From the NCBI GenBank assembly GCA_921293015.1, contig OV121094.1, positions 38,128,054 to 38,192,053 on the forward strand: a stretch of DNA of 64,000 nucleotides, read 5' to 3'. Each line of letters begins with the position of its first letter. The first letter of the stretch is position 1. The notes below the pieces were generated by a model. It worked only from the letters and a program-made list of their open reading frames with translations, was not told the DNA's origin and made no database searches. This document shows, one piece after another, positions 1 through 64,000 of the stretch. The position numbers were made by a program, and so were the translations under genes. Source of the stretch: Phorcus lineatus (taxonomy: Eukaryota; Mollusca; Gastropoda; Trochida; Trochidae).

Positions 1-1529
1 GCAAATGTAGCGTCAGTATTTGGTAAGAACTATATTCATGCTAAAATGATTGGGTTGTTTTAAAAAAAATAGGTTATTGGAATTGATAACCTGAATCAAC
101 AAGATCAATGTACCATTGTCTCACCACCGTCATGAAACAAGTTAACTTTGTCCTTCGAGATGTGTTTCCAATTTGGATTTTTAGCTATTCTTGTGTATAT
201 AAATATGACTCGAGAGATAAAGGTTCAGTTTTTGAATACTTACTATCGTAAAAGATTGCTTCTCGTTGATGGTGAAATCTAGGAGCAGTCATGCATATAC
301 TACAATTTTGTGACTATGACTTGTGAACTGGAGTGACTAGTCTTAACAGGGAACAGATTTTGCTCAAGGTTATGCAAAAATCTAGTGAAGCAGTACAATT
401 GTAAATTCATAGAAAAAAATCAAGACAAGAATATGAAATGCTATTTTTTATGGTGGAAATAATTTACTCTAAGAGAGATATTATCTCACATGAGTATTTC
501 CAATTTTTAAAGTGTAATCATCAACTGCAATTTGTTCAGCTACATGTTTCAGGGGAGTTATTGAATGTGTCCTGAACAGCATGAAGAATCAATAAATGAA
601 ACTGGTAAAATGATATTCATAAAAACTGTTAGGGATATACTTACATGTTGAAATAAGAAATACTGCTCTCTTTATTAATTTTTGTCATTCTGAAATCAGT
701 TTTGATAATAAACATTTCCTTCTGCAAGTAAACTACTTTTTGCAACATGACACTTCAATTTATAATTTTTAATGTTGAGTAACGTTATTCCTTATATCCT
801 ATACCTAAAGTTGTGCTTTTTCATTGTGTTTGGTATTTTGGTATATTGTTTTATAAGCCCGCTATATTTATATAATGAAATTATAATATTTCTGAAAATT
901 CGAAGGACTGGAAACTCATTATTTTTGCTAAGTTTATTGCATTGTACATAAATTAGCTTTGAAAAAACGAAAGACTATTACTTTTTGCTTGCTCTTTTTA
1001 CTTTCTGAAACAGTTTTATTGTATAAGGTCTACACAAGATAGAGAAAATACGATCTTAATGGTTGTTTATGAAAAAGAACAGTTCTACAACTGCATACCA
1101 ACAGATTGTTCACATACCTGCGTATCGCAGTACAAATATTATATAATTTTGCATGTCTTTGAGGCTGTGTAGCATTGCGAAAACGAAACGGATAATTTAG
1201 ACTTTTCAATACAGAAGAATACCTACATTGAAACTTCATGAGATTGTATGCAATACCGAACAGTTCACCGTTAACTCTATATGATTTTTTAAAATTTTGT
1301 TATCAGAAAGTCGGAATGGAATGGAATATTTTAATCGAAATTTTAGGAAAAAAAAGAATTTTGCAAATGTGACCCCTTCCTTCTATTCAATCAAGCCAAA
1401 AAATTTATTTTTTCAAGAGAGACAAGACAATCCAACAATATATAAAAAAATATAAAACACAATAAAGGAAAAGGAATTTCAAGTTATATAATCAATAAAT
1501 GATTTATCTACGTTTTACATCTGACTTCA
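1..1529. other. AT-rich non-coding sequence, nothing recognised
   Basis: No convincing coding frame, RNA gene or transposon motif is visible here. The only sizeable frame is a 69-codon minus-strand frame near 1030-1239, which lacks recognisable motifs and is expected by chance at this base composition. Confidence 0.6.
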
Positions 1530-2160
1530 AAATTTGACCTTTCCTTATCTCAGGATCTTGACCATTGAAATTCAACGTCTTACAATCCGTGATCCCTTTT
1601 CATTGGATCTAATAATTTTGTTATGATTCAAAATGTTAATAGATAAACTATAGCTTTTTTTAACAATCAGCCTTAAGTCATGATCTGTATTTTGACCTTG
1701 AACATTAACTGATTTAGTGAAATCCTTTTTTAATATTGGTACTTCTAAATACTTGACATATACCAAATAAAAGCCTTTTCGACCTTTACCTTTGACCTCG
1801 TATATGAGCATATATAACAATTTCAAAAGGATATAATTGATCTAATTAATCGTAGTTCTTGATATCGATTTTTATCTAAATTTGATCAAAAGGTACACAT
1901 GGTCATTACCCATATTTCGTGCCCTTGACCTTTGACATTCACGGTCACAGAGTAAATGATCATTTATCACTGATTATTACAACAATACAAAAAATCAATG
2001 ATAGTTAAAATGAGGCATTTTGGCAAACTTTGCATACATTGTAAACTTTCTGTGACCTTGGACTTTGATTAATTGTAGCGCAAAAGTTTCTCTCACAGCG
2101 TTTGATATTAGCGTGTTTATGAATTTCTTAACTCCAGATCTTGACCTTTGATTTCCAATT
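1530..2160. repeat. Degenerate TGACCTT-rich repeat cluster
   Basis: The motif TGACCTT or a close variant recurs about seven times within some 620 bases, at roughly 1537, 1558, 1694, 1783-1797, 1924, 2054 and 2140. Several occurrences are followed by TGAC or TGAT, giving TGACCTTTGAC-like strings. The spacing is irregular (about 20-140 bases). This looks like an old, diverged tandem or dispersed repeat. TGACCT is also the complement of the nuclear-receptor half-site AGGTCA, so a cis-regulatory reading is possible but not shown. Confidence 0.45.
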
Positions 2161-5100
2161 TAAGCATCTCATAACATCTACCCTCGGGTAGAAGTAAGAA
2201 CTTATGTTTATGAGTTCTGAAAACTTTGGTGGGGAAAACGTTATAGCTAAACACAACGTGCAGATGATGCAATGGAAATTGAACAAAAACTATTTATCAC
2301 AAAATATTCTATATTTATAAAGCTGTGTGAGCAGATTTCATTAGGACAGTAAATTCAAAAGTTACATATAGTATGATACTTTCATTTTGAGTTATTTATG
2401 AATGAAATAAGCACGCAGACACAATTTATTTTATACCGTTTGGCCGAACTCAGAATTTATGAAACCTTTTATAAATTGTAATTTTCTACTCCATAGAAAA
2501 TATTTGCAAGTTTAGAGGGATATTTCGTTTTTTAAATTTTCTTGCAACAAAGTACACAAACGACCATGGATATCTGTGTGTTATTTAAATAAACTGTTAC
2601 AAGCTTTTACATTTTATAAATGAACTGTGCACGTTATCAAGAGAAGTTTAAATGCAGTATCACCATAAAAGATGAGTATTCTTTGCACGAGAAAAACAAT
2701 CGGAGAAGGAATGACTTATCTGTCTGAGAGTAATATTACATGTATATTAATGCTTAAATAACAAATATTTTACATTCAGGACAACATCTTTTGACTCTAG
2801 TGGCAAGACGTAATAATATTTTGCCAATACAGAAAATAAATCAGAAAACATAAGTATAAAATGGATAACTGACCTTCTGTCCAAGAGATAACTTAACATA
2901 AACTGAAAAAAGCTGATGAACAAAGACGTCAGTTGCGAGCATATATAATTCATAGTCGCCGATTGTTGAAAAGACTCAAGGTGTATTGCAACTAAGTAAA
3001 GACAAATTCTTGTCATAAAATATTAAGCTCACACAGGTAAGCTTTTTCTGTTATGTAAGTGATGTTTTCTATTACATGAATACCAAGATCTTCTATAAGC
3101 GGTGACAAAAGTTACTCAAACATAGAAATTGTAAACTAAAATTGTTATCACGTAATCTCATATCACCTGTGGAATTTATGAAAATGAGCACTCACTATGG
3201 TTTCTTGGAGCAGAGTGTGATTTTATGAAAAAAATACTTTTTTATTTTATTGATAGATGAATTCAAAACTAAAACATTCGCCAAGGTTGCAATTTCGCCT
3301 CATTGACTTACAACATTTGAAGTATTATAATGCCAATATATGGTAATTTCTTGCTTGCTGAGAGGGAAATGTTTTAATTTATCTGCGCTTTTCCTAACGA
3401 TGTTATTAAGGGTTAATCAAAGGTTCATAAGTTACTCCTGAAATATTATTAAGAATCACCATCTTGACAACTCCTTGAAGGGCATTTAAAAGTGATGTGC
3501 ATAAGAATAGCCGACACGTCGCGAATTTCACACAAAAATAAGTTATTTTCAAAATATTCTTGTCTCTCTTAATATTAAACCTTAAAAATATATTTACTAT
3601 TTTCCTGCAGCTACAAAGCATCGTCACACGCTTCATTATTCTCACTTTTGGCTCTCACTTGATAGCGTCAAAAGTATTTCTAGAAATAAAAAAGCAATAT
3701 CAATCTGGTGGAGTAATAGGAGAATTCATGAAATTCAATTAAATAAATTTGAAAAAATCAGTTACAAAAGATAATCATAAGACCTTCATGTACAGATGCT
3801 GAAAATTTGAATCAGTCACCATTTCTTATCAATATGTCTTACAGTCGAAATTTTGGGATCATTTGATGAAAGTATTCAATGTACACTAAATTTATAAGTG
3901 ACAGATATATGAAATAGTAGGAACAGTTTTGTATAACCAAAAGGGAGTTGTGGTCATCAGTTGAACATTCAATATTGATATTTTTCTTATGTTATAATGT
4001 TTAATGAAAAATGATTTGAACATAATTTTTACAAATCTTTGGTAAAAATAAAAATAGGGTTATAAAAAGCATTTTCTAATATGACAATTTTATAAGATAA
4101 TGAATAAATTTAAGTTTAAACTTTTTTTACACTAATTTTACTGCCAAATTTGTCCGTTTGGACTAAGCGGATTCTTCTTAAAGTATGTGATAATGATTTT
4201 TTTTTCTAAACTTCTCAGGACATCGTAATTTTTAGATGTAAGATGCTTTAATATGTCGATTTTAAGTGAACACCAACTTAAATTATATTTGCACTAAATT
4301 TTGAAAGTAATTATACAGACTTGTTAAGCACTTCTATGTTTTTGTTTATTTCATTGAACAATTCTTTAATAGACTAATTTGGTACACATATTTTGTGCAT
4401 AACTTTTTCTAGGTATTGAGCACATTCAACGAACAAACTCGTTATGTCTCAGCGTGACCGCTTTTGTTAGAGTCATCAATATGTATATCAGTTCACAACA
4501 CCACCATATTTGTACCTTAAGGCCTTTAATTAACTGCTACTATGATATTAAATTTTCTACAAGGATTCTTCTTCCTCAAAGACAATTTGTGTGTAATTCA
4601 TAGGATAATTCCAGTGGGCACATATGGAGTTGACAATCCGGATTAATTGGTGAGAACTTTAAAGGCGCCAGCTTACACCCATTTTTGGTAAATACAACGA
4701 ATGCACGGATAGTGCGTGTCTCTTGATATTACTAAAGATCCACAGTAATATAATGTACCATGGAGAGGGCTTTACTAAGTTGGATAACTTGTTTCGTCAT
4801 TTCGTCAATGAATAAAATTTGTTTCATTCAGTGGACATTAGAGAAGTTATTTAGCAGATATGAAAGTTATTTCTAAAGGACCGGAAGTACTGAATACAAC
4901 TCTGTTTTAAATCCGCATAGAGGAATATTTGATTGCCTTATTGATTAAATATGCAATGTTTAATACTTCTAACTGAGTAAAGATATTACGAATGAAATTC
5001 ATACTGTTTTCAATTGTCCATATTTTTCTTTTTGTTCACAGCTTACCGTTGATTTCATTTAAAGCTTATGATGGTTAACTTCTCAGCTAAAGATACCCTG

Positions 5101-8100
5101 ATAATATTGCAAAATACGTTTTTAATTAGAGCAAAATATTAATTTTGTTTTTCTAATATTAAGCAAAAGTGTAATATTTACATGTATCTGGCAACTAAAT
5201 TAGAATAAAAGGATGCAACATGTAAATATATTCAACCAACCTACAATTAAAACCCCTGTGCTATTAAAAAATAATGACGTCATGCACTATAGTTTGACAA
5301 AACTAAATACGTTGATGTCCTGTTCGTGCTGTTTACCGAAAATCAAAAAGAAGAGCATGTCACTTAACTGCATTAATCACCCAAAAGTCTATTAAAATCG
5401 TATATGTCATCATGTCTCAGCCATGTGAAAAAAACATTTTAATAATAAGAGACAAATCAACTGATCCTATTATGCACAAGTGATGGGTTTTGCATCTATA
5501 TAAAATCTGTTTAACCTAGTTTCCTAAATGTAAAGTGTCAAATATCACGCATCACTTATTTATGACATTCAAATGTGAAATTAAATGCAAATTCATTTCT
5601 TTGGGAATTTAACGGGTTTTTTTCGAACAAATTAAATCGAAACTGTTGTAAAGAATTCGGTAATTTTTAAAGATACTGAATATGTATTAAACATGGTTGA
5701 TAAATACTGGTCGTTTTGGTTTTATTTTCTTGGTAATGTCATTTGCTTATATGCTCGATTTTTAACACATCTTCATTAATGGTTGGCAACTAAGAATAAA
5801 TCTCTTTGCTTGTTACATTGACATACGTGCATTATTAAAGAGACAAATCCGTCGATATAGTATACATATCTAATTACTTTGACTGCATGGTGTAAATAAT
5901 CGTAATTAGTTTTATGAAAATGTATGATACATATAGCATAAATATAAAAACTTTGAAATGTATGGCACACATTTGAAAGATTGACCATTTGAATGTTTTT
6001 GTCAAAATCATGATTATAAAAAGTAACATCCTAGTAGATTGTAATGCATAAGATTAAGTAAATGTGTCCTGTAGTAAGAGATGAAGGAAGCTCTCTGTGT
6101 GTTGATCTGCATCTGTTGCCGATGATCACAAAGATATACCAGAAACATACATTATTCATCAGTCACGAATAGAGGCAGTGCCTCATGTACTCCGGAAATT
6201 AAACACAAGTTGAGACAGACATATCCGGAGAAATCTTGCACTGTACGATATGCTTTATATACCCTTGAGACCTCTTGAGTACCCAGGTTCTGTTGGATTG
6301 TACTCCATTCGCATATCATATATATTATTTAAAACGAACAAAGTTTTGTTAAAGGTTTTACCCTAAAATATAATTTAAGCGATCTTTGTGTCATATATGT
6401 TGCATTTATACACAACATTATCAAGTATCAAAACATTGTAAATTAATGGGCTAAGTTTAATATTATATTCAACGTTTTCGTTTTGCACTTCTTTATGATA
6501 AAACCTTCTTGATTGTACATGGGTGCGTCTGATATTTAGTAACCATTACTTTGCAAAATGCTCGTTACTGATTGGCTACTGTGCAAAATTCAGATGGTGT
6601 ATATTTTGGTTTGGAAGTGCTATGTTTACTTCGTCTAATTCGCAGGAGAAAACTAGCTAGTGCCTGACTTTATTAGTCGAATGACAAAAATATCTAATGG
6701 TTTAAAGTAGAAATTAATATTTTCAAACGGGATGCACCCACTAACATAAACTCATATGCAGTTTCTAATCCACAAGATGATGTATACATTGAGATTATCT
6801 TTTCATTATATCCCCAAGACCTCATTATGCTATTACGCCCATTTCATGACGTCATTCAATTGTTTCTCGACGTCATGGATGATGTCAGAGGATTGTAAGG
6901 TTATTAGAGTTTGAGTAGAATATCTTTCTTATTTCACTCATTGAAGCGATGGGAACATGATCAGACTGCATGAACGTTATTGGTTCCAATGTGATGAAAA
7001 ATGGTCTCAAAAGCAATTGATACAATTTGGGCCTCAAATTCCTTTTAATCAGCAATAGAACTAAGCTCTTTTTGTGTAAATGTCATTCTTCTGTTGAACA
7101 AAACTTAGATTATGTAATTATCATCCACATGCTAATTGGAATCCTTCAGTTATATCAGCCTAATTCAAATATTCAAAGAGGTTAAGTGAACAGCCCAACG
7201 TTATTGATTGTGGTTCTCTATCAGTACCATTGTTTGTCTATGAGCCTTTGGCAGGTAAAAGATTACGTTCTTTTCATAAAATTATTTTACTTCATTAGAG
7301 TAATTTGTGAATGTATAACATTGATTGAACGTTCAGGTTACATCATGAAGTTGTCGTACACGTGTCTATAATAAGTTTACAAATTTTCAGTTTTTGACAT
7401 GATGAACTCTATTACAATAATGTTATACTATGAATACGTATCCTTTCTTAACTCAAGGCTTAAAATTATATTTAAAAAGAACAACAATATCATTTTTAAA
7501 TGACATTTGATAACAATAGATTAACTCATCTCCAGCCCCCCTTTTAAAAAAGCGATATGGGAACTACATTCGATTTAGGTTGTTTGTTTTTATTTAACTT
7601 TAATATCTTATGGGCAAGTGATGTGTAATTGTGCCTTACAAGAGTACTAAACAGACAAATCACTTTAGAGTAAGATGGATTATCAATACCACTTTACGTT
7701 CACTTTATTTATAATGTAGTAATGACTTAAAGTGATCTAACGTAACTTATTTAAATTTAAACTAAACTAAACTTAATTTAAAATAATATATTTTAATATA
7801 TTCTTGAAGGTTTCTACTTTACAGAACATTATTGGGTTTTTTCGAAGTTCCATTTCTCTCATGATTGAAAGTTATTTCTTATGTCAAATTACTGGGATTT
7901 ATTCCTCTGTCATCTTTTAAGAACATTATGAAAGAGTTTCGCCTGTCAAAAGTGGTACTCTGTCCAGAATAATATCATTGTAAGCCTTTTTCATAATATC
8001 TGAAAGTATTAAACCTTTTTAACCTCATCTGAGATGTATATTTTTCAATTCAAGAGCCAACTCAATAAACATGTTCATTTAATATGTGTGAGCTGTTTAC

Positions 8101-8956
8101 ATCCCTGAAAAAGAAACGGATTTGATTATTAACCCTGGCTCGCTTCAAATGTGTTTTACTTTCATCAACTCATATATATATACTGTTACGTACTGCTGTT
8201 TTTGATGCCGATATTTCATTGAAATGACACTCTAATTTTGAATGTCTAATACAGGCAGAGTTCACAATTAGATTTTGAAAATTTCAACCTTACAGTTGAC
8301 AAAAAAGAATAATAAGAACAGAACCTGCTGTACATATAAAGAGGAAGCTAGTATGTTTAATCAGTTTTGTAAGATGCTCTCACGAGGTTTAAGTTTCTTT
8401 TGTAACTTAGTGCCAAGTACAAAATAACTGAAGAACAACACTGATTTCTTGAGGGAATACACTGTGGGCGGAAGAATGGAACGGTGATGTGGAGCATAAA
8501 TGGCTAATGGAAAACTAAGCTTGTTTAACTTAAACTTACAAAAGCCAAAAGCCAGTTGGACTTAGAGAATGGCAAATAGCTATCTGGTTAACATGCCAAC
8601 ATTGACAAATGTACAAACATCAATCTATCTTCATGTAAATGTGTCAAAGAGATTAATTGTTTCTGAAGTCACTTGGGGTTCACTCAACATGTCTTCTTAA
8701 ACATCTAAGCATTTGTCAATTGTTTAGAAATTACATTAACAAAAAAATCAAAATCTACCACATAGGCGGACTAGTCAACACTGAAGCATATAAACTAAAA
8801 TTCATCTGATAACCATGTCGATAAGGTATTACATTGAATTTAAAATCTACCTATCTGAATTGAGAATATGAGTCATGAGCATTTGTTTATTGAAATCAAC
8901 CGTCTTGAGGAAATCCAGTTGGATTTTCTAATATTCAACATAGGCTTGAAATACCC

Positions 8957-8960
<4 letters not shown>
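2161..8960. other. AT-rich non-coding sequence, possible intergenic or intronic DNA
   Basis: I see no gene. Frames of 60-90 codons occur on both strands (for example 2747-3016 minus and 5776-5988 minus), but none has recognisable domains, GC-rich codon use or splice context. The block contains two full CRE octamers, at 5275 and 6847. Confidence 0.55.
6847..6876. promoter_or_regulatory. Candidate CREB/ATF site pair
   Basis: A perfect palindromic CRE octamer TGACGTCA lies at 6847-6854, and a second near-match, CGACGTCAT, follows about 15 bases later. Such octamers bind CREB/ATF bZIP dimers in animals. No transcription start or gene can be linked to them here, so function is inferred from the motif only. 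Confidence 0.3.

Positions 8961-8992
<32 letters not shown>
8961..8992. repeat. (AT)n microsatellite
   Basis: An uninterrupted AT dinucleotide run of about 32 bases. Confidence 0.95.
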
Positions 8993-8995
<3 letters not shown>

Positions 8996-11900
8996 CAAAT
9001 CCATATTTGACAAGGGAATTTAGATTGTGTATATGATGATAGTTATGATAAGAGTTGTAAGTCTTTGGGGAATTAAGTACTTTTCAGAATAACCTTGGCT
9101 TGCGTTCAATTCTAGGAGACTTTATGATTCCCTGGAATGCTTTCTACCTTTGTCATCTTTCAGAATTTAATTTCTCAGATTTCCGGGAACCACTATAAAA
9201 GAAATGATTAAGATTTAAAGACATCATACTGACGGGAAACTGATCTTATATCTACTACAGATATATATTTCGCGTATTGCCAAATGCAATTTCATTCTTT
9301 GGTTTCTTGGTATTACTGCAAAATGAATAATTGATATTCTGTTTACAACTTTACAATACAAATATGAATAATTTATACTACTCAAAATAATCTAAGGTGG
9401 TAAGTCTAAGCGTGGATCGTAACTAAATATGCTTACAAATTTATAAGAATGATATGATTTCATTTGATCGACCAAATGGTATAAAGGTTCTGTTAACTAA
9501 GGATAATAAACCAATAGAATTGTGAGGGACTGACGTTGAAAAGTTGACATTTTTCCATATTTTGAGTTGGAAATTGACGCTCCCGGTACTTTAACATTTA
9601 AATGTGTGGATGTTCATGTGGCAGTATGGAATTCAAGGCTTCCTTGCAGAGGTCTTACGTCAAGGAAGTGTGAGAGGTCAGGGTTTTATTGGCAAGTTGT
9701 CTATCACATGATCAGTTATCTGAGTATCTGATTGGTGAATTAGGCAACAGTTGTCTCATTCATACGTGTGATGTAGAAAGTACAGTTTTTCTAACAAAGT
9801 CTACATTTTTATCCAAAGAAGTCACATTTTACAAAAATATTTATGCATGTGATACTCACTTCAAATTGGGACACAGGGATTGACGCAGGTGAAAATTATT
9901 GTTGACATTGTTGATGCAAGTAAAGTATTAATTAATTAATTTTAAGAATAAATAATTCTAAACTTTATCTCAACTATATAAGTTAAATGATATCTTTCAT
10001 AGTAATATTTACATTCAAACTTAATCATATTTTACAACTACGATTTATATCACAATAATTTACACAACATACTCAATATGGTTTGTGTCAGAATGATTTA
10101 TCTATGATACTGTGTGTGTACTGTATACATATTAGGACTGCAGCCATAATTTGGAATGTGTGCTGAGATGAGGGGCGCCTTGTGCTTGGTATTGCTGTAT
10201 CCCACATGTATGTGAGTGAGCTAAGTTTTTGTAATAGCGTGCTATACTTTATTACATTTAAATTGAAACGTATACGGACGGACGTATGGAGGGAGGTATT
10301 GACAAATAGTTGGACGCCATGTCATGCCCTGCAGGCCTAATGAGTTAAGCATAATTAGGCCAAATATAATTTCAAAGATAATGTCAAATCTGTGATTAGA
10401 AGACTAATTCACTGAAAATTCTAACTGGAGGCAATTAGAAATTAAGATTTCAATTGCATATGTACCCCCTTAACAGATATTCAAAGAGAAACACTCCTTC
10501 AGGCACAAGAAATAATTCTGGTAATATTCACATCGCAATTTGAAGGCCTCGAGATGTTTATGATGCAGTGTTGGCAACACACCTTAGGTATTGCATATTC
10601 ATGACCTGAATATAAACTGCCGTGGAGAAAATCAGTTGAAGACATATTCTGTTAGTCCATTTGTGAAAAATGTTGTATTTCATTGTTGTATTGATGAATA
10701 TACTTCCGCATAGACAGATCGGATGACTCTGCAAAGTAAATAATAACAGTTTTAACAGACAAAAACATGAGATACAGATCAAGACACTAGGAAATTTACT
10801 TTCCCCACATAGTGCCAATAAATGTTATATAAAACAAATAATGGCCAATGCTTTCTCTCGTGCATTTATAATTGCCCTTAAACTCTCTCCCCCTCCCCCC
10901 TTGAAATACTGAGAAATGCAAGTTTTAGAACAAACCTTAGTTAAATCCTCAGATCCTCAGAGTGTTCTTCAATAACTTTAGCAGCTTTGCTTTCATACTA
11001 AATCTGGAAACAGCAGGAAACAAGCTAGACGGAACATTGTTTAGTAATACCCCGACCCTGCATGCCTGACTCGTTGAATTATACCGATAAGCAGATGCCC
11101 ATATCCATGTTCATTGGATCAGTTAAAATCTTGGAAAATAGCCAGGTCGAAAATACTATTGATCTACAACCTGAAAACTTCCAAATATCATTCGCAACGT
11201 GCCGCTGCAACTGTGCGAGACAAGCAAAGAAAAAGAAAGATGGAGGAACAGTTTTTCAACAATCACTTTGACGAATTAATATCTCTGGAAATGGTTATTT
11301 ACAAAATGTAGAAATTAAAAAAATGAAATCAAAATTGCATCAATATCGTGTTACATGTCACTGTCATCCTTCATGCAGACAATTTCCAGAAAAAGATTCA
11401 AATGATTTTTATGAGCACAATCCGTTTGAAAAATCGACATCTCAAACATAAAATAATTACAAGATACAGGAAACATGCAAATTTAAAAACTAACTAAATG
11501 GCTATTTATGTATGTATATCATATGCTTACAGCATAAAATTAAAGGATTATATATTTTTATACATTTGACAACATTTTAAAAAGAGTTTAATGATATGAA
11601 GTCTTTGCCGCAGAGGACTTCATTGTGTCAAATTACATTAAAGTCTTCTTCTGCCCATTCAATTGAGATGTTTTAGACTTCAACCAGCCTTTGCCTTATC
11701 ATTGGCTATGGTGTCTGAACTTTCGCAACATGTTTGTAATATTGACAGCAGACCATGATTTTGCTAATTATTATCTACATTACGAGCTTAACAGCCATAA
11801 AAAGGACATTTAAACAAGTATGTGCTTTAAACACTTCGATTATTAAGATTTGAAATGATAAACATTTTATCTATCATCATTAAAAATTCTTTCCGCGACA

Positions 11901-14321
11901 TGGTGCAAAAAATTCACTCATCATTAATGATCAAACATTTTCCTTAAGCAGACTTCATGATGTGTCGAATATATCCACAGATTAAAATGCAAATTGGATA
12001 ATGTGCAACAAAACGTAAGAAATCGGACCATTTGTAAAGGCATCTTACACAAGCCTTTGTCAGACGCGTCAGTTTTTCTTTTGCATTTAGTTAGAGCTTT
12101 GTTTGTCTATCTATAACTACCCGCGGCTATCATTATTCCACCATGCTAATTCGTTTCTTTTTCACAATATTTTACTTGTAAATATCCTCATGGTAGCGGT
12201 ATTCAAACGGAGGAAATATAATTACGGCATGATGTCATGGCATTCATTGTAAAGAAGCCAAGATAGAGAGATCTCTGGCATTTTAACTTCGCACAGGGTG
12301 TAGTAAATCAGTGGATTAATGTGCTTTAAGTGTCAAGTTGACAGAACATTTTGACAATTGTGCAGCTACTAAATCCTAAGCATTGGATATGAATCATTCT
12401 TTAAACACGACTTTTTGCTATCATCATGTTGCCTTCGTGCAACTATTAATATATCATATTTCATGAATATCTAAAGCATACTTGTTATTTTATGAGAAAA
12501 CGTGTTGTTATATATTTCAAAGTTTATTTACAGAAAATAGATAAACCAAATGCTTTAGTGTACTTAAAGATAATATATCCACAGAGGGGCTACGATTAGC
12601 GGAAAAAATTCATAACACAGTTAAGAATGAAAATCTACAACTGTTTGAGTTCACATCCACCTGAAAATAGTAGAAAAAACACGTTTTCTAAACACTACCG
12701 GAAAACAGTGGCAAAACGTTTTATTAGCCAATCAGGTGCTAGGGGAGACGTGACGACATAGACATGACTCGCTTACAACTGGCTGACCTGTGTTATTGTT
12801 TACATTATAGATTCCAGCGGTCGTGAACGTATATATTTTCACTGATTGTACTTATTAAAAAGCCCCTAAGTCACCAAAGCTATAAATATCAATACATCGA
12901 CATATTTTATTTAACATTAATTAACTGTTGTTATTTGTTTTGGTTGTAAATCTCCGATAATGCCGATCGAGCATGTCTCTTTCGCAATGAAAACGTAGAC
13001 AAATGCGACCCATATCTGCATTGGTATTTATACTTGTTTACAAACAAACGCGGACTGAACCCTGTCTACATCCGCCGAAGGAGAGCTCAGGCCGCTCTAG
13101 GGACTTTTTTCAATTAGGCTTTCGAGGTGGCGTATTTCTACACACTTTGAACCATTATATCTTTTTGATTAAAGGACGCATCGAAACGTTGTTTGGTGTC
13201 TTAGTTACTTGAATGTATTGTCTATATGAAAAGGGGGATTGAAGTCGGATACAAAACTGGGATAAATTATTTATAATAATGCAACTTAATGCTTCTCCGT
13301 AAACATACCTTTAGGCATTGACATGTTTGCGTTTGAAATATCGGCGAATTTAAGATTGTCCACCTCTTTGGTACTCAGCTCTTAACCCTGTGTACTGCCT
13401 CTTAAGTTTAAGTTGAAGCTGAGCATCATGGCGTTCATGTAACTGCTCGCTCTTGACTTGTTTGTTTGTTGAACATATATTTTGTTCTCGAATACATTTT
13501 CATAAAACTAATAGAGCAATTTAAGGCAGATGTAATATAGTTTTTAGGCATATAATTTATGTTTGTTTATAAAATTATACTTCATGATTTTAAGTAGCCC
13601 TATGGAGTTAGGGTATGTAAATTTCATATGGACGTTTGAATACATTATGAAGCAGCTTATAAGCTAATTAGTTACAGTCTTCGCTGGGAAAACCAACTCA
13701 TTATAAACGCCGTGTCCCATGTTATTTACATATGTATTTAATTTAAACGGTTTCTACACTCCAGACATCTGGGAAATCAGTCACGTTGTAAAACAAAAAC
13801 GTATGACCTCTAATGAATCGCTTGGGGAAATCCATTTGACCTGAAAAAAGTTTTTGATTGGATGTTGATTTGATTATTCCAAATTAAACTGCAATATTTC
13901 TCATTTGCGCTTTGAAATGTAAAAAAATGACATTAAATACATTCTGTTCAATAGCAGAAAACATGTTCAAGAAAGTCACTTAGCATAGAATAACAAGTTA
14001 AGGTAATTAGATTAAGTGATGTATTGTAATGTTTCTAGCGAAAGACAAACGAGACTGTTCAACATTAAGTATACCAAAAAGGTTGTCTCATTAAATGCAA
14101 GGAGGTTCAATTCTTTTATTAGATAAACATTGTAAATCTTTAATTAGCATTTGAATTTTAAATTGGAAAATTACCCCAGTCAAATCGACAAAATATGAAA
14201 AACGGTGAATCTTAATTATTACAAATTAATTAATGACTTACAAAGTGTTTAAAGTGACATATAGACCAATAGTAATTTTATACAATGCCTTATGTGTCAG
14301 TAGATACACCAAAGGCCTTTA

Positions 14322-14323
<2 letters not shown>
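8993..14323. other. Non-coding sequence, nothing firmly recognised
   Basis: No recognisable gene. A somewhat more GC-rich stretch at about 12720-13220 contains a CCAAT-box match (AGCCAATCAG near 12726) and a 69-codon plus-strand frame (13003-13212) without known motifs. It could be a promoter or an unidentified repeat, but nothing decides between these. A C-rich pyrimidine run lies at about 10880-10901. Confidence 0.5.

Positions 14324-14373
<50 letters not shown>
14324..14373. repeat. (AT)n microsatellite
   Basis: An uninterrupted TA dinucleotide run of about 50 bases. It is long enough to be length-polymorphic and to extrude a hairpin. Confidence 0.95.
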
Positions 14374-14375
<2 letters not shown>

Positions 14376-17104
14376 ATATGTTTGTTAATATTCCAGAAAG
14401 TTCTAGCTCTTGAAGGTTCCACAAGTAGACCTGTGATATTCAGAAAACTCACAATAATCTCTTGAAAAAGCTAGCTTAAATAATCAAAACAATCGGCGTC
14501 GTATCCATTGAACAGTGGAACGATATTACACAATGTTTAACATGTGAACAATCACATTTTCATAACAGCAGTGTACCATTCTAATATTTTTGTATCAAAA
14601 AAAGCATTTTGTTTTAGGAACACACACAAATATATTCAACAACTGATGTCGTCTAAATTGATGATCAGTTCTTTACATTGAGAGACCAACAGACAACTTG
14701 ACATTCGATAATAATATCTCTCATATAAGTGGACCAGTGGACATATCAAATAACACCAAAAACAAAACTGCAAAAAGTCTTCACAATATAGATTTCCGTT
14801 AACAAATGTTATCCATTGAACCGAATTAGCACGCAATTTTTATTAGTAAACAAAGGATATCTCCCTTTAGTCCCTTGATGAAAGATGTGAACTAACTGGA
14901 ACAAATCTGGACAGTCAGTGGAATGTACATAAATGCCACTGACGCCATATAGAAAAAGTCAAATCGTTAGTCTGTTGTATTGATTTATACATTGAACGTC
15001 TGAACATACAGATCATTAAAAGTCTTGCTCTTCTCCAAAACTTGTCATGTCCAATGCAGTAATGATATCAACAAATGAAAAGGAGAACACCTAGGAGATA
15101 TGAAATTGTTATCGAGGATTGAATACATGTCATCTTGGAAATAGTAAAACCACTTAGGTCACATGCTAATGTTCCAATCAGCCCTAATTGGTCCGCATGA
15201 AGTAAGCGATCATGGACATTTAATCTAGTATTGCGCTGAACAATTTGTATTCTACGCCTACACCAATTCATATGTGTATGCTATAACTGTTGAATTATAT
15301 CGAGGAAGTAATATATTCGTTCGTTTTAAAAAAAATGATATTTCTTGTCAAGAAATACAATTAGATCACGACCACAAGATGCACAAAATTCACTTGCAGA
15401 ATGGAAACAAATATTTCTAATTGACAAAGTCGGAATAACCAATTTACTAAAGTGCTGTGTTCCGATATAATGGTGTCGGGTGTAAATTTATTTGGACATG
15501 ATAAAAGCTCGTATATTTGCTCTAGACTATTCAGTTTAATATCACAACATTTCATCTTCAACCCCAGTGTCTTTCGACCACATTTTTACAAGTAGTATTT
15601 GGCTAAATTTAACTAACATAAGATTCAGGTTTTAGCAAGTAACAATTGTTAACCCATATTTTACGAGATAGAAGACCCCAAAAACAGAACAAATGTGGTC
15701 TATTATTGGGAAGCGTAATTCAGACTACACTTGTATCATTCTACGTGAACATTTCAAATTAACTGTTATATGAACATAGGCACCCTTAGTCTGAATCATT
15801 TGCCAAGGGCGATACCAGGATTTATAAATCGATGTCTGAGCAATAGGAAGATCATCAACTCTTCAAACTGAAAATTACGTAGCAGTGACGCAGGTCATTC
15901 TTTTGCTGGCTGTGACAATTGTTGCTCTACAATTCTGAATACGTTCAACTGAGCTTAACATAATCTCCTGTATAAGCATGTTTTAACATAGTTCATATTT
16001 AACTATTTTATCAACATTCCAGAAAAACATAACCCTCAAACAATAAGCCTCAACCTCAAAGCTTGTACTATCCTTTAAATACAGGTCATTATGTATATAT
16101 ATACATGTAAATGCCACTATAAAAAGCTATTTCAAAAATTTACTTAAACAAGAAAAAGTAAAGCGGGAGTTTTACTTCCATGAGTCTCACAACACGCAAA
16201 ATACCAATTATCAATTTCAGAAAAATGGACATACTGCATCCCTGGATTCATAATTTTGCGGCTACTTGCTTGTATTGGCTTGTTATTGATCAAACTCTTT
16301 CCAATTACTCTAGTACGACAGATTCTTAATAGACAATCGTAGTTTTGCAACAGAATGGTGATTTATTGGCTTTACATGAAATGAAGGAATTGGTGTTATG
16401 ATTGGATAGCTCATGTTGACCAGTTAGATATCTTATCTGTTCAAATGCATGAATGATCACTTGAATTCCTGACAAACCAATCTTGTTCTCTTTCATTGAG
16501 AATATTTAAAAGGGTTGGACTACAGCCCTATAATTTGACACACAACAATACTTACATAAAAATATAACAATATAAAATCCTTATCATCATTTATTAACAA
16601 CTTTTATTCTACTGAATGATGAATTAACAATAATGTTTCAATGTCATTCAAGAATTAAACAACACGTATAAATATTGATGATTAATAGTTACATGTTGGT
16701 ACTGGCATACACCAAGTCACATTATTTTTTATGTCTGTTGTACAATAATGAAAACTCTATTGAACATACTTTATAAAACATATTTATACACTGGTTATAT
16801 GACGTTGACGATGGCTGATAAGTGCCATATTAAAAACATATATTTCACAGGGGAAGGAGGAGTCACATAATTATGATGTAATTGTTTGAATACAACTGTA
16901 CAGAAAAAGGTTGTTTTTTAATAGAAATTTTAGTGGTTGTAAAAATAATCATTATTGTTTTGTTCTCCCAGTTACGTAAAGGAATTGATTCTACACAGTT
17001 ATTGTGTAAATAGCACACGAAACTTGGATCCTATGACCATATCATTTGTTGACATTTAGATATCATATAATGATACGTATGTTTAGAAATGTGAAATGTA
17101 TTGT
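14374..17104. other. AT-rich non-coding sequence, nothing recognised
   Basis: Only chance-length frames without domain motifs are present, such as minus-strand frames at 14636-14836, 15068-15271 and 16144-16350. Confidence 0.55.
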
Positions 17105-17312
17105 TGGCTATAAATTCGAAAGTCGAAATTCAACATATTACATAGTTTATGAGAAAGTACTGTGGTCTTTAATAACATTTACGTTGTAACTCGTAAAAGT
17201 TTTTTTTATGGTTGCTCTAAATTAAGTCGAAATTCTACCTTTTACATAGTTTATGAGAAGCTGATTTTTTTGGAAAAACATTCAATTTTAACAACTCGTA
17301 AAAGTTTTTTCT
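17105..17312. repeat. Two-copy tandem duplication, unit about 104 bp
   Basis: AGTCGAAATTC at 17121 recurs at 17225, and AACTCGTAAAAGTTTTTT near 17188 recurs near 17293, giving a period of 104-105 bases. The shared string TTACATAGTTTATGAGAA also appears in both units. The copies differ at several positions, so the duplication is not recent. No further unit is visible on either side. Confidence 0.85.
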
Positions 17313-19349
17313 GGAGATTTCCTTTCACATTTATCCTGCTTTATTCGGAAAACCACCTATTGATATAACTTATAATTATCATATAGTAACACTAAAAATG
17401 AATTGTAAGTAAACTGTGCAAAACTGCACTCTCGGTTATCAACGTTAAGTATATATAGTAAAGCCCTATTGATATACTATACTATTGATATTTTATTATT
17501 TTTGCCTAGGAAATCCGTACTATCTAAGGAAAACACAATGGGGTAAATTTCTTTTCGATCGAGAATGAAGAAGATAAGAATTGTAAAAGAACACCTGTAG
17601 TTAATTTCCGCCTCTCGACCAGAACCTCTTTGACGCGGAAATGATAACTTAGAATAATATAATGCGACAAGCAATCGGTGGAACTAGGTTGAAATTCATT
17701 TTTGTTTTAAAAGTGATGTTAGGTATGAAACAAATTCATGTTTAAGGAAGATTTCTCTTTAAGATACTACTGCAACCCTGGTCTACCTTACTACCTGCGT
17801 TAAGCTGTCGATTAATAATGTTGCATCAAAGAAGCAGTTGAGTGTATATTACACCATTGCCATGAACAAACGTTTATATCAATTCATAAAAAAAACAACT
17901 AAAGCATTCGAATTTACCTCTGTGGGTCACAATACTATGCACGTTCACGTTTTGATTTATGACGTCAGACACAATTAGTTTACATTATGTAATTCAAGCT
18001 ATTTATTTGTAAAATCATATTTGTTAAATGTATGGAGTTTCCTTACTCAGAGTTAATGCGTCTACTTCCTGTATTACTGTTAGTGAGTGCACTGAATGAT
18101 CGCTTGTTTTGCAAGCGTCAGACTATCTGGTCCCTTTAGGTTGCATGCTATGTAATCAGAAATCACAGTTGGATCAAATTGGGACAAAAGAATAATGTCA
18201 ACACAATGAAGTTTCGAAAATGACACTAAAACGGTCTTATTTATAAAGCAAAAAATTCAATCTAACGAATTATATTAAGCCGAACTTAGCTCTTTGATTG
18301 ATTATTCAAGTGTAGAAACTCTGTATGAATGACGTCAAACTAAAGATAACTCCGAAATCAACTACAACAATAGAGAGAATTGATTGAACAATTTCTGTGG
18401 GATTCCATTTTCATAATAATGTTTTCCCATCGCTCGTGATTCAGAGTGTCTTCTCTTTAATGCTATTCTCATTGGAAGCAGATCTTTTTGTCAAAAGAAC
18501 AATTCAGATGACATCAATGCCAAAGCTGCTCTACACATATCCAATTCAAATTAATGTAAAAAGCCCTGTTTCAATGGTTAGAAGACCTTTTTGACTACCA
18601 AACAAACATATCAAAAGAATGAATATTTTTGTCAGTCTATTTTCAGTCTAATTTCAAAAGATCATTCAGAAAATGGTTTCAAACCACATCAATATAAACT
18701 TGATATAGCTTATTTACAATAATAAACACAGTAAATAGTTCTCACTCGCTCTCACTCGGTAAAATACAAATATTTAAGCACTCGTGTCGTAAATATGGTA
18801 TGTTATGGACACTCATATTATATCCTCTTTGTATTGCACGGAAGAAATAAAAGAAATAGGATATATGCAATAAATAATCTATCCTCGTTTGAGTGCATCT
18901 ATATTACAATTTTATACAGAATATCTTTGAAATACATTCTTTAATTCCAATATTCGACACTACTATAGTTTAAGATGTGTACTTGTGTTATCTTGTTAGT
19001 TGGAATAAAATACTGTTATTCACAAACAATTAAAACGACATGTTTCCCTTTTGTAATGAAACAATGAGAAAGAGATATTGTTTTAGAATAAAGAGTAGCA
19101 TGATTAAATTTTAATGACAGCTCAAGGACAGGAAACCCTTATTGACGTAAAATAATTTTTAACACCACCTGATGAAGCGGCGTAATTAGCATTTTTAGTA
19201 AAATGAAATATATTCTTCATAGGGGGCAATGATAATTCATTTGCTAAGGATATGAAGGCTTTATGAATATCCAATTAACATCTCAACCAACATTCTCTCC
19301 TCACAGAGGTATCTTCGTCATTAATTCCTGTATGACCTCGCTTATAATA
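17313..19349. other. AT-rich non-coding sequence
   Basis: No gene recognised. Two perfect CRE octamers (TGACGTCA) occur at 17960 and 18330, about 370 bases apart. Confidence 0.55.
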
Positions 19350-19662
19350 GGGATATAGCGCAGTGGTTAGCGCGTACGGCTTCGGATTACGAGGTTCGTG
19401 GCTCGAATCCCGCCTGAGGCTCGGCAACTTTGTCTTCAGTAGAGAACTGTTCTACACGCAGTAAGGTTTGGGTGCAATGCTACACTGAATTTCAGCGCAG
19501 TGCCACCCATGGTTAGCTCGTTCGAGCCGACGCTCGAAGGTTTCACTGCAATGCATAGCCACAATGGTCTTGGTGCTTTCTCCCTGCAATAATACTAGCA
19601 GCCGTGATATAAGTTAAATACTCTTGAGAGCGGCGTTAAACCCCATATTAACTCAACTCTGA
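19350..19662 (+). mobile_element. tRNA-derived SINE
   Basis: This is a non-autonomous retroposon whose head resembles a tRNA and would carry an internal RNA polymerase III promoter. The A box TAGCGCAGTGG lies at 19356-19366 and the B-box-like GGCTCGAATCC at 19400-19410, with normal spacing. The segment around 19378-19390 resembles an Arg-type anticodon arm, which is a weak assignment. After the tRNA-like head comes a body of about 240 bases with no coding potential, ending in GAGAGCGGCGTTAAAC, a tail style I associate with molluscan SINEs. The heptamer TATAATA flanks both ends (19343-19349 and 19663-19669) and may be the target-site duplication, although it is short and AT-only. The folding is too damaged for a functional tRNA gene. 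Confidence 0.82.
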
Positions 19663-19669
19663 TATAATA

Positions 19670-20854
19670 CAATCTCTTCTTAAGTTTCCAGCAGTTTCCC
19701 CTAGTGGCACAATATTGCAACTTAAACGACCTGGCAATATTTCAGCCATTGAAAACACTGAATGCCTAAACAACATATTTGTTGTCACACAGGCTTTTGA
19801 AATGATACAGTCGCTAAATGAGGCAAATGTGTTTTGTAAAGAAGACTCAAAGTGCAAAGGTGCATATTCTAATAAGGTTTAGTCTTTTTAAAGCTTACGG
19901 AAATACCTTGGGCGATTTGAATGATAACTAACTGACTTTGGTTGCATCCAATCAGGTTTCTACATTTCTAGACCGAGAAACGTTCGTATTATTACGTAGA
20001 TTGTATAGGAATTTATGACGGAGCTACTTCTGTTGGGAGAAAATGCTCCACCAATAACTGAAAATAATTTGATGATAAAAATACGTTTAATAAATACTAA
20101 ATAATTTTATCCTTATCATGTACATACTATTTAATTTAATTTTCAACGTTTAGCAGCATTATCGTTTTGTACGATTTTTATGTTATGTACATTTATTATA
20201 CATGTATGTACACAGTTTATGCATGGTTGTGTCAGTTGTTAGTGGTTTGCCTGAAAGTTTTAATTCTGAACACAACACACACGATGACTTAATTGATCAA
20301 ATAACATTTAACAATTCTTATCCATTCTTTTCCATAATCGTTTACTGTCAATGTATGTTCATCGAAAATGTGTTTGAATTACTAATATGTCATTATTCAA
20401 TTATCGTGATAAAGAAAAAGTTCTTAAATTGGTAGCGTATTTCTATACATTTTGAGCATCGACGCAGATGTTTAATTTGCATTGGCATTTTTGTCTTTTG
20501 TAAGAAGGACTAGAATAATATATGCACAGTTAATAATCTATTATTTTCTACAAAGACGTAGATTATCAAAGTAAATCTGTGGTAACTTTCAATAGTGTCA
20601 TCCTCTTCAACTTACACATTTATTTTATTTTTGTGAACTCTTTGAAAACCATTTTAGCTATACTTCAATGGACTACTATTTTCAATGGCATAACTGTTTT
20701 CATCATCAGATTAAATGAACATTGTTATACCCTATTAATTTACTGAACAGGTTTTTTTTACTGTTGGAGCAATACTGTTTATTACAGTAAATGCAGTCAC
20801 CAGTCACAACAGCCAAGAAAATGGTACCGTTGTTGTAATCTTAACTGTAATTAT
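19670..20854. other. AT-rich non-coding sequence, nothing recognised
   Basis: A 77-codon plus-strand frame at 20202-20435 has no recognisable motif and is treated as chance. Confidence 0.55.
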
Positions 20855-21290
20855 TCGTTCTTCTTCATCTTGACTGTAGTTGTTTCGTTTGATGCTAGAT
20901 ACAAACGAGACAGAGTAATGAAGTGAAGGACGATTCTCATTTACTGGTTAGTTAATTTTGTCCACGATCCACGAAAAATTGAGTGGTTGTCTGTTGAACA
21001 GCAATCAATGGAATGTAACCGTACTTCCAGACAGGTAAGGGATATGCAAGTATATAATGAGACAAAAAAAATTATCCAAGACCATTCCAAAGCCCCAGAT
21101 GGAATGAACTTCTCAGGAATGATTAATGTTAAGTTCCTCATCCTGTCTGCACGATCTTCCAATGAGATAAATTTAGTTTCCTTCGAGGGAAAGTACACTG
21201 CCCAACGAATATGATTTGTCATGAAAATCAGTTAACTTTGATCATGTCCGACCGTGTTCATGCTTGAAAATACAGGTCTCCTCCTTAAGA
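20855..21290. repeat. Dispersed repeat family A, copy 1
   Basis: This segment matches 30600-31010 in the same orientation. Shared landmarks in order are GAGACAGAG.AATGAA, TTTACTGGT, GAACAGCAA.CAATGGA, TGTAACCGT.CTTCCAGACAG, TCTGCACGATCT.CCA, GATAAAT.TTAGTTTC and CATGAAAATC. A pair of overlapping antisense frames (20941-21222 minus and 20987-21214 plus) lies in it, but the second copy does not preserve either frame, so I do not call a gene. The family could be a short non-autonomous element or an ancient duplication. Confidence 0.75.
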
Positions 21291-23589
21291 AGGTTGTCAA
21301 AAGAATTGTTATAGAAGTTATTATATATTTGAAAATTGTTTTACAAAACCTATTTATATAACAAAGGTAAATTCATAGTTAATAATTTATATATGGATAT
21401 TTTTTTATTTTTTTTATTTCAACCTATCAAATAATTCTATTCTTTAAAAGAATTCATTTCTTAGTTATGTGATGTGATTATCATTTCAAGATTTGAGTGG
21501 TAATTTTGCTTGCCTTTACATACTGTATAAAACATCCCTGTAAAAGTATTTTATTCATATATTAGCAATGCATTATGGCTAACTTATATAAATTAAGATG
21601 TCATTAATTGACCAAATTAATAACACCACTTTACAGTGTAGATCAATCATATTTGACAATGTACTATTACAATTAGGGTGTGAACTATCAGACGCCGTTT
21701 ATTTTTTGTTATAGAGACATACCTAATTTATTGCTAATCTAGTGCGAATTTACACCTAACGAGCACTGTACAATTATACTTTCAATGGGGTTGAATTTGA
21801 TTACGTAAATCAACTTGTGAATAACATGTCTAGACAACCCAATGTTCATATTCTTGAATTGCAGAATTTAAAAAACCCCATCAATGTTCATATTATCAAA
21901 TAGTTAAATACCAACTTTTAAAAAAATAATAGGATACCGTCATGTTAATTTCAAACTGCAATACAATTCAATTCGCATAAGGATCTTGGGTAATAAACAT
22001 ATCCTCTAGAGTTCTCCCTGTTAATTTCCTTACAAAATCAATGGATCTGCAATTGTTAACTGTATTAGTGATGACAATAATTCCTTAAATAAGCAACTAG
22101 GCAGATATAGCTTTTGAATATTTGTTGTCTTATTTCTGTGCACATAAATGATGATACATGGTCATCACGAAAATCAAAACAAACTTTGTTATTGAGCTGA
22201 TCCTTGGTTAACACGTCGCAGGTTGACGCCATATTTATCTTATACATAGCCAGCACATATTCGTTATTCTCCTTTAGATGTGTATTGACGACTTAATGTT
22301 AAGACTACAAAACCAACACAAAAAAACAACAACAACCGAGTGAATTATCACCTGCATAGGAAAGATATAGGATTACTACTACGGATCCCAGATGTGACAT
22401 ATAAGTTCCACATAATGTCTTAGGACTGTATAATTTGTTTTTATGGTTTTGTTTTGCGTTCACGTCGATTACTGATAAATGATAACATTTCGGCTCAAAC
22501 AGCTGAAAGTAGCAGATTTACAGAATTTCAATGAAATAAAGTAAAATCGTACTGCCTGCAGAACCGTTATGCCCTTGATCAAAAGTTGAAGTGCTTAATA
22601 TCCATACCCAGTCATGAGTTAAAGTTTCTGTCATTTAGCGATTAAATCAGAAACTTATAGCTGCTACATTCAAACAGTGGAACACAAGAGCTGAATGGCA
22701 AGACATGCACGTAGACGCCTTGAACCTGTTCCACTTAGATGTAGGTTATATTAAATGATGTTGTACCACAAAAACTTGAATTACAAAAAAAGATATTAAA
22801 TGAACAACACTTCTAAATACGCATGTGAAGATAAACAAGGTTTGAGGATGGCAGATTGTGTACATAAATACTTCATTTAAAAACAGGAGATATGTACTTT
22901 CAGGTTTTCATTTCAACACTTTAGCCTCCCAGCATGTTTTTACGAACATAAGACTGATTGCCCATTCGAGAACTTTTAATGATGCAGTCAGACAAATTAA
23001 TCTGTCATATTAGTGCAAGGTGGAAACTGAGGATGTCGCTGATGAAATCCTCAAAATCACAAAAGATTGATAGTTTTGTTTCTGAAAAAGTAAGTAAATG
23101 TCAGAATAAGATATATGCACATTCACAGCATGTATATTCTACCCCAATTTTTCACTGAACAATGGTTACCATCAAAATGCTGAGAAAGTAAAATATAATG
23201 CCGACTTTATACGGTAATGGGTTTTAGTGAGTCCTTGAATAAAGAGACAGTAAAGCCATATTTTGATTCAATTGAGTTCAAATCAATTGCGCAGAGCAAA
23301 TGTATATTTTTCCTAAGTACAAATCGATTACATTTGTATGTAAACCCGTCTGTAAACAGCGCAATAGAAAACATAATAAATTATGTTAGATTCTGTATCT
23401 GACAGAGAGACATACAACTGCGTGTGCCAGATAATGGGGTCATCACATTAAAAAATAAAAAAGTACATGCTTTTTATTTTGTACCAATACAATTTCTAAT
23501 CTAATTAACGCTATTTATATATGTTACTGAAGATGAGGAAATTACTATGACAGCATAGATTTCATGAGCCAAATGACTTAGAGCATAAA
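21291..23589. other. AT-rich non-coding sequence, nothing recognised
   Basis: Several 60-66 codon frames on both strands lack motifs, and no repeat boundary was noticed. Confidence 0.55.
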
Positions 23590-23840
23590 AAATGGCTTAA
23601 GTAGGATGTTTTAAGTTGAAAACTTCTGATAAAAACCCTAATGCTTCTTATCGGCAGGGGAGTAGTATTTAAAAAGATGGAGTAGGTATGAAGGGTTGTA
23701 TTTCGATTTTCATGTAGGCTGCACTGCTCTTACATCAGAACCAACAAAAAAGTGGAACCTAGATCCTGTCACTTAGGTTAAATAATAATTGGTCACTCTT
23801 TATACTAAAACATTGCAAGTAGACGATAGAATTTAAACAT
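23590..23840. repeat. Dispersed repeat family B, copy 1
   Basis: Aligns by eye with 41420-41580. Shared pieces in the same order are ATG.TTC.T.TAT, GGGGA.TA.T.TTTA.AAAGAT.GAGTAGGT, a stretch ending TTCGATTTTCATGTA, and ACTAAAA..TTGCAAG. Copy 2 has a deletion between the last two pieces. No coding sequence is visible in it. Confidence 0.65.
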
Positions 23841-25359
23841 TGAAACCTGAAGAAACTATCTTCAAATTGTGTTAGGTAAATATTGATGGATTTTTTTCTG
23901 ATAATTTTGTGCAATGAACAATGTAAACTTTCACAATTCTTGGTTCAATGACAAGAACATTATGCAATTTGGAACTTGTGGCTGAAACACAGTAAAATTA
24001 AACAAATTTCATACTTCTACGTATTATTTATTTATTAATTATTTTAATGTTGCCTAATAGTAAATAAATGCAGATATAAAACCTACATCGTACTTATATA
24101 GAACATAATATTTCATGATAGACATGGGATCTTAAATTGCATCCTAAACAGTGTCTATACCAAGTGTTAAGTTTTCGTCACTTTTATTACTCAGAATATT
24201 ATATATTAAATATTATATTGTCATACAGAATATATTTCAAAAATAGCTCGCTCAGGTATGGCGTTTTGGATTATGGCTACTTATAGATAAGCAGTTGCAA
24301 TAGATTGAATTTTTGTTGGTTTCTTATGATTTCATTTTAATTCGAAATGTATCAATGAAAACTAGTTAGCATCATCCTCTTGGATAAATATCTCAATAAC
24401 AAACAACTCATTATTTCACCTTGTCTAATTGTTTTACCTACACTGAAATATCATCTTGCAGCAAACTCAATTAAATAAGATGAGTTTCAAATAATACCCT
24501 TGATTTGTTGTTTTATTGTTTATATATCACGCACATGAGTTTGATTTCATGGGTGTGTCGTTCAAAATACTATCCCGCAACTCTTAAACTATTAGTATTA
24601 TTTGCTTTCTGTTTTGAAGGAAGCACTGGACGAGTAGATGTTTAATTTTTTTAACAAAGTGTAGTGTAAGCCTATGGACGCCTACATAACGGAAACGCTA
24701 GAAATAAAACCGGAAATATGCTATAATCAGAAAACAAAATTCGGATAAGAATGATTAGAACTGATCCTATTTCAAAGATGGCATATTTATTTTCTCAATT
24801 GTACCGGGTATTTTATGATACCTTTAAGACACTATGTACACTTTATAAATCGATATTTAATAGCAAGTATGATCAGAATATCACTACTAGACTAATCTGA
24901 AATCATAATGTATGTTAAAAAAACCATGAACATTAATATTACCGCTTTAGGTTAATTGACCTAAAGAATGGAAGTATGTTAATATTGGATATGTTTGGAT
25001 GTTTTGATTGTATAAAACACACTGTGAAGAGTTTTGCAAGAAATGTTCAATTCAGCTACCTAAAATAGTTGCTTTGTCAATTGAAAACTATGATACTTTT
25101 CACGTTTTATCCACTTTAAGAGCTGAATAACTCACTTTCTTTTCATTGACATACCCTCTTGTATGGCTTACCCCAAATAGGCAAGTTCCACCTTGGTGTA
25201 CAGATATGACAAGATCGTTACAAATGAAAAACAGTTGGCATCTACATGATTGAAATCTTACAGTGAGTTGGTATGAGCGCCTGGATCAAAGCGTCAGTGG
25301 TAACAATAATGTTGTATTAGCAAAATAAGATAAACACTATTTATTTATTACTATCATGT
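23841..25359. other. AT-rich non-coding sequence, nothing recognised
   Basis: No coding, RNA or transposon signal was noticed. Confidence 0.55.
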
Positions 25360-25367
25360 AATTTAAT

Positions 25368-25690
25368 TTACAAATCCATGTACCCTACAGCCATAGCAAC
25401 AGCTCCTAGCGAGGAGGTGTCGATAACGCCTAATCTGTCTTGGCTGAACCTGTTGGAATCCACGTTCACATATAGCGGCCTGTGCAATTCTAGACTTGTG
25501 AACTGGAGCATTGTCGTGCAAAAGCAAAAACACCACGTGACAGCATTCAACGGCGCTTTTTTCAAAGCAATTCTTGCATTAGGTTGGCATGATATTGACC
25601 TCTCATTGTAGTTTTGGGTGGCATGTAATCAATTAATAATATGCTTTTGCAAAGCAAACGATGAATAGAAGCGGAGAACGGGTGCTTGAC
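25368..25690 (-). pseudogene. mariner transposase fragment
   Basis: Read on the minus strand, this encodes part of a mariner-family DDE/D transposase, the nuclease that cuts at the terminal repeats and inserts at TA. Pieces recognised in order are IDYMPPKTT (start of the catalytic domain), GQYHANLMQELL, then KKRR, and the second catalytic Asp motif HDNAPVHKSRIAQAA followed by RGFQQ. Two in-frame stops lie before the HDNAPVH motif, and a frameshift separates it from the upstream part. The following YSPDLAPSD region is scrambled. The helix-turn-helix domain and both element ends were not found. It diverges from the mariner near 42 kb (HDNAPVHKS here against HNNAPVHNS there), so it is a separate insertion or subfamily. 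Confidence 0.85.
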
Positions 25691-28600
25691 TCAATGAATA
25701 TTTCAAGACACTCTCTTCAATACAAGAGTTAAAAGAGTGAACCATTCACCTTTTTCTTCATGTAGAGAGAGTAAAATGGACTTGTTGTTTTTGTATTACG
25801 CCAAAGTTATGTCCATTTCAATTTGCACAACCGCTAGGAACATGGCATTTGCCTCTGTTATAATGGCAAGTCGTTTTCTTAGACAGTTTGCTCACGACAA
25901 AACAAATCTATAATATAGTTTTGAATTTATATATGATATAATTGAATTTATATATGATATAAAATTTTGCATTCGATAATTTTTGGTTATGGAGAAACAT
26001 TTTAAAGTCAAAATGAAGGCTTAAGAAGGCTGAATTGTCGATCTATTTGTTATTCTTAAGTCATTCCTATGTAATCTCATCTAGATATTCAGTCTTGCAG
26101 GATAATCAAATTAGATATAATATGAGCTCAAGCTAATGAAATTAATTACTCTGAAGCACGTTTGTGCTCATTATGAACGGAATTGCATTTCAAATTAACA
26201 GAGAAATTTTTTTTGTTTTAAAGATGGTCTTAGATTCAATTAGTTGTATAATCGAAAATCCAAAATTACTATGTTATCAGTGTCAGTGTCCATGAGTGCA
26301 CGACGTTTGTGACCATAGGCATCAAACTAGAATTTATATCAAATAAATTCTCGTCATACAAGTTTTCAAGTTAAATCAAAATTCATTTTCAAGTTTGTCT
26401 TCAGTTTCGATGTGCAACAGGAGTGTAGAATAACAGCTGATAGAACATAAACCCATTGAGGAGGTATATTAAAACAAGTCTGTTACTAAAATATTCTTTA
26501 ATCATGATTTTTTCTTCATATTCAATATCCAGTATATTCAGTTAGTGCATATTCCAACAATTAACGTATTCTAACCAAATTATCGATTGCATCTGGCTGA
26601 AGAGGGGTTTGAGAAATATGATTGAAATGGAAGTTGAGTCTATAAGAAGCATAATATATTTTTATTTCTTTGAAATAGTTCTCAAAGAAGTAATGCACCC
26701 AAATACTTATGAACTTATGTTAAACTATAGACGTTATACCACATTTTAATTATAATAAGACTATGTTTATTATGGAACAATACCACTGACGAAATGGACA
26801 TTTTACAATTTAACTAAAACAATTAGTTTTCTGTCAAAGACGAGTGTGACGGGATTTATCTCTGCAACATGTAACATTTAGGATGATAAACCTATTGGTT
26901 TTTGTAAATGTTGGTTTGAGATTCCTCTCTCATGTATATAAGATTGACATTTACAACTGACAGTTTCTTTAGCAGCAGGACAAATATGATGTTTTTATTA
27001 AGATAATATAGGAAGTTGACTTCTTAACAAATCTTATGAATGATGTAAGTGTATTCTTACATAATATGAAATATTCGATTTCTAATTCTACATTACATTT
27101 CAGAACAAATTGTAATGTATATAATAGACGTATTAGGCCACGTACCAAACACGTTTTGTAAATGATATTAGCCGCCATCCCCTAAATTCTCTTTCAGGTA
27201 ACAGCAATAACAAAGAAAAGAAATTGGCCGAAAGAATAAATATGTGAATATGAAGATGATTTATTTTTTCTTTCGATTGAATGAAACAAAGGCATCAAAT
27301 TCAAACAAACCTTCAAATGAATGCTAATAGGCAAACTTTTACTGGCATAGAATATTTTTTCCAGTAATGTTGAGTTGATAGGTTAGCAGAATAATTCCAT
27401 TCCCGCTGTTAGACATTATTCTCAGTGATGCAGTGATCACAATTCGTATCCATTATTCGTATCCCTTTTGTAAAACCTAAAACTTGTATCCAATTGCATT
27501 GGTCATCACGTAATTGATACGTCACTTGAGATAAGTCAATTATCTCTGACATTGTAGCTACAAATAATAACTGAATATTAGTTCTTGTTAGGGTGTCTTA
27601 TTTTTTTTAATTGTAGGAGTGCATTTTATGTAGCATCTCTCTGAAGGTGTAATAATTTCGCTTCTGTCAAAGCCAAAGTAAAATTTTCTATGGGTGATTT
27701 TGTGCGTTAGATTTTACTTCGGCTAACATTGCCGTTCAATGTAAAGTAAATGTATATACGTTTGAAATTGAGATGAATATCTGGATAAAGCCATATTTGT
27801 ATGTAATTGCTAATGCCGTTAATGTGAAGATCATATTCACTAATTCTCTCATAAGCATAATTCCGTAAGACTCATAGACCCATGAAGGGTCATTATATGA
27901 ATTAATTCTATCCAAAGCAATGAACGATGTAGCATAAAAACCATAAAAAGGCTAGTTTCCCTCATAAACTTTATAATTACACACTGTTGGGAAAATATAA
28001 AGATACAAAGACTGTTGTCTCGGATGAAGTTGGAGAGTATTCTTTAAGCTTTTTATTCACTATTTTTGCTACAATTAAACAAAGTTAAGGGAACAAACTA
28101 CATATGCAATTTAAGTTGATATCCATGCTACAAATTGTATTAACTGCCTCCATTCAATTTGGGACTTCATTATAAACTGCCAATTATACTTCTTACTTGA
28201 AGATAAAAAGTTCTACGAGAATCAAAGAGAAAGTTTATACTTTTGACATTACACTAGGTTATCCAAAATCTTCTGTTATTACATGATATGAGGAAAGACG
28301 AAGTTTTGGTTCGAAACGTGCAACCGTCCTTCTACTGTCTCACTATATCAGTAATAATGTTGATTTATTAACACACAAAATTATTTTTATTTGAGGATGT
28401 TAAATGCTTTCATCTTCATCTTGTTAATTGTATCACCACAGAAAAATATCAATGACAATATTTCAAACCTTTAAGGTAAATGTTTTAGAAATGTTGAAAA
28501 TTTTATCTTAAACGTGTAGCCGGTAATTCAAAATCAAATGTTAATGATTTTCTTGACAACGAAATTTCGCAAGTGCCACGATGATCATGTTTTAGACTAA

Positions 28601-30599
28601 CCTAACAATTTGTATTTCAGTTAAGATATTTCTATTCAACAACTTGTATATATAGCCAATGCGTAATTCTCTGAATGCTATCTTGATTAGATAATTAATG
28701 TTCGGATGACTGGAAGATTGTTTAAAAAATATGAACAATATAGATAATAAATCTTGCAATTTTCTTTAGGATTTAATTATCAGGAAAAGTTAAATCTAAT
28801 TCACAATGACAATTAACTTCATCGATAACAAAGCTTTTTCCGAAAATAATCAAAAGAAATTTTCATTAAATGTCATATTTTTAATGGTAAAAGGTATATT
28901 TAGCATTAAATATGCATGTGCGACACAAAACAAAAATATGGATATTCTGTCAGGGTATGTCTTTTAAAGGTCATACATAAAATCTGTTTAATAACACATC
29001 GTTTAAATCTAAAATGTTTTTTTTTTCCATAGCAATGAATACAGTAAAGATTTCAACTTTCCTTGAACCTCAAATTATGTTTTCCCTTAGATACATCTTG
29101 AATTGAAAGGCTAAATCAATATTGTTTAAGAGTTAAAAAAAACATTCAAAAACACATCGTATTTGGAGCTTTTATGATCTGCAATGAATAAGTTGGCGTA
29201 ACTGACTGACATGTCATACATTTGTACATAAAACCTCCTCTCTGGAATTTTATCTTTTTTAAGATAACATTTGTTGACGATGTGCATTGTAACTGAACTT
29301 TTTGGGTTTGATGCAAAACTATAATAACACCTAAAAGTTAAAACTTAACTCAAAATTAAAATTGCATGCTTTATCTTAAACAACACAAAACGAATAAAAA
29401 AAAAATCATTTTGATATATACTAATTGTTGTAAAAATCTGTTTTTCAAAATAGAGAGGAATTTCAAAGGGAACACCGGTACAGTATGCTGTTTTTTATGT
29501 AAGAAAAATGATAATTAATCATACAAAAATAAAAATAACTACATATGCATAATTGTAACATCAATGATCATCTCAAGCCCCAAACAAGCTCAGACACGAG
29601 TTGAGTTTAAAACGTTCGTAGTCATCTTAGACACGAGACATCATTCAAAATATGCCTCTGTTCAACAAGCAGTACAGTTTGCAACATGATGCAGATAGTT
29701 TGCTGTTTTGGGTTTAACAAGGTTGATTATACAGGAATAGCTGTAAGTATTCAGTGGATGTAGCTGTGTCGGCTTAATAAATGCACTATAGACATCTAAA
29801 GAGTAATTAAAAATCCTTCTTACCTTGATAGTAGTGGTTCAGGGCAAAACTGTATTTAAATTGCAAAAGGCATTATTTCAAAATTATATGTAAGCCAAAC
29901 TAAAGGGTAAATGAATTTATCAAATTAGGGTTGAAAATGCTATAGATGGGGACGACATAACACTATTGTTGTTGACGTCATTGTTCAATGTTTCATGAAG
30001 GCATTCAAACACCTTTCTTTATTTCGGAAAAAAGAATATGGGGCGCTTTCATATTTACTAAAACAATGCTATAAAAAGAGATGATTATACACATTTCTAA
30101 AATGTGTCTATTTAAAAAATAAAAAACATAAAAAAGTCGAGGACGTCGAGATAACACTCGAGATAACAGTTAATTCTTGGCATTGAATCCGTGAAATGAA
30201 ATGACATTGACTGCAAGAAACAGCACATTCAGTAATCATTTATAACATGCTTTACCTTAGATACTAGATTTCAGAAGAGTCGTATCACCAGTGTACTCCT
30301 TATTCTAAAACTTCTTCCAAAATCATCAATCACTGAATATATATACATATTATACATCGCAATAAAGTAGGGACGATATTTTCCTCTCAGTCAAACAGGT
30401 AAGTTTACATGAAGGTTACACTCTTCGCTAGATCCTGGTAAATCGAATAGAAAACATGCAAGTATCATTCTCACTTTCTCAGACTTATCACAATCTGCTG
30501 TCAACTGCTTTTTCTCACACATTCATTTAGATATGTCGAAGTTTTCAGTGAACGTTTTAACACCCTCTATTGCAGACTCTAAACATTTCAGAAAAGGGC
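25691..30599. other. AT-rich non-coding sequence with a small tandem duplication
   Basis: No gene recognised over nearly 5 kb, and very few frames exceed 60 codons. A perfect 21-bp direct duplication sits at 25921-25962 (two abutting copies beginning TTGAATTTATATATGATA). A CRE octamer TGACGTCA is at 29973. Confidence 0.55.
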
Positions 30600-31010
30600 G
30601 TCGTTGTTTACTTGACTGTGAACGTATTTCTTTAATGCTACATACTAAAGAGACAGAGAAATGAACTTAATGAAGAATCTAATTTACTGGTCAGGTACTC
30701 TTATCAAACGATTGAAGAATAACGTATTGTCTATAGAACAGCAACCAATGGATTGTAACCGTGCTTCCAGACAGGTAATGTATATATAAACGTATAAAAT
30801 GAGATAGGAAAACCTAATAAAAGCCGAAAATGAGAAGGATTAACCTAGGGTTTCTCATCCGGTCTGCACGATCTACCATAAGATAAATCTTAGTTTCTTA
30901 TGAGAGTAAGAATAACATTTTTCATGAAAATCCTGTTTACGTTTAGCAATTATCTTGTTAACCTGCTTGAAAGTACAATGTCTGATACATGGTGAATGGT
31001 GTAAAAAATT
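30600..31010. repeat. Dispersed repeat family A, copy 2
   Basis: Same-strand counterpart of 20855-21290, sharing the same ordered landmarks (the most obvious is TGTAACCGTGCTTCCAGACAGGTAA here). It has an internal deletion and many substitutions relative to copy 1, and no frame is conserved between the two. Confidence 0.75.
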
Positions 31011-31749
31011 ATTATAAAGGTGATGTTGTTTTAAAAACATAATTTAATGCCTTGTTTCTATAATAAGGTACGAGCGTTGTCAATATGTTTTATATGAAGA
31101 ACTTTCATCCCATTTACTTAAAAGTATCAGTTAAGCTACCAATGAATGTTCTAATCTTTTTAGAAATGTCTACCGAGTTGAAATACTTATCTTACTTGAG
31201 GGATGTGTTTTCAAAACTTTAGTATTTGTATTTTCAAGTTAAAAGCATGCATTAAAATTCTATTTTGAAACATGTTTGACAGGTCTCAAGGTATCATTAA
31301 CGAATGCATATTTTAATCTAAATAACTAGATTAATTTAAATAACTAAAATCTGAAACTTGCGGAAACATAAAATATCACAATAATTTATATTATGTTACA
31401 ACTCAATGACCAGTGATGATATATTTTGTTTTGGTAAATAAGATAGAAATAGAAATAAGATAAAATATGAAATCCTTGCTCAGCTAAATTAGATAAACGC
31501 CATGAAAATAATGATAAGACGACTTCCCAGTGACAGAAAAATCCTATTTGGTAATGAGATAAAAAAGATCGGGGCTCAACTATGCACATACGTCATCATA
31601 TAAAATAACATTCTGAACTTGTGTTAAGAGTTAAGTATTAAAGGTCATACTTGCATTTTCTTCTTTGATAAAACAAATTTTCACTTTCAAATCATGTGTA
31701 AATTTGCATGTGGTAGATTTACAACATTATATGGCAATTCAGATGATAA
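31011..31749. other. Non-coding sequence upstream of the LINE
   Basis: Nothing recognised. The expected N-terminal half of the LINE endonuclease is not visible here, which is why the element is called 5'-truncated. Confidence 0.5.
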
Positions 31750-31764
31750 TTTTGACCATGGTAT

Positions 31765-32503
31765 TTGTTTTCCCGCAATAATCCAGTTCTCTCGAAAGCT
31801 GTTTTTGGTGCAATTATTGTACATGACGGCATAGATATATTAGAAAATAAACTTTTGCAAATATGGTATGTTTATGGGGAAGCTTGTAAGTTTATTTTGA
31901 TTGGTGACTTTATTGCGCGAACAGCTAACGAGCCTGACTACATTGTGAATGAAACGACAGTTGTGGCTATATTCCTGTTGTCGAGGACTATGCACAGGAC
32001 GATTTTGCTAAACCCCGCTTCTCATATGATACTGTTACAAACATGTATGGGAAGTCCTTACTCGAGTTACATTTAAAAAAAACGGTTGCAGCACTGTTGA
32101 TTACGCTATTGTTTCGTCTGAACTGTTTGATAACAACATCCACAGTTTTGAAGTTAACGCCCGCACGGAGTCAGATCATCTCCCGATTTTTTGTGTAGTT
32201 CAGGATGCAATTACTTCACGTTCTAAGGATAATAATATGACAGTATCCCTTTTCACATCCGTACGTTATAAGCTGCCAGAGGAGCACAGAGAGAGTTTTT
32301 ATATGCACCTGGTAGATAATATAAAATATGGTATGCTGAATGATTTCAGTGACTTATTTCATACTGACATTAAGGAAGCTATATCTAAGCTCACGTCCCT
32401 ACTACATTTTCAGGCGTTAAAGCTGGAGCTAGGAAATTTAGTTCTCCCTTTCGACCAAAATGTCTTCAACCTCCATGGTTTGACCGCGAATGTAGCAAAT
32501 TAA
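31765..32503 (+). pseudogene. LINE endonuclease C-terminal half and linker, frameshifted
   Basis: In intact LINEs the APE-like endonuclease nicks target DNA to prime reverse transcription. Visible motifs are IGDFIARTANEPDYI at about 31900-31943 (family consensus GDFNARTG; the Asn normally contacting the active site is Ile here), YGKSLLEL near 32048, STVDYAIVSS at about 32090-32119 and the catalytic SDHLPIF at 32171-32191. These motifs sit in three different frames, broken near 31950-31976 and in the A-run at 32073-32082. After SDHLPIF the frame continues as a linker to a stop at 32503, but the correct reading shifts near 32411, where PPWFDRECSKLK (a conserved LINE linker motif) appears in another frame. 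The product cannot be functional. Confidence 0.85.
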
Positions 32504-32649
32504 AAACTGAAAAATATAGATTTTTAAATTGCTTTAGAAATTACAAATGTGCAGTTAACATTGAATTATACTTGACTGCAAACAAAACTTTAAGAAGTGT
32601 TGTTAATTAAAAAAAGATAATTATCTATCAAAAGCCGCAGATGATATAA

Positions 32650-34148
32650 GAAAGGCAGCAGTTAACCCAGACTGTAAGATATTTTGACGCACCTTAAAAC
32701 AGCACCTCAAGAAAGCATCCGCTGTTGATAACATTACACCACACCAATGGTTTCATTACTTCAAAGATCTCCGTTCCTGTAGAGATGGTAAACTTCTCTC
32801 TGATTTTGATAAGTCGGTGTATGACTTTGTTTTAACTCATAACTGTGATGACTGTGAAGATTTTGCCTTTTCTTATGATATATTGTCAACCCAGATTACT
32901 GAAGAGGAGGTTATAAAATCTATCAATGAGTTACAGTGGAATAAGGCCGCGGGACATGACGGTATTCCTCCCTCATTTTATAAGGCCTCTGTTACAGCTA
33001 TTGTGTCGTATCTGAAAGAATTAATAAATACAATTCTCGCTAATGGTCAATTTCCATCGGTTTGGATTATTGGTATGATTGTACCTCTATTTAAGGCTGG
33101 TAGTGTTTCTCAAACATCCAATTATCATGGGATATCTCTTTTGAATGTTAATGGGAAACTACTTGCTCATAATCTAGAAAGGCGCTTACGCGCTTGGGTT
33201 GATATAAATGAGCCACTGGATGAAGTTCAAGCTGGTTTCAGACCTGAATATAGCACATCAGACAATATATTTGTATTAAAAACACTATGCAACAAATATA
33301 TATGCAGATCAAAAGGGAGATTTTATTGCGCTTTCATTGATTTTAAAAACGCCTTTGATGTGAAATTATTATTCATGTTACATACAAAGGGATGTCATGG
33401 TAAAATGGATAATATTTTAAAAAGTATATATGAATCTGTAGAATCCTATGTAAGAACTGATTCTGCAGCTGGTATTACTGAAACGTTTAACACTACTGCC
33501 GGTGTAAGGCAAGGTTGTGTCCTTAGCCCCTTGTTATTCATCTTTTTTTTTATAAATGAACTAGTTGTTAGTATGTTTGATACATATAACAATGGAATAT
33601 TTGTCACCCCTTAAATCAAAGACTTACTTTTACTTTTGTTTGCATGCGATATTGTTACATTTTCATACATGGTAAATGGCTTGCAGTGACAGTTGAATAT
33701 TCTACAAAACTTGTGTGACACTTTGGGATTAGAACTGAATATGGGTAAATCTAATATAGTTGTCTTTAGAAACTGTGGCATAGTGGCGAAAACGGAAAAA
33801 TGGTCATTCCGTGGCAAAAATATGAATGTTGTTACGTATTACAAGTATTTAGGACTTGTTTTTTCAAGTCGACAAAATTGGTCCACGGCATGTACATGTA
33901 AAACCCTTGCAGGACAAGTCAAAAAGGCACTGTTTCCATTTTTAAACTCTTCAAGATTAAGAAGTTTATTTCTCATGATTCTGCTTGTCTACTTTTTGAC
34001 ACCAAATAACACCAATTTTATTATATGGTTCGGAAATCTGGGGAGCACGGTATTTGGAAGTTGTAGAAAATGTTCATGCATCTTATTTCAAAAGTTTTTT
34101 TACAGTCGGAAACAGGTCGCCCTACCATGCTTGTTGAAAGTCAAATGA
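32650..34148 (+). pseudogene. LINE reverse transcriptase domain, inactivated
   Basis: The RT copies the element RNA into DNA at the nicked target. The longest intact piece is 32817-33614 (265 codons); the same frame continues to 34148 through stops TAA at 33612 and TGA at 33687. Motifs in order are NKAAGHDGIPPSFYK (fingers, about 32940), VPLFKAG followed by NYHGISLLN (consensus NYR.ISLL), QAGFRPEYST, FIDFKNAFDV (motif A with catalytic Asp, about 33337-33366) and GVRQGCVLSPLLF (motif B, about 33500). The FADD catalytic box is FACD at 33639-33650, losing one metal-binding Asp. LELNMGKSNIVVF, the usual post-catalytic segment, follows at about 33729. A region around 32650-32816 (ASAVDNITPHQWFHYFKDL and following) belongs to the same protein before the first good start. 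Confidence 0.92.
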
Positions 34149-34630
34149 GAGTAATTAAATATCGGATCAAACTTATTAGAATACCTGATTATCGCAACGC
34201 CAACCAATGCTATCAGCTATTGTTATCATTAGATGATCGTGGAAAACAATCATGGGCTTCAGATGTTAGAAATATCTTATTTTCAAGTGGATTTTCTTAT
34301 GCTTGGTTAAATCAAGACGTCGGTGATAGAGAAATATTTTTGTCAATGTTTAAGCGACGAATAAGAGATACATTTATTCAGAATTGGTCCGAAACAGTTA
34401 ATTCATCCAATTTTCTAAGTCATTATTCACGTTGTAAATCACTGTTCGGACCGGAAAAGTATATAAGCGTTTTCAATGATAAGTCACTCTTGAGACATTT
34501 CTGTAAATTTAGAATTTCACTCCACTTCTTTAAAATACAGTCTTTGAGAAAAGATAACAACAAGGTAGATGATTTGTCATGTTCGTATTGTTCGTTTGGT
34601 CAAACGGAAGACGCATTGCATATATTGTGA
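34070..34630 (+). pseudogene. LINE C-terminal domain remnant
   Basis: A 186-codon frame shifted relative to the RT. It starts with the continuation of the LINE protein (GRPTMLVESQMRVIKYR and following) and ends in a Cys-containing segment, CSYC at about 34579-34590 followed by EDALHIL. This resembles the C-terminal CxxC...E..H...C motif of many animal LINE proteins, a presumed nucleic-acid-binding zinc motif. The frame ends at TGA (34628-34630), and in another frame a further Cys (TGT/TGC) is encoded right after, so this stop may be another frame lesion rather than the native end. The 3' UTR follows directly. Confidence 0.75.
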
Positions 34631-34780
34631 TGTCATCAAATCTGTTGCAATCTTTATAAAACAATTGGTGTACATAAAAAAATATCGAGTCAAACATTTA
34701 TCTAGGTCACATGATCAAAATCTGTCATGATGTAACTGCAATTTTACTTTGGGCCACTGGGCTTTCAATACTGAATAAAC

Positions 34781-34805
34781 CTGTCTGTCCGTCTGTCTGT
34801 CTGTC
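34781..34805 (+). repeat. CTGT microsatellite tail of the LINE
   Basis: Six CTGT-type units, one with a substitution, directly follow ATAAAC. Short tandem tails instead of poly(A) are typical of several animal LINE families, so this marks the 3' end of the insertion. Confidence 0.85.
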
Positions 34806-34810
34806 AGTAT

Positions 34811-36092
34811 ATATGAAATAAATTTATCTCTAAAAGCAGTTGTGTTTGCATTTACACATTAATATAAATCAGAGACATAACATACTTATAATCACTTTTA
34901 GTGAACTAATAAAATTAATATCCGACTGGCAAATACTGACAAAGATAACATTTTATTAGGAAAAACTTGATGTGTATGACCAGTTGAGTCAATCTGATTT
35001 TTCAGCATTTTTTTTAAAAATCACGATGTCGAGGAAAAATGCCTGATGTATTTACATGTATATGATTTGCAGAATGTTATTGACATTGTTTCATATGTCA
35101 TACATTGAGAAGACCCTGCACACTTACTTCAATGTGTAATTATCATAATAAGAATCCTATTGTAATAGTTTTCAAGAAATATGTGTAAATGTAAGAGACT
35201 TGAATGGTCTACTTATGAAACAGAGAACATTTAGTTTTCAGCTATAAAGCTTATAAAAATAATGTTTCTTTCAGACCTTTATTAGACACTTATCATATTT
35301 ATGATGAGCAAGACATATCAGGTATGGGTGATAGTTTTAAAAAGACATAATGCTACGTTTCCAACTCTGAACATTCTTATCCTCTCGCCTTCCTGTTGCT
35401 ACGAGGGCTGTCATAAATATCACTAAAATAATCATAGATTATTGATATGCTTATTTCATGATATTAGCGTTTTCAACAGGAGGATGTTAAGTCATTGAAA
35501 ACACCGACAAGTAGACTCCTCAAATGTTTGATATTATTTGCAAACTAAAGTAAACTAATCGTCAGTTTTATTGTTTTCATTCACTTTCAAACAAACCGAT
35601 ATCGATTTAGTTACAGTGCAGATGAAGTGGCTTTAAAATAGAGATTGTTAGAGATTGGAAGTTATGATTAGTCTTCCATAATGAAAAGCGAAGATTTATG
35701 TCAAGGTGTTAAACCTAAAAACATGCATCTTCACATGTAATCCAACTCACAACATTTCATTCATTTAAATGCCATATTTTATTTTGTGCGTGATTAGCAA
35801 ACACATGCATAATTTAGACAATTATATCTCATTGACGTCTTCTACCTGTGAAAATTATTGAGGAATTTGAAGCGTCGGTCCTATGAAAATTTCTCTGAAA
35901 ACCTTTAACTGTAAAAAATATTCAAGCAATGCTGATGTTTGATATATCATGGTGCCTCTAGACTCTGACAACTTAATAAGATACATTTATTTTAAGAATG
36001 ATATAAGGTGGGAATTAGATGTAAGCCCATAGAATATTCCCCTGTAAGAGATGTATCAGCAGAGTATATTCATATCTGCGAGTAAGGAGCTT
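34811..36092. other. AT-rich non-coding sequence, nothing recognised
   Basis: No coding frame of note and no repeat boundary seen. Confidence 0.5.
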
Positions 36093-36210
36093 GGTCCCGT
36101 TGCACAAAACACTAAGGTAACCTTAAGTCACTAAGGTAGCCTTAGTGCAATGTTAAAGAATGGCACTAAGGTTAACCTTAGTGTAAAGTTGCTTGGTGCA
36201 ACGACCCCCT
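36093..36210. mobile_element. Short foldback / MITE-like element
   Basis: About 118 bases with imperfect terminal inverted repeats. The left end GGTCCCGTTGCACAAAAC matches the reverse complement of the right end, which reads GGGGTCGTTGCACCAAGC. Inside are three CACTAAGGT-type strings in alternating orientation, including the near-perfect palindrome CACTAAGGTTAACCTTAGTG at about 36163-36182. The whole can fold into a long hairpin. No target-site duplication is clear. It fits a miniature non-autonomous DNA transposon; a chance palindrome is unlikely at this length. Confidence 0.7.
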
Positions 36211-39200
36211 GGTATATTAGAATAACAGAAAGAATTCAAGTTTCTCAATTGTTTACACTCTCTCTGTGCAAAACAATAAGTATAACTAGTATGGTCTTTT
36301 TATCTAATCAGTCATTAAAGAGGTGCAACTTTCAGAAATGTTAAGCAAAATAATATTGATATCATATGATTTGACTTTTACAAGGTTCATAAGTCTGATA
36401 GAATCATTACAAATACATTCGCAAGAATTTGAATGATGATAATGAATGTTTCATATGACTTATTTCTGTTACTAATTTGTTTTCAAGTAAAGCTGATATA
36501 AGCGTTTTGTAACTACTTAATGGACAATGTGATAACTAACCTTATGGCAATAGGCGAATAAGTAACACGAGTATGAATATACAGGATATTACTCATTACA
36601 TTTCAAGTAACGTTATCATGAACGCAAAAACATCAGCAACTAAAATCGACAATGCTATGTGCTCGTTTCAAAGCAAATCAAATCATTTTGCATGTCTTCC
36701 TTGCATATACTTGTAATCATTGAAAGTCCTGAATATTTTCAACATTTCATTGTGAATGGGTTTATTAAGTATTACGATATATTGTCAAGCCGCTGAGGAA
36801 AATCTTAAACAGCCATTTTATTCTTTTGTTGACAGCATGACAATACAGACAGATCAATTTACGCATTACAATAGTTTTGACTCATCAGAGTATATGGCTT
36901 TCAATGTACATTTACACTACTAATAAGATTATTTTATTTGGGAGGCATTGGGAGATAAATGGAGCACAATTTCTATGGATTTACAACTTCTCAATTGTAG
37001 GATTGCGACGTTGTTTGATAATATAACGCTGTTAGTATCTCCACCGAAACGTCACAATCCTGCAAATTTACGAAATTGTGCGTGGTTGCAAGTTAAAAAA
37101 AAGAGATTAATGTTCAAAAAGAAGGTGTATGTTATGGTTCTTTTCATTGCGCCTAATAGATTAACGCCATATATAACAGATCAGTTTATACACAGTTGCA
37201 ACATACAACTCCAAATGACATTCCAAAGTACCACGAAAATACTTACTGCATACCCAAAATAATAATTTCTGTGGCAAAGTTACTAAAGAAAATCCATTAC
37301 ATTACCAGGTGTTTTTCATTAACATGCATTTTATTACAGTGGTGCAACTGTATGTGAATAAGTTCTTCTCTGTTCCAGACTATTGAGAATTGTTTTCTTG
37401 ATTTTATTTGACAGTCATGACTTACTTCTTACTCAATGGTAACTATCTATTTCTGTTTTAGCATCATTTATCAATTTGTTTTCGTTATGTTTTCTGCGGC
37501 AAGTAATACTTGAATTTAGACAGCTATAGGTATTTTCTTATCACTCAATGATAGATAGGTCCATCTTTGACAACAACATAATTGTTGATTCTGTCGGAAA
37601 GATGGATCGGCCTTGTTACGGCCTCCAATAAAGCTCACTTGACTGAAAGCGTAGTCTGCTAAGTTAAGCGTTTTCTATAATGTGTTTGGGCATGTATTTC
37701 TATAGTTTAATCCCTTTTTAATTTTTAATTTTCTTCTGCATTCGTTGCAATTTCAATTACCATGTTAGCAGTGGAAACTAAACATGTTATAACAAAGTTT
37801 AGAATGAGAAGGGTTGAATAATTGACACGATCATAGAAATTTATAATTCGTGTAGACACTCAGATGGATCCTTAACAACATGCATTGTAAAATCAGAAGA
37901 AGAATGTAAATATATTCCATTATATAGTATTTTTTCCATCATAAGTCCATCATCATCCCAGTACCTTCATCAATCAATTGTGAGACACCAACAATAATTG
38001 CAATAACACCCGGCATTGAACAGAAGCATATGGGTTTACAACACCAGATCAGGGACCTACATTATATGAAGAGGATGAGCTGATGCTTTATATACATTAA
38101 AAAAGCAGCGAATAGACAAGCCGCCGTCACATTTGGAGATGATTTATTGTAAAGAATGTTAGCCATGTGACCCTAGTAGAATCGATGTTGAAACAGTTCA
38201 TAACTCTCTCTCTCTCTTCTATATTTTAACATGATGACATGAGGAAGAAATCACATACCAAAGGGTCAAGATTGTAGATACAATGTCCATGCAATCTAGC
38301 CTAATATTTTGAAATATCAGGAGTTGAAAAAGCATAAACTTTTCCTATTTTCAAATATTCCAGTACCATAGAAATAAAGGATAAGAAGGAAACCTATATT
38401 TTTTAGTCATATTATCGCTGGTGATGTAATTTTGAATCCGCATTTGTGAACAATAACGTGTATTAAGTTGCACCTGCATACTAGTTATACTTTGGAAATA
38501 AATATATCATCTTACAGAGTTACCTGTGTCTTCACAACATCACAGACCTGTTGTACTCACGTGTAGTAGTGGTGGTAAAGACATGGGGAAAATTAACTTC
38601 AGTACATGTACAATGTTTAACATTACTGTCCACCTTAACGATAATATATAGCATTATCCAGGAAAAGACTCTAAAAAGCTAAACGAGGAAATCATTGAGA
38701 TGATAATGTCGACAGTTTAGTTACCTAGTATTGTGAATAACATATAAGTATCAGTGAAAAGTGACAGCTTCAAGACGAACCTACGTCCCACGACCTACCA
38801 GAAGCACGACATACTGCAAGTTTATACTTATTTACTCGTCAATACACTTTTTCTTTGATTGTAAGCTTTCACTCTACTCATACAGCATCTGGATCAGTAA
38901 ATACTTTATTTTTACCATCAAGTAGTGCGCCACCAACAGATATTTCCATGATGAAGTTGAGGATGTAGACAGCACCAGATGTGCGGAATTACAGACGTCC
39001 GGTTACAAATATTAAAGCGGAGGTGGTAATATGTAGAAAAATGAAGAAACATTGCCACTTCAATTTCGTAACTTAATTTTCACGTATTTTTTTAGGGATT
39101 GCTGTTTATGATAAAATAATAGTAGAGTTTATCTTTAGTGTTTTCGTAGTAGTCCTGGATTTTCTTCTCCATGTTTTTATTCAAAATGAAGGACTACTTC

Positions 39201-41395
39201 TAGATTTATGTTTATCTTGATGGTAGGTGAGCCTTTATCTCTTAAAAATCTCTCACACTTAACACTCGTGCTAGACATTTCTTTAATGTGAATTTTAATA
39301 CCGTTGACTTCAACATCTTATACTAGAGCATTAACTTAAATTTTTAACAGTTCATGGAACTATTTGATATCAATAGAAAACCTTTAAAATTCGATTAAAA
39401 AACTAGATTTACAAATGAAAACTGGCATGTGAAAGAGGAATTTTGAAAATACCATAACTTCAAGAAGGGATAATTTGCAATATCATTCAAATTGGATTGG
39501 TTATGGTATCGTTGAAAGAAAGTTTAGAGAAAAATATTTTTCCTACAAGAATTAATCAAATTGTATCAATCAGTTTGTACATTTGCATTTCAGCAGATCA
39601 ACCGTAGTGTTGCTTACAAATGTTAACATTGCCTTTATAGACCCTTTAGTGGCCCCCTTGAACAAAGTGCCATCTCAGTTAAGCCATTAATGGAGGAAAA
39701 GATGAATGGATTGATGATTATCAGTTTTTCATTATGCTGCTAACATCACTAAATCAAACGATTCCTTCAAAATCGCATGATTTTGCCACCTTAACGATGT
39801 TTTTTTATTCCATTGATGTGATTGTTAAACTACTGCTTGTAGTCAAAGAACATGCACACTTGATTTTGTTGCTTGTTGTACGATAATATCAGAAAAATAA
39901 GGGCACATTATGAAAAAGAATAAATATTACAGATGCAAAATGAAAATATACTATTTCCATTGATCAATACTATCCCTACCAGTGACCAATATCCAAGAGT
40001 AATCGTTATTTTGTCTAAGTGTCTTACAAAGTGTTAAGCTATATAAATTTCATCACTTTGATAAAGTTAATTTATTGAAATCTTCTTTAGACTTCCAACA
40101 CTCCATTATAACCTATACCTATACCTATAACCTCATATTTGAATTGGGTAATATATTATAAGCATGTACTAATAACATACATGTATAATCTGGAATGTCC
40201 CCTGGAATTTTGTTTCCCCAAAAATACCCCGAAAGGACTTTCCTTTTAACTAATCACCTTATGTGATGTATGCATAACCAAAATACATGAGATGCATTGC
40301 CACAGTTTCCAAATAATTAGGCTCAGAGCGTTGGCCTGAACTAGCTGATATTCAGAATTACAATTTAGCACTGAAATGTTAATATACTTAAGAATTGACT
40401 TCAACATTTAATAAGTTCATGCAAGTAGAAACAAAACTGCTGTGCAAACTATGCGGATTTACACAGTTTGTATACATTGGGTTTCAAGTTTATTTTCATA
40501 AATAAATATACACATGCTTGGTGTTTTCCAAAGGTTATTTTGTTCCAAACATATACATTTGTAACAGAGCTGCACCTTTTACGCCAGTGAATTCTGCGCT
40601 CAACGGCATCAAAGAGACACAATGTCAATATAAACGTCATTAGATCCTTAGCCTCGTCTACAACTCGTTCATCAGCAACTACAAATATACATGGCGACTG
40701 GCCATTAACTTATCAGACGTCCGTCACACATGGCTTGACATTGCTAGTTGCCAAAATGAAAACACAAATCGCTAATGTGGAACTCGAGAGGAAACAAGAC
40801 GAATTTACCCTCGTAGATGACATATATATACTGGTGGTGTTAAAATCTTGACAATGTCTTCTGAGTTGTGGAACACAAGTGATTTTACCGTCTGATAAAG
40901 CCTTTTGATTTATCATAAAAAGGCCTCCCTTAAGAAAAATTTGACAACAATTATTGTTCGTGGTACCTGAAGGGTGAACCTCCCAGAATACTCCTTAACA
41001 TGGTTTGTCTGTGTAAACCGAAACCGAAAATGCCCTTTAACTTTAAAAAACTGTAATATTAACAATGCGCACAGTGCAAAAACCTGGCTCTGAATGGTAA
41101 AACTAAAAGAAAAATCCCCAAGTTATTCTAAATTGAACCGTATTAGAGATAATTTAAGTTGATATGAGGAAATATTCACTCAAAGAAAGTAAACACTTGA
41201 GAGTAAGTCTTTCGATTCACATTAAGACACGTCCACAATAATGAAGAAGTGAAAGGGCCACCATAGTAAATGATTCCAAAAAATCTAAGTTTTTGTGTAC
41301 TAAAACAAATGTTTTATCTAGTTACTGCTAACAGTGTTTAATTTACTAATGGTGGGTTAAAAAACTTGAAAAGAAAACATTTCGTGAACCATTTA
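36211..41395. other. Non-coding sequence, no gene confirmed
   Basis: Frames such as 36948-37262 plus (104 codons) show no recognisable motif. A hairpin with 8-bp arms CCATCTTT / AAAGATGG lies at 37561-37605. A CT run is at about 38203-38217, and CCTATA units repeat near 40109-40133. At 40590-40916 both strands are open for over 65 codons, with somewhat higher GC, but no protein family was recognised. Confidence 0.45.
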
Positions 41396-41419
41396 ACTCA
41401 AAGGGAAAAACAGAAATGG

Positions 41420-41580
41420 ATGAGGTAATGTGTTTTTTGGATTAAAACGTCCTTAAAAAACTATGATGCTTCATTTATATAGGGGAATAATGTTTATAAA
41501 GATTGAGTAGGTGTAAAGGATAGTACTTCGATTTTCATGTAAAAAGAGAAAAACGCTTGATACTAAAAGGTTGCAAGGAG
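41420..41580. repeat. Dispersed repeat family B, copy 2
   Basis: Matches 23590-23840 in the same orientation, through GATTGAGTAGGT and CTTCGATTTTCATGTA, with an internal deletion before ACTAAAAGGTTGCAAG. It lies just upstream of the mariner remnant, so it might be target DNA or part of an older element. Confidence 0.6.
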
Positions 41581-41639
41581 AGGACTTTTTTCTTCCATTT
41601 AAAAATTTCGCTACCTCAATATGTTCTTTTTTGTTGTTA

Positions 41640-42500
41640 GATAAGTTCATTGAAGTGTATTTGAATATATAAAACAGAATCGATTTTTATTTTGCTTCTC
41701 AATACGATATTTGTATATAGTAGTATATTTGTAGAATGTATTTGCCTTTGCGGTAGAAGTCTTTTGACTGATGCCTCAGTAGCTGACTTGAGTTCATCAT
41801 CATCGCCAAATCTTGTACCACGCAAATGTGATGTCAATTACGAAACAGATAGACGTCGCTTGAGGCCAGATCTGGACTGTAGGAAGGATGGTTTAGTTGT
41901 TCAAAGCCACATTGTTGAAATGCAGTCTGTGCAGTGCTACTATTGTGCACTGGAGCGTTGTTATGAAGAATAATAACTCCAGCAGTGAACATGTCTCGCC
42001 TCTTCTTCTTAATCACCGCACTCAGTTGCTTCAACAAGTCAGAATAGTGGGCCCCGGTTATTGTAGTTTTAGATGGTTTATAGTCTATAAGTACCACGCC
42101 CCTTCAATGCGAGAAAATCGTCGCCATGATCATGCCAGCAGAAGGCTGAGTTCTGAACTTCTTGGGTGAAGCAGAGTGCTTATGCATCCATTGTATGGAT
42201 TCTTGCTTGGTTTCACGATCCCAGTGATGAAATCACGTTTTATCCCTTGTAAATAGACATTCACGAAAGTTATAAGGATCAGTATTGTAGTGGTCCAAGG
42301 GAGCAGAACTTGATTTAACCATTGGTGTCGATCTTGGACATCTTGGACATGTGCAAGTGCTCATCGATTATGGTGCAAACACTTCAATGAGAAATGCCAC
42401 ATTCTGAAGATATCTGGTCCACCTTTATTCTATGATCGGACATAATGAAGCCGTGCAATGATAGATTTCAACTTGTAAAATTTGAACATAAGTCTCAACA
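41640..42500 (-). pseudogene. Decayed mariner transposase (nearly full length)
   Basis: Minus-strand remnant of a mariner-family transposase (DD34D type). Pieces recognised from N to C are SSECGISH then SVCTII and HLHMSKM (second helix-turn-helix, about 42415-42340), FHHWDRETKQESIQWMHKHSASPKKFRTQP (about 42235-42150; the WVHH..PETK..S.QW region after the first catalytic Asp), VVLIDYKPSKTTITGAHYSDLLKQL (about 42090-42020), HNNAPVHNS (second catalytic motif, Asp changed to Asn, about 41955), PSYSPDLASSDVYLF (third Asp retained) and SHLRGTRFGDDDELK at the C-terminus. In-frame stops occur at the DETW position, after SH in the helix-turn-helix and at the start of the VVLIDY segment. Clear terminal repeats were not found. 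Inactive. Confidence 0.9.
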
Positions 42501-42848
42501 ATATTCTCGCTTTTAATTCTTTTATTCTGTAAGGATCATACACATGTATTATACGTCCAAGGTGTATCGATCAATAGTCTACAATTGTTAAGGCAAGTAG
42601 GCTTGTACGATTCTGTGATTGAGAAGGAACAGTATCAATTACACGTCGAAGGAAGGCTGAATTAACAGAAATATATATAAGTATCGCAAATATTACCCTT
42701 CATTAATGCAATTACAGTAGCAGATGAGATTTCAGTTAAATAAAAAGAAAGTTGTTGTTTTCTGTGTTTAGATTTCAGATTTCAGACCAATTCATCAGGG
42801 CTCATTATCGAATTCGACCACAGGAAATGGTGAAACTATCATTACATA
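42501..42848. other. Spacer between mariner and Tc1-type elements
   Basis: No coding motif seen. It may include the 5' UTR and end of the mariner remnant, whose terminal repeat I could not define. Confidence 0.4.
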
Positions 42849-42872
42849 CTATCCAAAAAAAGAAACGCATAG
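42849..42872 (+). repeat. Left terminal inverted repeat of the Tc1-type element
   Basis: Starts CTATCCAAAAAAAG, ends GCATAG, and pairs with 44327-44350. The first 14 bases are identical between the two ends, and the inner part has a few mismatches. Confidence 0.9.
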
Positions 42873-43004
42873 CCAGGAGAAATTGTTGTATTTTCAAACC
42901 CATATAAATTCAAAGGAAATGAAGTTACTAGTGTGATTTTTACATCAGATTGATTTAAGGAGATATCAATTAACAAAATTACGTAAAAAGATTAGATATG
43001 GCTT

Positions 43005-44026
43005 TCACAATATTTCACAGACGTCCGTAGAAAGTCCGTATCTGTTGTGGCCACCTTTTGCGTTGATGATGGTTCTCACCCGCCTTGGCATTGACTGGAT
43101 TAGACGCTATATGGTTGGTTTTGGAATCGTCTGCCACTCCTGCTGCACAAAAAGAGCCAGTTCTGTGGCTGTGGCTGTTGTTTACGCTGACGAAGATGTC
43201 GATCAAGTTCATCCCAAAGATGCTCAATTGGGTTCAAATCTTGGTAACGAGACGGCCATTGGAACTTATTAATGTTGTTTCTGGCGAGGAAATCTGCAGC
43301 GACTCGTCCAGCATGTGGCCTGGCGTTGTCCTGCTGGAACAGTTCACGTTGGACGGCAATAACGGGCAGGAGGTGTGGCTGCAGGATGTTGTCTCTGTAG
43401 CGTACTGCCGTCAAATTTCCATGAACGTGGATTAAATTGGTGCGACCAGTGAACAATATCACCGCCCACATCATAACGTTGCTTCCACCAAATCTGTCAA
43501 CCTCAAGAACACAGTTTCGACGTCAGTAAGCACGGTTTCTGCCATCTCGCCTCCGATATAGGAACCTGGATTCATCACTGAACCAAACTAGTAGGCGCTA
43601 GTTGCGAAGATTCCAAACACCCACTACGTTACACCAATGAAGTCGATTGACACTGTATTGACGACGTAGAACGTTGCCAACGTAGGCTCTCCTGGCTCTC
43701 AATCCATGCTCCCTCAACCTGTTCCGTACAGTCTTGCTTGAAATTCTTCTCAGTCCTGGTATGATGCCTGCAGTACTCTCGGCAGTAGTTGTGCGGTAAC
43801 GCAAATGAATGCCCCGGATGTAACGATCTTGAGCTGGTGTGGTGACACATGGCCTTCCTGGACGAGGACTCTCATTTGTCGTGTTGGTCTGGAAGAACCT
43901 GGCGAAAGGTCTTAAAATGGTGCTCTGGCTAACATGGAGACGTCCTGCCACCAAAGATTGGGACTCTCCAGCTTGAAGTCTTCCGATGGCGATGTTTCTT
44001 GTTATAGCGTCAAGACGTGCCACCAT
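43005..44026 (-). pseudogene. Tc1-type transposase, full length with few lesions
   Basis: Encodes a DD34E transposase of about 340 codons, the family's usual length. The start is placed at the ATG whose first base is 44026 (protein MVARLDAITRNIA...), because family members start there; the frame is open 12 codons further upstream. The N-terminus has the paired helix-turn-helix (IGRLQAGESQSLVAGRLHVS, then SPRPGRP as GRPR-type hook and ISSKTVRNRLREHGL). The catalytic motifs are FSDESRF (first Asp, about 43560), QQDNARPHAGRVA (second Asp, about 43345) and NPIEHLWDELDRHLRQR (Glu), with 34 residues between the second Asp and the Glu. Lesions are TAG at 43598-43600, TGA at 43523-43525, a frameshift within a CAGCCA repeat near 43160-43185, and TAG at 43107-43109. 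The C-terminus RRVRTIINAKGGHNRY is then readable. Confidence 0.95.
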
Positions 44027-44326
44027 GGAGTGTCTTATAATCAATCTCCAAACAAGTGGCAAATCCGAATGCAGAATCTCTTTTTATAGCCACACACTCC
44101 GTGCATTTTCCACAAAAGTTTCACGTGCGTAATTGCACGTGTTGCGTTGTGGCGAAGCGATTTTGATTTACCATTAAAATGTTCACAAAAGTCAACATTT
44201 CCATGTAAGTTTCATTTTTGGAAAAGCAACCGAAAGCAACTTGTCAGTATCATCAATATCATTACTTTTTTGGACAATAAAAATGATACAAATAAAAATA
44301 TTTCGATTTCAATTATGAAAAATCAC

Positions 44327-44350
44327 CTATGCATAACTTTTTTTGGATAG
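44327..44350 (-). repeat. Right terminal inverted repeat of the Tc1-type element
   Basis: Inverted copy of the left end. The outer 14 bases are identical, and GCATAG is also shared. A TA dinucleotide follows immediately. Confidence 0.9.
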
Positions 44351-44616
44351 TATGTATCTTTCAGCAAAAGGACTTTTTCATTTGCTTTTCCTTCAAAAAT
44401 CATTCTGGCTGTTGTAAATGTTGGGAATTGTGATTTACTGACATTAATTGGGAATTCGTTTTATACGATAATGTATGATATTATATCTAATGCACAACGT
44501 CACTGTATATTTGTCCGTAGAAGGTCGTATACAGTTGATTTCTGGGTAAATGTGTGTTCGAGTTAGTATGGATCAAATAACAGCCACTATACATTCATAT
44601 ATATCAATGCCAAACT

Positions 44617-44628
44617 ATAATATATATG

Positions 44629-44686
<58 letters not shown>
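44617..44686. repeat. (AT)n microsatellite
   Basis: An AT dinucleotide run of about 70 bases, interrupted by TG at two places. The 86-codon frame across it (44626-44886) is a by-product of the repeat. Confidence 0.92.
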
Positions 44687-44688
<2 letters not shown>

Positions 44689-47600
44689 AATATTGATATC
44701 AATCTTCATTTTAAAGCGCATTATGACATTTTGTCTAGAATTGGCAATAATATGCTAAATGGTTGCCATGACCATATTAATTTTTCTCAAATCCATAGGA
44801 ATATCCAAGTACACGCGCACCTGGCTATCGGCAACTTGAAAGGCTTTCAATTTGTAAACAGAAACTCAGATTTCGACAGAAGTTAGTAACATCATCATTC
44901 AAAGTCGTGTGTGGCCCATGTTGTTGCTAATGATTCCATCAGACAAACTGAAGTTGGCATATGAGACTTCCCTAGGAATAATGAAGGGCATCGTAAACTG
45001 ACATGTCAACAAATTGGATTTGTGAGAAAGTAATATGTTTCACCTCATCTAATGCCATCAATTAACTAACCTTACACGTTGCTTTAAAGATCATATTATG
45101 AAAGATCTTTCCCTTCTTCTGAATATTCTTAATTCGGTAAACGTTCTCCAAAATGTGTTAAAACTCATTACAACTGGTCTAAAAGTTTGCGTATGGAATA
45201 TATCTGTTGAAATACTTACATATTCCTATTAGCGTAAAATAATTAACCCTTTAATATCCTGATCAAGGCATCCCTACACAATCAGATTACTGGGTACTGA
45301 TGATAGTAAGGTCCGAATGACATCACGAGAAGAGCCTCTCTACAACACTAATAAATAATCTTGTACTGCTGCAGACATTTTTTAATTACACAATTACCGA
45401 CTAAAGTATAGAAATATCTGGTTTTCGATCTTCAAAATTTTTCCAAAAACATGACATGAACGTAGTACTGACATAAGTCTTGTCTGTGCGTTGGCTATGG
45501 TAATGCTGTTATGACATGTATTATTTTTCTCAAAACATCAAAAACTTGAGAATGCAGATTTTTTAACTTAACAGAGTCTTGTAAAGAGTTCTCATTAATT
45601 GTATACAAAGATAATTAAAAAATCTCTTATTTCTCTAGTTATACAAATAATGTTATGTATTGTTATCAGACGTATTACATGTGCTTGACATTTGCATATC
45701 AAATAATACGTACATACATACAGAAAACATATTAAAAAGGACAGGTATTTCAGGCACATCATTTTGGTGATCAGATAGACATGATCTAACTGGTAATACT
45801 CAAATAGCAGGTTGGACCTTATTAAGATTAGACCCAGGCAGACGTCACAATGAAAAAGAGATAGTTTTCCCTGGGGCATCGTATCAAAATTATGATTCCC
45901 AATATGATTGACCTTGGTAGTAAACGAAACTTTTTATCGATATTGTAACATGACTTGTAGTTATTAGAAGTCAAGAGCGAACTATGTTTGTGCATACTTA
46001 TTTCTGTGTGGAAAGGACTTTGCGAGTGTTCCATTATTGTGAGAGGAGTGGTAAGGTCTACCTAAATGTGCTTTACCTTCGTAATTAAAATACATAAAAG
46101 TGTACAGAATATACTAAATAGCGACATTTGTAATAGAAAGATATTACATTATACCTATTTAATTCTATACAAGAATAACATCTATAAAGCTCATCGATAA
46201 ATATCGTACATTCCCAGGAACAAAAGTTTAACAATAGTGACATTCATGACATAACATTGTGACGTCAAAACGGTTGGCCTTTGTCACGTCAAATAATGGG
46301 AAAGGCATTCGAGAGAAAGCGGCCACAACGAACAAAGAGGCAATCCTCGCCTTAGCTTATTTCCGGCATTGTCATTCAACACAGAGTTATCTTTCAAATG
46401 TACCAATCAGAATGGAAAATACAACGAAGCCTTGTTACAATACATATTGTCGTAGACGTTGATTAATGTGTAAGTTACGAACAGGTTTCAATGATTGAAA
46501 CTACTGAGGCTCTATTGCAACACCTGAAGTGTTTTATCTGTGCCAAAGCCTGCAAACCTATATTAACAATTTAACCGTTAAAATTTGCTGAAAGGACATC
46601 TATATTTGATTTGTATGTATAAATATCTAGTTGTTTAACGTTAGTCTCTTCTTACACTTTTATGGTCGCTGATACTTATGTACATACTGTGTTGTGAGAT
46701 TTCGATAACAGAAACATCTCTTTCTCTGTCATATTGTGTCAAAATGTGTAGCCAAATGTAAAAGAAATAGGTGAGAAACTAAAATTTTGAAAGTAATTAC
46801 AAAATCAATTTAAAGACGTCCAAGAAATGTAATTGTACAAATGAAAGTTACAGTGATGTAATTGAATAATTGTCGTTTGTTGCACTTCTATCTACAAACA
46901 CTTAAGAATATAACATTAATATCATTAGCCGCTTTTTACAACTTGTTTTCAAATTTAAGGGCTCTTAACTATTCTGTAATCTAATTTAATCAGTAAGACA
47001 AGATTTTCTGGATAACAACTTAATTAAGACTAAAAAGCAACAGCTACGCTAAATGGGATTAGCTTAAATTAAGGTTATGTAATATTTAGTACGTTGTATT
47101 TGAAGGAGAAATAGATTTCTCAGCAATATTTGCATCTTTAAATATGATAATGAGTTTACCGAATTTCCAGGTTTTAACACCAGTTAAGATATATAGTCGG
47201 CTATAATGTCTAAAAACAAATGCTTGCCGCTACATGACAATGTCCCCGCCGCTTATATTGAATTAAATGACATAAATTCACCAGTTTTGATAATTAGTGG
47301 AAGTCATGATATGCTAAACAGTTGTGTAGACCATGAAATTGTCTTTTGTCACACATTTTCATAAAGGTCTAAAGAGTTTTGAGGTAGCAAAAATATATTC
47401 TCAGAAGAGGCGTCAGTGAAGGTATTGCCTCATATGCAGTGTGGTACCATATTTCTTGATTTTGGACAGTTCATTAAATGTACTCGTAATGTTGACATGA
47501 GATTGAAAAGTGCAAATAGTGCTCTGATGACCTTAAAAATGAGATAAAGGTAAACATAGTTGACAGTTGCCACTTTATTCCGTAATGTAAACTGTCCCCA

Positions 47601-47846
47601 ACTGTGGAGACATTTGATGTAACGGTTCATGAGGTATTGCATTTACAATATTGTAGCAAATGGGTAAAGTGCGGTGGTGTACTTTAAAATACGGTCACCA
47701 TAATTGACTAGTGTCTGCAGAATCTCCAAATGGAGGCTGCCTCTAATAGGCGACATTGGGGTGCAACGGTCCGGATGGTATTGCGTTCATTTCGCATGTT
47801 AAAGCGGTGTATGACTTTGTAAATAAGTCCCAACCGGCAGGTATAA
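44687..47846. other. Non-coding sequence, nothing firmly recognised
   Basis: No gene recognised. A slightly more GC-rich patch at 46255-46440 contains a CRE octamer (46260-46267) and a 67-codon frame without motifs. Confidence 0.5.
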
Positions 47847-48066
47847 AGACGTCTACAAAATATTTTAAGTACGTCTACACAAGACGTTGAAAATACGTCT
47901 AAATTTAGTCTAGAAACAAGCTTAGAAGACGTTCAATCCTGTATGTTGTTTAAACGTCTAAACTAGAAACCAAGTAGACGTTTAATAGAGGTTTAATGGA
48001 TGTTTAGTAGACGTCTTAACATGTTTCATGTAGCGGATGTCTTTTGGACGTAAATCAGACGACATG
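47847..48066. repeat. AGACGT/ACGTCT-rich degenerate repeat
   Basis: AGACGT or its complement ACGTCT recurs about nine times in 220 bases (around 47847, 47871, 47882, 47895, 47927, 47954, 47976 and 48008, then weaker matches at 48047 and 48056). Many occurrences are flanked as TAGACGTTT or ACGTCTAAA, with TAGAAAC strings between them. The motif is palindromic when doubled (AGACGTCT at 47847 and 48009). No reading frame explains it. Confidence 0.7.
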
Positions 48067-50035
48067 TCTTGTAATTGGACTGTTCGGAAAGAATGTATAT
48101 GTCAGGTATGATAATATTGGCGATGGCATTATGAAATTGATTTTATGATTACTCCATCAAATATATCTAATACGACAAACTACATCTGACCATCTGAATG
48201 ACTAGTATTGAGCAGCAAGAAAATAACTATGACCAAGGAAAAAAAGACCCCGCAGAGTATACCTTTTCCAGTGGAGATACGAACATGGATAACTAATTTT
48301 CCTTAGGTGCAAATTAGAATATTGTTAAACAGCCAAAATACATACAATACAAACATTGTCAACTCTATTTTACTCTGAGTTCAATTTGTTCAAATTTAAA
48401 GCTAATAAACAACAGTTACATTTAATGTGTTGAGCTCAAATGTAAACATATTTAATATAAAGTACTTTGGTGTGTTCAATCTTAATAACATAATGTTTTG
48501 ATGCAAATCATGAAGCTGGTCACGGACGACATCTCGAATATCGTCTGAATATCGTAACAAACATTATATTTCTATTGTACATGTTTAGTGTCGAACTATG
48601 TTATGTTCATTATTATGTCTGTCTTAACTTTGCAGTGCGTTTTACGAGTCTCAAGACAAATACATTTTCAATTAGGTCGACATTTGTTTACCTTAAATGT
48701 TTTAATATGTTTGATTTTTGATAAATGACAATTCATATTCAGTCTCACAAGAAGAAGTTAATTGATTTCGTATATTTATCGACAGAAAGCCTACAGTGAC
48801 ATTGTAATGATGGAATCATGTCAATGGATAAGCCTGCTGATACATTCTTTTATCAAATATAAATAATGCCCTTAGAAAATAGCTTTCTTAATCAACCTTC
48901 TAAATATAGATACCAATGTTTGAAGAAAACCTATTTGGATTGTGTTGCTTATTCAGGTGGTATAAACGGTTAAATCAATAGCCAGGAGACACATCTTCAT
49001 CTCTATTTTCAGATACTTATACAAGAAATAATAATAAAGTTTCAAAATGGCTTATAATTAGTAATCTGTTGCTAATGTCGACTATCTTATCTGTGTGTAT
49101 CAAAAATAATGTTCTTATTCATACGACATTTAACCTTTGTCGGATTATACCACAGTAGTCAATTTACAATGTTTACTCTGCAAACCTTTGTGAATAGTTT
49201 AGTACAATGATAGGTACCGCCCTACACAAAATGTAGCTCATTTGAGCTAATGAGATGTTAATATGGCCATTCCGCATTATTTATCATTCTTTTTATAACA
49301 TTATGGCACAATAACCAAACTTACATCAATCTTATATCGAAACTTGCATGTACAGTATATGACCGATAGTATCTTAAAAAAATATTTTTGATACTCAAAA
49401 CGATTTAAAAGTAAACTTTTTCTTTCGATAAAAGCTCATCCAAGAACCTCAAAAGAGTCATGTTAGTCCGTTATTATTGCCATAAAACTTTTCGTGTTCT
49501 TTAAAAGTGCCCTAATAATCTAAAAGCCACGATATCGTTTTTAACATTTCTTATCAATTTTTTTCTAATATCGAACAGCCTATATAAGATCCAAAGAAAC
49601 AATTTTTCATACTTCACAATCATTACACACACCTGTCCTTGTGCACAAGAAGCTGTTCTGTTTAAGACTTTAAAAAAAACCTATATCTCTCTTTATCGTT
49701 TTCTTAAAAAAATATGATATTTATTTTTAATCATGTAAAGTCGAGTGCGAACTTTTTAAAATAAATTTTCTGCCACATCCGTCGTACACATGATTTTGCA
49801 TTTCTTCCATTCAGAGGTTGGCACAAAAATGGTATTTCTAATGTAATTAATCGATCTATTTGATTTGATACTTGAAGCATATGTATGTATGTAGCTCCTA
49901 GATGATGATGTGCTTGCACTATTTTGCGGCTTACCTGTTGACATTCCAGGCCTCCATACTACTGCAGCAAGGCAAATTATAGTCATTGAATTTTGAAATT
50001 TATATAAAACATCTGAACAAATATTTCTGAACTGC
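48067..50035. other. AT-rich non-coding sequence
   Basis: No gene confirmed. On the minus strand at 49986-49935 there is an ATG followed by 17 open codons and a strong donor-like CAACAG|GTAAGC, noted as a possible first exon only. Confidence 0.45.
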
Positions 50036-50149
50036 TCTTGCTGTTAATACTGTATTGTGCACTGCATTAAATTGAATGCCTTGTAAATATCCTCTGTACA
50101 TCTTCAACTGCCTTTGGAGGAAATAAAGAAATTCATACATTCATTCATT
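50036..50149 (+). mobile_element. Probable LINE or SINE 3' tail with CATT repeat
   Basis: The segment GCCTTTGGAGGAAATAAAGAA followed by ATTCATACATTCATTCATT resembles the 3' ends of molluscan retroposons, in which a short conserved UTR and AATAAA run into a CATT/ATTC tandem tail. No coding part is visible upstream, so if correct this is a severely 5'-truncated copy. A chance AATAAA next to a microsatellite is the alternative. Confidence 0.5.
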
Positions 50150-53100
50150 ATCATATCGCCATTGAAATAATTTATCCTTCTTTATCGACACTTGTATTTA
50201 GAAATTCCTAGTGATGATGTTGTGTTTGAATAAAATTATTGTTCCATCTGCGTGAGTATTCATAACCGGACTTCTAATATCAGAAATGTAAAATAAAAAT
50301 ACATATGAACGTGTGACTCATTATTTGTTTTAAGTGGCCCTTACAAATCATAAAACTGTTTTACTAGTATACTGATCTTATACATCAATCTAGAAACGAA
50401 AATGTAATATATGTAATGTAATATATTTCTGTAAACCATGCATTCGTTTTTTAGGGACAATTCTTAATCTGAGATGTTGTTAGAGCTTGTAAACTTTAAT
50501 CATTTGTAAATGGGCTGGCCATATAAGCAATTAACTTCTTTGAATTGACTCTCCAAAAACATGCCATAAGAAAGCAACATAAATTCACAACCATTAACGT
50601 TTCTTATCAACGATTAATTTGCTCTTTTTTTGCAAATTTCCAAACAATATAGGTGGCCGGCTGTGGTTTTACTTGTTATGTAATCATTTACTGAACAACT
50701 ACAAGTGATCGGCTTGAGAATTCACATTTTTGACCCTCTGAAAGTAATACATATACCCTTAACTAATGTTTCTTTGGAGAAATTTGAAGAAAATAATATT
50801 TGAATTAATACGTCATACTGTCGCTTTGAAGAGTTTGGGATGTTGCTTCCTCACTTGACACCCAGAAAAGTAAGCATTTAATATAGCTTGAACTAGCCCT
50901 GGACTGCTGTTACGCCAAGCATAACATGATTTTTCAATGAACACTCTATTGAAGAAAAGAAGGGGTTTTGTCTTATTCATTAGCAAGGAATTATAAAGGA
51001 AACGTCTAGCTCTATCAACGGTAAGATTAGAAATAAACAATGTCAATACCGTTATACCACACATTTAAAGAAGTCTCCTAAAACAAATGCCGAAACTGAA
51101 TTTAAGTTCAAATACTTTAAATGTGTCAACAAATTTGGGGGTTTTGTTTGCTACTCTGAATCAAATTTAAAAGTGCTCTCCAAACTCTCATAACTGTGTA
51201 AAAAAAATTATGCTTCCGGATGGTTGTATCGGGACAAAGACTTGAAGTTACTAATTTTACAGTATTGAATAAGCTTAGTCACTACAGCAGTATCGTTATC
51301 ATTATGATCAACAGTGTGTTTGGTTTTCGAATGACCTTTGTAGCTGATGTGTATGTTAGTTTGAAAACAAACATAATAAAGCGACTTCTCAAGATATGTC
51401 TGGTAACCAAGACATCAAGTGTATTTTTGCGAAATATCATAAATTATTTTTAAAAAAAATTATATATCATGCTTCTTTCCTTCATGTATAAATTTCCATT
51501 ATTGATGTCTTTGTATGCAGACTATGGCTATTTGTATGTGTTCAAATGTATTTTTCATGCCTTATGTACCAGCCTTTTATCATGTTGCATTTATATATCA
51601 ACACAAATGATATTCATATTTACATATTCTTGTAGAGGAGTTTACACTTTCTACAATAAGCTATTATGATGTTAATGTAACTTGAATAGTTTGGGAGATA
51701 AAGCCATTTTAGCGTAGCCGGGAAACATAACTTGCTAGCAAATGATTGATGTGAGGTTAATATTCCTTTGTTTATCTGTACTTATTTACTTCTTTAAATG
51801 ACTTAAAGTATAACCCTTACTATCCCCCATCCCTTTACTTGTATAAGCTCTGCTATAACTATTGTTATTTGTTTAGTCACTAAAGTTGTCATCAGGGATC
51901 ATCTAAAGTACCCTATACTTGTTGTTTATTACTCCCTATTTAGTCCCTATCAGTCCACCTGCCCAGCTTGTCCCCTGTAACCTCACGCCAGTGTTTGATC
52001 TGTTCTGTACTCTCGTTAACACGGGAATGAGCCTTGTCCTGTTGTTACAAGGTGTGATGTTTATTCTTGCCGATATGAAATATCTATATGTGTTTTTAAT
52101 ACAAAATGGCAATGAGCTTTTTAGTAACTTTTCGTTTGAATTGTACCTATCAACAATAATGTTCACACTAAATGAATATATCCTTTAAAAAGCAAGAACG
52201 AAATTCCATCATATGAAATGCTTTACATACCTAACACAAGAAAGAAATCAATATTAATTGAATAATCACACAAGAGTTAAAAAGGTTTATTGCCTACCCA
52301 AAGGGGACACTTTTCTACTATTTTAAGATTGTCGTATAAGAAATGCTAATAGACATTTATAGCAGTAAGGCCTCCCAGACATCACTTCAGGAAGTTTATT
52401 ACCCAAATAAATAGTGGTTCGACTCAGTTGTTTATCTAATTTTACCTATTTCCTATCTTCCCCCGCATGGCTTTGACTTGCTACAGAATCCCAGTGTATG
52501 TAAAAGAACAACAGAGCGCTATCTTAATTTAAACTCTTTATATAGGTAGGTTGCCAAGTGGAGCAAGAGATTGCTGATGGTTGTTGATAACAAAGTGTTG
52601 AGTACATGAACGTACTTGATAATAATATGGTAAATAATAGTTGCGAATTTAGGCATAATATTGACATATGAAAAAAAGTATTAGATTATTGATATAGTTC
52701 TGCTTCTTGAACCTGAAGGCAAGGGATATCTGATTAGACAGTTTGTTAAGTTCTCAAGCTATATTTTTTAATGGAAATGATTGTATCATTCAATCAAACC
52801 TTAGTTAAACAAAATAGTTGTATCTAAGGGTTTTGTCAGTCTGATGATATTAAATGAAATGTTATGATTAGAAAAAGAAGATTACATAAAACAATTCTTT
52901 AAAGACTATCATTCGTTCATCCCGTCATGTCCCGATACCTCATAACCTAAATGGACATAAAACGTAGTAATTAAATGAGTAATGTGTTTTGGAATTGAGT
53001 TTATTAATATTATCATAGTTTGATTAAGTTTATTTCAACGAAATTTGAAATCTTGATGAGTTTTATTTTTATGGGGTTTCAAATTCAATACAAATGATAA

Positions 53101-53364
53101 CAGATATTTTTTTTAATCCAGTCATTATATGCTTAATCTATAATCAACCAACGCAAGGGTGTTTTTTCACAATTCACTTTCAAATACTGCAAGAGTCAAG
53201 TTGATCTTTCAACCATACTTCAGGTTCAAGATGTATTAATCAAATGGCAAAGTTAAAGTGAAAATCTAAGATATAAGCTCGTCTCATTCTTTGTGCTATA
53301 AAGAAAAATAGGTAAAAGATTTCTCCGAATTGTCTGCTTGAAAAACCCTTTAAGAGTTTATACT
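50150..53364. other. AT-rich non-coding sequence, nothing recognised
   Basis: Plus-strand frames at 51220-51453, 51469-51669 and 51919-52188 are rich in hydrophobic residues as expected for T-rich DNA, but show no signal peptide plus domain structure or splice context that would support a gene. Confidence 0.5.
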
Positions 53365-53385
53365 CTCTCGCGATTCTCGCGAGAG
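53365..53385. promoter_or_regulatory. TCTCGCGAGA palindrome / hairpin
   Basis: A perfect inverted repeat with 9-bp arms (CTCTCGCGA, spacer TTC, TCGCGAGAG) includes one exact TCTCGCGAGA at 53375-53384. In vertebrates this decamer is a promoter element bound by BANP, and the CGCG core is also recognised by Kaiso-type zinc-finger proteins. It stands out in very AT-rich, CpG-poor surroundings. No gene start is identified next to it. Confidence 0.4.
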
Positions 53386-54692
53386 TTTTCGATGTTCAAC
53401 CATGATGTAAAATTGGAAATTGAAATTAAATTTCTCTAATCAAATAACAAATTGGAAACATTTAATTTGGTGCATCCATAATAACTGACATCGTAGGGTA
53501 ATTTGTTCCCTTAGTGCAGTTTTATGTTTTATGTCAAACTAAATAAATTGAAAAATCAAAAAAGCTATGCTGTTTGAATCAAGGGCATCTGTTGTGATTA
53601 AACAAATGAAGTTTTATCTACTCAAATGTGTTTTTTACAATGTTGATAGCCAAAGCTCTAGGACAGTTTTATTAGTTCAATGATATGGTCTTGAGCCGTT
53701 CTTTTTAATAAACTCTGTCAAAAATAGTGCTTTAACTGCCCCATTTATACTAATATATCTTATATTTTCAATTGAAAATTTAATAAATTCTGATTTATAT
53801 TCTTTTGTTACAAGCAAACAAAAAAAAATTGTTCAAATAAATACACACTCATTTCATGCGATCATGCAGTTCGGTCCCGATGTCCATATAAGGTTCATCA
53901 ATTGATAAATTGATAAACATCCCCCCCCTGATGGTCGATGGAGTCAAAACGTTAGATTTTTTTGCTGTAATAAATGTGGCAGAACCATCTCTTATATAAG
54001 ACGATTGTAGGAGCTGCACAACATGGATTACTACTTTAATTGGTGGAACTGTATGCACGGCACTGATTCTATTAGAGCCAGTTGACGTAAATAAACGCTA
54101 CGGGACGACTTAAGTCAACGCGGTCAGCCTATCATGTTTCTTCTCCGTAAAAGGAACCATCATTGCCCATTGCCATATAGTGATAGGGATCTGTCATGTT
54201 GATTGATAAAACGGAAAACAAAGAAGACCATTGACACTTGATCACGGGGCGGCATTAAATTGTTACTTCATGAAACAACATTTATTATCTTAAAAAGTAC
54301 ATTCTGTCGAATGTTCCAGCCGTTAGACATCTTTGAATCTATAATGAATAGTTAGTTAGTTAGTCATTGGCTCTGTCAATTATCAGGTTTTATATAATAT
54401 AATATGTTGTATATAGATTTAAGATTTCAGACTTATACTTTATGAGAAGAAGATCAACATATGTTTTCAGGGCACTGTTCACTGCGTTCCTTAATAGGGA
54501 CCCTCAGAGGCATAAATAAGAAGTCTGTGACCTTCTAGGAACATAGGGAGCGAACCGATAACGAAAGGACACCTTGTTGCTAAACTCAAAGGCAAAAGAA
54601 ACGCTCTACTTTAGATTTGAAATTACGAAAAAAATAAAACCAATGCAAATCGTTTGCCATACATCCACTTTGTAAAAAAAAACACTTGAAGA
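53386..54692. other. AT-rich non-coding sequence
   Basis: No gene recognised. There is a short TTAG run near 54349-54364 and a C8 homopolymer near 53921. Confidence 0.5.
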
Positions 54693-55135
54693 ATGACAAG
54701 ATTGAGTTTGCAACAACGTGAGTGAGCAATCGGGATGATTAAATGGCAGCCACCAACACCCCTGTTGCAAAAATGCTTGGCTGTCAACGTCCAACTGTCA
54801 CAAGACTAATGCAACATTATCGTCATTCGGGACAGACCTAAGACATACCAAGATCAGGCCGATCAAGACAACAAATATCTGTGCACGTTTCACCTCAGAA
54901 ACCACTTTCTGACAGTGACGTCATCGGCGTCGAATGCCCTGGATCACCGCGTAAACAGATGCACGGTGGCAAGACGTCAAAGGTATCATGGCATCAGGGC
55001 ATACATACCGTTCCGGGGACAGCTCTTGACAGTCGAAATTGTCAACGAATACTGAGATAGGCGAGGACGGTGTTACGTTGGCACGATGTCAATTGCAGAG
55101 TGTGCTTTTCTCTGACGACAGTCGGTGTAATAAAC
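54693..55135 (+). pseudogene. Tc1-type transposase N-terminal fragment
   Basis: Plus-strand remnant covering the DNA-binding half of a Tc1-like transposase. It starts MTRLSLQQRE at 54693, then a stop/frameshift, RAIGMIKW, and VAKMLGCQRPTVTRLMQHYRHSGQ (first helix-turn-helix), a stop, and IPRSGRSRQ (equivalent of the GRPR hook). In a shifted frame NRVNRCTVARRQRYHGIRAYIPFRG (second helix-turn-helix with the LR..GI.ARRP segment) follows. It ends with LFSDDSRCN near 55108-55134, the first catalytic Asp motif, again in another frame. Nothing beyond the first Asp is visible, so the catalytic core is deleted. It is a different subfamily from the 43-kb element and lies in the opposite orientation. 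Terminal repeats were not found. Confidence 0.85.
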
Positions 55136-56883
55136 TAAAATGCAGATTTTGCACCATTGGGACATCCAGTAGAATTGTTTTTTAGATTTAATGTTTGACA
55201 AGCACGAAAAGTAAACTTTTTAGTTTATATATTGAACTAATGTCTATGCCCTGGGGAACATGAGCGAAGTACAGTGAACTAACTATTACAATATATAATA
55301 AAACTATAACAACTCATTGCGAAATTTATCAACCTTTTACTTAGTGCTTAACTTCATATGAATACAGGTTAATATCGAAATAGTGATATTTCATCTACAA
55401 CAAACATTTTCCCCTTGCGATGTCTGTTTTATCACAGCCATTGTGTTCCGCTTGCTGTTATAACAGACAAGTTTATAATCTTTTACATGTACATATGGGT
55501 TGATCATTTTGTTTTTCATTTTCAATCTGATAGAATATTCAGACAATTATGACTTGCATGATGTCATTTCATTGTCTTCTCGTTGATGGTCCAAAAGCTG
55601 CTAACTTTTCACATACAGGCACTTTAATGAGTTATCTACTGTGATATGTCATACACCATTTATGTAACACGTTCCATTTACTTATTTACTCTCTATTTAG
55701 GTCAATAAATGGTCTCGGCGTAATGATTTAATGCAAAACACTGTGGATAGATAAATACATTCCACTCAATATTCATAATATATTGATTTGAAAATTGAAT
55801 TCTTCTTTCTACTTAATATATATAAAGGTTTTGCGGTTTTCTTTTTTGCTAAAACTTTGATAGTGCGTGTACTAGCGTGATCACCTTACATATGTTTCAA
55901 ATGGAACTGTAACACGGCACTTTATCCTTTTATATGTTACCCAATTGTTGCATTGTTGTTGCAATATGAGAACGTGTTTGTCGTATACATCGAGATCAGT
56001 AAACCTTAGCGAATTAATTGTGAAATCAGACCAACTTAGTTGAACACAATGATATACAAAATGACACACAAAATGAATAAATCACATTTGTTCAGCACCA
56101 GAGGTGTTTGAATTGTAATCATTACCGTCTAAACAGATAATTAAGAAATGTGTCATAACAAGCTAACCTGGTTGTTATTCTTGATAAATGATTTTCATCC
56201 ACTGATAGTTAGTGTTTCTATCTTGAAAATGATGTAACTTTCGGCAACTTTGCAACAGGAATTACGGTTTCTTTCTTTTGCCCGCACACAGTATCAGTTT
56301 CTGGTAGGAAAAATCTTAGTTTGAACAGCCTATTTGCAAATGCATACAAAACTGCAGATAAATTGTTGTCTTATCATCTCATACAATATATAATTATGAA
56401 TTATAAAAATAGAATTCATAAATTATCCTATAGAATAGTTTGCTCTATTTTTTGGGGTGACAATCCAACAAAATCATTTACACAAAAACGGAACAAAAAA
56501 TGTCGGGAACGTATCTCGGCAGTTTTAGCAATGCGGTTCGGTTTCATCCCTTCAGCAAATTAAAAATGCATTTAGCGTGAATATTCACTCATGAACACAG
56601 TTTAAATTATGGAAAACATTTATAGAGTATATTCTTCAATTAAATAGTTATCTCTAAAAAGAAAACGTTCATTTGCCGATTAGTTTGATTAAACTCGTAA
56701 GTCAAAATGAATATGTCCGTGGTCACCTCGGCTCGTAAATTAAATTCAGAGTGCTCTTACTATATCTTTTAAAGAAGAAAACTAATTAAAGATATGAATT
56801 ATTTTAGCTATCATATGGATAAAATGTTCTTGCTTCACACGGACGAATATAAATATTAAAAACTAAAGCTTCCCAAACCCGGC
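55136..56883. other. AT-rich non-coding sequence, nothing recognised
   Basis: Only chance frames are present (for example 55881-56069 minus and 56321-56563 plus). Confidence 0.5.
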
Positions 56884-57060
56884 CGACTTGACTGACGCCT
56901 GTCTGTAATCGTATTAGCTCCGCCCACTCGCGGAACTTTCACGGTGTAATTCGCCCTAAAATTATGGCGGGATACTTTCCAAATTTGAAGTATTATTTAT
57001 TGCGGCTATGCATTTGTCTTGAGTTCATCAACTACCTGGTCTTAGCATAATCGGTTACGT
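56884..57060 (+). promoter_or_regulatory. Candidate promoter / first-exon region
   Basis: A locally GC-richer stretch contains GCTCCGCCCAC (GC-box-like), CTCGCGGAA and AAATTATGGCGGG, which resembles a YY1-type start-site motif. The ATG in the last motif (56964) opens a 28-codon frame beginning MAGYFPNLKYYLLRLC and ending in TAA at 57049-57051. It could be the start of a spliced gene reading right, but no convincing donor site was found, so this is only a candidate. Confidence 0.25.
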
Positions 57061-57856
57061 TAATTTAAATGTGATATCCGAAACAAAAATATTGACGCTC
57101 TTCTGCAATGCTGATATAATATAAGCCACGCCCATTTCCCCACCAAATTGTCTCCACTTCGACTATGTTTGACAACAGTGCTTCAAGGCTACGTGAGCGT
57201 TGTTTAACGACGGTGGAAGTCGTGTGACTATGACTTGATTTATAAATGATTATCTTGAAAAACGCCTTATTTATTTTTATCGCTAATTTTCTGATTCTAA
57301 AATATTTTTATCTTCTAGTATTAGTCCTTATTACAAGTAATGAAAATAACAGAAATAGAAATAATTTATTCTTAAAAATAATTTCATCAGAGAATCAATA
57401 TTTTGTCTTGTGACCTAGAAGGAGATGAAGATTAATGCAGTTGAAAAATTTAAATTGCACAGTTTATAATGAACGAGTTTAGCCAACCTACATAAAGGTA
57501 AACAAAGAAATTCAATATTAATAATCTCTGAATATAACAAATACTTTTTGAATATATTCCAATATATATTTAGAAATAAAAATATCGCTTTTAGATCTAT
57601 ACAAATTTTGAATTATTCTTCTTATTATCATGGAACAGGTTGAAAAATCACTATTCATCAAACAATTGATATGGATAGACTCAATCAAATAAATTCAAGA
57701 TATATATTCAATGCTTTTAAAGTTTCAGTAAGATTTATATTGAGAGTTATATTGATAATTGATATGTTAAGAATCAGTAGGCTAATTCAAATTGGATATT
57801 CTTTGTAATTTTCTCCTTTTGCATTGACATAGTAATAATTAATTTTGTACTATTTT
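57061..57856. other. AT-rich non-coding sequence, nothing recognised
   Basis: No gene or repeat was recognised beyond a modestly GC-rich 100 bases after 57120. Confidence 0.5.
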
Positions 57857-57862
57857 TTTATT
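57857..57862 (-). promoter_or_regulatory. Candidate poly(A) signal AATAAA
   Basis: AATAAA on the minus strand, about 130 bases past the stop codon of the possible gene at 58.0-58.5 kb. The hexamer is common in AT-rich DNA, so on its own it is weak evidence. Confidence 0.3.
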
Positions 57863-57994
57863 ATGATATTCCTGCCACGAGACAATGTCGACATGTCGAA
57901 TGTCAGTCGTTGGAACATGATAATATCAACTAGTTCTTATTTGCCACAGTCGCTGCCAGTTGGTCACATTACTCACATATGAATCTTTTTAAAA

Positions 57995-58525
57995 TTATTT
58001 CCAAACAACAAGGGATTCCCCGAACAAGCCAGCGGTAAATATCGCGAGGGACTCCGGAAATGACGATAGAATGTCTACGTCACGTCTCGCCTCCCGTGGC
58101 TCGTGCTGTTTACCAGACGACAGGTGGTTGTTCCGCGCCCAAATAAAACGTTCGATTGGAAGATGAAACAAACCCTCGTAATCATAGTCTTTTATATCCC
58201 TCAAATAAAAAAAAACTGAATAAGTTTTGGTTAAATAGGTATCCTAATAACATTTGCTTGACACATTGTTCTCATATTCTTGAACTGATTTTTATAGGTA
58301 AACATTTTAAAATATATTCTTGATATATTACAAAAAGTCAGTAAAATAATGCACAAGCTATTTTCAAGGCATTTGGTTTTACCATGTACATATCGAAGCA
58401 AACAAAAATGTTAAAATGGTATTGTGGTTTACTCTCTTATTGCACAATAACCATCAGATGTCCGTACCACATTCGTTCATTGAAATAAGATCTCCCGAAA
58501 GTGGTATCTACAATGTCACAGCCAT
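57995..58525 (-). CDS. Possible small two-exon gene (about 72 codons), unknown function
   Basis: Exon 2 is the 58199-57995 open frame on the minus strand, with markedly higher GC and coding-like codon use than its surroundings; it reads DIKDYDYEGLFHLPIERFIW onward and ends TAA. Just upstream is a T-rich tract and AG at 58201-58200, a good acceptor. About 310 bases further upstream, ATG at 58525 in the YY1-like context CAATATGGC gives MAVT plus two bases of the next codon before a GT at 58511 (donor GTAGAT, weak). Joining these keeps the frame and gives MAVTLDIKDYDYEG. An AATAAA signal lies at 57862-57857, about 130 bases after the stop. I recognise no domain: the product is soluble-looking and charged in the middle (RNNHLSSGKQHEPREARRDVD), with no clear membrane segment. 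The weak donor is the main doubt; exon 2 may instead belong to a longer gene. Confidence 0.35.
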
Positions 58526-59279
58526 ATTGTAAACAAAACTGGCCCGGGAGAGGCAATGTAGTCTGCAAAAAAAACGACCGTTTAACAATTCCGTACGAAT
58601 CAAATCAGATATCGAGGACATAAACATAAAGAAAAAACAAAATGCTATCCTACGATAGTATTTTCAGGTAATGTTAGTAATGAGTTCGCCCTAATCGTTT
58701 TGTCATAGGCTGCATCCTTTTAAATTACGACAGTTGACACAATATAAATGACCTGTAGATCTCAAATCAACGGCAGAAAATGTGTTAGTCATTTGTTTTG
58801 GCGAAAGAAAATGAGAATGTATCGAAATTTCCAACTGATCATTAGGCATGCTCTCCTCGCTAGCGAGGTAAACCGGGCCATTTTGTTAAGTTTTTATAAT
58901 GTGTTTGCAATGACCCTTGCTTTTTTGACAAATAGTTTTGAGAAGGTGTGAACATGATATTACTATGGCATATGGATATTCCTGTTTAATATTAATTTCT
59001 GTACATATATTTCATGTTATATTTTGAAGTTAGATTTAAAGTGAATAGATTAATGCAGGTTATGAATGATATTTATTTTCCTATAGTCAAAGAATGGTGG
59101 ACATTATTCACAATTGAAACTCATACTTGTTTATCACCATTCTTGTTTTTTCAAAAAGCTTTTTTCATAATCATAATGTGATTTCTAAACTAGATACACT
59201 TTAGATTTTGTTAGTAAAGTTGGAATTTATTGTTACATTGTTTTTTTCCTGATATGCATGTGATTATGTACACATGCCA
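58526..59279. other. Possible minus-strand promoter, then AT-rich non-coding DNA
   Basis: The first 60 bases (58526-58560) are GC-richer and contain CCCGGGCCAG on the minus strand just before the candidate start codon, which fits a 5' UTR or promoter. The rest shows nothing recognisable. Confidence 0.3.
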
Positions 59280-59280
59280 T

Positions 59281-59960
59281 GTAGAGAATTAACCCCCAAT
59301 TGCGATGGCCAAGGACCATATGTGGCCTTGACAAGGTTTTTGCCAAAACCTTGATTTCTCAATTAGTATAAGGTTTTATAACAGAAAACAAGTTTTATAA
59401 TGAAGCTATGTTTACAGGGATTCTGTGAATATGGTTGTCAAGTAGAATTGGTAAAGATTTCTTTTCAAATGCGTTGTAGAGGATTAACCCCCATTGGTCA
59501 TGGCCAAGGACCATATGTGGCCCAGACAGGTTTTTGTGTGATAACCTTGACTTCTCTGTTAATAATAGGTTCTATAGTGCAAAAAGGTAATCAAAATGCA
59601 GCTATACATACAGGGATTCTTTAAGTATTGTTGTCAAGTGGAGTTGGTAAAGATATCTTTCTATATGCATTGTAGAGAATTAACCCCAGTGGCTATGGCC
59701 GAGGACCATATTTGTCCTGGTGAATGTTTAGTGTGTAAACCTTAATTTCTCTGTTAAAATCTTATCATATGATACAAAAGTGGTATCAAATTGAAGCTAT
59801 GTTCCATGATTCTCGAACAAAATGGTTGTCAACTTGTATCAGTGGAGATTTATTTTTAATTATTGGGTTGCGGATGGGGTCATAGCTGGGGACCATATAT
59901 GGTCCCGTGGCATCGTAGGGTATTTGGGGGGAGGGGACCTTATACGGTCCCCGGGCACTC
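59281..59960. repeat. Tandem repeat, unit about 195 bp, with palindromes
   Basis: GTAGAG.ATTAACCCC occurs at 59281, 59476 and 59672, so the period is 195-196 bases. Each unit continues with ATGGCC.AGGACCATAT, an ACCTTGA.TTCTC segment, GAAGCTATG-like and ATGGTTGTCAA strings. A fourth, diverged partial unit follows from about 59868. Every unit carries a GGACCATAT...GGCC-type inverted repeat; the last part has a perfect 18-bp palindrome GGGACCATATATGGTCCC (59889-59906) and GGGGACCTTATACGGTCCCC (59933-59952). The array ends where the Penelope-like frame begins. Confidence 0.88.
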
Positions 59961-60035
59961 TAAGGGTTAAGTAATTTCATTGATATCATTCTGAAGCCTC
60001 TGTGTAGAAATGTTAAAAGTTATCTTAGAGATGGT

Positions 60036-61472
60036 TTGGATTTCTTATGTAAACTACCGAAACATGTTGCGCCAGGTACAAGTTTAGTTAGTTTTGATAT
60101 TGTTAACATGTATAATAACATTGATAAACAATTGGGTCTAGAAGCTATACAATATTGGTTAAACAAATGCAGATGTGACTTAGCCGACAGGTTTTCAGAT
60201 AGATTTATTCTAGATGCTCTTGATCTTGTAATATCCAATAATGTATTTTATTTTAATAGTGCATTCTATACACAAACTAAAGGCGTCGCTATGGGAACTA
60301 AAGTTGCTCCCACATATACAACCCTGGTTTTGGGATACCTTGAAACTTTCCTTTATGAGAAAGTTGGACAATCACTCGGACAGAATATGCAGGAGCATGT
60401 TGAACAGCATTGGAAAAGATTCTTGGATGACGGTTTCATGCCATTTATGGGAACAAAAGAGGAACTGTGTAAGTTGCATTGCATCCTGAACTCTTTAAGT
60501 CCATCTTTGAAATTCACTATGGAAACAAGTGACTCTAATTTGAATTTTTTGGACGTGACCGTGGTTGTAAAAGAGGACGGTCGGTTAGAGACGGATTTGT
60601 ACTATAAACCTACAGATACACATCAATATCTGGACTTTCAATCATGTCATCCAAGTCATACTAAGCGTAACATCCCGTACTGTCTCGCTAGAAGAATTTG
60701 TGCTATTGTAACAGATGACACACAAAAGAGGGAACGTTTAAAAGAACTCAAGGAATTTTTGTTGATACAAAATTATCCTGAAAGTCTAGTACAAGACAGT
60801 GTACAGAAAGCCGCTGTGTTAGATCAAAGTCGCCTCAGAGATCCTAACTCTAATAAACAGTGTGATAAATACATTGTCCCGTTGGTTTCCACCTTTAACC
60901 CTAACCATCAGAGCGCTGCTGCAATAATTGACAAAAACTTACCTATTTTACATCAAAGTAAAGAAATGGAAAAAGTTTTGTGTAAATCAAAAATTGTGAA
61001 CAGTCTTAAACAACCTAAAAATCTTCGGAAGTTATTAACTTCATCCAAGTTTGATTCAAGTGAGTTAGAACCAACTGTATCTAAATGCGGTGATTCACGC
61101 TGTCTTACATGTAAAAATATCATAATAGGCTCTTCTGTACATATGAATGAAAGTAAAGTGTTTTCTGTAAGACAAAATCTTAATTGTAACAGTAAAAATG
61201 TTGTTTATGTCATCACATGCTCTGGGTGCAATGAAAAAAACATTGGAAAAACTGAAATGAAGTTAAAATTACGCATGAATTTACACAGATCTCAGATTAA
61301 TCATCCAAAAAACCGTACACTTCCATTGAGTAAACATTTATTTGAGTGTGGAAACGGGCATTTTTCAGTTTTCCCAATGTATAAATTAAATTTTGATAAC
61401 AATAAACTTTTAGAAATAAAAGAAAGCAGATTTATCAAAATGTTTTCACCAAGGTTAAATTCTAGAACTTAA
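60036..61472 (+). CDS. Penelope-like reverse transcriptase / GIY-YIG endonuclease (5'-truncated)
   Basis: 478 codons from the first ATG; the frame is open 24 codons upstream to 59964 and was once longer. RT motifs by residue number from that ATG are LVSFDIVNMYNNI (motif A, Asp21), GVAMGTKVAPTYTTL (motif B, 83-97), RFLDDGF (motif C, Asp131 and Asp132), NLNFLDV (168-174) and LYYKPTDTHQYL (188-199). All three catalytic Asp residues are kept. A Cys-rich motif with Cys351, Cys356 and Cys359 precedes the nuclease, as usual for PLEs. The GIY-YIG domain has VVYVITC (389-395), NIGKT (402-406), Arg413 and Glu463; the Tyr of the YIG half is Asn402, which may weaken cleavage. No stop or frameshift interrupts the frame, so the insertion looks fairly young. 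The protein would reverse transcribe its own RNA after target nicking, if the missing N-terminus is not essential. Confidence 0.93.
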   Translation: MDFLCKLPKHVAPGTSLVSFDIVNMYNNIDKQLGLEAIQYWLNKCRCDLADRFSDRFILDALDLVISNNVFYFNSAFYTQTKGVAMGTKVAPTYTTLVLGYLETFLYEKVGQSLGQNMQEHVEQHWKRFLDDGFMPFMGTKEELCKLHCILNSLSPSLKFTMETSDSNLNFLDVTVVVKEDGRLETDLYYKPTDTHQYLDFQSCHPSHTKRNIPYCLARRICAIVTDDTQKRERLKELKEFLLIQNYPESLVQDSVQKAAVLDQSRLRDPNSNKQCDKYIVPLVSTFNPNHQSAAAIIDKNLPILHQSKEMEKVLCKSKIVNSLKQPKNLRKLLTSSKFDSSELEPTVSKCGDSRCLTCKNIIIGSSVHMNESKVFSVRQNLNCNSKNVVYVITCSGCNEKNIGKTEMKLKLRMNLHRSQINHPKNRTLPLSKHLFECGNGHFSVFPMYKLNFDNNKLLEIKESRFIKMFSPRLNSRT

Positions 61473-61528
61473 TGTTTTGCTGTACATGTATATCCTATTG
61501 TAACCTATATTGTGACGTAATAATGTAA

Positions 61529-61566
61529 TGACGTCATGTTGTACACGATGACGTTGCTAGGCAACG
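61529..61566 (+). promoter_or_regulatory. CRE and X-box motifs in the PLE 3' region
   Basis: A perfect CRE octamer TGACGTCA at 61529-61536 is followed at 61552-61566 by the inverted repeat CGTTGC-TAG-GCAACG, which fits the X-box bound by RFX factors. Both lie 20-55 bases before the ribozyme. In a pseudo-LTR this would be a plausible promoter, but activity is inferred from motifs only. Confidence 0.45.
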
Positions 61567-61583
61567 CATTATCCGTTGTTTGT

Positions 61584-61623
61584 ATGGCCTGAAGAGGCTC
61601 GTTGAGCTGAAAGCGCTAGCCAT
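61584..61623 (+). ncRNA. Type I hammerhead ribozyme (Penelope-associated)
   Basis: All core positions of a self-cleaving hammerhead are present. Stem I is ATGGC (61584-61588) with GCCAT (61619-61623). The first core strand is CTGAAGA (61589-61595, consensus CUGANGA). Stem II is GGCTC / GAGCT with loop GTT (61596-61608; one G-U pair). The second core strand is GAAA (61609-61612). Stem III is AGCGCT (61612-61617), self-complementary with no loop, and the cleavage triplet is CTA, cutting after 61618. A loopless stem III cannot fold well in one molecule, so cleavage would be expected in a dimer of two copies, as described for other minimal hammerheads of retroelements. The element RNA would be processed at this site. 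Confidence 0.93.
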
Positions 61624-61717
61624 TAAAATGGATTGTTTTTACTTCTAACTTCATCTTTTTTTTAATATTTAATACCTGGGAGCTGAACAGCAATTTCAAG
61701 ATTGTGAACTTTTTTCA

Positions 61718-61733
61718 TATATATATATATATA
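61718..61733. repeat. Short (AT)n run
   Basis: About 16 bases of AT dinucleotide, possibly near the end of the Penelope-like insertion. Confidence 0.85.
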
Positions 61734-61740
61734 GGCTGGC

Positions 61741-64000
61741 ATTAAAACTCTTACTGATCTTACTTCTTACAGTCAACTTTGCCATCATCATCTGTGCCAC
61801 TGTTTTTGGATACCTTTACAAGCCGGATTCATTTATCTTCTATAGACCCACTGACTGTTTTCTACATTCATCAACTGTGTGATTTTTAAGGACTGGTGAA
61901 TATATTTATTTAGCTAATTAGTGTGACTCATTTGATATTGTATTATAGCTTGTGTAAGCTTGATATTGTAACCTTAAACATTTTGTTTATTATTTGATTG
62001 ATAAATTGTAATTAATATACAATTGTCTTGTTATATTTTGCTGGTTTGACTGGGGATATTTTCCTATTCCAAATTCATTCGTAACAACACCTTGAACAAC
62101 GTAAAGTGGCAGTAACATACTATTTGATCGACTTAGTTCTTCATTTGATCTTTGTTAAACATAAGTTCATGCTAAAGGTTTTCAAAGGGTCAAACCATCT
62201 CATTTCTCAACCTGATCACCCATCCTTAGTTGTAATTGAAATTATTAAATATCAAGCAAACACCACTGGTGGTCATTTTTGTGTGAACACATTTTAATCA
62301 CTGGAGGTTTGGAAATCATTCATATATCTTTTTCGATCGTGGTATGTTTGTTTTTGAACTTCTCTTTTTGATTAAAAACCTCTGTCTTTTAATGTTTTAA
62401 TATTAGAGAAGTTTTTATATAAAGAGCTTACTCATTCAACATAAGTTTTCCAAGTAGAGCAAATAATGATATACATTGATATCAACAAGGAATGACATGC
62501 TAGGCAATTTCATATCAAAATAATAATACAGGGGCTTCTAAATACAGACATGTATATGCAACAGATGCTGGATCTGACAATTAAGTCAACTTCTTGAAGT
62601 TTACTGCCTCCGTTGATCTAATAAGAAGTCAATTGTTTCTCTGAAAGAGGAGGACGGCATATCTGTATGTCTATGTTCATTTGTCTTTTTAAGATAATCA
62701 TTTGTGTGTTTCTGTATTATTTTGAAATGTATTTTTCTAGTTACATATTTTGTTCATTCAAAGGATGCCTGTATGAATTTCAAGTAAGAGAGTATATCCT
62801 CATTACTTGATAATAATATTATGGAATGTGGAATTAATTAAAGACTGAAGAATCTTTGCATATCAATTCTTTACCAACCGGTTTCACACAAATGTGATCA
62901 TCAGGGTATGATACATGTTGTTGCTACGCATGTATAAAACCATTTCCTCTCAAAAAAGGTTTCTCCGTCATACATTCCGTCACAACCTCTGTCCTTCTAC
63001 ATGCCAGGCACGGTCTTTAATTCTAGACATCTGATTTGATGCGATCAAAGGTAGTTGTCCATTTAGCGACGCCGTTAAAAATATCAGTCAAAACGCCTCA
63101 GATATTTCCATATCTTTTCGGAAAGCTAAACTTTGTTCGAAAATACGCTTTGAATCTTCTTTACATAGCACCTTCGCCTTTTTGGCAACATCGTCATTTC
63201 ATAGGTCTCTGTCACCTCAAATATTTTATACATGCACGCGGTAATTTCATTTGTTGCAATATTGCAAGCTAGTTTATGTTTCAATGTTTTGCTGCTTGGG
63301 GAACCTGCCTGAAGCTCGTGCAGTTGTTGCGGTGTCCAGTTTAGGGCGAACATTTTGAAACTGTGTTAGACGAATTGTCCAAAACAAAGGATCGTGAAGG
63401 TTTCCTCTGTTCTTACAACAGGTTTGTTTGTGAATTTTTCACTGAAAAAGAAGTTGATGCTTTTTGTTCATCTAAAAAAATAGATGCCTAGCTATCAAAC
63501 AATTTAAAATTAAGAAACTTTTCCTCTCCTTGTAACTTTTTAGAGTGTTTCCCTTTTCACCTAAGGTGCACGATCCACTTTCCACTTTTTTGTTGGTCCA
63601 AATGTAAGTACAGTGCAGCCAAAATGACAATCGAAGTACAATTCTTTTATCCTACTCAATCTTTATAAAAGTATTTCGTGTAAAAAAAAAAACATTGGAG
63701 CTTTTTGTGTGGTTTTGAACAAAAACTCATCACATGATTCATTTCTCTGTTGCACCTCAAGTCAAATGGTTCATGAAAAGTGTGTTTTTAAAAATTCTTT
63801 TTTTCACCTGAAGTAGCTATAAAAATGTGTTTTAACTAGATGAGATATATGTAGTTCGTACAATCGTTTATTTTGATTTTCCGACAAATTATATTGTATG
63901 TATCTCAATCAAAAGCTGTAGTAACATGTGCAGGTGTTTTTGTAATGGATTTACACTAAACATGAATATGATGTTGCTATCCGTAAGCAATTGTTATTGA
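61741..64000. other. Non-coding sequence, possibly starting with more PLE terminal repeat
   Basis: The first 200 bases are less AT-rich than the rest and may be the remainder of the pseudo-LTR. Further right no gene is confirmed. On the minus strand, ATG at 63353 opens a frame MFALNWTPQQLHELQAG with a possible donor (GCAG|GTTCCC), while the whole 75-codon frame to 63126 shows no domain. It is only a weak first-exon candidate. Confidence 0.4.

Follow-up and report, generated by a model that had tools for sequence, protein, structure and literature searches.

Minimal hammerhead motifs with a loopless, self-complementary stem III in Penelope-like elements of Phorcus lineatus

A minimal hammerhead motif marks the 3' region of a Penelope-like element (PLE) in the genome of Phorcus lineatus. 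The window, i.e. the whole 64-kb stretch of DNA analysed, holds a single hammerhead motif according to pattern scans. The motif is found at positions 61584-61623 (+), and combines a complete core with stems I and II, its stem III being reduced to a self-complementary stretch with no loop. As judged from structure and genomic setting, it is probably a minimal type I hammerhead of the kind known from PLE pseudo-LTRs (pLTRs), pairing as a double hammerhead; cleavage in the dimeric form is taken from the literature, and the loopless stem III is consistent with it. The class has already been described, PLE-associated minimal hammerheads being reported to cleave as dimers, and the Phorcus sequences are another example of it; among PLEs, a motif of this kind is nothing unusual. 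The genome hosts two related PLE families, each with hundreds of ribozyme copies, which have different stems and the same loopless design. Their direct, inverted and minimal tandem arrangements make the dimer idea, as well as a link between cleavage and insertion, testable by comparison.

The 40 bases read AUGGC-CUGAAGA-GGCUC-GUU-GAGCU-GAA-AGCGCU-A-GCCAU. Hammerheads are organized in the order stem I, core, stem II, core, stem III, pre-cleavage base, stem I. In the window motif the 5' strand of stem I (AUGGC, 61584-61588, +) pairs over 5 bp with the 3' strand (GCCAU, 61619-61623, +, by direct reading), and both sides differ in the second family, called family B. The core segments CUGAAGA (61589-61595, +) and GAAA (61609-61612, +) were recognized by direct reading and by pattern scan. 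Stem II (GGCUC-GUU-GAGCU, 61596-61608, +) is made by 5 bp, 61596-61600 with 61604-61608, and by a loop of 3 bases, read directly as GUU (61601-61603, +). Stem III is the loopless palindrome AGCGCU (61612-61617, +), and the A at 61618 (+) precedes the cleavage site predicted from hammerhead anatomy. The features by which the class is recognized, CUGANGA, GAA(A) and a U-H at the cleavage site, are all found in the window motif, and stem III is reduced and self-complementary in both families (AGCGCU in family A, to which the window motif belongs, AGUACU in family B).

The first pair of stem II (61596/61608) is a G.U wobble. The base of stem II is usually G-C in hammerheads, whereas G.U is found in 47 of the 48 family A copies covering the position, which counts against the reading favoured here; family B has G-C. 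The coordinates and stems of the motif given in an earlier note on this DNA are correct, and agree with direct reading. Its account of core and stems stands, and overlooked a possible outer stem I of 7 pairs, which was seen in the third fold, that of a longer RNA, and would join AUCCGUU (61571-61577, +) to AAUGGAU (61627-61633, +).

The motif begins 111 bases 3' of an open frame of 478 aa (60036-61472, +), which corresponds to the C-terminal part of a PLE protein, apparently with a portion of the reverse transcriptase, followed through by a GIY-YIG-like domain among its matches. Pfam scores of the window frame are 21.0 bits for GIY-YIG, just below the cut-off of 22.6, and a weak 14.6 bits for RVT_1 (cut-off 29.6); the window copy is missing the N-terminal part. 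Among relatives, RVT_1 reaches 16.7 bits in locus L066; GIY-YIG scores above the cut-off in L067 (28.9) and in family B (40.4), and below it in L066 (18.0). On these sequence matches the frame is assigned to a PLE with a GIY-YIG endonuclease. The earlier claim that the hammerhead lies behind a Penelope-like ORF is borne out, and the motif sits in the 3' UTR (pLTR region) of the element.

Matches to other genome copies start only at about 59962 and end at 61733, so the PLE copy in the window (59962-61733, +) lacks its 5' part. It shows just the 3' end, with a tail and a TA repeat (61672-61733, +) which are present in long-end copies and missing from short-end copies. Direct or inverted pLTRs, an optional tail and AT-rich flanks were seen in other copies. 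The motif is located in the repeat flanking the PLE: it lies behind the frame in the window, and at both ends of direct repeats in L066, L067 and L068. In L066 and L067 the two ribozymes are 3751 and 3730 bp apart, respectively, their flanks are repeated, and they enclose a stretch with PLE frames. The first ATG frame of L066 (446-1660) has no Pfam match. A 196-bp tandem repeat (2.2 copies, 59280-59711) is found in the window upstream of the truncated PLE. Runs of AT dinucleotides, the type of sequence where element copies end, occur at 14324-14373 and 44616-44693.

Retrozymes are non-autonomous elements with a small circular RNA; passages of PMC7229834 describe them as short tandem monomers of 150-450 bp. 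The window motif departs from such monomers, which have no ORF, as it lies behind a coding sequence and occurs there only once in the whole window. Among 33 pairs of neighbouring copies drawn from the matches listed, none is direct at a distance of 150-450 bp. One direct pair 425 bp apart, in L027, is composed of PLE fragments.

The assembly searched measures 957.8 Mb in 74 contigs. A 251-base query gave at least 43 genome matches (998 candidates, 40 scored), and the 36-base ribozyme pattern of family A was found with up to 2 mismatches at 597 places (294 + 303), against 0 for the reversed-pattern control. In 52 aligned copies, minor residues occupy 26 of 1904 cells in the hammerhead columns, 113 of 4087 at 61450-61568 and 307 of 3855 at 61634-61720, a contrast biased upward because some of the copies were found by the hammerhead pattern, and the last interval includes the variable tail. 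Over one string of 63 bases, 27 of the 52 copies are identical. Copies of family A are too alike to reveal compensatory changes, and family B was used instead.

The family B hammerhead reads AUUCAC-CUGAUGA-GACC-UUAU-GGUC-GAA-AGUACU-U-GUGAAU (loci L013 and L036). Motifs of this type were located at 1379 (+), 2300 (-) and 2865 (-) in L013, at 1799 (-) in L036, and at 110 and 3086 (+) in L068; allowing up to 2 mismatches, the pattern marks 320 places in the genome (158 + 162), and the control none. Compared over 383 positions, the protein frame of family B, taken from L068, agrees with that of the window copy in 198 (52%). The hammerhead has the same place relative to the PLE, and its stems are different yet paired, the palindrome being AGUACU. 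When the two families are aligned, all 47 of 47 cells are paired, and both sides are changed in 5 of the 12 pairs, of which 3 belong to stem I, 1 to stem II and 1, the middle pair of the hexamer, to the palindrome. Structures slid along the same alignment as controls show no pair changed on both sides. The alignment includes 5 rows, 4 of which are distinct, and is effectively one contrast, A versus B. Within this contrast the check on the stems proposed beforehand in the earlier note gave a favourable outcome, as the stems differ and pairing is kept. In L068, each end of the direct B repeat has a reversed family A fragment 3' of its family B ribozyme (278-347 and 3232-3301), and the two fragments are identical in 70 of 70 bases.

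AGCGCU is loopless and identical to its reverse complement, so a single RNA is unable to form stem III. Used as stem III, the hexamer would leave one RNA unclosed, and two copies could join as a double hammerhead, with stem III (6 bp) and stem I formed between copies, and stem II within each copy. Reasoning from the anatomy, each core would find in the other copy the strands that complete its stems III and I. The partners could reside about 3-3.75 kb from each other in a single transcript spanning a direct repeat of the element, or in two RNAs, and cleavage after 61618 would release unit-length RNA from tandem transcripts. The motif is single in the window and its PLE is 5'-truncated, so there is no tandem partner there, and pairing in trans alone is open; the window copy could act solely in this way, if at all. 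Of the dimer claim in the earlier note, the part that holds is that the loopless stem III fits the reported dimer class; that this very copy works as a dimer does not follow for a lone, 5'-truncated unit.

The predicted fold of the 40-base RNA is no more stable than those of its shuffled versions (z -0.04), the outcome expected if a single molecule is unable to close stem III. The computed energy of the 40-mer is -27.1 kcal/mol for the double-hammerhead dimer versus -9.4 for a single RNA in which stems I and II are formed. The lowest-energy dimer is another fold (-29.3 versus -27.1 kcal/mol), and 63-mers carrying a non-palindromic hexamer dimerize, by computation, about as well as the natural 63-mer. 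Thermodynamics therefore permits the dimer and cannot discriminate. A genuine ribozyme might alternatively work as a slow monomer aided by the PLE protein, dimerization being incidental, a reading which we regard as possible and on the whole unlikely. The hammerhead of the Anolis Poseidon element PAc, according to passages of PMC11167929, cleaved in the presence of the protein only, endonuclease-dead protein included, and the outer stem I could stabilize a monomer of the Phorcus motif. However, both families keep a self-complementary hexamer despite the two-sided change of its middle pair, and a loopless monomer needs no such complementarity.

The pairing of two copies into a double hammerhead has precedents. 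Hammerhead variants associated with PLEs, in which stem III is diminished, were reportedly described by Lunse, Weinberg and Breaker in 2017, with cleavage as dimers according to the title; like the window motif they are small hammerheads beside a PLE, and no difference in kind was found. In the hammerheads of the newt satellite and of the avocado sunblotch viroid, stem III is short and bears a loop. Passages of PMC6155905 and PMC6466107 describe this stem (Forster 1988) as weak, and as extended and shared when two copies pair; unlike the window motif, neither belongs to a PLE. The presence of minimal type I hammerheads in PLEs is recorded in passages of PMC7761336, PMC6155905, PMC6466107 and PMC7229834. 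Helix III, or its non-conserved bases, is absent in those mentioned in parts of PMC7761336 and PMC6155905, and their possible action as dimers is considered in parts of PMC7761336 and PMC6466107. The minimal hammerheads of Cervera and de la Pena (2014), as described in passages of PMC7761336 and PMC6155905, are type I, lie in pseudo-LTRs, and are sometimes in tandem. They share with the window motif the type and the reduced helix III; the window copy is single and 5'-truncated. The activity in vivo and the role of PLE hammerheads are 'still a mystery' in the words of a passage of PMC7761336.

Anolis PAc resembles the Phorcus PLE, in the passages of PMC11167929 used here, for a pLTR hammerhead with stems I and II, reverse transcriptase and GIY-YIG domains, a tail and an AT-rich target. 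The PAc ORF starts at stem II according to the same passages, and the first ATG frame of L066 about 110 bp downstream of the motif. A palindromic stem III, present in the Phorcus motif, is not described for PAc in these passages. The Penelope elements of Adineta vaga are likewise similar to those of Phorcus: their pLTRs occur in both direct and inverted arrangement, their head-to-head joints contain palindromes, and one of the inverted pLTRs may carry a tail (passages of PMC3846280); the word 'hammerhead' occurs 0 times in the main text of that paper.

The motif could also be a passenger, a former ribozyme retained only because its copies are recent and similar to one another. The copy in the window is 5'-truncated, the core or a stem is broken in some family A copies of the 52-copy alignment, and the 63-base string found in 27 of the 52 rows reflects recent spread as much as constraint. 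Proteins of families A and B differ at about half of their positions, yet the core and the three stems are kept in both, and we consider the passenger reading rather improbable.

Neighbouring copies were paired when found within 8 kb of each other among the matches listed (100 of the 597 of family A, 100 of the 320 of family B). The 33 pairs so obtained include 27 minus-then-plus (head-to-head) pairs, no plus-then-minus pair and 6 direct pairs; 4 of the 6 direct pairs, again among the matches listed, are spaced by 2976-3751 bp. As most listed pairs are inverted, few listed copies are able to pair in cis. The earlier note had linked RNA processing to a tandem mode of replication. This proposal finds no support in the arrangement of copies, 27 of the 33 listed neighbour pairs being inverted, nor in passages of PMC11167929, by which hammerhead mutants left insertion of Anolis PAc in vitro unaffected, and no RNA-seq reads ended at the hammerhead cleavage site.

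Two head-to-head ribozymes with up to 30 bases between the 14-base pattern arms occur at 23 places genome-wide, and at none in the control. Tail types were called in 22 pairs by simple string marks, on the stretch common to both ends; 4 pairs (L022, L023, L026, L031) came from a tail-containing query, and 18 (L039, L049-L065) from ribozyme patterns. One long-tail arm is combined with one short 3' end in 21 of the 22 pairs, and the remaining pair is short-short. The tail is called optional in the elements of PMC3846280, in the passages used here, whereas the long/short combination is close to a rule in Phorcus head-to-head pairs. It may be that the ends of a single insertion arise from two different start sites on the RNA.

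The head-to-head places, and the 27 of 33 listed neighbour pairs in the same orientation, lend themselves to another interpretation, in which the self-complementary stretches serve as DNA or cDNA, in strand joining or self-priming, and not in RNA cutting; self-priming from palindromes at such joints is proposed in passages of PMC3846280. Conservation of the unpaired core bases, common to both families, stands against it, as strand joining needs neither; we hold this role to be very improbable, and favour the hammerhead paired as an RNA dimer.

Direct ribozyme units separated by up to 60 spacer bases were found as 11 exact pattern matches (7 + 4), with none in the controls. For 5 of the 11, the joint is compatible with a position no more than 2 bases away from the predicted cleavage site (P about 0.003 under a uniform null, 0.014 with a wider target), and some tandem joints carry microhomology or inserted bases. 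Tandem ribozyme units of 50 bases lie at 1526-1625 in L039, and joints with multiple jumps are found just 5' of the ribozyme in L051 and L052; both look like repeated template switching.

Near the site, 98 family A copies have their 5' start, 11 of them in 61609-61618 and 87 in 61619-61628; the counts become 10 and 61 when 27 of the 98 rows, classed as direct or mutated, are removed. There is no peak of family A starts at 61619 itself (3 starts), and in 31 of the 98 rows the upstream partner is the reverse complement of the element itself. Further family A starts fall in 61585-61604 (n=47), in 61569-61588 (n=137, 100 of them listed) and in 61629-61642 (14 starts); for the latter interval the anchor is intact in 17 of 47 copies, versus 39 of 46 for the near-site anchor. 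In family B (39 rows, 3 in the control) the 9 positions preceding the site account for 9 starts and the 10 following it for 26 (p 0.011), 10 of which fall in the first 6 positions. The other 16 lie at +7 to +10, beside the 15-base anchor, a place in which chance matches accumulate; a further 4 rows start at +11. The family A step is thus not clearly replicated.

From the 5 joints near the site, and the 61 starts on its 3' side against 10 on the 5' side, it might be argued that RNA cut by the ribozyme is the template of reverse transcription in vivo, and that the cut leaves footprints in the genome. In view of the missing peak at 61619, and of family B having no clear step, this is doubtful, and we think it quite improbable. 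Stalling of reverse transcription at stem I, or microhomology with the AT-rich flanks, are rival explanations of the step in family A. No published account of ribozyme-site joints in PLE copies was found among titles and abstract openings, a partial coverage that is no proof of novelty.

The bare core CTGANGA-N13-GAAA occurs once in the window, against 0.18 expected, and at least once in 14 of 100 shuffles; the core by itself is therefore within chance. Synthetic sequence reproducing the dinucleotide content of the window (20 Mb) was scanned on both strands for the full structure, setting stem I at 5 bp or more and stem II at 4 bp or more; 1 match was obtained with any stem III, and 0 for the fully paired loopless hexamer form. 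That the window motif is a chance lookalike, as the bare core in shuffles and the missing Rfam match might suggest, has a negligible probability, and was rejected for the full structure on account of the synthetic-sequence scan, of the hundreds of genome copies and of the covariation between families A and B.

The Rfam search proposed in the earlier note returned no hammerhead match, either in the window or in five further loci at E<=1. Rfam 15 gave 0 matches at gathering thresholds in the whole window, and 5 matches at E<=10 in the interval 61400-61800, none to a hammerhead family. The motif is not placed under any Rfam family, and its class is defined by the literature; the Rfam models used miss the loopless PLE hammerhead, which is relevant to annotation. 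All the 21 matches obtained at E<=1 in the further loci (L066, L067, L068, L039, L013) are to microRNA families, below gathering scores. Those in L039 and L068 fall within inverted repeats or TA runs. A hairpin at 414-496 in L013 matches several microRNA models on both strands, again below gathering scores, and is probably an inverted repeat.
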